From: Ardenticatenales bacterium
GTDB taxonomy: Bacteria; Chloroflexota; Anaerolineae; Promineifilales; Promineifilaceae
NCBI GenBank assembly: GCA_020634575.1
Contig: JACKBM010000053.1
Coordinates: 1-48,944 of the forward strand
Reading direction: 5' to 3'
DNA: 48,944 nucleotides
Made by a program: the position numbers and the translations under genes
Notes under the pieces: generated by a model
The model's database searches: none
What the model was told of the DNA's origin: nothing
What the model saw: the letters and a program-made list of their open reading frames with translations, nothing else
Shown here: piece after piece, positions 1 to 48,944 of the stretch
Layout of the letters: every line of letters starts with the position of its first letter
Position numbering within the stretch: the first letter of the stretch is position 1

Positions 1-183
1 ATCCTTTAGAGCCCCGGCGAGTATCCAGGCACCCCGATAACCAACCCCATCCAACGAGGCGCCGCGATCCAGCGCGGCCCGCCAGAGGCCATAAGCCAGG
101 GCCACGGCGAAAGTCCCGGCCAAAACCGGCAAAAAGCCGGCCAAAGGCGAATGCCTGGTGCTCCCCGAATTGTCAATCGTCAC
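1..183 (-). CDS. Partial membrane protein, N-terminal 61 residues (cut by window edge)
   Basis: An open frame runs from a GTG at 183-181 to the window edge without a stop (61 codons). The GTG overlaps the TGA of the asparagine synthase gene as GTGA, the same close coupling seen between the other genes of this operon, which is the main reason to accept it. The fragment has a short polar start, then a hydrophobic stretch at about residues 14-33 (PLAGFLPVLAGTFAVALAYG) that looks like a first membrane helix, and a second apolar run at its end. This suggests an integral membrane protein. The family cannot be told from so little; a glycan-related membrane enzyme would fit the context but is only a guess. 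Confidence 0.6.
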   Translation of the reverse strand, partial: MTIDNSGSTRHSPLAGFLPVLAGTFAVALAYGLWRAALDRGASLDGVGYRGAWILAGALKD

Positions 184-2051
184 TGGAACTTCTCCCACCA
201 GAGAGCCAGGCAGAGTAGACCCCAAAGCTGATGGCTGTGATCGCGGCGGCCGCTGTCATGCTCCATCAGGAGCCGGAGCACGGTAGGCTGGTGCAGGAAA
301 CCCAGGTTTTGCAGCCGGGCCGGACTAAGGGAATCATGCAGCAACGGGCGCAAATCACGACGGAGCCAGCCGGCGACCGGCGCATTGAACCCCTGCTTGG
401 GCCGCTGCAGGATGGCCGCGGGCAGCCGCTCAGCCATCAGCTGGCGCAGCAACCATTTGCCCGTCCGGCCCCGTAGCTTCAAACGGGGCGGCAGCGCCGC
501 GGCCAGCTCGACCAGCTCGTGGTCCAGGAACGGGACACGTGCTTCCAGGCCGTGGGCCATTGTCATCCGGTCGACCTTGGCCAGCATGTCGTTGGGCAGA
601 TAGAAGCGGATATCGGCGTCGAGAAGGCGGTTCAGGGCCAATTGGGCCGTGGATTCGGCGAAAACGGCGCGATAGAGCTGGCGGAAGTCGGCGATATCCG
701 GCCGGTCCAACAACGCCCGCCGTGAAGCCGCGTCGCCGATCTCGCGCCAGCTGGCATGGGCCATCTCCCCATCCAGATCAGCCGCCGCCACAAAACGGCG
801 CAGCTTCTCGGCCAGTGTCAAGCGGCCCTCGCTATGCGGCAGCAACCCGACCAGCGGGGCGATGACGCCGCGGCGCAACAGACCCGGCAAGCGCCGGTAG
901 ACGCGGCCAAGATCGTGCGCAATATAGGTTTCGTAGCCAGCCAGGATCTCATCCGCCCCGTCGCCAGCAAGGACCATCGTCACCGATTCGCGGGCCAGTT
1001 TAGCCAGGTGATAAAGGGCAACCATGCTGGAATCGGCCGTTGGCTCTTCGGCATGGTAGACGATCGCCGGCAGGATATCGGCCGCATTCGGGCCGATGGC
1101 GCGCTCGTGGTGCTGCGTGCCAAGATGGGTGGCGACCAGGCTGGCGTAAGCAGATTCATCGTAGCCGGCAGCCTGGTAGGCCACGGAGAAACTTTGCAGC
1201 GGCGCCGTGAGCGTCTGGTTCATCCAGTAGGCGATGGTGCTGGAGTCCAGGCCGCCGCTGAGAAAGACGCCAAAGGGGACGTCGCTAACCAGGCGGCGTT
1301 CGACGGCGGCAGCTAACTTGGTCTGCAGCGCCTGCCTGTAGCGGCCATCAGCGCCGTGGTCGGTTTCATCGAATTGGAGTTGCCAGTAGCGCTGCGTGGT
1401 TGACCGGCCGGTCGCCACATCCAGCCAGAGGGATTCGGCCGGTTGGAGCTGGCGGACCGCGGCCAGCAACGTGTGCGGGGCGGGCATGTAATTTAACGCC
1501 AGGTAGTAGGCCAGTGCGGCCTCATCCAACTGGCGCGATATGGGTTCATAAGCGAGCAACGCCTTGATTTCAGAGCCAAACAGCAAGCGGTCGGGCCGCA
1601 GGCTGTAGAACAATGGTTTGATGCCCAGCCGGTCGCGGGCCAGCCAGAGGCCACCCTTGTCGCCGTCCCAGAGGGCAAAGGCAAACTGGCCGTTGAAACG
1701 GGCCAGGCAAGCCTGGCCCCACGCTTCGTAGGCGTGTAGGATGACCTCGCTATCTGAGGCGGAGCGAAATTGATGGCCGAGCGCAACCAGCTCGGCCCGC
1801 AGGGCCCGATAGTTGTAGATTTCGCCGTTGTAGGTGAGCCAGAGCGTACCGCGCTCGTTGGTCATCGGCTGCAGGCCGGCGGCGCTGAGGTCGATGACGG
1901 CCAGGCGGCGGTGGGCCAGACCGGCCGGTCCGCGAATCTCGTACCCCTCACCGTCAGGGCCACGGTGGGCCAGGGCAGCGCCCATCTGGCGCAAACCGGC
2001 CGGATCGGGCGCGGACCCATCCAGATGGACCACGCCGGCAATGCCGCACAT
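180..2051 (-). CDS. asnB: Asparagine synthase (glutamine-hydrolysing), AsnB-type
   Basis: Class II glutamine amidotransferase fused to an ATP-pyrophosphatase-fold synthetase. The N-terminal MCGIAG supplies the Cys2 nucleophile that releases ammonia from glutamine, with the glutaminase domain at about residues 1-210. The synthetase domain carries the PP-loop SGGLDSS at 265-271, used to adenylate aspartate or a related carboxylate. At 623 residues it has the normal family length. The ATG overlaps the upstream glycosyltransferase stop as TAATG, so translation is probably coupled. AsnB homologues inside polysaccharide clusters often amidate sugar acids or cell-surface precursors rather than make free asparagine. 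With a glycosyltransferase directly upstream, a role in glycan or envelope modification is plausible but not shown by the sequence. Confidence 0.93.
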   Translation of the reverse strand: MCGIAGVVHLDGSAPDPAGLRQMGAALAHRGPDGEGYEIRGPAGLAHRRLAVIDLSAAGLQPMTNERGTLWLTYNGEIYNYRALRAELVALGHQFRSASDSEVILHAYEAWGQACLARFNGQFAFALWDGDKGGLWLARDRLGIKPLFYSLRPDRLLFGSEIKALLAYEPISRQLDEAALAYYLALNYMPAPHTLLAAVRQLQPAESLWLDVATGRSTTQRYWQLQFDETDHGADGRYRQALQTKLAAAVERRLVSDVPFGVFLSGGLDSSTIAYWMNQTLTAPLQSFSVAYQAAGYDESAYASLVATHLGTQHHERAIGPNAADILPAIVYHAEEPTADSSMVALYHLAKLARESVTMVLAGDGADEILAGYETYIAHDLGRVYRRLPGLLRRGVIAPLVGLLPHSEGRLTLAEKLRRFVAAADLDGEMAHASWREIGDAASRRALLDRPDIADFRQLYRAVFAESTAQLALNRLLDADIRFYLPNDMLAKVDRMTMAHGLEARVPFLDHELVELAAALPPRLKLRGRTGKWLLRQLMAERLPAAILQRPKQGFNAPVAGWLRRDLRPLLHDSLSPARLQNLGFLHQPTVLRLLMEHDSGRRDHSHQLWGLLCLALWWEKFQ

Positions 2052-2911
2052 TACTCGTACCGCTCCAGGCGCAGCTGGGAAATCTGGTCCGAAAGGATGC
2101 CCAACCCAAAAAGCAAGATGCCGGTGACGATAGCCAGCAGGGCGCCAACACTGACACCGCGTCCGGCCAGGGCATAAGGGATGCCCCAGAGAACACCCGC
2201 CAGGCCGCTTAGCAGGCTGGCAGGCACAAAAATGCGCAGCGGCTCGAACAGAGCGGCGATACGCAGGATCAGGACGATGGTATCCAGCCCGGCCCGCAAG
2301 CTGACGGTGCTGCGGCCGGCTCGCGGGGCAACCGTGATCGGCGTAAAGGCTACATCATAGCCCCGGCTGAGCAGAGCGAGAGTGCTGGTTGTGGAAAAGG
2401 AAAAGCCGTTGGGGCAAAGGTGGAGATAACGGCTGATAACTTCGCGGCGCATCAGCCGCAGCCCGGAGTTGAGGTCGGGGATGCGGCGGCGCATCAGGTA
2501 GTTGGCCATCAGGTTGAGCAACCATTTGCCGGGCATACGCCAGAGCGGGCTATGCAGCAACGCCTGGCGGGCGCCAACGACCATATCAGCAGCCTCGTGG
2601 GCGGTCCAGAGGGCGGCGAGTTGATCCGGCCGGTGCTGGCCGTCGGCGTCGTAGGTCAGGACAAATTCAGTCTGGGCGGCGCGAATACCGCTTTTGAGGG
2701 CAGCGCCATAGCCCCGGTTCTGGCGGTGGCGGACGAGGCGGGCGCCGGCGATTTCGGCCAACCGGCCGGTCTCGTCGCTCGAGCCATCATCGATGACGAT
2801 GATCTCCGCAATAAAAGGTAGGGCGGCCCCCACCAGGTCGCTGACGACCGTGCTTATCGAGGCGGCTTCATTAAAAGCCGGGATGATCACGGTGACCGGG
2901 GCCAGGGGCAT
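2051..2911 (-). CDS. Family 2 glycosyltransferase, polyprenyl-phosphate sugar synthase-like
   Basis: GT-A fold glycosyltransferase of the DPM1/polyprenyl-phosphate sugar synthase type. It starts with VTVIIPAFNEA, has the nucleotide-binding DDGSSD at 41-46 and the metal-binding DADGQH near 88-93. The C-terminal 70 residues hold two hydrophobic segments that would anchor it to the membrane. At 286 residues it fits small GT2 enzymes that move a sugar from a nucleotide donor to an undecaprenyl-type carrier on the cytoplasmic face. The ATG abuts the stop of the upstream unknown gene with no gap, and its TAA overlaps the asnB start. The sugar and acceptor cannot be read from the sequence. Confidence 0.9.
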   Translation of the reverse strand: MPLAPVTVIIPAFNEAASISTVVSDLVGAALPFIAEIIVIDDGSSDETGRLAEIAGARLVRHRQNRGYGAALKSGIRAAQTEFVLTYDADGQHRPDQLAALWTAHEAADMVVGARQALLHSPLWRMPGKWLLNLMANYLMRRRIPDLNSGLRLMRREVISRYLHLCPNGFSFSTTSTLALLSRGYDVAFTPITVAPRAGRSTVSLRAGLDTIVLILRIAALFEPLRIFVPASLLSGLAGVLWGIPYALAGRGVSVGALLAIVTGILLFGLGILSDQISQLRLERYE

Positions 2912-3358
2912 TCAGGCAGTCTCCCCACCGGCCGGTTCACGCAGGGCGTACATATTCGTGATACGGGTACGGCCATCTATCAAGACGGGCACGAGCAAGC
3001 GGATCAGGTCAGCACCGGCGGCCGCATCCAGGGCCGGCCAATGGTCGGGCAATGTTTCGCCCTTGAACACCCGCACCGGGGCGGCCGGTCCATCAGGATC
3101 CCAGAGCCAGCCCGGCTCAGCGTCGCCGCGCTCCACCAGGGGGCCATGCACCGCCCCATTTTCCCAGACGCCCGGCAATTCACGCAGCTCACGACTCAGC
3201 AGTTTAGACGGTCCATAAATTGCCAGCCGGCGACTGGCCCGGTTAAGCGACTCGACGATGCTGATCGGCGTCGATAGCAGCGGAATCGGGGCGTAGTTTC
3301 CGCCCAGCCGGGCCTGATTAATGCGCCGCAAGGTGTCGATTAGCTGTTGTGAACTCAT
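2912..3358 (-). CDS. Unrecognised 148-aa protein, first gene of the glycan operon
   Basis: I do not recognise this family. The protein is soluble-looking: no signal peptide, no membrane helix and no cysteine pattern. It has many Leu/Arg residues in the N-terminal half and a Trp/Pro/Asp-rich middle (GWLWDPDGPAAP). The start is well supported, because GAGGGAGG lies just upstream of the ATG. The TGA is immediately followed by the ATG of the glycosyltransferase, so it belongs to that operon. Its central part carries one ACCGGCCGGT palindrome in coding sequence (2927). Function unknown. Confidence 0.75.
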   Translation of the reverse strand: MSSQQLIDTLRRINQARLGGNYAPIPLLSTPISIVESLNRASRRLAIYGPSKLLSRELRELPGVWENGAVHGPLVERGDAEPGWLWDPDGPAAPVRVFKGETLPDHWPALDAAAGADLIRLLVPVLIDGRTRITNMYALREPAGGETA

Positions 3359-3418
3359 CTTGCCTCCCTCATGATGGCAACTCGGCTACTGCGGCCCGAT
3401 TATAGCGCGAATGGCGCT

Positions 3419-3472
3419 GAGGGGTTGGTAGGGACCCGTCGGGTTAAACCGACGGGTCCCTATCAACCCCTC
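3419..3472. repeat. Long hairpin repeat, copy 1 (intergenic)
   Basis: Inverted repeat with 24-nt arms at 3419-3442 and 3449-3472 and a 6-nt loop; a single G/T opposition would be a wobble pair in RNA. It lies between the divergent starts at 3358 and 3580. The core GGGACCCGTCGGGTTAA and the flank CTGAGGGGTT recur in the hairpin at 28751-28800, so this is a small mobile or REP-like palindrome rather than a terminator of either neighbour. Confidence 0.8.
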
Positions 3473-3579
3473 ACCCGATCAAACGTAATTTTGGCGTAGA
3501 CAGTGTTCGATTCCTGTGCTAAAATTAGCTCATATGTTCTATTGCAATCCGGCGGCTTTTTTTCCCTTCCAGTAACGGT

Positions 3580-4248
3580 ATGGACCATTCAGAAAATTAT
3601 CCTGAATATTACGACGAAGATGAATATGAGCAGGGCTGGGAGCCAGATTATTGGACCCAGGAATATGCCGGCTACAGCTTCCCGTACGGGGCGCCGCGCT
3701 GGTCGTTGGTCGGCCTGGTCCTGCTGGTTGTTTTTCTCATGGGCTTCATGTTTGGCCGGGTCTCAGCGCCGCCCGTGGAAGCCGCCAGCAGCGGCGCCTT
3801 TGTCATGACGCCAGCCGCCACACCGGCCGAATTCAGCGTCAGCCCCCCATACAAAGAGTACACCCTGACCCAGGGGCCGCACGGCACTTCCTACGGCCAT
3901 TACGCCATCGACATCGCCGCCGGCAAAGGCAGCCCTATCCTCTCCCCCATTGATGGCAGTGTCAAAGCGGTTTACGTTGATCAGTACGGCAATACCCGCC
4001 TCATTCTCGACAATGAGCGGTATGAGGTGACGCTGCTGCACGGCCTCTACACTGTCACACCGGGCACCGAGGTACGCCAGGGCCAAACGGTCGGCAGCGA
4101 GAGCAATCAGGGCTACACCACCGACATGCAGGGTCGCTCCTGCGCCGGGCGTGATTGCGGCTATCACACCCACCTCAACATCTATGACAAATGGCTCAAA
4201 GCCAATGTCAACCCGCTGGACCTCTTCCCCTCCGCAGCAACTGAGTGA
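3580..4248 (+). CDS. Membrane-anchored M23 (LytM-type) endopeptidase-like protein
   Basis: A 222-residue protein with an unusual acidic, Tyr-rich N-terminal tail (1-38), one membrane helix at about 42-60, and an extracytoplasmic M23/LytM fold. The zinc ligands expected for the family are visible: His107 and Asp111 in HYAID, His154 in LLHG, and His196/His198 in HTH. M23 enzymes cut peptidoglycan cross-bridges or act as activators. With all ligands present this one is probably catalytic. Two cysteines close to the HTH motif could form a disulphide. No strong ribosome binding site precedes the ATG, but no other ATG fits the frame. A strong hairpin terminator overlaps the stop, so the gene is probably transcribed alone. 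Confidence 0.88.
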   Translation: MDHSENYPEYYDEDEYEQGWEPDYWTQEYAGYSFPYGAPRWSLVGLVLLVVFLMGFMFGRVSAPPVEAASSGAFVMTPAATPAEFSVSPPYKEYTLTQGPHGTSYGHYAIDIAAGKGSPILSPIDGSVKAVYVDQYGNTRLILDNERYEVTLLHGLYTVTPGTEVRQGQTVGSESNQGYTTDMQGRSCAGRDCGYHTHLNIYDKWLKANVNPLDLFPSAATE

Positions 4249-4332
4249 GCGACGTCTTTACGGCACCCACCGGAACTCGCGGCCCGTCGCCGCCCTGACG
4301 CCGTCCAAGACGTCCTCACTCTTGCTTTTGTG
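4244..4332 (+). terminator. Extended stem-loop terminator after the M23 gene
   Basis: The arms AGTGAG-c-GACGTCTT-t-ACGGC (4244-4264) and GCCGT-cc-AAGACGTC-CTCACT (4300-4320) give a stem of 19 base pairs broken only by a 1-nt bulge and a 1x2 internal loop. The loop is about 35 nt. A T-rich run (CTTGCTTTTG) follows. The stem includes the stop codon of the M23 gene, so it most probably ends that transcript. Confidence 0.65.
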
Positions 4333-4544
4333 ACAACTATCACCCGAACAACGGTCAACCATCACTGCTCTCGATCTCCTACTGTCTCTAAACTGCACAG
4401 AAGGTTTGCCTGGACCAGGTGAACCGGCGAATTATTGACAAACCATGACAGAACCTGATGGGCAGCGGGTGTGGTGCGGAAGACCGGCCGGTCCTTCCCC
4501 AGCAAAATCCCCGATGCAACTGTTTATGTGCGGAGGAATTACTC
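4333..4544. other. Leader region of ppdK, no gene
   Basis: About 210 bases between the M23 terminator and the ppdK start. It holds one ACCGGCCGGT palindrome at 4483-4492 and, at its end, the GGAGG ribosome binding site at 4532-4536. The frame is open back to 4458, but an upstream start there has no binding site and adds a sequence unlike the family. No promoter could be assigned with confidence. Confidence 0.5.
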
Positions 4545-7316
4545 ATGTTACAAAATGTGGCGGATGATTTACAGGCGGATAATGGCGCACAGCCAAAACT
4601 AACGGGTCCGTTTGTTTACCTTTTTAGTGAAGTTGATAAAGCTCAGAACAGCCTGATGGGCGACTGGGACGCCGTTCGCGGCCTTCTCGGCGGTAAAGGC
4701 GCCAACCTGGGCGACATGACCCGCCTGGGCATCCCCGTTCCCCCTGGCTTCACCGTAACCAGTGTCGCCTGTAACGCCTATCTGGACAGCGGCGAAAAGT
4801 TCCCTCCAGGCATGTGGGATGAGATCCTGGCCGCCGTTAGCGCCGTGCAGACACAAGCCGGCCGTATATTTGGCGACAAAGACAACCCGCTGCTCGTCTC
4901 CTGCCGTTCCGGCGCCAAATTCTCCATGCCCGGCATGATGGACACCGTGCTGAATATCGGCCTGAACGACACCGTGGTTGAAGGGTTAATTAAGCGGACG
5001 GATGATGCTCGCTTTGTCTATGACCTGTATCGCCGGCTGATTCAGATGTTCGGCAGCGTTGTCATGAACGTGCCGGATGAGGTGTTTGAGCATGTCATCA
5101 CAGCCCAGCGGGAAAAAGCGGGCGTGGAAGTGGATGCGGATCTCTCGGCAGAAGATTGGCAGGCGATCACCGGCAAATTCAAGGAAATTTATCGCACCTT
5201 TACGGGGTCTGACTTCCCGGTTGATCCGTACGAGCAATTACGCCTGGCCACGGCCGCCGTCTTCCGCTCCTGGAACGGCCGTCGGGCACGGGACTATCGC
5301 CGTGCGGCGGGCATCCCCGATGACCTGGGCACCGCCGTCAACATCCAGATGATGGTTTTCGGCAATATGGACGAAAACTCAGCCACCGGTGTGGCGATGT
5401 CGCGTAACGCCTCGACAGGCGAGCGTGAGCTGGAAGGCGACTTCCTTTTTAATGCCCAGGGCGAAGACGTCGTCGCCGGTATCCGGCTGACCCAGCCGCT
5501 CTCCGACCTCAAAGAATCGATGCCGGCCGTCTACAAGGAATTTGAAGATATCGCCGGCAAGCTGGAAGGCCATTTCCGCAACATGCAGGACCTGGAGTTC
5601 ACCATCGAGCATGGCAAACTGTGGTTGCTGCAGACCCGTGACGGCAAGCGCACGGCGCAGGCGGAAGTTCGCATTGCCGTCGATATGGTCAACGAAGGGT
5701 TGATCACCAAAGAAGAGGCGGTACGCCGGGTCCGGCCGGATCAGGTTGACTTCTTCATGCATCCGCAGCTCGACGCCGCTATCGCCAAGTCGATGGACCC
5801 GATCGCCAAAGGGTTGAACGTATCCCCCGGCGGTGCGGTCGGCGTCATCGCCTTTGACGCGGATACGGCTGAGCGCTGGGGCAAGGATGAAGGACGCGCT
5901 GTCATCATGGTGCGGCCGGAGACCAAGCCGGACGACGTCCATGGCATGCTGGCTGCCAAAGGTATCCTGACCAGCCGCGGCGGCCGGACCAGCCATGCGG
6001 CGCTGGTCGCCCGCCAATTCGGCATCCCCGCCGTCGTCGGCGTGAGCGATCTGCTTATCGACCTGGACAACCGGGTGATGCACATCAATGGCGGCGAAAT
6101 CAAGGAAGGTGAATGGCTCTCGTTGGACGGCACCCAGGGTATCGTCTACAGTGGCCAGATCCCAACCGAGGTACCGGATTTCAGCAATCCGTATCTGCTC
6201 AAAGTTCTGGAATGGGCTGACGAGATTCGCGAACTGGGCGTCTGGGCCAATGCCGACTATCCGGAAGATGCCGCACGCGCGGTTGGCTACGGCGCCGAAG
6301 GGCTGGGGCTCTGCCGTACCGAGCATATGTTCTTCGCGACCGACCGGCTGCCTGTTGTGCAGCAGATGATCATGGCCAAGAGCGTCACCGAACGTCAGGA
6401 AGCGCTGGACCACCTGTTGCCGCTGCAGCGGGAAGATTTTGTGGGCCTGTTCCGGGCAATGAATGGCCGGCCAGTTATCATCCGCCTCATCGACCCGCCG
6501 ATGCATGAGTTCCTGCCAGCATATGACGAACTGGTCGCCCGGCTGGCTGACCTGAAAGTCCAGTTGCAGCATTTCCACACTTTGAGCGAGATTGACGAAG
6601 CGCTCAGCGAGATCCGGGTCAAGCAAAACTTCCTGGAACGGGTCGAAGCGCTGCGGGAAGCCAACCCGATGCTGGGTACACGCGGCGTCCGGGTCGGCAT
6701 CATCTATCCGGAAATCACCAGGATGCAGGTACGGGCCATCTTCGAGGCGGCCTGCAAGGTTGCCTCTGAAGGCATCGCCGTCCATCCGGAAGTGATGATT
6801 CCGCTGGTCTCCCATATCAATGAGCTCCGCGTCCAACGGGAAAGCCTGGAGGCAGAAGCGGCAGCGGTCATGAAAGAAAATGAGATGAAGCTGCCCTACA
6901 AGTTCGGCACGATGATCGAAGTGCCGCGGGCGGCCCTGACCGCCGACGAACTGGCGGAAGTGGCTGAATTCTTCTCCTTCGGCACCAACGACCTGACGCA
7001 GATGACCTTCGGCGTCTCTCGCGACGATGCGGAAGCCGGCTTCCTGATTGCTTACCAGCAACGGGGCATTCTGGAAACCAACCCATTTGCCACCATCGAC
7101 CCGAACGGCGTTGGTTGGCTGATGGAGATGGCGGTTCAGGATGGTCGGGCGATCCGGCCGGAACTGGAAATCGGCGTCTGCGGCGAGCACGGCGGCGACC
7201 CCGCCAGCATCGCCCTCTGTCACAAGATGGGTCTTAGCTATGTCTCCTGCTCACCGTTCCGGGTGCCTGTGGCCCGGTTGGCAGCCGCCCACGCGGCCCT
7301 GCCTTCGGTTGAGTAA
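4545..7316 (+). CDS. ppdK: Pyruvate, phosphate dikinase
   Basis: Interconverts pyruvate, ATP and phosphate with phosphoenolpyruvate, AMP and pyrophosphate in the cytoplasm. The N-terminal ATP-grasp domain (GGKGANLGDM near 49-58), the central phosphohistidine domain with the phosphate-carrying His484 in GGRTSHAAL, and the C-terminal PEP/pyruvate barrel with SFGTNDLTQ and Cys879 in GVCGEHGGDP are all intact. I chose the ATG at 4545 because GGAGG lies 8 nt upstream and the family begins here; this gives 923 residues, slightly above the usual 870-900 because of a loose N-terminal extension. It is housekeeping in nature. It is followed by a hairpin and then a flavoprotein gene on the same strand. 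Unlike its neighbours, the gene contains no ACCGGCCGGT copies. Confidence 0.97.
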   Translation: MLQNVADDLQADNGAQPKLTGPFVYLFSEVDKAQNSLMGDWDAVRGLLGGKGANLGDMTRLGIPVPPGFTVTSVACNAYLDSGEKFPPGMWDEILAAVSAVQTQAGRIFGDKDNPLLVSCRSGAKFSMPGMMDTVLNIGLNDTVVEGLIKRTDDARFVYDLYRRLIQMFGSVVMNVPDEVFEHVITAQREKAGVEVDADLSAEDWQAITGKFKEIYRTFTGSDFPVDPYEQLRLATAAVFRSWNGRRARDYRRAAGIPDDLGTAVNIQMMVFGNMDENSATGVAMSRNASTGERELEGDFLFNAQGEDVVAGIRLTQPLSDLKESMPAVYKEFEDIAGKLEGHFRNMQDLEFTIEHGKLWLLQTRDGKRTAQAEVRIAVDMVNEGLITKEEAVRRVRPDQVDFFMHPQLDAAIAKSMDPIAKGLNVSPGGAVGVIAFDADTAERWGKDEGRAVIMVRPETKPDDVHGMLAAKGILTSRGGRTSHAALVARQFGIPAVVGVSDLLIDLDNRVMHINGGEIKEGEWLSLDGTQGIVYSGQIPTEVPDFSNPYLLKVLEWADEIRELGVWANADYPEDAARAVGYGAEGLGLCRTEHMFFATDRLPVVQQMIMAKSVTERQEALDHLLPLQREDFVGLFRAMNGRPVIIRLIDPPMHEFLPAYDELVARLADLKVQLQHFHTLSEIDEALSEIRVKQNFLERVEALREANPMLGTRGVRVGIIYPEITRMQVRAIFEAACKVASEGIAVHPEVMIPLVSHINELRVQRESLEAEAAAVMKENEMKLPYKFGTMIEVPRAALTADELAEVAEFFSFGTNDLTQMTFGVSRDDAEAGFLIAYQQRGILETNPFATIDPNGVGWLMEMAVQDGRAIRPELEIGVCGEHGGDPASIALCHKMGLSYVSCSPFRVPVARLAAAHAALPSVE

Positions 7317-7339
7317 CCTTTAACGACACTCCTGTAATC

Positions 7340-7375
7340 CAGCGCCGCAGCCGGGCTTGCTCAGCTGCGGCGCTG
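7340..7375 (+). terminator. Perfect 12-bp hairpin between ppdK and the flavoprotein gene
   Basis: The arms CAGCGCCGCAGC (7340-7351) and GCTGCGGCGCTG (7364-7375) are exact reverse complements with a 12-nt loop. No T-run follows; instead the ribosome binding site GGGAG of the next gene begins at 7377. It could reduce read-through, protect the upstream mRNA end, or limit translation of the next gene. Confidence 0.5.
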
Positions 7376-7387
7376 TGGGAGAACAAT

Positions 7388-8635
7388 ATGAAACGGTTGT
7401 TAATTTTAGGTGCGGGCACGGCAGGTACCATCGTAGCCAACCGGTTGCGCCCCCGGCTCTCTCCCGGCGAATGGAAAGTCACCATCGTCGACCAGGAAGC
7501 AACCCATTATTACCAGCCAGGTTTCGTCTTCGTCCCTTTTGGTATTTATGACAAAAACGACATCGTTCAGCCGAAGCGCCGCTATCTGCCGGACAATGTC
7601 GAACTCATTCTCGGTGAGGTGGAGGTCGTCGAACCGGAACAAGCGATCGTGCGTCTGACCAATGGCCAGACAGTGGGCTATGATTATCTGGTCATCGCCA
7701 CCGGCGTCAGCCCGCGCCCAGAAGAAACGCCCGGCTTAATGGGTCCTGAATGGCATCAGTCCATTTTTGATTTCCACAGCTATCTAGGCAGCGTGGCCCT
7801 GGCAAAAAAGTTGAAAAACTGGGCAGGGGGTCGCCTCGTCGTCAATGTGATGGAAATGCCCATCAAAGGGGCGACGGCGCCGCTGGAGATCGTGTTTCTG
7901 GCAGATTGGTTCTTTAAGCAGAAAGGGATGCGTGACAAGGTTGATATCACCTACGCGCTCCCCCAGCCCGATGCCTTTTCACGGCCAATTGCGGCTCAGA
8001 TGCTAAACGCAACCCTGGCACAAAAAGGCATAACATTACGGCCCGAGTTCTATGTGGACCGGGTGGACCAGGCGAACAAGCAGCTTATTGCTTATGACGA
8101 AAGTGTGCTGCCATTCGACCTGCTGCTAACGGTGCCGGTGAACGTCGGCGCAGATTTTATCGGCCGGTCCAATCTGGGTGATCAGCTCAACCTGGTTCCG
8201 GTTGACCAACATACCTTGCTGTCGCTGGAACACGACAACATCTTCGCCCTGGGCGATGCGGCGGCTTTGCCGACCATGAAAGCGGCCACCTCCGCCCATT
8301 TTGCGGCCGAAATGTTTGCCGAGAACTTCGTCCGCTACATCCAGGGGCTACCCCTGTTGCCCAGTTTTGATGGCCATGCCAACTTCTTTGTCGAGACTGG
8401 TTATGATCGGGCTGTTTTGCTCGATTTCAACTACGAGACAGAGCCGTTACCAGGCCGGTTTCCCCACAGCACCCTGGGGCCACTGCCTCTGCTACAGGAA
8501 TCGCGTCTGAGTCACTGGAGCAAGCTGGCATTCCGCTGGATCTATTGGAATGTGATGTTAAAAGGGCGGCCCATGCCGCTGCCCTCGCAGACAGGTAGCA
8601 GCGAGGCAAAGTTAAATGGCCCGGTAGTGGCCTGA
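7388..8635 (+). CDS. FAD-dependent oxidoreductase, sulfide:quinone-reductase-like but cysteine-free
   Basis: A 415-residue flavoprotein of the pyridine-nucleotide-disulphide fold. The FAD-binding GAGTAG is at 8-13, the second dinucleotide motif VIATGVSPRP near 102-111, and the C-terminal FAD motif ALGDAA near 287. Overall length and the C-terminal amphipathic region (SHWSKLAFRWIYW) resemble sulfide:quinone oxidoreductases, which sit on the membrane and pass electrons to quinone. The protein contains no cysteine at all. In classical SQR a redox cysteine lies in a K-C-x-x-AP segment; here the segment reads IKGATAPLEI near 158-167. It may be a divergent quinone-linked or NAD(P)H-type enzyme rather than a sulfide oxidase. 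The start is supported by GGGAG upstream. Confidence 0.85.
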   Translation: MKRLLILGAGTAGTIVANRLRPRLSPGEWKVTIVDQEATHYYQPGFVFVPFGIYDKNDIVQPKRRYLPDNVELILGEVEVVEPEQAIVRLTNGQTVGYDYLVIATGVSPRPEETPGLMGPEWHQSIFDFHSYLGSVALAKKLKNWAGGRLVVNVMEMPIKGATAPLEIVFLADWFFKQKGMRDKVDITYALPQPDAFSRPIAAQMLNATLAQKGITLRPEFYVDRVDQANKQLIAYDESVLPFDLLLTVPVNVGADFIGRSNLGDQLNLVPVDQHTLLSLEHDNIFALGDAAALPTMKAATSAHFAAEMFAENFVRYIQGLPLLPSFDGHANFFVETGYDRAVLLDFNYETEPLPGRFPHSTLGPLPLLQESRLSHWSKLAFRWIYWNVMLKGRPMPLPSQTGSSEAKLNGPVVA

Positions 8636-8662
8636 CGCCTCAGTGGAAGAGGGGGAAAAGCA

Positions 8663-8700
8663 AGCGGTTGGGCGGGACCGCCGGGTTCAGCCCAACCGCT
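8663..8700. terminator. Hairpin between convergent genes, possible bidirectional terminator
   Basis: Perfect 11-bp arms at 8663-8673 and 8690-8700, with a 16-nt loop, lie between the flavoprotein stop and the acyl ligase stop. The right arm forms the last codons of the ligase. The sequence GGTTGGGCGGGACCGCCGGGTT resembles the hairpin repeat at 3419 in parts, so it may be a decayed copy put to use as a terminator. Confidence 0.5.
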
Positions 8701-10435
8701 CCCGCTGCCACTTTTCCCGATTCGCAGCGCGGGCGATCTTGCCGCTTGATGTTTTTAGCAGCCATTTGGGCGGCACCAGGCCAATGTAAGTAACGGCCAC
8801 CATCGTTTGGCGGGCCACCGCCTGCCGGATCTGCTGGTTCAGGTGCTTGCGTTCGTCAGGATCAACCGCTGACGTCTCAGCGAGGACGGCTATCAACTCC
8901 GTCCCCTCCCGTTCATCCGGCACCCCAAACACAACCACCCGGCCGGGATGGATGCCCGGCAGCTCATTGACGATGGCCTCGATATCCTGCGGATAGATAT
9001 TTTTGCCCGCGTTGATAATCAGATCTTTGCTGCGGCCAATGACGTAAAGTTCCCCGTTCAAGAGCAGGCCGCGATCGCCGGTCTGGTACCAGCCCTGGCT
9101 AAATGGCTGGAGATCCGGCCGGTGGTGATAACCGCTCAACATGCAGTCACTGCGCACCAGAATCTCCCCAACGTGACCATCGGGCAAGGTAGAGCCGACC
9201 TCATCGACAATTTGCACGCCGGTGCCAGCGATGGGTGGGCCACAGGAAACCAGTCGGGTCGATGGGTTGGTAGCACCGGCCGGTTCAACCACCGATTTCT
9301 CCAGCAGCGCTGTCGTGTCTACCACAACAACAGATGGGGGATGCCCAATCTTGGTCTGGGTTACGGCAAAGGTGTTCTCCGCCATGGCGTAGCTCACCGC
9401 CAGCATCTCCGGCCGGACGCCCAACCCGGCAAAACGGGCCAGAAAAAGCTCATGGCTATCTGCCCGTACCGGCTCAGAGCAGTTGATAAACAGACGCATT
9501 GAAGCCAGCGAAAGCCCGTCGAGATCCGCGGCGCGGACGCGGCGGGCACAATGATTGTAGGCAAAGTTGGGCAGCCAGCAGAGGGTGCCGCCATGCTGGC
9601 TGATCGCCTCCAGCAGCAGAGCCGGCCGGCGCACCCAGGCAAAGGGCGACATCAATACCAGCGGGATGCCCTGGAAGAGCGGCAGCAAGAAGCCGGCAAT
9701 CAGCCCCATGTCGTGATACAGCGGTAGCCAGCTGACCACGACATCCGTCGCGCTCAAGCCAATCGCTTCGCTGTAGCTGGCCAGCTGGTTCAGGACAGCG
9801 GCGTGGCTCAGGGCCACCCCTTTTTGCAGGCCTGTCGTGCCGCTGGAATGTTGCAGAAAGGCGATTGTTCCCTCACTTCCCTCGCTGCGTTTTAATGGTT
9901 GAGCTTTGAGGGTGGGGACGCTCGGGATGACAGGGGAGCTCGGCGTGCAATGGACGTTTGGGGTGACAGGGGCATTTGGGCCGGTGAGAGTGGTGGGGTT
10001 GGTGCTGCCGATGACGGGGCAGCCGACTGTCTGGGCCAGGAGTGGCACATAGTCGTCACTGGTCAGGACGAATTTGGCGCCGGAATGGTCTACCAGGGTT
10101 GACATGTTGGCCTGATAGACGTCGGGATCGAGTTTTTCGGTGAGTGGCGGGAAAAATGAGGGGATGACGCCCAGGTAGAGGGCTGCCCAGAACCGGTAGA
10201 TGCCGGTTAGCTCCTGATCCTGGGCGATGATCACCAGATCGCCCGGCTGGGCGCCAAGGTTGTGCAGTAGTGCGGTCTGGGCGTGTACGCCAGCCTGGAA
10301 TTGAGCCCGGCTGATCGTCTCCGTCTGGCCATCAGGGTGGATAAAATGGAGGACCGGCCGGTCCGGCTCGCTAGCCTGCCAGAAGGCAGCCTCCAGCAGA
10401 CTCTTAAATGCCTGGCGGTTCCGTAGAGTTAACAC
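8687..10435 (-). CDS. Fatty-acyl-AMP ligase-like adenylating enzyme of the Dlt-like operon
   Basis: A 582-residue AMP-forming ligase that would activate a carboxylic acid with ATP and load it on a carrier protein. Visible motifs: the phosphate loop SSGTTGLQKG at 197-206, YHDMGLI near 240-246 (typical, as I know it, of fatty-acyl-AMP ligases), YQTGDRG, KNIYPQDIE, and the C-terminal Lys566 in KTSSGKIAR. A Pro/Thr/Ser-rich stretch at about 144-188 directly before the phosphate loop looks like an inserted linker. The start is a GTG, 4 nt after the ACP stop, without a clear ribosome binding site. It is the last gene of the eight-gene operon and takes the place DltA has in D-alanylation. The substrate (fatty acid, short acid or amino acid) is not established. 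Confidence 0.9.
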   Translation of the reverse strand: MLTLRNRQAFKSLLEAAFWQASEPDRPVLHFIHPDGQTETISRAQFQAGVHAQTALLHNLGAQPGDLVIIAQDQELTGIYRFWAALYLGVIPSFFPPLTEKLDPDVYQANMSTLVDHSGAKFVLTSDDYVPLLAQTVGCPVIGSTNPTTLTGPNAPVTPNVHCTPSSPVIPSVPTLKAQPLKRSEGSEGTIAFLQHSSGTTGLQKGVALSHAAVLNQLASYSEAIGLSATDVVVSWLPLYHDMGLIAGFLLPLFQGIPLVLMSPFAWVRRPALLLEAISQHGGTLCWLPNFAYNHCARRVRAADLDGLSLASMRLFINCSEPVRADSHELFLARFAGLGVRPEMLAVSYAMAENTFAVTQTKIGHPPSVVVVDTTALLEKSVVEPAGATNPSTRLVSCGPPIAGTGVQIVDEVGSTLPDGHVGEILVRSDCMLSGYHHRPDLQPFSQGWYQTGDRGLLLNGELYVIGRSKDLIINAGKNIYPQDIEAIVNELPGIHPGRVVVFGVPDEREGTELIAVLAETSAVDPDERKHLNQQIRQAVARQTMVAVTYIGLVPPKWLLKTSSGKIARAANREKWQRERLG

Positions 10436-10439
10436 ACGC

Positions 10440-10685
10440 TCAGCCAGCCAAAACGCGCGCGACCATCTGGTTCAGCGTATCCATCTTGGCCACCGTGAGA
10501 TCGGAATCAGGGATGTAGACGTTGAATTCGCTTTCGACAAAAACGGCCAGTTCGGCCAGGGCGAAAGAGTCCATGAGGCCGCCGGTAATGATCCCTTCGC
10601 TGTCTGTCAGGTCATAATCCGGGTCGCGCATGAGGTCGGTGGTGATAAACTGGCGCAGGGCGGCGCGGACGGTGGCGTCGTTCAC
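10440..10685 (-). CDS. Acyl carrier protein (DltC-like position)
   Basis: An 81-residue carrier protein. Ser40 in GGLMDSFALAEL is the expected attachment site for phosphopantetheine, followed by the usual acidic helix (AVFVESEFNVYIPDSDL). It starts with GTG overlapping the TGA of the upstream SGNH gene (GTGA) and stops 4 nt before the ligase. Between an adenylating enzyme and an MBOAT it most probably carries the activated acyl group to the membrane, as DltC does. It could in principle also serve the nearby PKS/NRPS proteins. Confidence 0.93.
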   Translation of the reverse strand: MNDATVRAALRQFITTDLMRDPDYDLTDSEGIITGGLMDSFALAELAVFVESEFNVYIPDSDLTVAKMDTLNQMVARVLAG

Positions 10686-11806
10686 TGTAAATTTTCCTCC
10701 AGGTAGCTCAAAATCAGGTCGGCCAGCTGCCGGGTACCGGCCGGTGTCAGGTGGACCGGCGTATCGGTAAACTCCTCAGCCGGGACGGCATCCCACAAAT
10801 CAACGTAGGGCCAGCCATTCCTTTCTGCTGTCGCGGCCAGAAAAACACGGTACTCATCGTAAATCCAGCGCGGGTAGAAGGCATTGTAGTGCAGGTCGCT
10901 GTTCGCGCCGTTGCTGATGAAGATCGGCTCGTTGATCAGGATGATGGGGGTGTCTCCGGCCAGGCCATAACCAGCGGCGATCATGTCGGTGGCCAGAAGA
11001 CCGGCCGGTAATTCCGCCGCTTCACTGATGCCCTGCCAGCTGATATCAACATCAAAGTCAGACGCGCGCAATTCATACGGCACGGGCAGCGCCTGGTCAA
11101 TTCCGGTTGCTTGCCAGCTGGCGCCGTAGAGCTGCAGCCGCAGGAGATCGGCCAACGCACGCCGCTCACCGATCAGGGTGCGCGTCAGGAAATTGCCGGG
11201 CTCTGGTACATCGCCAAAGTCAAGACCATAGGCCTCCGCCAGCGCCTCGCGCCGGCCCGGGTTGTTCTGCACCAGTGGCGGCACCCCCTGTTTGTCCCGC
11301 GGGAACGCTTCCAGTGTGGTGAACCAGAGGATCAGATCCGGCTCCTCAGCCATCAGGGCGTCGAGCAGCAGCAGATCCTTGCTCAGCGCAATAATCGGGT
11401 AACCCAGGTTGTAAAAACGGATGGTCCGCCCATCTGGCGCAACCAGACCGGCAACATTGAGTTGGTCAGCCAACGCCTGCTCGTTGGTCAACAGCCAGCC
11501 CCAGACGCTGGAATCGCCCAGGAGGAAAACCCGAAACTCGTTATCGCTCGGTCTGGCTGTGACTTCGTGGCTGGCCAGCATCGCCGGGATGTTGTCCAGG
11601 CTGACGGCATAGTCGGCCTCTGGTTGGTCACCGTATGGCAGCCGGGGCCGACCGGCCCAGACGGTGTTGTAGAGCGAGAAACGGCCCAGAAAATCGGCCG
11701 GTTGCGTGACGAGATAAAGAAAGTTGCAGAGGCTGAATAAAATGGCCGCCTTGAGCAAGACACGACCCATAAACGCCCAGCTTTCGCCCTGCCGTCGCCG
11801 TCTCAT
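10682..11806 (-). CDS. DltD-like SGNH-fold acyltransferase with N-terminal membrane anchor
   Basis: A 374-residue protein with an Arg-rich start and one membrane helix at about 13-35, so the body is outside the membrane. The nucleophile motif GDSS (Ser99) and a C-terminal Asp/His pair (D348, H352 in DTPVHLTPAG) fit the SGNH hydrolase fold. It is encoded between the MBOAT and the carrier protein, with ATGA and GTGA overlaps on either side, as DltD is in dlt operons. By analogy it would take the acyl group from the microprotein tyrosine onto its serine and pass it to an envelope polymer. The acceptor is unknown. Confidence 0.85.
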   Translation of the reverse strand: MRRRRQGESWAFMGRVLLKAAILFSLCNFLYLVTQPADFLGRFSLYNTVWAGRPRLPYGDQPEADYAVSLDNIPAMLASHEVTARPSDNEFRVFLLGDSSVWGWLLTNEQALADQLNVAGLVAPDGRTIRFYNLGYPIIALSKDLLLLDALMAEEPDLILWFTTLEAFPRDKQGVPPLVQNNPGRREALAEAYGLDFGDVPEPGNFLTRTLIGERRALADLLRLQLYGASWQATGIDQALPVPYELRASDFDVDISWQGISEAAELPAGLLATDMIAAGYGLAGDTPIILINEPIFISNGANSDLHYNAFYPRWIYDEYRVFLAATAERNGWPYVDLWDAVPAEEFTDTPVHLTPAGTRQLADLILSYLEENLQ

Positions 11807-13263
11807 GCGCTTACCTCCAGGCCAAAGAGCCGGGCCAAAGTCTGCCAGGCCAGCGTCAGATCAGGCAGCAGGAACCAGACCCAACCCAACACCACGTAAT
11901 GAAAGGTGATGAACCAGGTCAACCCGGCCCAGAGCCGGCGTGGCCAGGTAGTCGCCTGCAAGTCGCGATACCAGCGGCGGGTCCGGTCGCTCCACTGTTT
12001 ATGGATGAAAAGCCCCAGCCCATGCCAGAGGCCCCAAACAAGAAAGTTCCAGCTCAGACCATGCCAGAGGCCGATGGCGATCATCGTGGCCAGCTGGGCG
12101 ACGAGGACGATCAACGTTGGTGAGGGGCGTGGCTGGCGGCGCAAGAGTGAGCGGGAGAGCGGTGTAAACAGATAATGGCGCACCCAATTACTCAGCGTGA
12201 TGTGCCAGCGCTGCCAGAAGGTGGTCAGGTTTGTCTGCAAATAGGGCCAGTCGAAGTTTTCGGGCAAGCGAATGCCAAACAGCAGGCCAATACCAATCGC
12301 GATGTCGCTGTAACCACTAAAATCAAGATAGAGGCGCAGGGCATAGCCGTAGAGCAGCAGCCAGAGACCTCCCGTCGAGGTCACCTGGGTCGCATTGCTC
12401 GGATTCAGGGCCAGACCGAGGGCAAGGCTGTCAGCCAGGACAAATTTCTTAGCTAAACCCGTGGCGATACGGGCCAGGCCCAGGCGGAAACGGCGGGCAT
12501 CCCAGCGCTCGAGGGTTGGGAGAACGAGAAGATCGGTCTCGAAGCGCTCAGCGCGGTCGATGGGACCGGCCGGTAAAGCCGCAAAGAAGATGACGTAATT
12601 CAGATAATCCGCCAGCCCAAGCGCAGGCAGATTGCCCAGCTGTTTTTCGCGCAAGGTATGGATGAGGCGAAAAGCGACGTAGGAAAAGCCCAGCCAGGCC
12701 AGATCCAGCGGTGCGGCCAGGCTCATATCCTGGCCGGCCAGGCCGCGCCAGACGGCGCTGACGGCGGTCGCCAGCGGGGCGCTTTTCCAGATGATGAAGA
12801 GGAGCAGGATGAATGTGATACCGGCCGGAATCCCCCAGTCACCCCAGCGCGACTTGAGACGCCCTAATGCCCAAACAACCAACCCCAGCAGCAGCAAACC
12901 CGGCACGAGCAGTTCCAGCCCCGGTGGCCGCACTGCGTAAATGGCCGCGGGCAAGCTGAGATAACGGTTGAGCGCCAGCAGCAGGGTCACGCCGACTGCC
13001 AGACCGAGCGCGGCCCCATCGGACCGGGAAAGGCGCTCACTGTCACCTCGAACAAACCAGTACCAGATAGCAATAGTCAGGCTCAGTAGAGCCAGAGGCA
13101 GGAGAAAGCCGCCGTAACGCACCGGCAGGCGCGGCTGCAGCCAGTAGAGTGCCAGCAGGCTCAGCAGCAGAAGGCACCAGCGCCGCCATGCCGGTGGCAC
13201 AACAGCCGCGTAGAGAAAAGCCAGCCCAATCAGCAGGGCGATAGTGCTGAGGTCAAAGGACAA
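11803..13263 (-). CDS. MBOAT-family O-acyltransferase (DltB/AlgI-like)
   Basis: A 486-residue multi-pass membrane protein. It shows the MBOAT core FWQRWHITLSNWVRHYLF and the family histidine in GLWHGLSWNFLVWGLWHG. DltB/AlgI proteins pass an acyl group from a cytoplasmic carrier across the membrane. The C-terminus (LFGLEVSA) lacks any tyrosine shuttle motif, which fits a separate shuttle protein being encoded directly upstream. The start is a TTG, three bases after the stop of that microprotein gene; a stop codon lies in frame just before it, so no longer version is possible. Its stop overlaps the DltD-like start as ATGA. Confidence 0.92.
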   Translation of the reverse strand: MSFDLSTIALLIGLAFLYAAVVPPAWRRWCLLLLSLLALYWLQPRLPVRYGGFLLPLALLSLTIAIWYWFVRGDSERLSRSDGAALGLAVGVTLLLALNRYLSLPAAIYAVRPPGLELLVPGLLLLGLVVWALGRLKSRWGDWGIPAGITFILLLFIIWKSAPLATAVSAVWRGLAGQDMSLAAPLDLAWLGFSYVAFRLIHTLREKQLGNLPALGLADYLNYVIFFAALPAGPIDRAERFETDLLVLPTLERWDARRFRLGLARIATGLAKKFVLADSLALGLALNPSNATQVTSTGGLWLLLYGYALRLYLDFSGYSDIAIGIGLLFGIRLPENFDWPYLQTNLTTFWQRWHITLSNWVRHYLFTPLSRSLLRRQPRPSPTLIVLVAQLATMIAIGLWHGLSWNFLVWGLWHGLGLFIHKQWSDRTRRWYRDLQATTWPRRLWAGLTWFITFHYVVLGWVWFLLPDLTLAWQTLARLFGLEVSA

Positions 13264-13266
13264 GGT

Positions 13267-13413
13267 CTAAAATCCCTGGTAGATCCATTGCGGCGCGCTA
13301 TCGGTGCTCAGGATAAGCAACGCGAGCAGCAGCAGACAAAGCAACACAGCATACAGATTTTCCCGGTTCCAGAGACGGCGGGCCGGCTCAGCGTCTTGTT
13401 GACGACGACTCAT
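13267..13413 (-). CDS. DltX-like acyl-shuttle membrane microprotein (48 aa)
   Basis: A short gene easily missed by size cut-offs. ATG at 13413-13411, stop TAG at 13269-13267, 48 residues. It has a polar, Arg-rich start (MSRRQQDAEPARR), one strongly hydrophobic helix at about 20-37, and ends in PQWIYQGF. DltX microproteins of dlt operons have one helix and a C-terminal hexapeptide such as FIYNEF, whose tyrosine receives the acyl group from DltB and hands it to DltD. WIYQGF keeps the aromatic, Ile, Tyr and final Phe. The ATG overlaps the upstream lipoprotein stop (ATGA), an AGGGGG sequence precedes it, and the MBOAT starts 3 nt after its stop. The gene is highly likely; the function is inferred from motif and context. 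Confidence 0.88.
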   Translation of the reverse strand: MSRRQQDAEPARRLWNRENLYAVLLCLLLLALLILSTDSAPQWIYQGF

Positions 13414-13811
13414 GGCGCCGCCCCCTCGCCACACCATTTCCACTGACCATCTTCCTGGACAACACGGTAGCTGACCAGCGGGAACTCGGTCTCTTCACTA
13501 CCGTATAGGGCCACAAATTTGCCATCGCAGGAGACGATGTCACCGCTACCGGGATAGGAGCAGGCCATATCAACCAGTTCCACACCAGTAACGCTATCAA
13601 ACGTATGGACTTCGCGCTGCAGATTCACTTCTTGCTCCGCGCAGAGGAGCGCCCCCAGCGCAGCTTCATCTCCGGTCGCTTTGGCCTCCAGGTACGCTTC
13701 GACGGTGGCTGCCGGATCATCAGCGCCACCACAGCTCGCGAGGCCGGCCACGATGACGACCATGGACAGTAAAATGACCAGATAATTGCGTCGCAAAACA
13801 GACTCCTTCAT
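13410..13811 (-). CDS. Small secreted lipoprotein, unknown
   Basis: A 133-residue protein with a signal peptide and lipobox (GLASC, Cys near residue 27), so it should be lipid-anchored outside the membrane. The mature part has four further cysteines, compatible with two disulphides, and a small alpha/beta pattern beginning PAATVEAYLEAKATGDEAAL. That start recalls NTF2-like or DUF4878-type lipoproteins, which is only a fold impression. It overlaps both neighbours by ATGA and is therefore made together with the acylation machinery. A scaffold or acceptor role is possible. Confidence 0.82.
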   Translation of the reverse strand: MKESVLRRNYLVILLSMVVIVAGLASCGGADDPAATVEAYLEAKATGDEAALGALLCAEQEVNLQREVHTFDSVTGVELVDMACSYPGSGDIVSCDGKFVALYGSEETEFPLVSYRVVQEDGQWKWCGEGAAP

Positions 13812-14905
13812 TCCGTTGCCGGCGGATTCACCAGGCGCCAGACATCATTTAAAACGATCAGGGCGGTCAGGTCCTGAATAGCGTGGCCGCTCATGAATGT
13901 CTCCGGGTCGTTAAAATCATGCGGCTCGTAGCGCACCAGGAGATGCACATTGTCCTCATCCAGCCCCTTGCCGGGAATGGTCGAGGCGACCAGGTCAAAA
14001 TCCCAGAGTGGGACCAGGTAGTCAGCGGCCGCCTGCCGGATCGCGTCGTTGTTGGAATCATCCCCCTCAAAACGATCGGGCTTGGTACCCAGAATCGGGA
14101 TGACGCCCTGGCTGATGGTGTAGGCAACAACCTTGCGCAGATTGGCCTCAAAACTATCCGAGCCATCATTTGTGCCCAACCGGATGAACAGGATGACCGG
14201 GTTATTGTAGCGGAACTCGCAATCGAGCATATGCTCGTCTTCGTTACACCATTGCTTGTAGGACCAGAATGGGTCCAGCACCCCCCAGGCATGCAGGCCA
14301 ACGCGGGCTGCCACGCCGACACGCTGGAAGGAGCCCGTGAATTGGTCGATTACTGGCTGCAGGTAGCCGTATTCACCCAGATCGTACTTACCCTCATCAA
14401 AATAAGACATGAAGTTGGGCTTCATGATGGTGGAATCGCCCAGCCGCGAAAGACGGTATGGGTTACGGCCCAGATTTTGCCCGGCCGCATAGATGGCCTG
14501 GATATTGGCGGCAACTTCGGGAGAAATGTCGACGAAGTCGGCGAAGGGAATGCCATTAACAGCCTGGGGACCGGCCGGTGTCGCCGTCGCTGTTTCGGTC
14601 GGCAGTGCTGTCTGCGTGGCCGTGGGCACAGGGGTACCATCATCAGCCATCACAACCGTCTCGGCGGGGACCGGGGTATCAGTGGGCAAGCTGGGCGGCG
14701 CTGGTAGTTCGGTGGCAGTGGCCACACTGGTGGCGACCGGCCGGTGCTCCACAGGCGTGGCTACCGCCACGGCAGCAAAGGTCGCCGACGGTGTCAGGGC
14801 CGGTGCTGGCGAAGCAGTTGGCGGCTGAACGGCCGTCTCGTTTCCGGCACAGCCCGTCAGCCAAAGCAACACCCATAAAATTACCCACCACTTTCTCCAG
14901 TTCAT
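13808..14905 (-). CDS. Secreted SGNH-hydrolase-fold lipoprotein
   Basis: A 365-residue protein with signal peptide and lipobox (LTGC, Cys19), then a Pro/Thr/Ala-rich stalk at about 25-115 and an SGNH/GDSL domain. Catalytic blocks are complete: Ser158 in LGDST, Gly-Asn block RLGTND at 242-247, and Asp318/His321 in DNVH. It could be an esterase or O-acyltransferase acting on envelope glycans. Its ATG overlaps the upstream stop (TAATG) and its TGA overlaps the next ATG. It is a clear paralogue of the gene upstream, sharing WxVLDPFW, PILGTK and VPLWDF segments. Confidence 0.88.
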   Translation of the reverse strand: MNWRKWWVILWVLLWLTGCAGNETAVQPPTASPAPALTPSATFAAVAVATPVEHRPVATSVATATELPAPPSLPTDTPVPAETVVMADDGTPVPTATQTALPTETATATPAGPQAVNGIPFADFVDISPEVAANIQAIYAAGQNLGRNPYRLSRLGDSTIMKPNFMSYFDEGKYDLGEYGYLQPVIDQFTGSFQRVGVAARVGLHAWGVLDPFWSYKQWCNEDEHMLDCEFRYNNPVILFIRLGTNDGSDSFEANLRKVVAYTISQGVIPILGTKPDRFEGDDSNNDAIRQAAADYLVPLWDFDLVASTIPGKGLDEDNVHLLVRYEPHDFNDPETFMSGHAIQDLTALIVLNDVWRLVNPPATE

Positions 14906-15981
14906 TAACCATCCTCGACCACGCTGACCGTTGCTCCTATGGGGACTACCAGACGCCGAACAGACTCCAACAGCAAGAGGGCTGACAAGTTCTGCAATGC
15001 ATGACCCCGCTGCATAGCCTCGGGCTGATCATAATCATGCGGATAAAAGGTCGTCAGGTGGACACCATCAGGCGCCAGCCCTCGTCCCGGCAACGTGGCC
15101 GCAACAAGCTCAAAATCCCACAAGGGCAACTGATACTCTTCGGCCAGGCGGCGCACAATCCCATTGTTAGGACCGCCCGGTCCGTCGATCTGATCCGCTT
15201 TTGTACCCAAAATCGGCACAATATCAAGGGCCAGCAGCGATTCGACGATCAGCCGCATGTTCTCCTCGTAATAATCGGGGGTGTTGACATCGTTGGTGCC
15301 GAGACGAATGATGGCCAGGGCAGGGTTGAGCAGCCGGATTTCACAGGCCAGCGGCGTCTCGCCAGCCTCGCAGCGGGCTCTGTCCGCCCAGAACGGGTCC
15401 AGGACCGACCAACTGTGCATCCCCTGACGCACGGTCACGCTATCCCGGCCAAAAGAGCCGGCAAAGTAGGCGAGCGTCGCTTCGAGGATCGCATAAGGTC
15501 CCAAATTGTAGTCCGGCCCATCAAAGCGAGTCAGGAAAAAGCCATCGGCGATGGAGCTATCACCTATTTTGGCGAAGGCGTGTTGGTCGCGACCGGCTAC
15601 CTGGCCGCGAGCGAAGATGTCACGCACGTGGGCAGCTACCGGGGCAGGCAGCACCACAAAGTTGTTAAGCGGCAAGTCATTCAAGGTTGCCGGCAGAGGC
15701 GGCAGGGGTGGCGCATCTGACGCGGTGGCCAGGGGCACAATCTGGGCCCGGCTGATGGCCTGTACATCAGCGGCGCTGAGATGGTTATTTTCGGCAACTG
15801 GTTGGGCGGTGGCCGGTGGCGGGACCGCGGCTGTCGCGGCCGGGGTGGCGGTTGCGCCCGGCAGGCGAGCCAGCGTGGGTCCAGGCGCCCCCAATTGGCG
15901 TTGTAAACCACGCTGAGCATTAGCCAGCAACAACAGTACAGCCGTCAAAAAAAGAATGGATCCAATACGCTTAATAGACAC
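14905..15981 (-). CDS. Secreted SGNH-hydrolase-fold protein, first gene of the acylation operon
   Basis: A 358-residue paralogue of the next gene. It has an uncleaved-looking N-terminal helix (8-21) without a lipobox cysteine, a Pro/Ala/Thr-rich linker to about residue 100, then an SGNH domain with Ser142 in IGDSS, GTND at 228-231, and Asp305/His308 in DGVH. The start is a GTG with no clear ribosome binding site; the region upstream faces the divergent LytTR gene. With two active-looking SGNH proteins besides the DltD-like one, the operon could add and remove, or add to different acceptors, the same acyl group. Confidence 0.87.
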   Translation of the reverse strand: MSIKRIGSILFLTAVLLLLANAQRGLQRQLGAPGPTLARLPGATATPAATAAVPPPATAQPVAENNHLSAADVQAISRAQIVPLATASDAPPLPPLPATLNDLPLNNFVVLPAPVAAHVRDIFARGQVAGRDQHAFAKIGDSSIADGFFLTRFDGPDYNLGPYAILEATLAYFAGSFGRDSVTVRQGMHSWSVLDPFWADRARCEAGETPLACEIRLLNPALAIIRLGTNDVNTPDYYEENMRLIVESLLALDIVPILGTKADQIDGPGGPNNGIVRRLAEEYQLPLWDFELVAATLPGRGLAPDGVHLTTFYPHDYDQPEAMQRGHALQNLSALLLLESVRRLVVPIGATVSVVEDG

Positions 15982-16120
15982 AGGCCGGCCGGTTGCCGCT
16001 CAGGCAGATCGTCGGGTGAAAATCATGGCTGATGTTATCATCCTTTGCCAGCCCTGTCTATCGGGGTCGGCGCCATTGAACCTTTGGTTTCCCGGCCATT
16101 TCCCGCTATCTTTACCCGCC

Positions 16121-17116
16121 ATGGCGTCTGTACTCACCCTGACAAACCTGTATTATCCAGATCAGGCAGAGCCGGCATTGCTGCTGGCTGATCTGAGACT
16201 GGCAGCCGGTACCGGCCTGGCCCTGGCGGGTCTCGAACCCTCGGCCAAAAACGTATTGTGGCAGCGATTGTGGGGCGATGGCGAATCTGCGCCTGGCACG
16301 TTGCACCTCTTTGGCGAGGTCGGTTCGCCACAGGCCGCCGCCGCCACCGGCCGGTTGGCCTACATCAGTGAGGCGCTGACCTGTTATCCGCAGATGACAG
16401 TCTGGGAAAACCTCAGCTGGCGGGCTGACCTGTTTGCTGTCCCGGCCGAACGTGGCCGGGCACTTATCGAACAACTCAACCTGAACGGACACCTGTCTCA
16501 GCCGGTTGTCGATCTTGATAGCACGGCACAGCGGCGGTTGACAGTGGCCCTCGCCCTGCTAACTGAGCCCGAACTCCTTCTCTGCTGTGACCCGTTGCGG
16601 CAAATCGACCGACCCGGCCAGCAGTTGATCGGGCAAATACTACGTGAGTTCGTCGCTGCCGGTGGCGCTTTGCTGGCACTGGTTGATGATCTCGGGGCTG
16701 CGATGAGCTACGCGACCCTGATCGGCCAGCTCGCCGCCGGGCAAATTAGCTGGCAGCCGGCTGATCAGGTCAGGAGTCAGGCGCCGCTGCGGCTGACCGG
16801 CCGGTACCAGGACACCATCGTCTTCATCAAGCCAGCCGAGCTACTTTACGCCACCGTTGAACAGCGCCAAACCTGGCTTTACACCACCGACAGACGCGTG
16901 CGCAGCCAGGCGACTCTCAGCGAGTTAGCGGATCAGCTGGCTGGCCATGGCTTCTTCCGCAGCCACCGTGCCTTCCTGGTCAACCTGCAACACGTGGCCG
17001 AGATTATCACCTATACCCGTGACAGTTACGGTATTGTCCTGGCCGACAAGAGTGGTCAGCAGATCCCACTGAGTAAACAATCATACCGTGAGTTACGTGA
17101 CCAGCTGGCGCTGTAG
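16121..17116 (+). CDS. Degenerate ABC-ATPase domain fused to LytTR DNA-binding domain
   Basis: The protein joins an ABC-ATPase-like region (about 1-215) to a LytTR DNA-binding domain (about 230-331, with FFRSHRAFLVNL). The ATPase part lacks the expected residues: the Walker A site reads AGLEPSAKN without GK[ST], the signature reads STAQRR instead of LSGGQ, Walker B LLLCCDP lacks the catalytic Glu, and the switch His is missing. It probably binds a partner or ligand without hydrolysis and controls transcription, perhaps of the permease gene that follows. Start: the ATG at 16121 matches the domain start. An ATG at 16025 has a better GGTGA site, and the frame is open to 15956, so the start is uncertain. 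Confidence 0.83.
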   Translation: MASVLTLTNLYYPDQAEPALLLADLRLAAGTGLALAGLEPSAKNVLWQRLWGDGESAPGTLHLFGEVGSPQAAAATGRLAYISEALTCYPQMTVWENLSWRADLFAVPAERGRALIEQLNLNGHLSQPVVDLDSTAQRRLTVALALLTEPELLLCCDPLRQIDRPGQQLIGQILREFVAAGGALLALVDDLGAAMSYATLIGQLAAGQISWQPADQVRSQAPLRLTGRYQDTIVFIKPAELLYATVEQRQTWLYTTDRRVRSQATLSELADQLAGHGFFRSHRAFLVNLQHVAEIITYTRDSYGIVLADKSGQQIPLSKQSYRELRDQLAL

Positions 17117-17208
17117 CTGCGCCGTTGAGACATCGATACCGGCCTTTCACGCATTTCCGGCTGACAAACCGCCGCTTATGAGCTAAGGTGGCCACAGGTA
17201 ATCAGGCG

Positions 17209-18282
17209 ATGAAAAACAAGCGACAGCCCCCCAGCCACTGGCGTCTGATCGGGCTTATCTTTCGTAAAGACATGCGCCAGCTTTGGGCCACGCTTGATCT
17301 ATGGCGTGTGCTCTTGCTACCGGCCGGTCTGACGCTTCTCTTCCGGCTCCTTTGGGCAGGCATCTGGCAGGAACGGCCTCTGCAATTGGCAGTATATGCT
17401 CCGGACCGCCCAGCCTGGCTGGCTGAGCTGGCCGCTGAAGCAGACCTGGAGCTGATATGGCTACCTGAAGCAGATGCGGTGCGTCGGGAAGCAACAGATT
17501 ACGATGGCGGGCTGCTATTACCAGCCGGTAGCGATACCGCCTGGCAAGCCAATGCCCCGTTCACGATAGAGGTCTTTCTGCCGCCAGACCAGGGCGTTGC
17601 TGCTCGCCTACAAGCTCTACTCCTGACGACCGGCTGGCAGCAGAGCAGCAGTAAAGGCGCTCTCCCGTTTATCTGGCGGGCAGCCTCTGACTCGGCCCAA
17701 CCAGAGCGTTTTGGCCCTGGCCTGCTGTTCCTCCTTTTTGGGCTATTGGCTTTACTGATGCCGGGCCTGCTCCTGGCCAGCAATCTGGTACAGGCCGAAA
17801 AGGAAGCAGGCATGTTCGCTAATCTGCTGCGCACCCCTTTGCGGCCCTGGCACGTCCTGCTGGGAAAAGGTGGCGTCGCTGCCCTGGTAGCCCTGTTTGC
17901 CTGGCTGCTCGTCTACCTGGCTGCACCGGGTTGGCAAGGCCAGGTCGGCCTGGTCTGGCTCGGGACCTTTCTGGCTCTCCCGTTCATCGTGGGGCTAGGA
18001 CTGTGGTTGGGGCTGCACTGGAAGCCGCACGAAAACCGCCAGGCACGCACTCCGCTGATCATGGTCGCATTGATGTTGCCGGCCATTGTCTGGGTCTTTC
18101 CTAACCGGCCGGTCTGGCTGACTGCCAGCCTGCCCCTGCTGCCGACCCATCACCTGATCCAGGTCTGGGTACAGGCCCTGTCAGGATACCCGGACTGGCC
18201 GGCCAGCCTGATTCACCTGGGTGCTCTGCTCTTGGCCGCCGGGCTGATACTTGTTCTGCTCAGACGGCACAACGATTTTTGA
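17209..18282 (+). CDS. ABC-2-type transporter permease
   Basis: A membrane protein with one N-terminal helix (about 31-48 in this numbering), an extracytoplasmic domain of about 120 residues, then five or so helices from about residue 170 on. This is the layout of ABC-2/drug-exporter permeases. The cytoplasmic loop QAEKEAGMFANLLRTPLRPW is the expected coupling region next to an ATPase. It follows the ATPase-LytTR gene by about 90 bases. No intact ATPase is encoded nearby, so it either uses an ATPase from elsewhere or has become part of a sensing pair. The ATG at 17209 is preferred; a GTG at 17188 in the same frame is possible. Neither has a strong binding site. Confidence 0.82.
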   Translation: MKNKRQPPSHWRLIGLIFRKDMRQLWATLDLWRVLLLPAGLTLLFRLLWAGIWQERPLQLAVYAPDRPAWLAELAAEADLELIWLPEADAVRREATDYDGGLLLPAGSDTAWQANAPFTIEVFLPPDQGVAARLQALLLTTGWQQSSSKGALPFIWRAASDSAQPERFGPGLLFLLFGLLALLMPGLLLASNLVQAEKEAGMFANLLRTPLRPWHVLLGKGGVAALVALFAWLLVYLAAPGWQGQVGLVWLGTFLALPFIVGLGLWLGLHWKPHENRQARTPLIMVALMLPAIVWVFPNRPVWLTASLPLLPTHHLIQVWVQALSGYPDWPASLIHLGALLLAAGLILVLLRRHNDF

Positions 18283-18312
18283 TTGTCTCATCAGGATTTT
18301 TTGGAGGTCACA

Positions 18313-18483
18313 ATGTCCCGCAACGGTATTTTCTTTATTTTTCTGGCCCTGTTTTTTCTGGCTACTGGCATTTTTCTGTTTGGCGGAGAAACCCGGAGCG
18401 TTGACATAGTCGGTCTGCTGGCCTGTGGCGCTGTGGCGGGTACCCTTTTGGTACGCGGAGCGCGTAGGCTACGCGAAGAATAA
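18313..18483 (+). CDS. Small two-helix membrane protein (56 aa)
   Basis: GGAGG five bases before the ATG at 18313 fixes the start. The frame is open further upstream but without a binding site. The protein has two hydrophobic segments (about 6-24 and 33-49), joined by GGETRS, and a basic tail. No family is recognised. It follows the permease by 30 bases and may be an accessory subunit of it. Confidence 0.75.
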   Translation: MSRNGIFFIFLALFFLATGIFLFGGETRSVDIVGLLACGAVAGTLLVRGARRLREE

Positions 18484-18762
18484 CTCGATGACCAGCTGGC
18501 TGGCCGTGAACTGACCAGGCTTTTCGTCACGCCAGCCAGCTAGCCATCACAAAGCGCTGATGAGCAGGGAAACTCTGTTGAGCAGTTTGCGTGCGCTTAT
18601 GTACGGTCTGCCCTGGTCTACTCCGCTGACAATCACCCCGCCAAACCGGCAAACATACCATTTGGCAGATGTGGGCCACCGCCCGGGCTGCTAAGCTGTC
18701 ACTGGAAACATCATTTGATTGACGGCTTATCAACCCAAAACGGGTGTTTTAAGGAGCAAACC
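18484..18762. other. Intergenic region with stem-loop, no gene
   Basis: 279 bases. A perfect 11-bp inverted repeat (AGCTGGCTGGC at 18494-18504, complement at 18531-18541, 26-nt loop) follows the small membrane gene and may end the transcript, although no T-run follows. The rest holds no gene I can support. The AAGGAG site of the next gene is at 18751. Confidence 0.45.
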
Positions 18763-19641
18763 ATGCTTGCAGACAATGGCTTTGTCAGACGCCATTCCGT
18801 GCTGATTTATTTTTTGCTGGCTATCCTGCTAACCTGGGGCAGCATGGCGCTGGCGGCTTATCCGGGTGGCTTTCCGCTGACCGAAGCCCAGCTGGAAACG
18901 GCTGGCCCGATCATTTACACGGCCATGCTCATCGGCCCAACGGGCGCGGCGCTGCTGCTGACCGGTTTGCTGGATGGCCGGCAGGGCTTTCGGAAGCTGT
19001 TCGGCCGCCTGTTGGTCTGGCGGGTCAGCCTGCGCTGGTACGCCGCGGCATTGCTGACGGCGCCAGTATTGATTACAGCTCTTTTGTTTGGGCTGACGCT
19101 TTTCTCGGCTGAATACCGGCCGGTCCTCTTCACCCCCGCTGGCTCGCTGACGCTGCTACTTTCCGCAGTTGCCGCCGGCCTCGCGGTTGGGCTCTTTGAG
19201 GAACTGGGCTGGACCGGCTTCGCCCTGCCCCGAATGAAAGGAAGCCTCAGTGCAGTGGGCACTGGCCTTATCATTGGCCTGGTCTGGGGCCTGTGGCACT
19301 TCCCACCGTTCTGGGAAAACGACACCTTCAGTGCGGCGCTGCCGCTGGCCCTGCTGTTCGGGCGCCTCTTTGCCTGGCTACCACCCTATCGCATCCTCAT
19401 GGTCCATGTCTATGAACGGACCCATAGCTTGCTGCTGGCCGTGCTGATGCATGCCAGCCTGATGGCCAGCCTCACCGCCCTGGTGCCGGCAGACATCACG
19501 GGTATGACGCTGTTGACCTGGATCATCGTCTGGGCTCTGGCACTCTGGGGTATCGTGGCGGTGGTCAGCCTATTGCAGGGGCGCCCCGTCGCGGACCAGG
19601 TCGAGTTGCGGGGACATGGCTCGCCAACAACTGCCTCTTGA
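18763..19641 (+). CDS. CPBP-family intramembrane protease-like protein
   Basis: A 292-residue protein with about eight membrane helices. It shows the CPBP (CAAX protease and bacteriocin-processing) motifs EELGW near 147 and GLVWGLWHFP. Two family residues are altered: the first motif is EExxxT instead of EExxxR, and the last one reads HASLM where HxxxN is usual. The glutamates and the first histidine remain. AAGGAG six bases before the ATG fixes the start at 18763. Members of the family cut prenylated proteins or peptides in the membrane, or give immunity to peptides. Position next to a peptide-synthesis locus makes a peptide-processing or immunity role possible. Confidence 0.85.
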   Translation: MLADNGFVRRHSVLIYFLLAILLTWGSMALAAYPGGFPLTEAQLETAGPIIYTAMLIGPTGAALLLTGLLDGRQGFRKLFGRLLVWRVSLRWYAAALLTAPVLITALLFGLTLFSAEYRPVLFTPAGSLTLLLSAVAAGLAVGLFEELGWTGFALPRMKGSLSAVGTGLIIGLVWGLWHFPPFWENDTFSAALPLALLFGRLFAWLPPYRILMVHVYERTHSLLLAVLMHASLMASLTALVPADITGMTLLTWIIVWALALWGIVAVVSLLQGRPVADQVELRGHGSPTTAS

Positions 19642-19730
19642 GCAGAGATAGAGCCTTCAATAAACCCCGGTTGTAGTTGCGACCAGCCTGCCCTCATCGG
19701 AGATAGTAGGCTGCCCCTGACCCTGTCATC

Positions 19731-22289
19731 TTACTCGGCCGGTTCAGTCATCGGCACCACCTGTTGCGCCGCCCTAAGCTCTTCGTAGAGGACGCCAAGT
19801 GTCACCGCCAGATTGCGCGATCCGATCAAACTACGATGGTCGCCCGGGACCTCGCGAATCCGCAGCTGCCGCACATCACTTTCCCAGCCCTTGCTGTGAT
19901 CGACGTGGTCAAACATCTTCCATTCTTCTGCGGCCCGCAGCAGCAGGACCTCCCCCTTGTAGGGGTGGGCCCGGTATTGGCTCCAGAGCCGGTCAAAATG
20001 GTCAAACATGTAGACTTCATGCTGCTTCTGGGACAGATTCTCGCGCTCCGGCCCGTTCTCGCGTTGGTGGCGATATTGGGTAATCCGCCAGGCAATCCGG
20101 ACGCGGACAAATTTGCGTAGATGGTGCCATGGATCTCGGCAAGCGTCGATTAGCCTCTCGAAGAAGCCCACCTGCCGCGGCCGCACGGAGGGGTGGAACG
20201 TATCGATGAGCGTAAGCAACGCAACCTCATGGCCCAGCCGGTGGAGCTGCTGGGCCATCTCGTAGGCCACCACACCTCCGCCAGAGTAGCCGCCCAGATA
20301 ATAGGGGCCTTCTGGCTGCCGGCGCCGCAATTCGCTGACATAGGTGCGGGCCATGCTTTCAATCGATTGATGGGCCTCACTAATGTCCTCATAGCCACGC
20401 GCCTGAAATCCGTAAAGTGGCAGCTCAGGCAAATGTTCGCGCCACTCATTCAGGAAAAGCACATGACCGCCGGCGCCATGGACACAATAGAACGGTTGGA
20501 ACTGGGGTGACCCTTCGTTGATCTTGACCAGCGCGTGGTACTGGGGCTCCTGCGCCCGCGCCTGGCCCTGTTCGTCGATAAGAGCAGCCAATTCGGCAAT
20601 CGTGCGATAGTCGTACATCACAGCCAGCCGGAGGGGTGCATTCAGTCGCTGCCGGATCTGGCTGAACAGCCGCACCGCCAGCAGCGAATGGCCGCCAGCA
20701 GCAAAGAAATCCTCGTGGATGCCAATTTTCTCAAGGCCCAGTAGCTCTTGCCATATCTGCACTAGAGTACGCTCTGTCTCTGTACGCGGTGCTGCTGCCG
20801 GGGCGGTGTCCGGAGAACTGTCTGGCGCCAACTGCGCGGCTACTAGCGGGACGCCCCTGGCTGTCAAAACCAATTGGTCCGGTTCAGCCACAACCTGGCA
20901 CAGCAGCCGGTAATATTCGTCGAGGAGTTCCTGTAACTGCGCCCGGGTAAAAAGCTGACGATCATAGACAACGGTTAAACCGATACCATGTTGGTTTTCC
21001 TCGGCATACACAGTGATATCAAATTGCGCGTTCAACTCGGTGCGCGAGAGCCAGGCAACATTTAGATCCACATCCGGGTTGATGTTCTGCTCAAAATTGA
21101 GCATGTTAAAAAGGATTTGAAAATAAGGATTACGCCCAAAACGCCGCGGTGGGTTGAGCTGAGCGACCAGCTGTTCAAAAGGAATATCCTGATTGGCCAT
21201 CCCATCCAGGCAGGTTTGCTTGACCTTTTCCAGAAGCTGGCGAAAGCTGAGATCACCGGCAAGTTGAGTACGCAAAGCCAGGGTGTTGACAAAGAAACCG
21301 ATAAGCGGCTCCAGCTCAACCTGGCTCCGGCCGGATACCGGCGTCCCCACAACAATATCCCGTTCCCCCGTCTGCCGGCTCAGCAACAACTTAAAGACGC
21401 TCAACAACCCCATGAACAGCGTGGCGCTCTGCTCACGGCAGAGCTGGCCCAATCGGGCGGCCACGTTCTGCGGGATGTCCAGCATGATCTGTTCGCCCAC
21501 AAAAAGCGCCTCACCGGTGCGCTCGGCTACGGTGGGCAGTTCTACGGCGGCCAGGGGCGGGGCCAATTGGCGTCGCCAGTAGGCAAGTTGAGCCTGATAG
21601 CTCTGCTCGGTCTGGGCTTGATGTTGCCACCAGGCGTAGTCGCCATATTGGCGGGTGAGTTCGGGCAGCTGAGGTGTTTGCCCGGCCAGGTATGCCTGAT
21701 AGGCCGTCAGCAGCTCGCCCAGGAGCAGATTGACCGACCAGCCATCGGCAATGATATGGTGCATGGTCAGGGAAATAACGTGACTGGCCGGCGCCAGCCG
21801 GATCAGATGCAGCCGGGCTAACTCATCACGCCCCAGATCAAACCGATATTCCGCTTCCTGCTTCAGGGTCGCCTGCATTGCCGCAATCTGCTCAGCGCCC
21901 TGTCGCGCTGTCAGGTCAGTCGCCAGCAGCGGGAACGTAATAGGCGGCCGCACAAACTGATACGGGACGCCGTCCGCCTCGGCAAAACCGGTGCGCAATG
22001 TCTCATGGCGTTGCCAGATGAGGTTGACGGCTTTTTCCAGCAGTTGCGTCTCTATCGGCACATCGAGCCGAAACGCGACGTGGATATTGTTGGCGCCGGT
22101 GCTGCCATACATTTGCTCCAGAAACCAGACACGGGCCTGGGCATAGGCCAGGGGAATCTGCCCATCTGCCGGCCGTTTTTCTATCTGGGTGCTACTGGAC
22201 TCGTTCAGCAGCTGCTCTTCGGCCAAGATCAGCTCTAACAGCGCCAGACGATCGTCAGATATCTCGCCGGAATGATCCTGAATATCCAT
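19731..22289 (-). CDS. NRPS-type C-PCP-TE protein, copy 1 (no adenylation domain)
   Basis: 852 residues. A short N-terminal helix-rich tail (SDDRLALLELILAEEQLL) is followed by a condensation domain with MHHIIADGWS (His177-His178, Asp182), a carrier domain with Ser535 in GGHSLLA, and a type I thioesterase with Ser669 in GYSGG, Asp696 and His818 (PGDHRS). It would join an amine or alcohol partner to a carrier-bound chain and release the product by hydrolysis or cyclisation. There is no A domain, so the carrier must be loaded in trans or act by simple transfer. It starts 11 bases after the PKS stop and is third in that operon. A full-length paralogue lies at 38737-41334. Confidence 0.94.
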   Translation of the reverse strand: MDIQDHSGEISDDRLALLELILAEEQLLNESSSTQIEKRPADGQIPLAYAQARVWFLEQMYGSTGANNIHVAFRLDVPIETQLLEKAVNLIWQRHETLRTGFAEADGVPYQFVRPPITFPLLATDLTARQGAEQIAAMQATLKQEAEYRFDLGRDELARLHLIRLAPASHVISLTMHHIIADGWSVNLLLGELLTAYQAYLAGQTPQLPELTRQYGDYAWWQHQAQTEQSYQAQLAYWRRQLAPPLAAVELPTVAERTGEALFVGEQIMLDIPQNVAARLGQLCREQSATLFMGLLSVFKLLLSRQTGERDIVVGTPVSGRSQVELEPLIGFFVNTLALRTQLAGDLSFRQLLEKVKQTCLDGMANQDIPFEQLVAQLNPPRRFGRNPYFQILFNMLNFEQNINPDVDLNVAWLSRTELNAQFDITVYAEENQHGIGLTVVYDRQLFTRAQLQELLDEYYRLLCQVVAEPDQLVLTARGVPLVAAQLAPDSSPDTAPAAAPRTETERTLVQIWQELLGLEKIGIHEDFFAAGGHSLLAVRLFSQIRQRLNAPLRLAVMYDYRTIAELAALIDEQGQARAQEPQYHALVKINEGSPQFQPFYCVHGAGGHVLFLNEWREHLPELPLYGFQARGYEDISEAHQSIESMARTYVSELRRRQPEGPYYLGGYSGGGVVAYEMAQQLHRLGHEVALLTLIDTFHPSVRPRQVGFFERLIDACRDPWHHLRKFVRVRIAWRITQYRHQRENGPERENLSQKQHEVYMFDHFDRLWSQYRAHPYKGEVLLLRAAEEWKMFDHVDHSKGWESDVRQLRIREVPGDHRSLIGSRNLAVTLGVLYEELRAAQQVVPMTEPAE

Positions 22290-22300
22290 ACCCTTTAACC

Positions 22301-25300
22301 TTATGACTCAGCTGCAACAGCCATTTTCTGGGCGACCAGCGCCAGCAAGTAGTCAGTCAGAGCATCAATGGTGGGGGTTTCAAATGCTAATGTCGGTGGG
22401 AAGACATGGTTGAACGTCGCTTTTAACCGGTTACTGAATTCAACCGCTGTCAACGAATCCATCCCCAGGTCAAAAAGACCCAGCTGCGTATCCAGTCCCC
22501 CCTGCTTTTCCAGCCCGAGGACATGGCTGATCTGTTCCGCCACGTAGGCCAGCATCCGTTGCCGGCGCGCCTCGTCCGGCAGCGACAGCAGCTCTTGCAG
22601 GAAGTCACCGCCATTGCCACCGGCCGGTACCGCCACCGACACAGCCAGTTCTGGCGTGCTGATCTCCTCATAAAACGGCTTGTCGCCAATACGCTGGCGC
22701 AGCTGCGGCCAATTGATGGGAGCGATGGTGAGCTGCGCCGCACCCCGCCGGGCCGCCTGCTGCAACGCCACCGCCCCATCCTCCGGCGCAATCAGATGAA
22801 AACCACTGGCTTCCAGGGCGGCCACCGAGCTATCGGCCAACATGCCAACTTCACCCCAGGCGCCCCAATTGATACTGAGAGCCGGCAAGCCTTGCTGTTG
22901 GCGCAGGTGGGCCAGACTGTCCATAAACGCATTGGCGGCCGCGTAGGTTGTCTGGCCTGGATTGCCCACCACGGCGGCAATACTGGAGTAGAGAACAAAG
23001 TGGTCCAGCCCCAGTGGCCGGGTGTATTCATGCAACTGCCAGGTGCCGGCCACCTTGGGTTGCATGACCGTCTGGCAACGGGCCCAATCCTGGTTGAGAA
23101 TGGCGCCATCGTCCAGGACACCGGCCGTGTGGAAAACCCCGCGCAGCGGTGGCAGGGCCGCCAGCCGTTCGGCCAGATGGGCAAAATGGTCTGGCTGGCT
23201 GATATCGGCAGCCACAACCTCAACCTGCACACCTGATTCGGCTAGCTTTGCCAGGGCTTCCGCCAGCTCCGCGCTGGCGCCGCGCCGGCTGTTCAGCACG
23301 ACGTATCGGGCGCCCTGCTCTACCAACCAATCCAACAGCAGCCGGCCAATACCGCCGGTGCCGCCGGTGATGAGATAGGTTCCTTCCGCGTCGATGGCGT
23401 AATGGGGCACGGTCAGGACGATCTTGCCCACATGTTTGGCCTGGGCCATGAAGCGGAAGGCGCTGATGGCGTCCTGCAGGGGCCAGGCGCGTAGCGGCAA
23501 TGGTTTCAGCTCGCCGGCGGCAAACGCGGGCAGCATGACCGCCATCATCTGCCGGATCAACTGTGGATCACTGGCCATCGCTTCGCCCAGGTCATAAACC
23601 CAGTAACCCAGCGTATCGTTGAGCGCCTGCACCTGCTCGCTGCTCCAGACGCCACGCTTGCCGATCTCCAGAAACCGACCCTTGTCCGCCAAGATCGCCA
23701 GGCTTTTGGGAATGAACTCGTCGGCCAGCGAGTTCAGAACAATGTCGACGCCGCGGCCATCGGTAATGGCCATAATCTCATCGGCAAAATCCAGGTTGCG
23801 CGAGTAATGGACATGATCCACACCCAGCGACTTAACCAGGTCCCGCTTGGCCTGGGCCCCGGCCGTCCCGAAGATCTCCACGCCAACCTGGCGGCAAAGC
23901 TGGATCGCGGCCATCCCCACGCCGCCGGAAGCCGCGTGGATGAGCACTTTATCTTCCGGCCGGATCCCCGCCAGTTCATGCAACCCGTAATAGGCCGTCA
24001 GGAACGTAATCGGGATGGTGGCTGCTTCGGCGAAGCTGAGGTTGGCCGGCTTAGCGAAGACAAAGTTGGCATCAGCCAGGGCGTAGCTGGCAAAGCAACC
24101 CGTCACCAGGGCCAACACCTCGTCGCCCACCGCCAGCTCGGTAACCCCTTCACCAACGGCTACGACAGTCCCGGCGCACTCACCGCCGATCGGACCCGGA
24201 TCCCCCGGATACATATCCAGCACATTCAGGACATCACGGAAGTTCAGGCCCGCCGCCCGGACTTTGATTTCGACCTGCCCCGGACCTGGCGTGGGCCGGC
24301 CCACCGGCTGAATCTCCAGGTTTTCCAGAGTACCGCGGCTGGCAAAGGTGAGGGCAAAGCTATCGCCTTCGGGCAACGGCAGCGGCTCACTTTCGGCGGC
24401 TATCAGGCGGGCGACGTAGCGGCCATCCTGCCGCAGCGCCACCTGATCTTCAGCGCCGGATTGGGCAAACTCGGCCAGAACCTGGTCGGCCCAATCAGCA
24501 CCCGGTTCCACATCAACATAACTCGGGCGCAGCTCCGGCCTTTCCAAAGCAACGGTATGGGCAAAGCCGGCCAGCGCCGCCGCCGCCGGCGACTGCACCA
24601 GCGCTTCACCGGCCGGTTGCCCGGCCGCTGTCACAAACAACAACCGCGGCCCGTCCTCGGCTGACAACAACGTCGGCGCCCCTTTGAGCAGCGCCTGCGT
24701 CAGGTTCAGGGCTGCCCCCGTCAGCCGGGCTTGCTGGGCCAGCGGCTCACCGGCTTGAGTGGCCTGTTCGGCGAGGCCCCAGAGCACAATCGCGCCCGCG
24801 TATGGCTCGGCTGAGTCAGCCAGCCATTGCGCCAGCCATTCCGCCAGCGTCTCGCGTTCATGCCAGGCCACCGCCCATTGATCCGGGCCGGATTGCTGGC
24901 TACCCTGAGCGGTCGGCTGCACCACTGTCACCGACTGCCCCTTAGCGTGCAACGCAGCCAGCAGGGCTTCTTCCTGACCATCGCCATTGGCCAGAAGCAA
25001 GAGACGCCCTTGCGAGCTCACACTCACTTCAGCGAGCGCCTGACGCTGCCAGTTGATCTCATAGAACCAATCACTGTAGCGCTTGTCCAGCAACCGCCGC
25101 AAGATCCGCTGCGTGGTCCGCCGCGAGACAAATTCCTCGATGATCAGGATCGGGCTGCCATCGTCGGCAAAAAACTCGCCGCGAGCCCGAATAAACTCTT
25201 CGTTGACTTCCAGAATCTGGCTGTAGGCCCAGCCAGCAGTCTGACCGCTCTGGTAGAGCGTCATCGAGCCGACAAAGACGGGCAGCAGCAAGGTATCCGG

Positions 25301-28300
25301 CACATGGTCGTCCCGGTGAATCAACCCATAAGCAACCGGCTGGAAGACAGCATCCAGCAATGCCGGGTGAACCTCTGAGGCCTGGCCGGTGGCTTGCAGC
25401 CCGGCGGGTAACTCTACCCGGGTCAGAAGCTCATTGGGGCTCAAGATCTGGCAGCCCACGACGGATTGGAAGCCGGGGCCGAAGTTGTAACCATCAGCAG
25501 CCAGCCGCTTGTAAAAATCAGTGCCGGGGACCGGCCGGTTAAAGCGCGGCCGCAACGCATCCAACGCAGCGTGCTCTTTGACAGCATCCAACCCACTGGC
25601 TAACTCCGCCGAGAAATGTTGCTTCCAGCCATCGCCAGACTCACTGTGAATGATAGCCTGGACAACACCACGCTCATTGCGTTCACCAACCAGTTGAATG
25701 GTCTGGGCCTCTTCTTCCGGCAGGATCAGCCCTTCCTGGATGGTCAGGTTTTGCAGCAGCAAATTGCCGCCGCCAAACTCTTCACGGGCCGCTTCAAAGG
25801 CCATCTCCATGTAGCCGGCCCCGGGGAAAATCGGGTATTGGAAGATGCGATGGTCGTTGAGATAGGCAGGCTCGGCCAGCGTCACAGAGGTCGTGTATAG
25901 TGTGCCTTTGACAGCCGGCGTGCGCACCCGGCTATCGATGAGCGGCCGCAAGGCGGCCTGGGCACGCGCAGCCCCTTCGGTGCGCGTGTACCAGTAGCGC
26001 TGCCGCTGGAAAGGATAGGTCGGTAAAACGACCGGCGCATGAGCAGCAGTACCATGTAGCCCGCCCCAATCAGGCATCACACCGCGGGCGTATAGCTGGC
26101 CCAGCGCGTTCAGCATCAGCTTCTGGTCGTCCTGGCCCTGGCGCAGGCTGGGAATCCAGGCGGCTTCGTCGCCTGTCCAACAACGCCGCGCCATTCCCAG
26201 CAGGGTTGGCTGCGGGCCGATCTCGACAAAATGGGTATAGCCCTCGTCCGCCAGCGTCTGCAGCGCCGGGGCAAAACGGACCGGCTGGCGAATGTGGCGC
26301 ACCCAATAATCAGCCGTCGCCATTTCGGCGCTGGCCAGGTGGCCCGTGAGCGTGGAGACAAAAAAGCAGGTCGGTTCCTGATACGCGATGCTCTCGGCGA
26401 TGGCGCGGAACTCGGCCAGCATCGGCTCCATCAGGGGTGAATGGAAAGCGTGGCTGACCGTCAACGGCGCGACCCGGACACCCTGGCCCTTGAAACCCGC
26501 CGCGATCATCTCCACATCATCCGCCGCACCCGAGATAACCACATTGGCCGGCCCATTAAAAGCAGCGACGGAGACCGTGTCCTGGAACAACTCGACAGCT
26601 GCGGTCACCATATCGGGATCCGTCAGGATGGCCGCCATCGCCCCGCCGGCGGGCAGCGCGCCCATCAGGCGGCCACGGGCAGCGATCAGACGGGCGCCAT
26701 CAGCCAGCGAGAAGATACCGGCCTGCACGGCTGCCGCATATTCACCCACGCTGTGACCAGCTACGACAGCAGGCTCAATCCCCCACGAGGCCCACAGCTG
26801 CGCCAGCGCATATTCGACGGCAAACAGCGCCGGCTGCGTGTATTGTGTCTGGTTAATCAGCTCACGATCCGCCTCCGCTTCCGGAAACAGCACCGCCAGC
26901 AGCGGTCGATCCATCTCCCCAGCCAGCGCCTCAGCGCAGGCCAGCAGTGCCTCGCGAAAGACCGGTGCGCTCGCGTAGAGGCCTGCCGCCATATCGGCAT
27001 ATTGAGCGCCCTGCCCGGTGAAAAGGAAAGCCAGATGCGGCGGCTGGCTGGCGGCACCGTGCAGTGTCATGGTTGCCGGCAGACCGCCATCCAGCCAGCG
27101 CTGTAGATCTGCAGCGGCCCCAGCGGGCGTCGCCGCCGTCAGGGCCAGGCGTTCGCGGAAGTGGGTCCGGCCGGTCTGCGCCGCCCAGGCAATGTCGGTC
27201 AGGCGGGCTGGGGTCGTTTGCAGGAAGGCGACGTAATGCTCGGCCAGCTCGCGCAGCGCTTCCGGCGAGCGCGCCGAGAGCGGCAAGAGCTGGGCGGACT
27301 CGTCGATTGGCGCTGCCGCGACCGGCTGCTGGTCTTCCGGCGCCGGCTCCGCGACGATGAGATGGACATTGGAGCCGCTGAAGCCAAAGGAGTTGATGCC
27401 GGCAACCCGGCGGCCCCCACCGGCCGGTTCCCAGGCCTGTAGCGTCGTCGGCACTTCCAGGGGCAGCTCCGCCCAGGGAATCTGGCTGCTCAACTGCTGC
27501 AGCCGGTGATGCGGTGGGATGGTCTGGTGTTGCAGGCTGAGGATGACTTTCAGCAGACCAGCCACGCCGGCTGCCGCCTCCAAATGGCCGATATTAGTCT
27601 TGATCGAACCAATTGGCAGCCGCTGACCGGCCGGTAGCCCATCAGCAAATACATTGCCCAACGCATTGACCTCAATCGGGTCACCCACCGGCGTCCCGGT
27701 GCCATGCGCCTCGATGTAATTGACAGCTGACGGCTCCAGGCCGGCATCTTGCAGGGCGGCCCGAATCACGGCTTCCTGGGATGGCCCGCTGGGCACCGTC
27801 AGCCCCTTGCTCGCCCCATCCTGGTTGGTCGCCGAGCCCAGAATGACGGCCAGAATATGATTGCCGTCAGCTTGCGCCTGGCTCAGTCGCTTCAGGAGGA
27901 CAATGCCGCCGCCCTCGCCACGGCCGTAGCCATTGGCGGCGTCATCAAACGCTTTGCTGCGACCATCGTCAGCCAACATCTGGGCGGTTGCCAGGGTGGC
28001 CATGGCCCGGTAATTCAGGATCAGATGCGCAGCGCCGGCGATGGCCAGGTCGCACTCGCCCCGGCGCAAGCTCTGGCACGCCTGGTGAATCGCCATCGAG
28101 GATGAAGAACAGGCTGTGTCCAGCGTAAAGGCTGGCCCCTGCAGGTCAAGCGTGTAAGCGATCCGGCCGGACATGACGCTCAGCGAATTGCCGGTGCTGG
28201 TATAGAAATCCGTGAGGCCATCCTCGTGGATCAAATCGTAATAATCCGTGAACGAATTGCCGATGAATGTGCCGGTTTGGCTGCCGCGCAAGGTGTCGGG

Positions 28301-28723
28301 CGGGATATTGCCATATTCCATCGCTTCCCAGACCAGCTCCAACAGCAAGCGCTGTTGCGGGTCCATCGAAGCCGCCTCGCGGGGCGAGATACCGAAGAAG
28401 AGCGGGTCAAACTTATCCACTTGCTTGATGAGAGCAGCGTAGCGGGTATTGATCTTGCCGGGCGTCCCTTTCTCCGGGTGATACGCTTCGGCCATGTCCC
28501 AGCGGTCGGGTGGGATTTCCACCAATGTGTCCTGGCCGCCGACCAGCAGCTGCCAGAGCTGAGCTGGCGTCTCAACGCCGCCGGGCAGCCGGCAGCTCAT
28601 GCCGACAACAGCCAGCGGCTCATGTTGTCTCTGTTGCAGTGTGGTCAACTGCCCTTGCAGCTGCTCAATTTTGGCCATAGCCCGCTGCAAAAGCGGACCA
28701 TACTGCTCATCCATTGCGCTCAT
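22301..28723 (-). CDS. Fully reducing type I polyketide synthase module (KS-AT-DH-ER-KR-ACP)
   Basis: 2140 residues. KS with Cys205 in DTACSSS and EAHGTGT; AT with Ser near 658 in GHSVGEYAAA and a HAFH motif, which points to malonyl-CoA; DH with DHRIFQYPIFPGAGY (active His near 956, usual Gly of the motif changed to Gln) and LLDAVFQP; ER with HAASGGVGMA near 1594; KR with TGGTGGIG near 1783, LDD and YAAANAF (LDD suggests B-type stereochemistry); ACP with Ser near 2088 in GMDSLTAVEF. All reductive domains look intact, so each extension should give a saturated two-carbon unit. No thioesterase of its own. The start overlaps the preceding KS gene by 17 bases, with GAGG upstream. Confidence 0.96.
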   Translation of the reverse strand: MSAMDEQYGPLLQRAMAKIEQLQGQLTTLQQRQHEPLAVVGMSCRLPGGVETPAQLWQLLVGGQDTLVEIPPDRWDMAEAYHPEKGTPGKINTRYAALIKQVDKFDPLFFGISPREAASMDPQQRLLLELVWEAMEYGNIPPDTLRGSQTGTFIGNSFTDYYDLIHEDGLTDFYTSTGNSLSVMSGRIAYTLDLQGPAFTLDTACSSSSMAIHQACQSLRRGECDLAIAGAAHLILNYRAMATLATAQMLADDGRSKAFDDAANGYGRGEGGGIVLLKRLSQAQADGNHILAVILGSATNQDGASKGLTVPSGPSQEAVIRAALQDAGLEPSAVNYIEAHGTGTPVGDPIEVNALGNVFADGLPAGQRLPIGSIKTNIGHLEAAAGVAGLLKVILSLQHQTIPPHHRLQQLSSQIPWAELPLEVPTTLQAWEPAGGGRRVAGINSFGFSGSNVHLIVAEPAPEDQQPVAAAPIDESAQLLPLSARSPEALRELAEHYVAFLQTTPARLTDIAWAAQTGRTHFRERLALTAATPAGAAADLQRWLDGGLPATMTLHGAASQPPHLAFLFTGQGAQYADMAAGLYASAPVFREALLACAEALAGEMDRPLLAVLFPEAEADRELINQTQYTQPALFAVEYALAQLWASWGIEPAVVAGHSVGEYAAAVQAGIFSLADGARLIAARGRLMGALPAGGAMAAILTDPDMVTAAVELFQDTVSVAAFNGPANVVISGAADDVEMIAAGFKGQGVRVAPLTVSHAFHSPLMEPMLAEFRAIAESIAYQEPTCFFVSTLTGHLASAEMATADYWVRHIRQPVRFAPALQTLADEGYTHFVEIGPQPTLLGMARRCWTGDEAAWIPSLRQGQDDQKLMLNALGQLYARGVMPDWGGLHGTAAHAPVVLPTYPFQRQRYWYTRTEGAARAQAALRPLIDSRVRTPAVKGTLYTTSVTLAEPAYLNDHRIFQYPIFPGAGYMEMAFEAAREEFGGGNLLLQNLTIQEGLILPEEEAQTIQLVGERNERGVVQAIIHSESGDGWKQHFSAELASGLDAVKEHAALDALRPRFNRPVPGTDFYKRLAADGYNFGPGFQSVVGCQILSPNELLTRVELPAGLQATGQASEVHPALLDAVFQPVAYGLIHRDDHVPDTLLLPVFVGSMTLYQSGQTAGWAYSQILEVNEEFIRARGEFFADDGSPILIIEEFVSRRTTQRILRRLLDKRYSDWFYEINWQRQALAEVSVSSQGRLLLLANGDGQEEALLAALHAKGQSVTVVQPTAQGSQQSGPDQWAVAWHERETLAEWLAQWLADSAEPYAGAIVLWGLAEQATQAGEPLAQQARLTGAALNLTQALLKGAPTLLSAEDGPRLLFVTAAGQPAGEALVQSPAAAALAGFAHTVALERPELRPSYVDVEPGADWADQVLAEFAQSGAEDQVALRQDGRYVARLIAAESEPLPLPEGDSFALTFASRGTLENLEIQPVGRPTPGPGQVEIKVRAAGLNFRDVLNVLDMYPGDPGPIGGECAGTVVAVGEGVTELAVGDEVLALVTGCFASYALADANFVFAKPANLSFAEAATIPITFLTAYYGLHELAGIRPEDKVLIHAASGGVGMAAIQLCRQVGVEIFGTAGAQAKRDLVKSLGVDHVHYSRNLDFADEIMAITDGRGVDIVLNSLADEFIPKSLAILADKGRFLEIGKRGVWSSEQVQALNDTLGYWVYDLGEAMASDPQLIRQMMAVMLPAFAAGELKPLPLRAWPLQDAISAFRFMAQAKHVGKIVLTVPHYAIDAEGTYLITGGTGGIGRLLLDWLVEQGARYVVLNSRRGASAELAEALAKLAESGVQVEVVAADISQPDHFAHLAERLAALPPLRGVFHTAGVLDDGAILNQDWARCQTVMQPKVAGTWQLHEYTRPLGLDHFVLYSSIAAVVGNPGQTTYAAANAFMDSLAHLRQQQGLPALSINWGAWGEVGMLADSSVAALEASGFHLIAPEDGAVALQQAARRGAAQLTIAPINWPQLRQRIGDKPFYEEISTPELAVSVAVPAGGNGGDFLQELLSLPDEARRQRMLAYVAEQISHVLGLEKQGGLDTQLGLFDLGMDSLTAVEFSNRLKATFNHVFPPTLAFETPTIDALTDYLLALVAQKMAVAAES

Positions 28724-31700
28724 AAAACCTCATCAAACCAATAAAACTGAGGGGTTCGCCAACCCGACGGGTTAACGGACCCGTCGGGTTGGCGAACCCC
28801 CACTCAATCTCGTCCAGGAGCTGGGCCAGGCGGGCGGCGATATCATCCATCGGCGCAGCCGGTTCGGCGGGACCGGCCGGTTCCACAGCCGCCACAACTA
28901 GCTCCGGCAGTAATAATTCTGTGATCTGGGCCAGGGTTCGCTCCGGCAAAACCAGGCCCTGGGCCGCCGGCAAATCGCCCAGCGCTACCAACCGGTCGCG
29001 CAGTGAAGCGAGCGCGGCGGGGGTAAAGCCGAGTTGGGTCAGCGTCATCTGGGGCGCCACCGGCTCCGTGGGCCGCTTGCCCAGGGCAATGGCCGCCTGC
29101 TGGCTCACTCGTGTCAGCAGCCAGCCGCTTCGCCGCGCCGCTGGCACAGCCGCCAATGCCGTCCGTACAGGCTGGGGCAAGGGGTATTCCGGCCGGGGCA
29201 CGATCTCGCCACGGGCCAACAATTGCCACGAGCTTTCAGCGGCGGCACGGCCATAAAAGGCGAAACCAGCCTCACCGGGCTGGATCACATCAAGCGTCAG
29301 CTGGCTCCAGACAGCCCCCGAACTCGAGCTAACTTTACCTGCCGGGGCAGCGACGTTGACCTCAAGCGCCCGTTCTCCCCAAAGAACACGTGCCGCAGCC
29401 TCAAGCAAAGCCTGTAATGCAGACGGATTCGCCAGTAGTTGCCCAAGTTCCCCGGCCGGCCACTGGCGCTGCCAGCTATGTTCCTGGGGACGATGGGCCA
29501 ACGCCGGCAATTGTTCGCCAAGGAGCGACGAAAGTGCACCTGCCGGCAAAACAAACGCAGCGCCAGCGTCGCCATACCAGCAACGCGCGCGCTGCCAGGG
29601 GTAATTCGGCAACGTAATCAGCCGTCCGCCCGGCTGGTAGCTCGCCCAGGCAATGGGCAGGCCCGCCAGGTGCAGCCGGGCAATTTGCTCTTCCAGCAGG
29701 GCCTCAGGGGAGCGGCCGGTTGGCCCCATATCCAGCAGTGAGCCAGCCTCGATCTGCCTGATGGCCTGCCAATCAGCTGCCACCGTCACCTCTTCCCAAT
29801 CTGGCGCCTTGCCATTGCGACTGATGGTCGGCCGCGGCCTGCCGGCTGCCAGCTGTGCGCTGGCGTTGGTCAGGCTGAGTTCGCCAACAGAGACGGCGGC
29901 GGCAAAACCACCGGCGCCATGGGCCTTGATGGCCACCGGCGCCGGCCCCAGGGCACGCCACATCTCGGCCCAAACAAGCTGCTGCCAGAACAGGCGCAAC
30001 GGCGCCGGCGCATCTGGCAAAAGTGCAGCATTTGCCTCAGCCTCACCGGTTGTCGCCTGCAAGCGCTGCAACGCGGAGGCGGCCAACGGCTGGCTTGCCA
30101 AAAAGGTGGCAAAGGCCGCCGCCGGCCACGGTTCAGCCGGGCCAAACAGCCAGGTCGGACCGGCCGGTTCCTCGGCCGGCACCCGCCCCTGCCAGAGGCC
30201 AGGCGCAGGTTGCCCATTGGCCAGCGCCGTCAGAGACATATCCAGCTCCGCCAGATCCGCGGCAGCCAGGACAGCCCGGAACGGGAGCTGGCTGCTGCGC
30301 TGACTGGTCGTGTAGGCTATATCAGCCAGTGCCATTTCCTCCGTCGCGATATGCTCCTGCAGGTGAAACGCCACATCCCCCAGCGCTTCGGACGTCCGGG
30401 CGGAAAGGGTGATGAGCCGGCGCCGTGCCGCTAGCGGTGCGGCTGGCGCCAATGGTAGCTGGCTGGCCAATACAACATGGGCATTGGTGCCGCTGATCCC
30501 GAACGACGTCACACCCAGGTAGGCTCGTTCACCCGTCTGGGATAATCTACTGTTTTCCAGGGGGAGTTTTAGCGGCAGCTCCGCCCAGGCCACGCTGGGA
30601 TTGGGCTGCTGCAGATGCAACGTGGGCGGGACGGCGCCGTGATAAGCCACCAGCGCAGCCTTAATCAGGCCGGCCACGCCGGCCGCAGCTTCAAGGTGGC
30701 CCAGGTTAACCTTAATCGAGCCAACCAGACAGGGATCAGCCACGCTTCGTTCAGCTGCCAGCAATGTCCCCAACGCCGTTAACTCAACGCGATCCCCAAC
30801 CCGGGTGCCGGTGCCATGGGCTTCGACGTAATTGAGCTGCGTCGGGTTGATACTCGCCCGCGCCCAACTCTGCTGCAACAGCCGGCTCTGCCCTTCCAGG
30901 CCTGGCGTGACAAAATGTTTACCGCTCTGGCCGTCATTATTCACTGCTGAACCAAGAATGGTGGCATAGATGCGGTCGCCATCAGTAACTGCCTGTGACA
31001 GACGTTTGAGGACGACCATGCCCGCGCCTTCGCTGCGCACGTAGCCATCAGCGGCGGCATCGCCAAACTTGCAGCGGCCGTCCGGGGCCATCATGCCAGC
31101 CTGGGAATACGCGACGGTAATTTGGGGTTGCAGAATAAGATTGACACCACCAGCCAGGGCCAGCTCACATTCGCCAGCCTGGAGTGCCTTACAGGCGAGG
31201 TGGATAGCGACCAGGGAGGAGGAACAGGCGGTATCCACCGTCAGGCTGGGGCCGTGCCAGCCAAAGAAATAGGAGAGACGGCCAGCGGCAGCGTAACGAC
31301 CACTGCCGGTTGTGGCATACAAATCCAGCCCATCGATATCGCCAAAAAGCCGGGCTTCAAAATCATCTGCCCAGAGGCCGGCGTAGACGGCGGTGTCGCT
31401 GCCCGCAAGCTGTTCGACAGGCAGGCCAGCGTCGGCAACCGCCTGCCAGCTGGTTTCCAGGAGCAGCCGCTGCTGTGGATCGAGGCGGGCCGCCTCGCGG
31501 GGAGCGATGCCGAAGAAGCCATAATCAAAGGCCTCCAGCTCAGCCGGCGTAAAATATGCCCCCCAGCGCGTTTGCATCCGGCCGGATCGGCCCGGCTCAC
31601 TATCGTAGAGCGTGTCCAGGGGGAACCGACCGGCCGGAATCTCGGCCACATTGGTCTGACCAGCCTGCAAGAAGCGCCACAGAGCTGCCGGCGTGTCCAG

Positions 31701-31778
31701 CTGCCCCGGAAAGCGGCAACCAATGCCTATTATCGCGATAGGCTCTTGTTGGCCCTTGCTCTGAAAATCAGTCATCAT
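28707..31778 (-). CDS. Ketosynthase protein with decayed AT, DH and ACP regions
   Basis: About 1023 residues from the ATG at 31778 (a GTG at 31793 adds five; neither has a clear binding site). The KS is complete: DTACSSS, EAHGTGT and NLGHLEAAAG carry the Cys-His-His set. Behind it an AT-sized region has KAHGAGGFAAA where GHSxGE is expected, so the catalytic Ser is gone. A DH-like region is degraded, and an ACP-like region reads LGFTPAALASLRDRL where LGxDSL is expected, so no phosphopantetheine Ser. The last 20 or so residues before SFIGLM are encoded by a 50-bp hairpin repeat. It is probably a KS working on a carrier of another protein, perhaps starter decarboxylation or condensation before the full module. 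Confidence 0.9.
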   Translation of the reverse strand: MMTDFQSKGQQEPIAIIGIGCRFPGQLDTPAALWRFLQAGQTNVAEIPAGRFPLDTLYDSEPGRSGRMQTRWGAYFTPAELEAFDYGFFGIAPREAARLDPQQRLLLETSWQAVADAGLPVEQLAGSDTAVYAGLWADDFEARLFGDIDGLDLYATTGSGRYAAAGRLSYFFGWHGPSLTVDTACSSSLVAIHLACKALQAGECELALAGGVNLILQPQITVAYSQAGMMAPDGRCKFGDAAADGYVRSEGAGMVVLKRLSQAVTDGDRIYATILGSAVNNDGQSGKHFVTPGLEGQSRLLQQSWARASINPTQLNYVEAHGTGTRVGDRVELTALGTLLAAERSVADPCLVGSIKVNLGHLEAAAGVAGLIKAALVAYHGAVPPTLHLQQPNPSVAWAELPLKLPLENSRLSQTGERAYLGVTSFGISGTNAHVVLASQLPLAPAAPLAARRRLITLSARTSEALGDVAFHLQEHIATEEMALADIAYTTSQRSSQLPFRAVLAAADLAELDMSLTALANGQPAPGLWQGRVPAEEPAGPTWLFGPAEPWPAAAFATFLASQPLAASALQRLQATTGEAEANAALLPDAPAPLRLFWQQLVWAEMWRALGPAPVAIKAHGAGGFAAAVSVGELSLTNASAQLAAGRPRPTISRNGKAPDWEEVTVAADWQAIRQIEAGSLLDMGPTGRSPEALLEEQIARLHLAGLPIAWASYQPGGRLITLPNYPWQRARCWYGDAGAAFVLPAGALSSLLGEQLPALAHRPQEHSWQRQWPAGELGQLLANPSALQALLEAAARVLWGERALEVNVAAPAGKVSSSSGAVWSQLTLDVIQPGEAGFAFYGRAAAESSWQLLARGEIVPRPEYPLPQPVRTALAAVPAARRSGWLLTRVSQQAAIALGKRPTEPVAPQMTLTQLGFTPAALASLRDRLVALGDLPAAQGLVLPERTLAQITELLLPELVVAAVEPAGPAEPAAPMDDIAARLAQLLDEIEWGFANPTGPLTRRVGEPLSFIGLMRFYERNG
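28751..28800. repeat. Hairpin repeat, copy 2, inside the 3' end of a PKS gene
   Basis: Perfect 22-bp arms at 28751-28772 and 28779-28800 with a 6-nt loop. Core and flank (CTGAGGGGTT, ACCCGTCGGGTT) match the hairpin at 3419. Read on the minus strand it is in frame and encodes GFANPTGPLTRRVGEP of the KS protein, so it has been added to the coding sequence near the stop without breaking it. Confidence 0.8.
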
Positions 31779-31793
31779 ATTTGCACGAGACAC

Positions 31794-32213
31794 AAATGTG
31801 GTTGCGTATCAATCAGTAGACGATACACACATCAAGTAGCTCAGATTGGCTATCTGGTTTGTATGATGTTGGAGGAACCGCCCCTCAGCAATTTTTTGCC
31901 CCAGCCCAAATGGAGCGCCACAGCTTATCCAGGCCATCGTTTTACCGTAACATCATAATCTTAAAGGTAAACTTACGGCGGGCCTTGATCGTGCCCGCAT
32001 TTTAGTCAAAATGTAAGTCTATTCGTTAGGTTTTACAATTAGGCTGTCATAATGGTGGGCATCAGGAAACAGTGTACTTCATCATAAAGTTAAAACAAAG
32101 TATTGCAATCAGTGCCAGGTAATCAGTGACTACCTGGAATTTTTGGTGTTGGCAGGCAGCCTGCCACACAGTTTGTACCCTCAATAGCCTGAGCCTGAGG
32201 AAATTGTTCTCGA
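31794..32213. promoter_or_regulatory. Divergent control region between PKS and NRPS operons
   Basis: About 420 AT-richer bases that must hold the promoters of both operons; I cannot assign -10/-35 boxes reliably. It contains the nested stem element at 31960-32033 and two further dyads: CCAGGTA/TACCTGG (32115-32121 and 32131-32137, 9-nt spacer) and TGGCAGG-CAG-CCTGCCA (32150-32166). These look like operators or leader stems of the NRPS mRNA. A weak CCTCA/TGAGG pair (32179-32200) would cover the GAGG before the NRPS start. Confidence 0.6.
31960..32033. promoter_or_regulatory. Nested stem element, copy A
   Basis: Outer arms ACTTAC (31971-31976) and GTAAGT (32013-32018) enclose inner arms GCGGGC (31978-31983) and GCCCGC (31993-31998). 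It is preceded by CTTAAAG and followed by TTCGTTAGGTT. The same arrangement with compensating base changes is at 41617-41690, which supports a conserved structure. Confidence 0.6.
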
Positions 32214-35200
32214 ATGGAAAGTAAAAGTCTGACACCCGAACAGAAGCGCGAATTGCTGGCCCAGCTATTGAAAGAAAAAGCCCGCCAGGCCGAAAAAGTG
32301 GCGCCCCTGTCACACAATCAGCGCGCCATGTGGTTCTTACAGCAGTTGGCGCCGCAAAGCAGCGCCTATAACCTCTCTGTCAGCGCCCCTTTCCCTTACA
32401 CCCTGGACCTCGCCGCCCTGCGCCAATCGTTACAAACCCTCAGTGATCGCCATGCCAGTCTGCGCACCGGCTATACCAGCCGGGCCGGCGAGCCTTTTCA
32501 GGTCATTCGTCCCCATCACCCTGCCCGGCTGCACCAGATCGATGCCTCAGGCTGGGCTGATGAGCAGATCCTGGCGCAAATGGAAGCCGAGCTGCGCCGT
32601 CCCTTTGACCTGGCCAACGATGATATCTGGCGCACACTCATTTTCAGCCGCGGCGCCAACGATCATCTCATTCAGATCGTCGTGCACCATATCGCGGCGG
32701 ATGGGCTCTCCATCTGGCTCATGCTGGCCGAGCTGGATGCGCTCTATCAGGCTGCGCTCCATGGTGAGCGGCTTGAGCTACCGCCGCTGACCAGCCAATA
32801 CCTTGATTTTGTCACCTGGCAGGCGGAGCGTCTTGCTGACGCCGCCGGCGAGCAGCTCTGGTCGTTCTGGCAAGGCTACCTCCAGGCGTATCCAACGCTG
32901 GATCTGCCCACTGATTTTGTTCGGCCAGCCATCTCGACCTATCAGGGCAACACCGAATCTTTCCGGATCGATGAGGCTACTGCCGAGCAGCTCCGGGCGC
33001 TGGCCCGGCAGCATAACACGACCCTGTTTACCCTCCTCGCCAGCGCCTTCGCCCTGCTGCTCGGACGCCACGCCAACCAGACTGACATCCTGCTGGCGAC
33101 ACCCGTGCTGGGCCGGGGCCAGCCAGAATTTCGCCAGGTTGTGGGCGATTTTGTCAACACGCTGCCGGTTCGCTTTGATCTGTCCGGGGCGCCTGACCTG
33201 GGCAGCCTGCTCGGGCGTGCCCATAAGTCAGTGGCCAGCGCCCTGGGTCATCAGGATTGGCCGTTTGGCCTCCTGGTTGAACGGCTGGCGCCCGAACGCG
33301 ACCCAGGCCGCAACCCCATTGTGCAGGCCGCCATCAACTTGCTCCAGCCCGGCACGTTGGGGTTTGATTTTTCCCGGCACCAGGCTGGTCTCTCCATCGA
33401 CGCCCGCCAGCAGGAAGGGCAATTTGACCTGGCCCTGGAATTGACCGAAAGCGGCAAAGCGCTCGACGGGCGCCTCCGCTACAGCACGGACTTGTTTACC
33501 GGCGCAACGGCGGCCCAGATCATCGCCCAGTTCCAACATCTGCTGACCGAGTTCTTGCAGGCGGCTGACCGGCCGGTCACTGCACTGCCCCTGGAAAGCG
33601 TCGCCATCAGCCAAAGCCGCCTGGCCCAGTTCAACGACACAGCTCGCCCCTTACCCGCTGGCCAAACCTTTCTGGACCTGTTCGCCGCGATTGTCGCCAA
33701 CCAGCCAGACGCCATTGCCCTGAGCGACAATACCGGTTCCCTGACCTACCAGGAGCTGGACCAGCAAAGCCGTCAGCTGGCCAGCGCCCTGCAAGCCGCC
33801 GGCATTGGCGCCGGCGACCTCGTCGGCCTGCATCTGGAGCGGGATCGGGCCATGATCCTGCTGGCGCTGGCTCTCTGGCAACTTGGCGCCGCTTACCTGC
33901 CCCTCGATCCCAATTTCCCCGCCGAACGGCTCGCCTACATTACCGAGGATGCGGCCTGCGCCGCCGTGATTTCCAGCGTCGGGCTGGCGACAGGGCTGCG
34001 GGTACCGGCCGGTACCCGCCTGCTCCACAGCGATCAGCTCCTGGCTAATACCAGCGACCGCCTGCCCAACCTGCCCGGCAGCCAGCCAAACGAGCTGGCC
34101 TATGTGATCTACACCTCTGGCTCCACCGGTCAGCCTAAAGGGGTAGAAATCGAACATGGCAATTTGTTCAACTTCCTGCTGGCCATGCAAGAAGCGCCAG
34201 GCCTGGCAACAACTGATAGCCTGCTGGCAGTCACAACCCTGGCTTTTGACATCTCCGTCCTGGAGCTTTTCCTGCCGCTCACAGTGGGCGCCCGCGTGGT
34301 CATCGCGCCGGAGGCCACCAGCCGGGATGGTCGACTGCTGGGCCAGCTCCTGGCGGCAGAAGCGATCACCGTCATGCAGGCCACGCCGGCCACCTGGGCC
34401 ATGCTGCTGGCGGCCAACTGGCGGCCGGCACCCCATTTGCGCCGCGCCCTGGTCGGCGGCGAGCGGCTGCCCCGCGCCCTGGCCGCAGAGTTACTGGCGC
34501 TGGACCTGGCGCTGTGGAACATGTATGGCCCCACGGAAACGACTATCTGGTCAGCTATGGCCAGGGTCGAACCGGGCGCAGGGCCGGTGACGCTGGGCCG
34601 GCCGATCGCTAACACGCAGCTTTATGTGCTGGATGGCAACGGGGGGCTGGCACCGGCCGGTCTACCTGGCGAACTCTGCATCGGCGGCCTGGGCGTGGCC
34701 CGCGGCTACCGCGGCCGGCCGGAGCTGACCGCTGAACGCTTCACGGCCAACCCCTTTGGCGAGGGCCGGCTTTATCACACCGGCGATATCGTTCGCTTCA
34801 GCACGGCCGGCGAATTGCTATTTCTGGGCCGGGCCGACAACCAGGTCAAGCTGCGCGGCTATCGCATCGAACTGGCGGAGATCGAACATCAATTGTTGCG
34901 CCATCCCGACGTGGCCCAGGCGATTGTCGTTATTCAAGGCGCAGGCGAAGCAGCCCGCCTGGCCGCCTTTGTGATCCCGGCCCGCGCCGGATCCCGGTTG
35001 GATGGGGCCGCGCTGGGCCAGTTCCTGGCGCAAACCTTGCCAGGCTACATGGTGCCGGGGCTCTTCACCCAGTTGGAAAGCTTCCCGCAAACACCCAACC
35101 GCAAAATCGACCGCCGCCGCCTGGCCCAATTCGACCTTAGCCCCGACACTGCCGCAGGCGACGCGCCGGCCAACGAGACCGAGGAACTGATCGCCGGGAT

Positions 35201-38200
35201 CTGGCAGGATGTTTTACACGTGGCCGAGATCGGCCGGCGCCAGAATTTCTTCAGCCTGGGCGGCCATTCGTTGCTGGCTACCCAGGTCATGTCGCGGCTG
35301 CAGGTCGCTACGGGGCTGGAAATACCCCTGGCCGACCTCTTCCGCGAACCGACTGTGGCCGGTCTGGCTGGACTTGTTGAGAGCGGCCGGCGGGCCGAGC
35401 CGGCCCAGCCGTTGCCCCCCATCCAGCCCTTACCCCGGGATCGGGCCTTCCCCCTTGCCTACGCCCAGGAACGGATGTGGTTCCTCCACCAGCTGGCGCC
35501 TGACAATGCCGCCTACCATATTCCCACCGCGGTAAGCGTCACCGGCCCTCAGGATGAGCCGCGTTGGCGGGCAGCCATCGATCTCATGATTCAGCGACAC
35601 GAAGGGCTGCGTACGATTTTCCGCCTGGAAAACGAACACCCCGTCCAGGAAATCCTGCCCGATTTTGTCGCGCCCTATCAGCTAATCGATTTAACGCCAG
35701 TGCCTGATGCTGAGCAGGACGATCAACTGCAGCAAATCATCGATTACTATGTGCAGCAGCCGTTTGATATCGCGACCACGCCGGCCTGGCGCATGGCCAC
35801 CATAAAATTGGCTGCCGAGCATCATGTGCTGCTTGTCGTTGTCCATCACATCATCTTTGACCAATGGTCAGCGGGACTTTTCTGGAATGACCTTGTGCTC
35901 CTGTACGAAGGTTTACTGACCGCAGACGGCGCCAATTTGCCGGCCGTGCCAGTGCAATATCCTGACTTTGCTGTCTGGCAACGGGAATGGCTGCAAGGGG
36001 AAGCGCTGGCGCAAATGTTGGGCTACTGGCGCGAGCAATTGCGTGATGTGGCCACCCTCACCTTCCCCACTGATCGCCCTCGCCCGCCGATGCAAACCTT
36101 CAATGGTGACATGGTCCTGCGTGAGATACCGGCCGATCTGGTCGGGCGCATCCGGGCCACAGGCCGGGCTGAAAACGTCACGCATTTTATGGTCATGCTG
36201 GCCGCATTCAACCTGCTGCTGCAAAAATACACCGACCAGCAGGATGTTGTCGTCGGCGTGCCGGTCGCCAATCGGCACCGGCTGGCGGTCGAGAATATCA
36301 TCGGCACCTTCGTTAACTCTCTGGTGATGCGCAGCGATCTGAGCGGCGACCCCACTTTCAATGAGCTTCTGGCCCGTACCCGGACGGTGACGCTGGACGC
36401 CTATGCCCACCAGGAATTACCCTTCGAGAAACTGGTCGAGGAGTTGCAAACGACCCGCGACTTCAGCCGGACGCCTTTCTTTCAGATCATGTTCAACATG
36501 GTCAATGCGCCATTTGAACCCATTTCGGCTGCCGGCACCGATTTTTCGGTACGCGAATTTAGCCGGCAGGTCTCGCAATTTGATTTTTCCGTGACGACCA
36601 GCATTTCCACACATCGATCCTTGAAATCGCTGGTTACCATCGAATACAACACGGATCTGTTCGCTGGCGACACGATGGAGCGGCTGGCGGACCATTATCT
36701 GGAGTTACTGAGCCAGGTAACAGCGGACGCCGCCAAACCGATTTCTGCCTATACCATTTTGACAAATCAGGAGCAGCAGCAGTTAGCCCGGTGGAATGAG
36801 ACAGCCCTGGCCTACCCGGACGCAAGCTGTCTGCACACGCTCTTCAGCGGACAGGCGGCGCAAACGCCGGACAGAATCGCCGTCACGGATGGCCGGCAAC
36901 AGCTCACCTATGCTGAGCTGGAAACACGCACTAATCAACTGGCCCGTTTCCTGCAAGGCAAAGGGGTCCGGCCGGATATGTTCGTAGGGCTTTACACAGA
37001 GCGCCACGTCGATATGGTCGTTGGCCTGCTGGGCATCCTCAAAGCCGGCGCCGCCTACCTGCCCCTTGACCCCGCCTTTCCGGCCGATCGCCTGGCCTAC
37101 ATGCTCGAGGATTCGGCCGCCACGCTGATGTTGACTGAGAGCAAACTGGTCGAGTTTGCCCCGGAATTTGCCGGCGAGATGATCTGCCTGGACCGGGATT
37201 GGCCCCAAATCGCCACCGCAAGTCACGCCCCCGTCACCTCTGCGGCCACGGCGACAAATCTGGCCTACATCATTTACACCTCCGGCTCCACCGGCAAGCC
37301 TAAAGGCGTGTTATTACAACATCAGGGGGTGGTCAACTTCCTGACTTCTATGCGGCAGCAGCCAGGACTGACTGTAGACGATACGCTACTGGCGGTCACC
37401 ACACTCTCCTTTGATATTTCCGTTTTGGAGGTCTTTCTGCCGTTGACAACCGGGGCCAAACTGGTCGTCGTCAGCAAGGAAATTTCTGCCGATGGCTGGC
37501 TCCTGGCTGAGGCGCTGGCCGAACATCAGGCAACCGTCATGCAGGCAACGCCGGTCACCTGGTCCATGCTGATCGACACCGGCTGGCAGGGGACGGCGTC
37601 GCTACGGAAGGTGCTGTGCGGCGGCGAGGCGTTGTCACGCGAGCTGGCCAATCAGATCCTGGCCCGGAACGTCGAACTGTGGAACATGTACGGGCCGACG
37701 GAGACGACAATCTGGTCGGCCGTGGAGCAAATTGCGCCGGGTGATGCGCCCATCACCATTGGCCACCCTATCGGCAACACCACCTTCCACATCCTGGACC
37801 GGCAGGGCCGGCCGGTGCCCGTTGGCATTCCTGGCGAGCTGCTGATTGGCGGCGACGGGCTGGCGCGTGGGTACTTGCACCGGCCGGAGCTCACCGCCGA
37901 ACGGTTCATCCCCGACCCCTTCAGCGGCCAACCGGGCGCCCGCCTCTACCGGACCGGCGACCTGGCCCGCTTCCGCGCTGATGGCCGCGTTGAGTTCATG
38001 GGCCGGCTGGATTTCCAGGTCAAGGTGCGCGGCTACCGCATTGAGCTGGGCGAGATCGAACACGTGATGGACCGGCACCCGGCCATTCGCGAAGCGGTGG
38101 TCATTGCCCGGGAGGACAATCCGGGCGACAAGCGGCTGGTAGCTTATTACCAGCTGCAAAACGGCGCGGAAAACCCCGGCAACGGCACCTGGCGCGACTT

Positions 38201-38681
38201 CCTCGGGGAGCATCTGCCCGATTACATGATCCCGTCCCAATTCATGCCGCTGGCAGAATTCCCCTTAACGCCCAATCGCAAGGTCGACCGCAAAGCGTTG
38301 CCGGCGCCGGCGGGCTACCGGCCGGAACGGGAACGCCCCTACATTGCTCCCGGTAGCGATCTGGAGCACATTCTGGCCGAGACTTTGGCCGAAATCCTGA
38401 CTGTTGAGCGGGTCGGCGTCACTGACAACTTTTTTGAGCTGGGTGGCCATTCATTGCAGGCAACCCGGTACGTGGCCCGGGTCAACAAAACCTTTCGCAC
38501 GGACCTACCCTTGCGAGCGTTTCTACAACGGCCCACTGTCCAGGACCTGGCCAACTATCTGCTGGCGCTGCCCGACGATGGCCGCCGCGTCGAACGCAGC
38601 GCCCAACTCCTGCGCCGCATCGCCAGCATGAGTGACGAAGAGGTCAAGGCGATGTTGGCCCAGCGCAAAGCGGCAGGTTAG
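32214..38681 (+). CDS. Two-module NRPS (C-A-PCP-C-A-PCP)
   Basis: 2155 residues. Module 1: C with VHHIAADG, A with YTSGSTG near 632, NMYGPTE and YRIEL, PCP with Ser near 1018 in GGHSLLA. Module 2: C with HHIIFDQWS near 1210 (usual Gly replaced by Gln), A with YTSGSTG near 1688, PCP with Ser near 2079 in GGHSLQA. By alignment with PheA positions I read the same code, D-I-L-Q-L-G-M-I-W-K, for both A domains. This differs at one place from DILQLGLIWK, known for glycine, so glycine or a small residue is predicted twice. The N-terminal C domain implies an upstream acyl or peptidyl donor. The C-terminal tail (MSDEEVKAMLAQRKA) has no TE and matches that of the NRPS at 43380. A GAGG lies 13 bases before the ATG. 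Confidence 0.96.
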   Translation: MESKSLTPEQKRELLAQLLKEKARQAEKVAPLSHNQRAMWFLQQLAPQSSAYNLSVSAPFPYTLDLAALRQSLQTLSDRHASLRTGYTSRAGEPFQVIRPHHPARLHQIDASGWADEQILAQMEAELRRPFDLANDDIWRTLIFSRGANDHLIQIVVHHIAADGLSIWLMLAELDALYQAALHGERLELPPLTSQYLDFVTWQAERLADAAGEQLWSFWQGYLQAYPTLDLPTDFVRPAISTYQGNTESFRIDEATAEQLRALARQHNTTLFTLLASAFALLLGRHANQTDILLATPVLGRGQPEFRQVVGDFVNTLPVRFDLSGAPDLGSLLGRAHKSVASALGHQDWPFGLLVERLAPERDPGRNPIVQAAINLLQPGTLGFDFSRHQAGLSIDARQQEGQFDLALELTESGKALDGRLRYSTDLFTGATAAQIIAQFQHLLTEFLQAADRPVTALPLESVAISQSRLAQFNDTARPLPAGQTFLDLFAAIVANQPDAIALSDNTGSLTYQELDQQSRQLASALQAAGIGAGDLVGLHLERDRAMILLALALWQLGAAYLPLDPNFPAERLAYITEDAACAAVISSVGLATGLRVPAGTRLLHSDQLLANTSDRLPNLPGSQPNELAYVIYTSGSTGQPKGVEIEHGNLFNFLLAMQEAPGLATTDSLLAVTTLAFDISVLELFLPLTVGARVVIAPEATSRDGRLLGQLLAAEAITVMQATPATWAMLLAANWRPAPHLRRALVGGERLPRALAAELLALDLALWNMYGPTETTIWSAMARVEPGAGPVTLGRPIANTQLYVLDGNGGLAPAGLPGELCIGGLGVARGYRGRPELTAERFTANPFGEGRLYHTGDIVRFSTAGELLFLGRADNQVKLRGYRIELAEIEHQLLRHPDVAQAIVVIQGAGEAARLAAFVIPARAGSRLDGAALGQFLAQTLPGYMVPGLFTQLESFPQTPNRKIDRRRLAQFDLSPDTAAGDAPANETEELIAGIWQDVLHVAEIGRRQNFFSLGGHSLLATQVMSRLQVATGLEIPLADLFREPTVAGLAGLVESGRRAEPAQPLPPIQPLPRDRAFPLAYAQERMWFLHQLAPDNAAYHIPTAVSVTGPQDEPRWRAAIDLMIQRHEGLRTIFRLENEHPVQEILPDFVAPYQLIDLTPVPDAEQDDQLQQIIDYYVQQPFDIATTPAWRMATIKLAAEHHVLLVVVHHIIFDQWSAGLFWNDLVLLYEGLLTADGANLPAVPVQYPDFAVWQREWLQGEALAQMLGYWREQLRDVATLTFPTDRPRPPMQTFNGDMVLREIPADLVGRIRATGRAENVTHFMVMLAAFNLLLQKYTDQQDVVVGVPVANRHRLAVENIIGTFVNSLVMRSDLSGDPTFNELLARTRTVTLDAYAHQELPFEKLVEELQTTRDFSRTPFFQIMFNMVNAPFEPISAAGTDFSVREFSRQVSQFDFSVTTSISTHRSLKSLVTIEYNTDLFAGDTMERLADHYLELLSQVTADAAKPISAYTILTNQEQQQLARWNETALAYPDASCLHTLFSGQAAQTPDRIAVTDGRQQLTYAELETRTNQLARFLQGKGVRPDMFVGLYTERHVDMVVGLLGILKAGAAYLPLDPAFPADRLAYMLEDSAATLMLTESKLVEFAPEFAGEMICLDRDWPQIATASHAPVTSAATATNLAYIIYTSGSTGKPKGVLLQHQGVVNFLTSMRQQPGLTVDDTLLAVTTLSFDISVLEVFLPLTTGAKLVVVSKEISADGWLLAEALAEHQATVMQATPVTWSMLIDTGWQGTASLRKVLCGGEALSRELANQILARNVELWNMYGPTETTIWSAVEQIAPGDAPITIGHPIGNTTFHILDRQGRPVPVGIPGELLIGGDGLARGYLHRPELTAERFIPDPFSGQPGARLYRTGDLARFRADGRVEFMGRLDFQVKVRGYRIELGEIEHVMDRHPAIREAVVIAREDNPGDKRLVAYYQLQNGAENPGNGTWRDFLGEHLPDYMIPSQFMPLAEFPLTPNRKVDRKALPAPAGYRPERERPYIAPGSDLEHILAETLAEILTVERVGVTDNFFELGGHSLQATRYVARVNKTFRTDLPLRAFLQRPTVQDLANYLLALPDDGRRVERSAQLLRRIASMSDEEVKAMLAQRKAAG
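34004..34013. repeat. ACCGGCCGGT dispersed palindrome (representative of 29 copies)
   Basis: A perfect 10-bp palindrome. Copies by eye start at 1403, 1920, 2761, 2927, 4483, 9275, 10353, 10736, 11000, 12565, 14570, 14736, 16346, 16796, 17319, 18104, 19115, 22619, 24608, 25530, 27419, 27626, 28872, 30159, 33568, 34004, 34652, 40828 and 45528. Nearly all are inside genes, on either strand and in different frames. Here it is extended to GGTACCGGCCGGTACC. Confidence 0.85.
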
Positions 38682-38736
38682 CGTTACTGAGCAGCCGCTG
38701 CCAAGATGGTCGCCAGTTGGCTATTTTTGGGGTGAC

Positions 38737-41334
38737 TCAGGCGGGAGAACCGCAAGTTGATAGCGGGCGTGGGCCAGGATCGGGGGCGGAAAGAAGGCCC
38801 GCATCGGGTTGGGCCGAACTCAGTTCTGCCTGCAGTACCTGCAACATCACCGGTAAATTCGGCTGGCTGATCACTGTACGATGATCGCCGGGGACCTCAC
38901 AAATCCGTAACGTCTTCACCGTCGCAGCCCAGCCTTTGCTCTCGTCGACATGATCAAAGATCTTCCATTCTTCCGCAGCGCGAAGCAGGACGACTGGGCC
39001 GGCATAAGGCTGAGCGTCGTACTGGCTCCATAGCCGGTCAAAATGGTTAAACATGTAGACTTCCAGATGCGCCTGCGGCAGCGTTTCGCGCCCGCGATTT
39101 TTCTCCCGCTTGTGCCCATATTGGGCCAGCCGCCAGGCAATTTGCACCCGCACAAACTTACGCAGGTGATGGACGGGATCTTTGACGGCATCGAGCAGCC
39201 TTTCAAACAAGCCAATTGAACGGGGCCGCACGGTGGGATGAAACGTGTCGATGAGCGCCAGCAGGGCAACATCCTGCCCCGACCGGTGCAACTGCTGAGC
39301 CATCTCGTAGGCGACGACGCCGCCACCGGAATAACCACCGAGATAATACGGCCCCTCGGGCTGTTGGCGGCGCAATTCCGCGACATAGGTGCGGGCCATG
39401 CTTTCAATGGATTGATGAGCCTCGCTGATATCCTCGTAGCCACGGGCCTGGAAGCCGTAGAGCGGCACAGCAGGCAAATATTCCCGCCATTCATTCAGGA
39501 ACATCACATGGCCACCGGCGCCATGGACACAATAGAATGGCTGGAATTGCGGTGATCCCTCGTTAATTTTGACCAACGCATGATATCTGGGTTCAGCAGC
39601 CTGGGGGGTGTTGTGCTGGTCGATAAGCCCGGCCAGCTCGGCGATCGTCCGATAATCGTAAATGACGGCCAGGCGCAGGGCGACATTCAGCTGCTGCCGA
39701 ATCTGGCTGAACAGCCTTACGGCCAGCAGGGAATGGCCGCCGGCGGCAAAGAAATCCTCGTAGATGTTGCTGGGTGGTGCACCGAGTAGATCCTGCCAGA
39801 TCTGCGCTAAAGCGCGCTCTGTGGCTGTGCGCGGCCCGGTTGCCAATGGCGCGTCAGCCGGGTCATCAAGCATGATTGGCGCCGGCAAAACCGGCTCGCC
39901 AGATGCCGTCAATACCAGTTGATCAGGCGCCGCCACAACCTGGCGCAAGAGTTGCAGGTAATCGTCCAGGAACGTTTCCAACTGCGCCCGAGTAAAGAGT
40001 TCACAATCATAAACAACCGTCAGGCCTATCCCGGACGAGGTTTCTTCGGCGTAGACCGTGATATCGAATTGGGCGTTTAGCTCCGTGCGGGAGAGCCAGG
40101 CGATCTCCAAGTCGCCATTGGGATTGAAGTTTTGCTCGTAGTTGAGCATGTTGAACAGAATCTGGAAGTAAGGGTTGCGGCCAAAGCGACGGGGCGGATT
40201 CAGGTGCGCGACCAACTGTTCAAACGGTATGTCCTGATGAGCGATGCCGTCCAGGCAGGTCTGTTTGACCCGATCCAGCAGCTGCCTGAAACTTAGGTCG
40301 CCGGTCAATTGGGTGCGCAAGGCCAGCGTATTCACAAAATAACCGATCAGGGGTTCCAGCTCAACCTGGCTCCGGCCGGATACCGGCGTCCCCACAATGA
40401 TATCCCGCGCGCCCGTCAGCCGGCTGAGGAGCAGCTTGAACGTGCCCAGCAGCCCCATAAACAGGGTGGCACCCTGAGCACGGCATAGCTGGCCCAGACG
40501 AGCCGCCACAGCCTCTGGAATATCCAGCAAAATCTGGTGGCCCTTAAATTGCGGCTTCTCGCTCCGCTCGGCGACCGTTGGCAGTTCCACTTGAGCCAGG
40601 GGGGGCGCCAATTGACGGCGCCAGTACGCCAGCTGCTCCTGGTAGCTCTGCTCAGCCCGGGCCTGGTGCTGCCAGTAGGCAAAGTCACCGTATTGGCGCT
40701 GAAGTTCCGGCAGCTGGGGTGCTGTGCCGGCCGCCAGGGCCTGATAAGCACCGAGCAGCTCACCCAAAAACAGATTCACTGACCAGCCGTCGGCGACGAT
40801 ATGGTGCATGGTCAGGGAAATGACGTTACCGGCCGGTGCCAATCGAATCAAATGCAACCGGGCCAGCACGTCCTGGCCCAGGTCAAATCGGAAGCCCGCC
40901 TCCTGCGCCAGGAGCGCCTGCAATGCCTCGGCCTGACCCGCCCCTTGCAACGACCTCAAGTCGGTCAATAACAAGGGAGTTTCGGCATACGGCTGGACAA
41001 ACTGATACGGGACCCCATCCACCTCAGCAAAGCGGGTGCGCAATATCTCATGGCGGCGCCAGATATGATTCACAGCCTCTTCGAGCAATTCCGGCCTGAG
41101 AGAAATATCGAGCCGGAAGGCCGCGTGGATATTGTTGGCGCCGGTGCTGCCATACATCTGCTCCAGAAACCAGACCCGTGCCTGCGCATATGCCAGCGGT
41201 ATCCGGGCCGTTTCCGGGCGGGCCTGAATCTGGGCCGCATTATCCTCGGTCAGCAACTGCTCTTCAGCCAGCATCAGCTCTAGAAGGGCCAATTGCTCTT
41301 CAGATAGCTCGCCGGAAAAGTCCTGAATGTCCAT
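38737..41334 (-). CDS. NRPS-type C-PCP-TE protein, copy 2
   Basis: 865 residues, same domain order as the protein at 19731-22289 and alike over its full length. Short helical N-terminal tail (LALLELMLAEEQLL), C domain with MHHIVADGWS (His177-His178), PCP with GGHSLLA, thioesterase with GYSGGG, LIDTFHP and PGDHRT. It differs from copy 1 in a longer C-terminal tail (about 13 residues, Pro/Ser-rich). No A domain. It is transcribed alone, convergent with the NRPS, from the divergent region it shares with the flippase gene. It may act on a different chain, or offload the second NRPS. Confidence 0.94.
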   Translation of the reverse strand: MDIQDFSGELSEEQLALLELMLAEEQLLTEDNAAQIQARPETARIPLAYAQARVWFLEQMYGSTGANNIHAAFRLDISLRPELLEEAVNHIWRRHEILRTRFAEVDGVPYQFVQPYAETPLLLTDLRSLQGAGQAEALQALLAQEAGFRFDLGQDVLARLHLIRLAPAGNVISLTMHHIVADGWSVNLFLGELLGAYQALAAGTAPQLPELQRQYGDFAYWQHQARAEQSYQEQLAYWRRQLAPPLAQVELPTVAERSEKPQFKGHQILLDIPEAVAARLGQLCRAQGATLFMGLLGTFKLLLSRLTGARDIIVGTPVSGRSQVELEPLIGYFVNTLALRTQLTGDLSFRQLLDRVKQTCLDGIAHQDIPFEQLVAHLNPPRRFGRNPYFQILFNMLNYEQNFNPNGDLEIAWLSRTELNAQFDITVYAEETSSGIGLTVVYDCELFTRAQLETFLDDYLQLLRQVVAAPDQLVLTASGEPVLPAPIMLDDPADAPLATGPRTATERALAQIWQDLLGAPPSNIYEDFFAAGGHSLLAVRLFSQIRQQLNVALRLAVIYDYRTIAELAGLIDQHNTPQAAEPRYHALVKINEGSPQFQPFYCVHGAGGHVMFLNEWREYLPAVPLYGFQARGYEDISEAHQSIESMARTYVAELRRQQPEGPYYLGGYSGGGVVAYEMAQQLHRSGQDVALLALIDTFHPTVRPRSIGLFERLLDAVKDPVHHLRKFVRVQIAWRLAQYGHKREKNRGRETLPQAHLEVYMFNHFDRLWSQYDAQPYAGPVVLLRAAEEWKIFDHVDESKGWAATVKTLRICEVPGDHRTVISQPNLPVMLQVLQAELSSAQPDAGLLSAPDPGPRPLSTCGSPA

Positions 41335-41774
41335 TGCTGTGTCCCTCAGTCAATCTGGGTACAACGACCAATCGCCACATCACCTGTTCGCCACGAATGG
41401 CAAAAGGTTTTCCTATGCCTTATTTTTGAGAAGCTAGTACGGTCAATGCACGAGACGCGTAACTGGGGGTATTTTACCTCATAAAACACCCTTTTGGCAG
41501 CGAAGAAAGCGGGAATGGTTGGCCAGACGTTCGCTAACCGCTGGCGAGGCCGCCCCTCTCAATCTTCGTAGCGGCTCAATTTGACCCCAGGCCGCAGGCT
41601 ACAATATCAGTTTTTCCTTAAAGCAAAGCTTACAGCCGGAACAGTCCAGACGCCGGCTTTCTGCTAAACTGTAAGCTCGTTCGTCAGGTTCAAACCATAA
41701 ACTGATGCGATTAATGCCAACAATTGTGACCATTGGCTACCCCCCGGGGAAATGTGACATTCAGGTAAATTATC
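41335..41774. promoter_or_regulatory. Divergent control region between C-PCP-TE copy 2 and flippase
   Basis: 440 bases without a gene. A dyad GGGTATTTTA-cctca-TAAAACACCC (41467-41491, one mismatch) lies about 130 bases from the C-PCP-TE start and is followed on the plus strand by TTTT. The nested stem element is at 41617-41690. Parts from about 41549 on resemble 31871-32033 (shared CCGCCCCTC, CCCCAG, CTTAAAG), so the two control regions seem to share ancestry. Promoter boxes not assigned. Confidence 0.55.
41617..41690. promoter_or_regulatory. Nested stem element, copy B
   Basis: Outer arms GCTTAC (41628-41633) and GTAAGC (41671-41676) enclose inner arms AGCCGG (41634-41639) and CCGGCT (41653-41658). 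It is preceded by CTTAAAG and followed by TTCGTCAGGTT. Compared with copy A the outer end pair changes from A-T to G-C and the whole inner stem changes sequence while staying paired. Confidence 0.6.
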
Positions 41775-43286
41775 TTGACCAACTCAGTCGACACTGATCG
41801 TGGTAAGAGCCGCATTTTCCGAAATGCGTCATATCTCTTTGTCTCCCAGGCTGTCACATGGGCTCTGTCGCTGCTGTTGGCCGTGATTGTGCCACGCCAT
41901 TTTGGCCCTGAGGCTTCCGGTCAATTTCAGGTGGCTCTCTCGCTGTGGACGATCACCGGCATCCTCATCGGCTTCGGCACGGACACCATCATCACTCGGG
42001 AGGTGGCACGCCACCCCCAGCGGCTCAATGAATTGGTCGGCAGCGGTATGCTGCTTCGTTTCGGCTTCCACCTGGTCGGCTTTGCCATCCTGCTGGTCGT
42101 CACCTGGCTGCTGGGCTACTCACGCCCGATCCTGATCTTTGTGGCCATCCTGGGCATCAGTAACTGGATGGATCAGTTAGCCGGTATGATCTCGGCCGCC
42201 CATTATGGCCTTGAGGAGATGCCGGCGCTCTCCGTCATCGGCGTCCTGGTCCGGCTGATCGCCGATTCGGCCGCGATCATCCTGACGCTGCTCGATTTCA
42301 GCCTGACCATGGTGATCGCCACACGAATTCTGGGCAGCATCCTCTACCTGGGACTGCTCTGGTTCAACCTTGCGCGTACAGCCCAGTTCTGGCCCCGGCC
42401 GAATCGCGCCACCTCTGTCTGGCTGTTGCGCAGCAGCGCCCCCATCATCATCACCCGGCTGATGCGCAACCTCTACGCGCAGCTGGATATCATCATCATT
42501 TCGTTGCTGGTAACTGAGGTGGTAGTGGGCTGGTATGGCGTTGCCGACGCTCTGTTCGGCACCATGTTGTTTCTGCCGAGCATCCTGGGAACCGTGCTCT
42601 TTCCCATGATGGCGCGGATGTATGATGAAACACCGGCCGAGGCGGCCCGCTTTACCCGGCGCATCTTCCACCTGATGCTCGTCGTGATTGTGCCCCTGGG
42701 GTTAGGCGTAACGGCTATTGCCCAGCCAGTGGTGCTGCTGATTTACGGCGAGGCGTTTGCCCCGGCGGGTCCTGTCCTGGCCACCTTCGGCGTCGTGGTC
42801 ATTTTTACGGCGTTGAATACGGTCCTCAATCAGCAACTCGTGGCCATGAACCGGGAAAAGCAGCAGACCTGGCTGCTCATGCTGGCTGTCGTCGTCGCGG
42901 CGCCGCTGGATCTGCTGCTGATCAAGGTCACCCAGGCCCAGTGGCAGAATGGCGCCATCGGCGGCGCCCTTGCCTACATTGTCACCGAAGGGCTGATCAC
43001 AATCGGCAGCGTCGTCATCCTGCCAGCGGGAACTCTAAATCGCAGCACCATCTGGCTCACCCTGAAAACCGGGGCCGCCGGCGCGCTGATGGTGCTCGCA
43101 GCCTGGCTGACAAACCAATATTTCCTGGCCATCCCAATTCTGGTCGGCGTCGCGACCTACGGAGTCCTCGCCTACTTGTTCCGGCTGGTGAGTCGGGACG
43201 ATCAGCAGCTTATCAGCCAGATGATCGCGACCCAGCTGAGCAAGCTGGCCCGCTTCCGGTCGCACTCCGAACAGTTTCACACCTGA
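41775..43286 (+). CDS. MATE/Wzx-type flippase (polysaccharide biosynthesis/lipid export)
   Basis: 503 residues with about 14 membrane helices. It begins NASYLFVSQAVTWALSLLLA, the usual opening of Wzx/RfbX-like flippases of the multidrug/oligosaccharidyl-lipid/polysaccharide superfamily. No ATPase domain. Such proteins move lipid-linked sugars or peptide conjugates outward. Lying among NRPS genes it is the best candidate for exporting the product, though a glycan role is equally consistent with the family. The start is a TTG with AGGT eight bases before it; there is no ATG in the N-terminal region that would keep the first helix whole. Confidence 0.88.
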   Translation: MTNSVDTDRGKSRIFRNASYLFVSQAVTWALSLLLAVIVPRHFGPEASGQFQVALSLWTITGILIGFGTDTIITREVARHPQRLNELVGSGMLLRFGFHLVGFAILLVVTWLLGYSRPILIFVAILGISNWMDQLAGMISAAHYGLEEMPALSVIGVLVRLIADSAAIILTLLDFSLTMVIATRILGSILYLGLLWFNLARTAQFWPRPNRATSVWLLRSSAPIIITRLMRNLYAQLDIIIISLLVTEVVVGWYGVADALFGTMLFLPSILGTVLFPMMARMYDETPAEAARFTRRIFHLMLVVIVPLGLGVTAIAQPVVLLIYGEAFAPAGPVLATFGVVVIFTALNTVLNQQLVAMNREKQQTWLLMLAVVVAAPLDLLLIKVTQAQWQNGAIGGALAYIVTEGLITIGSVVILPAGTLNRSTIWLTLKTGAAGALMVLAAWLTNQYFLAIPILVGVATYGVLAYLFRLVSRDDQQLISQMIATQLSKLARFRSHSEQFHT

Positions 43287-43302
43287 CAACACGCCCTGAC
43301 AG

Positions 43303-43340
43303 AAAAACGACGCGCTACCGGCCGGAGCCAGCAGCGCGTC
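43303..43340 (-). terminator. Rho-independent terminator of the single-module NRPS gene
   Basis: Read on the minus strand, GACGCGCT (43340-43333) and AGCGCGTC (43316-43309) form an 8-bp GC-rich stem with a 16-nt loop. After one base comes TTTTT (43307-43303). It starts 40 bases after the NRPS stop. It may also slow plus-strand transcripts from the flippase gene. Confidence 0.75.
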
Positions 43341-43379
43341 ATTCGTAGTTGTTCCCGGAACTCAACGTCCGTATCAGAA

Positions 43380-46300
43380 TCAGGCGCTGGCCTTGCGATT
43401 GGCCAGCATCGCTTTGACCTCCGCCTCGGACATGTTGCCAACCCGGCGAATAAGCGCCGCCATCCGCTCGACGCGCTGTTTACGCGCTGGTTCAGAGACC
43501 ATGTAGCGGGCCAGTTCCTGAACCGTCGGCTTCTGCAAGAAGGCTCTTAGCGGCAGATCCGTGCGGAACTCCTTGTTGACCCGGGCCATGTAGCGGGTAG
43601 CCTGCAACGAATGGCCGCCAAGCTCGAAGAAGTTATCCACGATGCTCACCTTGCTCAGGCTGAGAACGCTGGCCAGGGTTGCAGCCAGGACCTCCTCAAG
43701 GTCGTTGGCTGGCGCCACGTAGGGACGCCTGTTGGTCAGGGAGCTGGCCGGCGCCGGCAACCCTTTGCGGTTGACCTTGCGGTTGGGCGTCAGCGGAAAT
43801 TCAGGTAGAGGCATAAATGCGGCAGGGATCATGTAATCCGGCAGGTGTTCTTGCAGGAAGCTGCGCCATTCAGCCGTCGTCGGGTTGGTCTGCTCACTCT
43901 GTAACAGATAGTAAGCGACCAGGCGTTTGTCGCCCGGGTTGTCTTCCCGGGCAATGACCACGCTTTCGCGAATGGCCGGATGCCGATCCATCACATGTTC
44001 GATCTCCCCCAGCTCAATCCGGTAACCGCGAACTTTCACCTGGAAATCGAGGCGACCCATAAACTCGACGTTACCATCGGCGCGATAGCGGGCCAGGTCG
44101 CCGGTGCGGTAGAGGCGAGCCCCGGGTTTGGCACTGAAGGGGTCAGGGATGAAGCGGTCAGCGGTGAGATCCGGCCGGTGCAGATACCCCCGCGCCAGGC
44201 CATCGCCACCAATGAGCAACTCGCCGGGCACGCCGATCGGCACCGGGCGCCCCTGCCGGTCCAGAATATAGAAGGTCGTATTGGCTATGGGGTGGCCAAT
44301 GGTGATTGGCGCACTACCCGGGAAAATCTGTTGCACGGCTGACCAGATGGTCGTCTCCGTGGGACCATACATGTTCCACAGCTCAACATCACGCTCGAGA
44401 ATCTTGTTGGCCAGCTCGCGGCTGAGCGCCTCACCTCCGCACAACACTTTGCGCAACGACGGCGTTCCGTTCCAGCCTGATTCTATTAACATCGACCAGG
44501 TGACTGGGGTCGCCTGCATGACGGTTGTGTCGTACCGCGCCATCGCTTCAGCCAGAAGCCAACCATCCGCCGCGATCTCTTTGCTGACCACCACAAGCCG
44601 GGCGCCTGTCGTCAGGGGCAGAAACACCTCCAGGACAGAGATGTCGAACGAGAGGGTGGTGACGGTCAGCAGGGTATCGTCAGCTGTCAGCCCTGGGCGG
44701 GCCCGCATCGACGTCAGGAAGTTGACCACACCCTGGTGCTGAAGCATGACCCCTTTCGGTTTGCCGGTAGAGCCTGAGGTGTAGATGATGTAAGCGAGAT
44801 TGGTCGCCGTCGCCGCTGAACTCACCGGCGCAGCGGAAAAGCCAGCGATCTGCTCCCAATCCCGATCCAGACAGACCATGTCGCCGTCAAAGGGCGGGGC
44901 AAACTCCAGGAGCTTTTCTTCGCTCAGGACGAGAGACGCCTGTGAGTCAGCCAGCATGTAGGCCAGACGATCGGCCGGGAAGCTCGGGTCGAGCGGCAGA
45001 TAAGCCGCGCCCGACTTCAAAATGCCCAGAAGCCCAACGACCATGTCCAGGTCGCGGCGAATGTAGAGGCCGACAAAATCATCCGGCCCCACCCCTTTGG
45101 CTTGCAGGAAATGGGCCAATTGGTTGGAGCGCCGGTCCAGTTCGGCGTAAGTCAGGCTCCGTTCGCCCGCTGTAACGGCAATCTTGTCAGGCGTCCGGGC
45201 CGCCTGGGCCGCGAAAAGCTCATGGAGACAGCTGCTATCCGGGTAAGGCGCGACGGTATCATTCCATGCCTCGACAAGCTGAACCCGCTCCGCCTCCGTC
45301 AACATCGTATAGGCGGACAGAGGCCGGTTCGGATCAGCGGTGACCTGTTCAAGCAGCTGGGTGTAATGCTCGACCATGCGTACCATGGTGGCGTGGTCAA
45401 AGAGATCAGTGCAGTAATCAACAAAGATCACTGGATTGGGATATTCGCGATACTCATCCAGCAGCACGGTGAAGGAGAAGTCAAACTGCGATACGTTGCC
45501 ATCAAATTCAACGGCCTCGGTCTGGGTACCGGCCGGTGGCTCCGGATCAAACGGCGCATTCACCATGTTAAACAGAATCTGGAAAAGCGGTGTCCGGCTA
45601 AAATCACGTGTCGTCACCAGCTCACTAACCAGCTTCTCAAACGGCAGCTCCTGGTTGGCATAGGCATCCAGGGTCAACTCCCTGACCCGCGCCAGCAACT
45701 CAATAAACGTCGGATCACCATCCAGGTTGAACCGCAACACCAGCGAGTTGACGAAGGTGCCGATGATAGGCTCGACCTCCAGCCGATGCCGGTTGGCAAC
45801 CGGCACACCGACGGGAATGTCAAATTGGTCGCTGTACTTCTGCAGCATCAGGCTGAACGCTGCGATGGTGACCATGAACTTGGTCATATCGTTGTTGTCA
45901 GCCAGCCGCTGCACGCTATCACCCAGCTCGCGCGTGAGCTCACGGATAACCAGACCGCCGTTGTACGATTGGACCGGCGGACGGGTATAGTCCGTTGGGA
46001 AAGTCAGGGTGGCCAGCCCATCCAGCTGGTCACGCCAATAAGCCAGCATGGCCGCCTCGGTTTCACCCTGTAGCCAATCCCTCTGCCAGCCGGCAAAATC
46101 AGGATATTGCAGCTCAAGCGGTTCCAGAACAACCGGCTGGCCGGCGCGCAACCCATCATAAATCGCGAATAGCTCTGTCCTGAAAATACCGGCGGACCAT
46201 TGATCGAAGATAATGTGATGCATCACGGTGCTTATCACGTGCTTCTCGTCGCTAACCTTGATGACCGCCACGCGCCAGCCGGGCTTGTTGACCAGGTCAA

Positions 46301-47015
46301 AGGATTCGCCAAGTTCAGCGCGCAGCAAATCATGCAGCCGTGCTTCGCTGTCAGCTGCATCTGGCTCGGCCAGTTCATACTGGCGGAAATCAATTTCCGG
46401 CGCCTCAAGCACAAGTTGCCGGATCTCCTGATTTTCGTAGTTGAAGATAGTCCTCAGGCCATCATGCCGCTGTCTCACCATGTTAAGCGCTGTCTGGAAA
46501 TGGTTCACAGCGAACGGGCCTTCGATCAGATACGAAGACGAAACATGATAGGCCGCATTATCCGGCGCAAACTGATACAGGAACCACATGCGCTCCTGGG
46601 CAAAGGAAAGCGGAAAACTCCCGGCGCGCGGCAGGGCAACCATGGGCGGCAGGCCGGCATGTACGTCCTGGCGTCGCCGGCTATCCAGAAGAGCCGCCAG
46701 TTCAGCTAACGTGGGCGCATTGAAAAAGTCGGCCAGAGATATCTCGATATCCATGGCGTGCTTGATCCGGGAGGCAACCTGGGTGGCAGACAGAGAATGG
46801 CCACCCAGATCAAAGAAGCGTTGCTGGCGGTCGATAGAGCCACATTCGAGAACACTGGCCCAAATTTCAGTCAGGAGCTGCTCCGTTTGGGTTTGGGCGA
46901 ATTGCGGCCGGCCATCCCCGTGTTCGGATTCATTAGACGACAGGCCAGGCTGCGGGAGCTTTTCTGAGATGGGAGGCAGGTTATGGTTCGAGGGCTCAAT
47001 GGCAGAATGATTCAT
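43380..47015 (-). CDS. NRPS with leading carrier domain (PCP-C-A-PCP)
   Basis: 1211 residues. A Ser/Asn/Pro-rich N-terminal stretch leads to a carrier domain (Ser74 in GGHSLSA). Then comes a C domain with MHHIIFDQWS (His266-His267, Asp271; Gly replaced by Gln), an A domain with YTSGSTGKPKG, NMYGPTE and YRTGDLARY, and a second PCP (GGHSLQATRY). The A domain is nearly the same as A2 of the plus-strand NRPS and has the same glycine-like code. The first carrier has no A domain of its own in this protein. The C-terminal tail (MSEAEVKAMLANRKA) matches the other NRPS. No thioesterase; release probably needs one of the C-PCP-TE proteins. A terminator follows. Confidence 0.95.
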   Translation of the reverse strand: MNHSAIEPSNHNLPPISEKLPQPGLSSNESEHGDGRPQFAQTQTEQLLTEIWASVLECGSIDRQQRFFDLGGHSLSATQVASRIKHAMDIEISLADFFNAPTLAELAALLDSRRRQDVHAGLPPMVALPRAGSFPLSFAQERMWFLYQFAPDNAAYHVSSSYLIEGPFAVNHFQTALNMVRQRHDGLRTIFNYENQEIRQLVLEAPEIDFRQYELAEPDAADSEARLHDLLRAELGESFDLVNKPGWRVAVIKVSDEKHVISTVMHHIIFDQWSAGIFRTELFAIYDGLRAGQPVVLEPLELQYPDFAGWQRDWLQGETEAAMLAYWRDQLDGLATLTFPTDYTRPPVQSYNGGLVIRELTRELGDSVQRLADNNDMTKFMVTIAAFSLMLQKYSDQFDIPVGVPVANRHRLEVEPIIGTFVNSLVLRFNLDGDPTFIELLARVRELTLDAYANQELPFEKLVSELVTTRDFSRTPLFQILFNMVNAPFDPEPPAGTQTEAVEFDGNVSQFDFSFTVLLDEYREYPNPVIFVDYCTDLFDHATMVRMVEHYTQLLEQVTADPNRPLSAYTMLTEAERVQLVEAWNDTVAPYPDSSCLHELFAAQAARTPDKIAVTAGERSLTYAELDRRSNQLAHFLQAKGVGPDDFVGLYIRRDLDMVVGLLGILKSGAAYLPLDPSFPADRLAYMLADSQASLVLSEEKLLEFAPPFDGDMVCLDRDWEQIAGFSAAPVSSAATATNLAYIIYTSGSTGKPKGVMLQHQGVVNFLTSMRARPGLTADDTLLTVTTLSFDISVLEVFLPLTTGARLVVVSKEIAADGWLLAEAMARYDTTVMQATPVTWSMLIESGWNGTPSLRKVLCGGEALSRELANKILERDVELWNMYGPTETTIWSAVQQIFPGSAPITIGHPIANTTFYILDRQGRPVPIGVPGELLIGGDGLARGYLHRPDLTADRFIPDPFSAKPGARLYRTGDLARYRADGNVEFMGRLDFQVKVRGYRIELGEIEHVMDRHPAIRESVVIAREDNPGDKRLVAYYLLQSEQTNPTTAEWRSFLQEHLPDYMIPAAFMPLPEFPLTPNRKVNRKGLPAPASSLTNRRPYVAPANDLEEVLAATLASVLSLSKVSIVDNFFELGGHSLQATRYMARVNKEFRTDLPLRAFLQKPTVQELARYMVSEPARKQRVERMAALIRRVGNMSEAEVKAMLANRKASA

Positions 47016-47571
47016 GATTATTTTCTTCTGGTGACTGAGTTGATTATTCGGGGAATGTGGGATTTGTAAGTCAGTTTTCTATAGCAGGAGTTCGCTGCTA
47101 TGCGAATAATAGATAGAAATATTTTTGGCTGCTACGGTGAAAACACCAGGATCAAACTGGCCGCAATCCTGATCATTATTGAGTGATGCATCTTAAATTT
47201 GTCCGGCACACAATGCTGCCTGATTTTAGTTTTATTACCTTACAATGTACCTTGCTTCCCAGGTGAGGGTTCGGTTCAGTTTGTGACCTGACAAGAGCAC
47301 GCTACCCTCGCAAAAAGCAGGGGAGAGCGTAGAGCCTATTCGAGTCCCAGCGCCCGCTTTGAGCAAGGCCAATAATCGCCGGCAGGTTGGCACAGTTGAG
47401 AGAATGACAATGGCGGCATAGCCAGAAAGGCTGATCGAAAGATTACTCACCTATTCTGGCTCATTAGCCAGGTCTTCCCGTGGATACAGTGCTGTCTGCC
47501 GATGAGGGGCACCAGCACCACCGGGACATCATGCCAAATTTCCGCTCAAAGCCAGGATGGGGAACAGATAA
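47016..47571. promoter_or_regulatory. Divergent intergenic region upstream of the NRPS
   Basis: 556 bases, AT-richer than the genes. A short perfect dyad ATAGCAG-gagttcg-CTGCTAT (47081-47101) lies 66 bases before the NRPS start and could be an operator. GTAAG and CTTAC words occur (47067, 47238) but in the reverse order of the nested stem element. A 71-codon minus frame at 47235-47450 has no support. Promoters not assigned. Confidence 0.45.
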
Positions 47572-48408
47572 ATGGGTAAGCTGGACTATCGCATCTGGGA
47601 AATCCGTAACAAAATTGGCCAGCACTTGTGGCCGCCGCGCCAGGGCAAGCTGCTTTTTCTCTGGCGACGCCTGCGCCACAACTGGGAGCGCGTCCACGTG
47701 GCGCCGTCCGATTTCTCGGGACACGTTTCGGTTTGGGATCTGGGCCGGGAACGGCGGTTGGTCTTTGGCCAATGGCTTGATTTATCGGTGGAATCGGTGA
47801 TCTTTACCAGTGGTGACTGGGACGAGCTGAAGCGGGAATATTGGGGGCAAGCCATGTTGCCGCCTGTAGCTCTCCCCCCTAACCCGTCAGTGCTCATCTT
47901 CGGACTTGGTGGCGGCACCATGGTGCATCTGGCCAATCAGATGCTCAAGCCACGCCAGATTACGATCGTCGAGCTGGATCCCGCTGTGGTCGCTGTCGCC
48001 AAAGAATTTATGGGCTTGAAGGAGTTCGCCAATCTGCGGTTTCTGACGACCGATGCGCTGAGCGCCATCCAGCAATTACATCAAGAGCAGGAACGGTTTG
48101 ATTTTGTGCTTGAGGATTGTTTTTACGAGGGCATGCTGGATAAGACAGACGATTTTGTCCGCCAGTACATTGCCAGTCAGGCTGGCTTGCTCTCTGAAAA
48201 TGGCGTCCTGGTCTTTAACCGCTGGTTCCGCACCTGGACGGGCGAGACGGTCAATACCGACCAGGCCCGCCTGGAAGCGTTGCTGAAGGAACGCTTTGCC
48301 GGCGTTATCCGCAAACCAATCGTTCAGCGCTGGCTAAACGAGCTTTTCTTCGCCTATGGCTTACAGTCTGCTCCGGAAATGTATCAGGGAGCTAGCGCAG
48401 ACCGGTAA
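47572..48408 (+). CDS. Spermidine-synthase-fold (class I methyltransferase-like) protein
   Basis: 278 residues with the Rossmann motif GLGGG at 111-115, the acidic ELDP near 134 and FDFVLEDCF, the pattern of spermidine synthases and their relatives, which use decarboxylated or normal S-adenosylmethionine. The N-terminal 80 residues form a beta-rich part as in that family. The usual GGGDG of true spermidine synthases is GGGTM here, so polyamine synthesis is doubtful; many such homologues have no assigned reaction. It overlaps the convergent beta-propeller gene by 17 bases. A connection to the NRPS product is possible but unsupported. Confidence 0.85.
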   Translation: MGKLDYRIWEIRNKIGQHLWPPRQGKLLFLWRRLRHNWERVHVAPSDFSGHVSVWDLGRERRLVFGQWLDLSVESVIFTSGDWDELKREYWGQAMLPPVALPPNPSVLIFGLGGGTMVHLANQMLKPRQITIVELDPAVVAVAKEFMGLKEFANLRFLTTDALSAIQQLHQEQERFDFVLEDCFYEGMLDKTDDFVRQYIASQAGLLSENGVLVFNRWFRTWTGETVNTDQARLEALLKERFAGVIRKPIVQRWLNELFFAYGLQSAPEMYQGASADR

Positions 48409-48944
48409 CGGCGAACTTCGCATTTTGCCTGTCATCATGGAAACTGCGCCCGTCAGCGACTGGCCGCAGGGTGTAATTTTCAGCCAACGCCCAGAGGGTT
48501 GCATCCGAGGAGTCGTAGAGGAGGAAGAAGCGACCGGCCGGATACCAGCCCAAAACAATCCCCCTGTCAAGCCCTTCAGTAAGCCGATAGATGGCCCCGG
48601 AGGCCAAGTCTTGTAACCAGATATCGATTCCGGGCGGATCGTAAGGGGGTACAAATACCTGAAAGGCTGAAAACAGGATTGTCCCGGTATTCTGATAATA
48701 ATGATAGCCGTACACGCGAAAGCCTGTCGTGATGGGCTGAATGTCACCGATACTGACGGAAACCTGCCAGACATTGAGATAGCGGCGGGGAGAGGAATGG
48801 TACAAGCTCCCTTCAGCGGAGGTAAAGTAAATCACGTCGCCGTCTGGCGCTGCCCACAGTTGGGTGATGTCATACGTCTGGGCAACGAGCTTGTACCGCA
48901 GTTCGGGGTGAGCCAGCTCCATGAGCCAGATTTCCGGCAGCGGT
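48392..48944 (-). CDS. Partial beta-propeller (TolB/WD40-like) protein, C-terminal part
   Basis: The frame is open through the window edge: upstream of the ATG at 48922 the codons still read PLPEIWL, so the gene starts outside. At least 183 residues remain. It shows repeated blades of the type DITQLWAAPDGDVIYFTS, GIDIWLQDLASGAIYRLTEG and GRFFLLYDSSDATLWAL, typical for TolB/WD40-like propellers that are often exported or part of sensory proteins. The C-terminal end overlaps the end of the spermidine-synthase-like gene. Confidence 0.75.
   Translation of the reverse strand, partial: PLPEIWLMELAHPELRYKLVAQTYDITQLWAAPDGDVIYFTSAEGSLYHSSPRRYLNVWQVSVSIGDIQPITTGFRVYGYHYYQNTGTILFSAFQVFVPPYDPPGIDIWLQDLASGAIYRLTEGLDRGIVLGWYPAGRFFLLYDSSDATLWALAENYTLRPVADGRSFHDDRQNAKFAVTGLR

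Follow-up and report, generated by a model that had tools for sequence, protein, structure and literature searches.

In the Dlt pathway, Gram-positive bacteria add D-alanine to their wall polymers. The alginate system employs two kinds of SGNH protein, as does the locus described here, and an AlgJ/AlgX relay has been proposed for alginate acetylation. According to a 2025 paper (PMC12148441), PatA has been shown to go through an acyl-tyrosine step and DltX has been reported to do so; MBOAT/SGNH pathways other than Dlt are said there to lack a carrier and a DltX-like microprotein.

The operon of interest was found in a 48,944-nucleotide stretch of DNA (the window, at its full length). From its gene content we predict a shuttle of the Dlt type that probably takes an acyl group other than D-alanine—likely a fatty acid—out of the cytoplasm and hands it to an acceptor in the envelope. 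ORF reading of the window gives eight tightly linked minus-strand genes (Table 1), whose junctions are, in 5' to 3' order, TAATG, ATGA, ATGA, a 3-base gap, ATGA, GTGA and a 4-base gap. All genes and junctions re-read as claimed in an earlier note on this DNA, with the exception of the downstream end: the note placed it at 8663, and since 8687 is the last base of the ligase stop codon, the operon proper covers 8687–15981.

Table 1. Genes of the operon, in order of transcription, with residues of interest.
Feature	Position	Strand	Details
Secreted or anchored SGNH protein	14905..15981	-	358 aa, GTG start; GDS (Ser142), GTND (Asn230), His308 intact
Secreted SGNH lipoprotein	13808..14905	-	365 aa; lipobox LTGC by eye; GDS, GTND, His blocks intact
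Small lipoprotein, NTF2-like fold	13410..13811	-	Lipobox Cys27 and 4 further invariant Cys; alternative start 13796
One-helix microprotein	13267..13413	-	48 aa, ends in PQWIYQGF; Tyr45 (13281-13279) is the putative acyl shuttle
MBOAT, DltB side	11803..13263	-	486 aa, TTG start; His354 at 12204-12202, His401 at 12063-12061
Membrane-anchored DltD-like SGNH protein	10682..11806	-	374 aa; Ser99 at 11512-11510, His352
Carrier protein	10440..10685	-	81 aa, GTG start; putative phosphopantetheine site Ser40 (LMDSF) at 10568-10566
AMP-forming ligase, fatty-acyl-AMP ligase (FAAL) type	8687..10435	-	582 aa, GTG start; KTSSGK Lys566 at 8740-8738

Terminator-like sites number 19 against a mean of 6.0 and fall mostly within genes; one, at 8682-8663, lies directly past the ligase. 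A promoter scan returned 4 sites, against a mean of 2.5 (sd 1.5) in shuffled sequence. An NRPS/PKS region occupies positions 19731-47015, 4 kb from the operon.

By sequence, the ligase is of the FAAL type and not a DltA, in keeping with the earlier note's idea of a re-targeted pathway. It matches Pfam AMP-binding at 1e-52, and its best NCBIfam match, with 330.5 bits against a cut-off of 600, is the fatty acyl-AMP ligase PRK09192. The best PDB matches are named as FAALs (3pbk, FadD32, FadD23 and FadD28), with CoA ligases coming next; 3kxw and others among the best matches are also FAALs. With the FAAL-specific insertion in view, the alignment to 3kxw shows gaps in the query that do not exceed 9 residues across residues 184-571. 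The top 60 of 100 PDB matches include none named as DltA, and the DltA families (PRK04813 and TIGR01734) do not appear in the top 25 of 109 NCBIfam matches. The carrier has DltC chains as its best PDB matches (6bug_A and 8jf2_F, E about 1e-3) and scores 17.3 bits with Pfam PP-binding, below the cut-off of 20.8. Among ORFs within the length limits and not cut by a stretch end, Lys566 is invariant in 30/30 ligases (of 30 ORFs) and carrier residues D39, S40 and F41 in 27/27 (of 31). In an acidobacterium (locus L024), a similar ligase (53% identity) and carrier (60%) are neighbors of an MBOAT that carries the motif fused at its own C-terminus; L232, from another genome of that phylum, has a similar ligase and carrier together with an MBOAT and a separate microprotein. 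A ligase search found at least 2 of the 199 genomes sampled from this phylum, a lower bound because it missed G404, whose L024 locus holds the 53% identical copy. No paper mentioning both 'fatty acyl-AMP ligase' and 'MBOAT' was found in the collection of papers searched.

Resemblance of the MBOAT, carrier and microprotein to DltB, DltC and DltX raises the alternative that this is a normal dlt operon for D-alanylation that has merely diverged. This reading can be judged by family tests, with a known dlt operon (L233) as positive control. The window MBOAT scores 227.8 bits with DltB (TIGR04091), its sole NCBIfam match, against a cut-off of 375 and 445.3 for the control. The carrier lies below both DltC cut-offs (PRK05087, 27.2 bits against 68; TIGR01688, 19.3 against 52.35), while the control DltC scores 74.8 and 74.4, respectively. 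The window SGNH protein has no match to the DltD families PF04914 and TIGR04092, for which the control scores 319.2 and 318.2 bits; the microprotein has none to DltX (PF12459) even at E values as high as 1 (the control DltX reaches 33.7 bits, above the cut-off of 25). The control DltA scores 570.6 bits with PRK04813 (above the cut-off of 476) and 544.4 with TIGR01734 (below 559.85). That is, the control operon reaches every Dlt cut-off but one, and the window proteins reach none. Together with the FAAL-type ligase, this means that the locus is not a Dlt operon by family test, and we reject the D-alanine reading as highly improbable. The earlier note's description of a complete Dlt pathway thus holds in that all five roles are present, and the locus looks to work like Dlt, but not in the sense of membership of the curated Dlt families.

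The MBOAT itself matches Pfam MBOAT at 9.9e-21 (74.8 bits, above the cut-off of 27). Compared as a profile against the PDB, it matches DltB only, and the FWxxWH and WHG blocks align. Residues H354 and H401, as well as W350, W353 and W400, are invariant in 58/58 MBOATs (58 of 59 ORFs after length limits, a set that also contains a few further MBOAT genes from these stretches). Neither the window MBOAT nor the 23 homologues aligned with it have a C-terminal FxYxxF motif of their own; the motif is found instead on the separate microprotein. Trees of 106 and then 58 rows were built, thinned by hand, and all group figures come from the second. In it, the window MBOAT falls on the side of DltB and further systems with a carrier protein, away from the FxYxxF MBOATs: the window, 14 Chloroflexota, DltB and 3 other carrier-bearing systems form a group of 19 rows (support 91/97), and 32 MBOATs with the C-terminal FxYxxF motif form one clade (support 95/88). 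The exact places of L196 (DltB), L232, L024 and L037 in this tree are unsure because of their long branches. Four rows with very long branches in the 106-row tree (L045, L192, L031 and L191) were left out of the 58-row tree, in which L048, with no microprotein found beside it, was assigned to the 'split' rows by hand.

The microprotein (MSRRQQDAEPARRLWNRENLYAVLLCLLLLALLILSTDSAPQWIYQGF) was followed across genomes by a DNA signature, WIYQGF-stop. The signature occurs in 34 of 400 Chloroflexota genomes, including one match (G302) that lies in a 6-codon ORF and is taken as chance; it occurs in 0 of 299 Bacillota genomes, and a reversed-pattern control gave 0 matches. The window's MBOAT subfamily is likewise present in 34 of the same 400 genomes, 33 of them shared with the signature (Fisher p 5e-46, uncorrected for relatedness). 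Both genome sets are samples of larger groups, and the MBOAT scan scored at most three candidates per genome. The genome with the MBOAT and no signature, G244, has a microprotein that the W pattern missed because its end is QFIYQGF. A word-based protein search for the microprotein yields merely 8 proteins, and a sequence search of the PDB gave no match. The first motif position is W rather than F in 47 of the 48 distinct C-termini, and positions -7 and -26, which the search did not query, are Pro and Ala, respectively, in 48/48. The signature distribution, the Bacillota and reversed-pattern controls and these invariant residues rule out a chance small ORF. A profile comparison matches the microprotein to DltX-like microproteins, the probability falling to 3.4 without the last 7 residues, with a bias that stems from the choice of the DltX-like and fused sets for their motif. 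The earlier note had staked its reading in advance on the microprotein being kept beside the MBOAT in relatives, and this check did not refute it: in 46 of 55 MBOAT loci, counting the window, the microprotein gene immediately precedes that of the MBOAT.

The wider neighborhood is conserved too. The nearest relatives are from Chloroflexota (in the best 80 of 591 matching stretches, and in the MBOAT trees), which bears out the host group that the earlier note had thought probable. Judging from these loci, the gene cluster is common to diverse members of the phylum: all five core roles (ligase, carrier, MBOAT, microprotein and DltD-like protein) occur together in 25 of the 55 MBOAT loci, window included, with many contigs cut. 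The gene set that the note suggested seeking in Chloroflexota MBOAT neighborhoods is therefore present, and its role assignments agree both with this recurrence and with the ligase, MBOAT and carrier matches. Genes in the survey scripts are the output of a simple ORF caller, and L149 was left out as a duplicate of L012. Because relatives repeat the gene order and unqueried microprotein positions are invariant, the operon is beyond chance.

It could still be argued that the ligase and carrier serve another pathway, such as that of the NRPS/PKS region at a distance of 4 kb, the MBOAT using acyl-CoA like PatA. FAALs do supply NRPS/PKS enzymes (PMC8460268), and no carrier is seen in 23 of 55 Chloroflexota stretches or near some Bacillota microprotein-MBOAT-SGNH sets (L229-L231). 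However, in all of the five-core-gene loci (25/25) the MBOAT is followed by carrier and ligase in identical order, the window MBOAT clusters with carrier-bearing systems, and only 1 of 58 relative stretches contains a match (≥150 residues, E ≤ 1e-20) to three window NRPS/PKS proteins. The shared gene order and the single NRPS/PKS match disfavor this reading, which we consider unlikely. Of 12 genomes chosen for an MBOAT stretch without a ligase, 10 have a ligase elsewhere. In Leptolinea tardivitalis strain YMTK-2, for instance, the lipoprotein, microprotein and MBOAT genes lie together (L013), and ligase, carrier and a secreted SGNH gene are found at a different place in the genome (L237).

The remaining genes encode the SGNH proteins and the small lipoprotein. 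In the DltD-like protein, Ser99 and His352 are invariant in 36/36 (of 42 ORFs, after length limits and exclusion of ORFs cut by a stretch end); neither this protein nor the small lipoprotein (34 of 36 ORFs kept) has a PDB match by sequence. The two secreted SGNH proteins score 31.7 bits (14905..15981) and a weak 18.2 bits (13808..14905) with Lipase_GDSL_2, against a cut-off of 32.9. Both exist as the earlier note stated, and they prove accessory: one or more secreted SGNH genes, at times in several copies, occur in 31 of 55 stretches. A two-stage relay modeled on AlgJ/AlgX, in which the DltD-like protein is just the recipient of the acyl group and final transfer falls to the secreted SGNH proteins (which, in a variant, are editing esterases), would account for this frequency and for the Ser, Asn and His that the window's two copies both keep. 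Yet some loci with the five core genes have no secreted SGNH gene (L017, L160-L162, L172, L174, L177, L179 and L180), and in relatives Cys unexpectedly replaces the catalytic Ser in 28 of 38 secreted SGNH proteins (38 of 41 ORFs after length limits), 5 of the 38 additionally having Tyr in place of His, so that some may be inactive. We hold the relay to be possible, albeit as a minority view.

Under the preferred reading, with direct transfer by the DltD-like protein, we infer the acyl group, the acceptor and every reaction step from the anatomy of the operon. The proposed steps are: (i) the ligase would make an acyl-AMP and load the phosphopantetheine arm on carrier Ser40; (ii) the loaded carrier would dock at the cytoplasmic face of the MBOAT; (iii) through His354 and His401, the MBOAT would acylate Tyr45 of the microprotein, which would have its C-terminus on the outer side; (iv) the microprotein tail would swing to the DltD-like protein, where Ser99 would accept the acyl group; and (v) this protein would esterify an acceptor in the envelope, which is probably a glycan or protein-bound glycan. 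Where a locus includes them, the accessory proteins (secreted SGNH proteins and NTF2-like lipoprotein) may act on the acylated product or relay the acyl group.

A broader and distinctly tentative idea, which we think rather doubtful as a whole, is that the carrier-MBOAT-microprotein-SGNH set constitutes a general surface-acylation machine with a swappable ligase, D-alanylation being one case. A DltA-type ligase would give D-alanine, an acetyl-CoA-synthetase-like ligase (some Clostridia) a short acyl group, and a FAAL-type ligase (Chloroflexota, a few Acidobacteriota) would lead to fatty acylation of a glycan at the cell surface. Chloroflexota would add a second stage, in which SGNH enzymes with Cys in place of Ser form a thioester that favors transfer over hydrolysis. 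Taken by itself, the family described here, which is spread across Chloroflexota, would make the Dlt mechanism one member of a modular class, and it predicts an uncharacterized acyl modification of the envelope in a phylum with poorly known envelopes. A constant chassis with different ligases would offer a natural experiment on acyl specificity, and the Cys-for-Ser SGNH proteins a separate, testable oddity.

With Dlt (DltABCDX), the operon shares a ligase, a carrier, an MBOAT without its own shuttle motif that falls on the DltB side of the tree, a one-helix microprotein with a C-terminal [FW]xYxxF motif, and a membrane-anchored SGNH protein. It differs in its FAAL-type ligase in place of DltA, in the W that replaces F at the first motif position (47/48), in its accessory SGNH proteins and NTF2-like lipoprotein, and in its Chloroflexota host. 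FAAL and acyl carrier systems of lipid and natural-product pathways have the same ligase type and a dedicated carrier, whereas the carrier of this operon goes with an MBOAT shuttle and not with PKS/NRPS enzymes. The PatA/PatB and AlgI/AlgJ/AlgX O-acetylation systems likewise combine an MBOAT and an SGNH protein with an acyl-Tyr shuttle motif; in those systems the MBOAT itself bears the motif as a fusion and acyl-CoA serves as donor (PMC12148441), while the window has the motif on a separate microprotein, and a carrier. At the sequence level, the window family is thus a counter-example to the rule that MBOAT/SGNH pathways other than Dlt do without carrier and microprotein.

The operon of interest comprises eight minus-strand genes joined by overlaps or gaps of 3-4 bases, the fourth of which encodes a microprotein of 48 residues that forms one helix and ends in PQWIYQGF. 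The genes had been described accurately in the earlier note; its low end coordinate (8663) requires correction to 8687. A divergent gene, the start of which overlaps the operon's 5' end on the opposite strand, is followed by genes for an ABC-2 membrane protein and an Rce1-like protease. Elsewhere in the window, an NRPS/PKS region encodes two C-PCP-TE proteins (75.5% identical across 842 residues), a reducing PKS module protein, a KS protein, a polysaccharide-exporter-like protein, a dimodular NRPS and a further NRPS.

Coordinates of features in the window and in two acidobacterial stretches
Stretch	Feature	Positions	Strand
Window	Operon, as transcribed: secreted SGNH, SGNH lipoprotein, small lipoprotein, microprotein, MBOAT, membrane-anchored SGNH, carrier protein, AMP-forming ligase	15981-8687	minus
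Window	Divergent gene: ABC-transporter-like N-terminal part, LytTR DNA-binding domain	15956-17116	
Window	NRPS/PKS region	19731-47015	
Window	C-PCP-TE protein	19731-22289	
Window	C-PCP-TE protein	38737-41334	
L026	MBOAT with fused FVYGNF, then two further genes	9680-15521	
L027	MBOAT with fused FVYGNF, then two further genes	9653-15097	

The microprotein is real. A profile built from 24 MBOATs fetched at least 80 loci from named genomes. The closest MBOATs among them belong to L001-L019, all under Chloroflexota names, and 13 of those 19 loci carry, immediately before the MBOAT, a small ORF whose product ends in WIYQGF. In a sample of 400 Chloroflexota genomes, the DNA pattern for WIYQGF plus stop gave 37 matches in 34 genomes (the reversed control gave none in any of the 400), and the MBOAT profile was positive in 34 genomes at E <= 1e-60. 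Thirty-three genomes carry both (Fisher p 5e-46, ignoring kinship of the genomes). The two exceptions are explained: genome G244 carries QFIYQGF, and the match in genome G302 is a 6-codon ORF. None of 299 genomes of Bacillota (the phylum of a Paenibacillus genome) contained the pattern.

Across 55 stretches—the window, L001-L019 and others, all picked by MBOAT—the microprotein directly precedes the MBOAT in 46 (within 137 bases by the aligned part). As for the remaining nine, it lies 2 kb upstream in L145 and elsewhere in the genome for L002, L004, L015, L147 and L167 (for L015, within L222, a second and complete core operon); for L003, L007 and L016 no microprotein was found, and the L016 stretch begins at the edge of a contig. 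All 48 distinct microprotein C-termini have Pro at -7 and Ala at -26, and 47 have Glu at -30; these residues were part of no search pattern. IYQGF was demanded by the script pattern for the 48 C-termini, and was not demanded in the upstream-ORF survey of L001-L019.

The complete core set of five genes (microprotein, MBOAT, DltD-like SGNH, carrier and ligase) is present in 25 of the 55 loci, window included. Gene by gene, 44 of the 55 stretches show the DltD-like gene, 32 a carrier, 30 a ligase, 34 the lipoprotein and 31 a secreted SGNH; many of the stretches are truncated by contig ends. When 12 genomes picked for having no ligase near the MBOAT were searched at E <= 1e-80, ten proved to encode one elsewhere (9 kb beyond the MBOAT in G376), and G180 and G914 yielded none. 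Clustering of ORFs from 59 stretches, with clusters identified from a glance at first residues, ranked MBOATs (52 stretches), SGNH proteins (44), ligases (30), lipoproteins (29) and carriers (19) highest; the next cluster covers 14 stretches, at scattered positions. Since several relatives have the core five alone (L017, L160-L162, L172, L174, L177, L179, L180), the lipoprotein and secreted SGNH genes are accessory.

The window's two secreted SGNH proteins retain Ser, Asn and His. Among 38 aligned secreted SGNH proteins, these two included, the corresponding residues are Cys/Asn/His in 15, Ser/Asn/His in 9, Cys/Asn/Tyr in 5, Cys/Trp/His in 4, Cys/Gly/His in 2, and Cys/Ala/His, Cys/Ile/His and Ser/Val/His in one each. 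The nucleophile position is thus Cys in 28 and Ser in 10, with block I reading GDC instead of GDS in the 28 (for example L007, L012, L014, L018, L019, L150-L157, L163-L166, L178), 15 of which keep both Asn and His. Many Cys forms have lost GxND from the block at the Asn position. Retention of Asn and His beside the Cys nucleophile suggests that some Cys forms have kept their activity and may be transferases; forms with Tyr in place of His are probably inactive. In L145 and L223, multiple secreted SGNH gene copies flank the microprotein.

A tree of 58 MBOATs groups all 32 that carry a C-terminal FxYxxF motif in a single clade (support 95/88). On the other side (19 rows, 91/97; several are long branches, and the deep root of the tree is uncertain) lie the window, 14 Chloroflexota, DltB (L196), acidobacterial L232 and clostridial L020 and L021. 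A carrier gene accompanies the MBOAT in the window, L196/L233, L232, L020/L234, L021 and nine of the 14 Chloroflexota rows (L002, L005, L009, L012, L014, L017, L018, L019, L178); none was seen within the stretches of L001, L011, L145, L148 and L168.

Variants occur on the same chassis. L232, from the phylum of L024 (Acidobacteriota), has a microprotein ending in VPFIYQGF, and its MBOAT, carrier, ligase and SGNH share 39%, 40%, 47% and 31% identity with the Chloroflexota queries. L024 itself (Acidobacteria by title) encodes an MBOAT with fused FLYFQF, then a carrier (60%) and ligase (53%), a natural fusion that ties the motif of the microprotein to the MBOAT. L021 and L020/L234 (Clostridia by title) contain an SGNH, MBOAT, microprotein ending in GTGF[QE]YxGF, carrier and ligase; the ligase is closest to acetate-CoA ligase (L021, 503.2 bits; L234, incomplete, 353.5; cut-off 729). 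L229-L231, from the Bacillota sample, combine an MBOAT with a DltX-like microprotein and, by eye, SGNH-like genes; no carrier was seen nearby. In L026 and L027, the genes after the MBOAT include a carrier and, by eye, a candidate ketoacyl-ACP synthase III, a possible further route of acyl-group supply. The MBOATs of L061 and L065 end in PIYLQF, with Pro at the motif's Phe position.

Profile comparison of the Chloroflexota microproteins gave probabilities of 61.8 against nine DltX-like proteins and 30.1 against C-termini of fused MBOATs (0.1 for reversed sequences in each case), and 3.4 without the last 7 residues. Since the compared sets were picked for the motif, this lends weak support to homology beyond it.

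By family tests, the operon is not Dlt. A canonical dlt operon used as positive control (L233; carrier, DltD, DltX, DltA, DltB) passes NCBIfam cut-offs for PRK04813 (DltA), both DltC models, DltD and DltB, and Pfam cut-offs for DltX and DltD, while falling below that of TIGR01734 (544.4 versus 559.85). The window's proteins reach no NCBIfam or Pfam cut-off for DltA, DltB, DltC, DltD or DltX. Tree position and anatomy suggest that the operon works like Dlt, in which, according to PMC12148441, the MBOAT takes D-alanine off the carrier and places it on a tyrosine of the DltX tail, and DltD then transfers it onward. The same paper states that PatA acetylates a Tyr within its own C-terminal motif, and that MBOAT/SGNH pathways other than Dlt are without carrier and DltX-like microprotein. 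The operon would run a Dlt-like transfer, its acyl group selected by a ligase of the FAAL type (a class treated in PMC8460268); we infer a fatty acid as acyl group and an envelope glycan as acceptor.

In open-licence PubMed Central, no paper combines 'fatty acyl-AMP ligase' with 'MBOAT', or 'Chloroflexota' with 'cell envelope' and 'acyltransferase', and Chloroflexota go unmentioned among the matches listed for DltX/DltB. The analysis establishes the operon's gene content and order, conservation, family and fold affinities and tree position. The operon is a real, conserved variant of the Dlt-type acyl shuttle, undescribed within that literature. The kind of system is already known; new are (i) the ligase, (ii) the host phylum, (iii) a separate microprotein outside Dlt, and (iv) the Cys-type accessory SGNH proteins.
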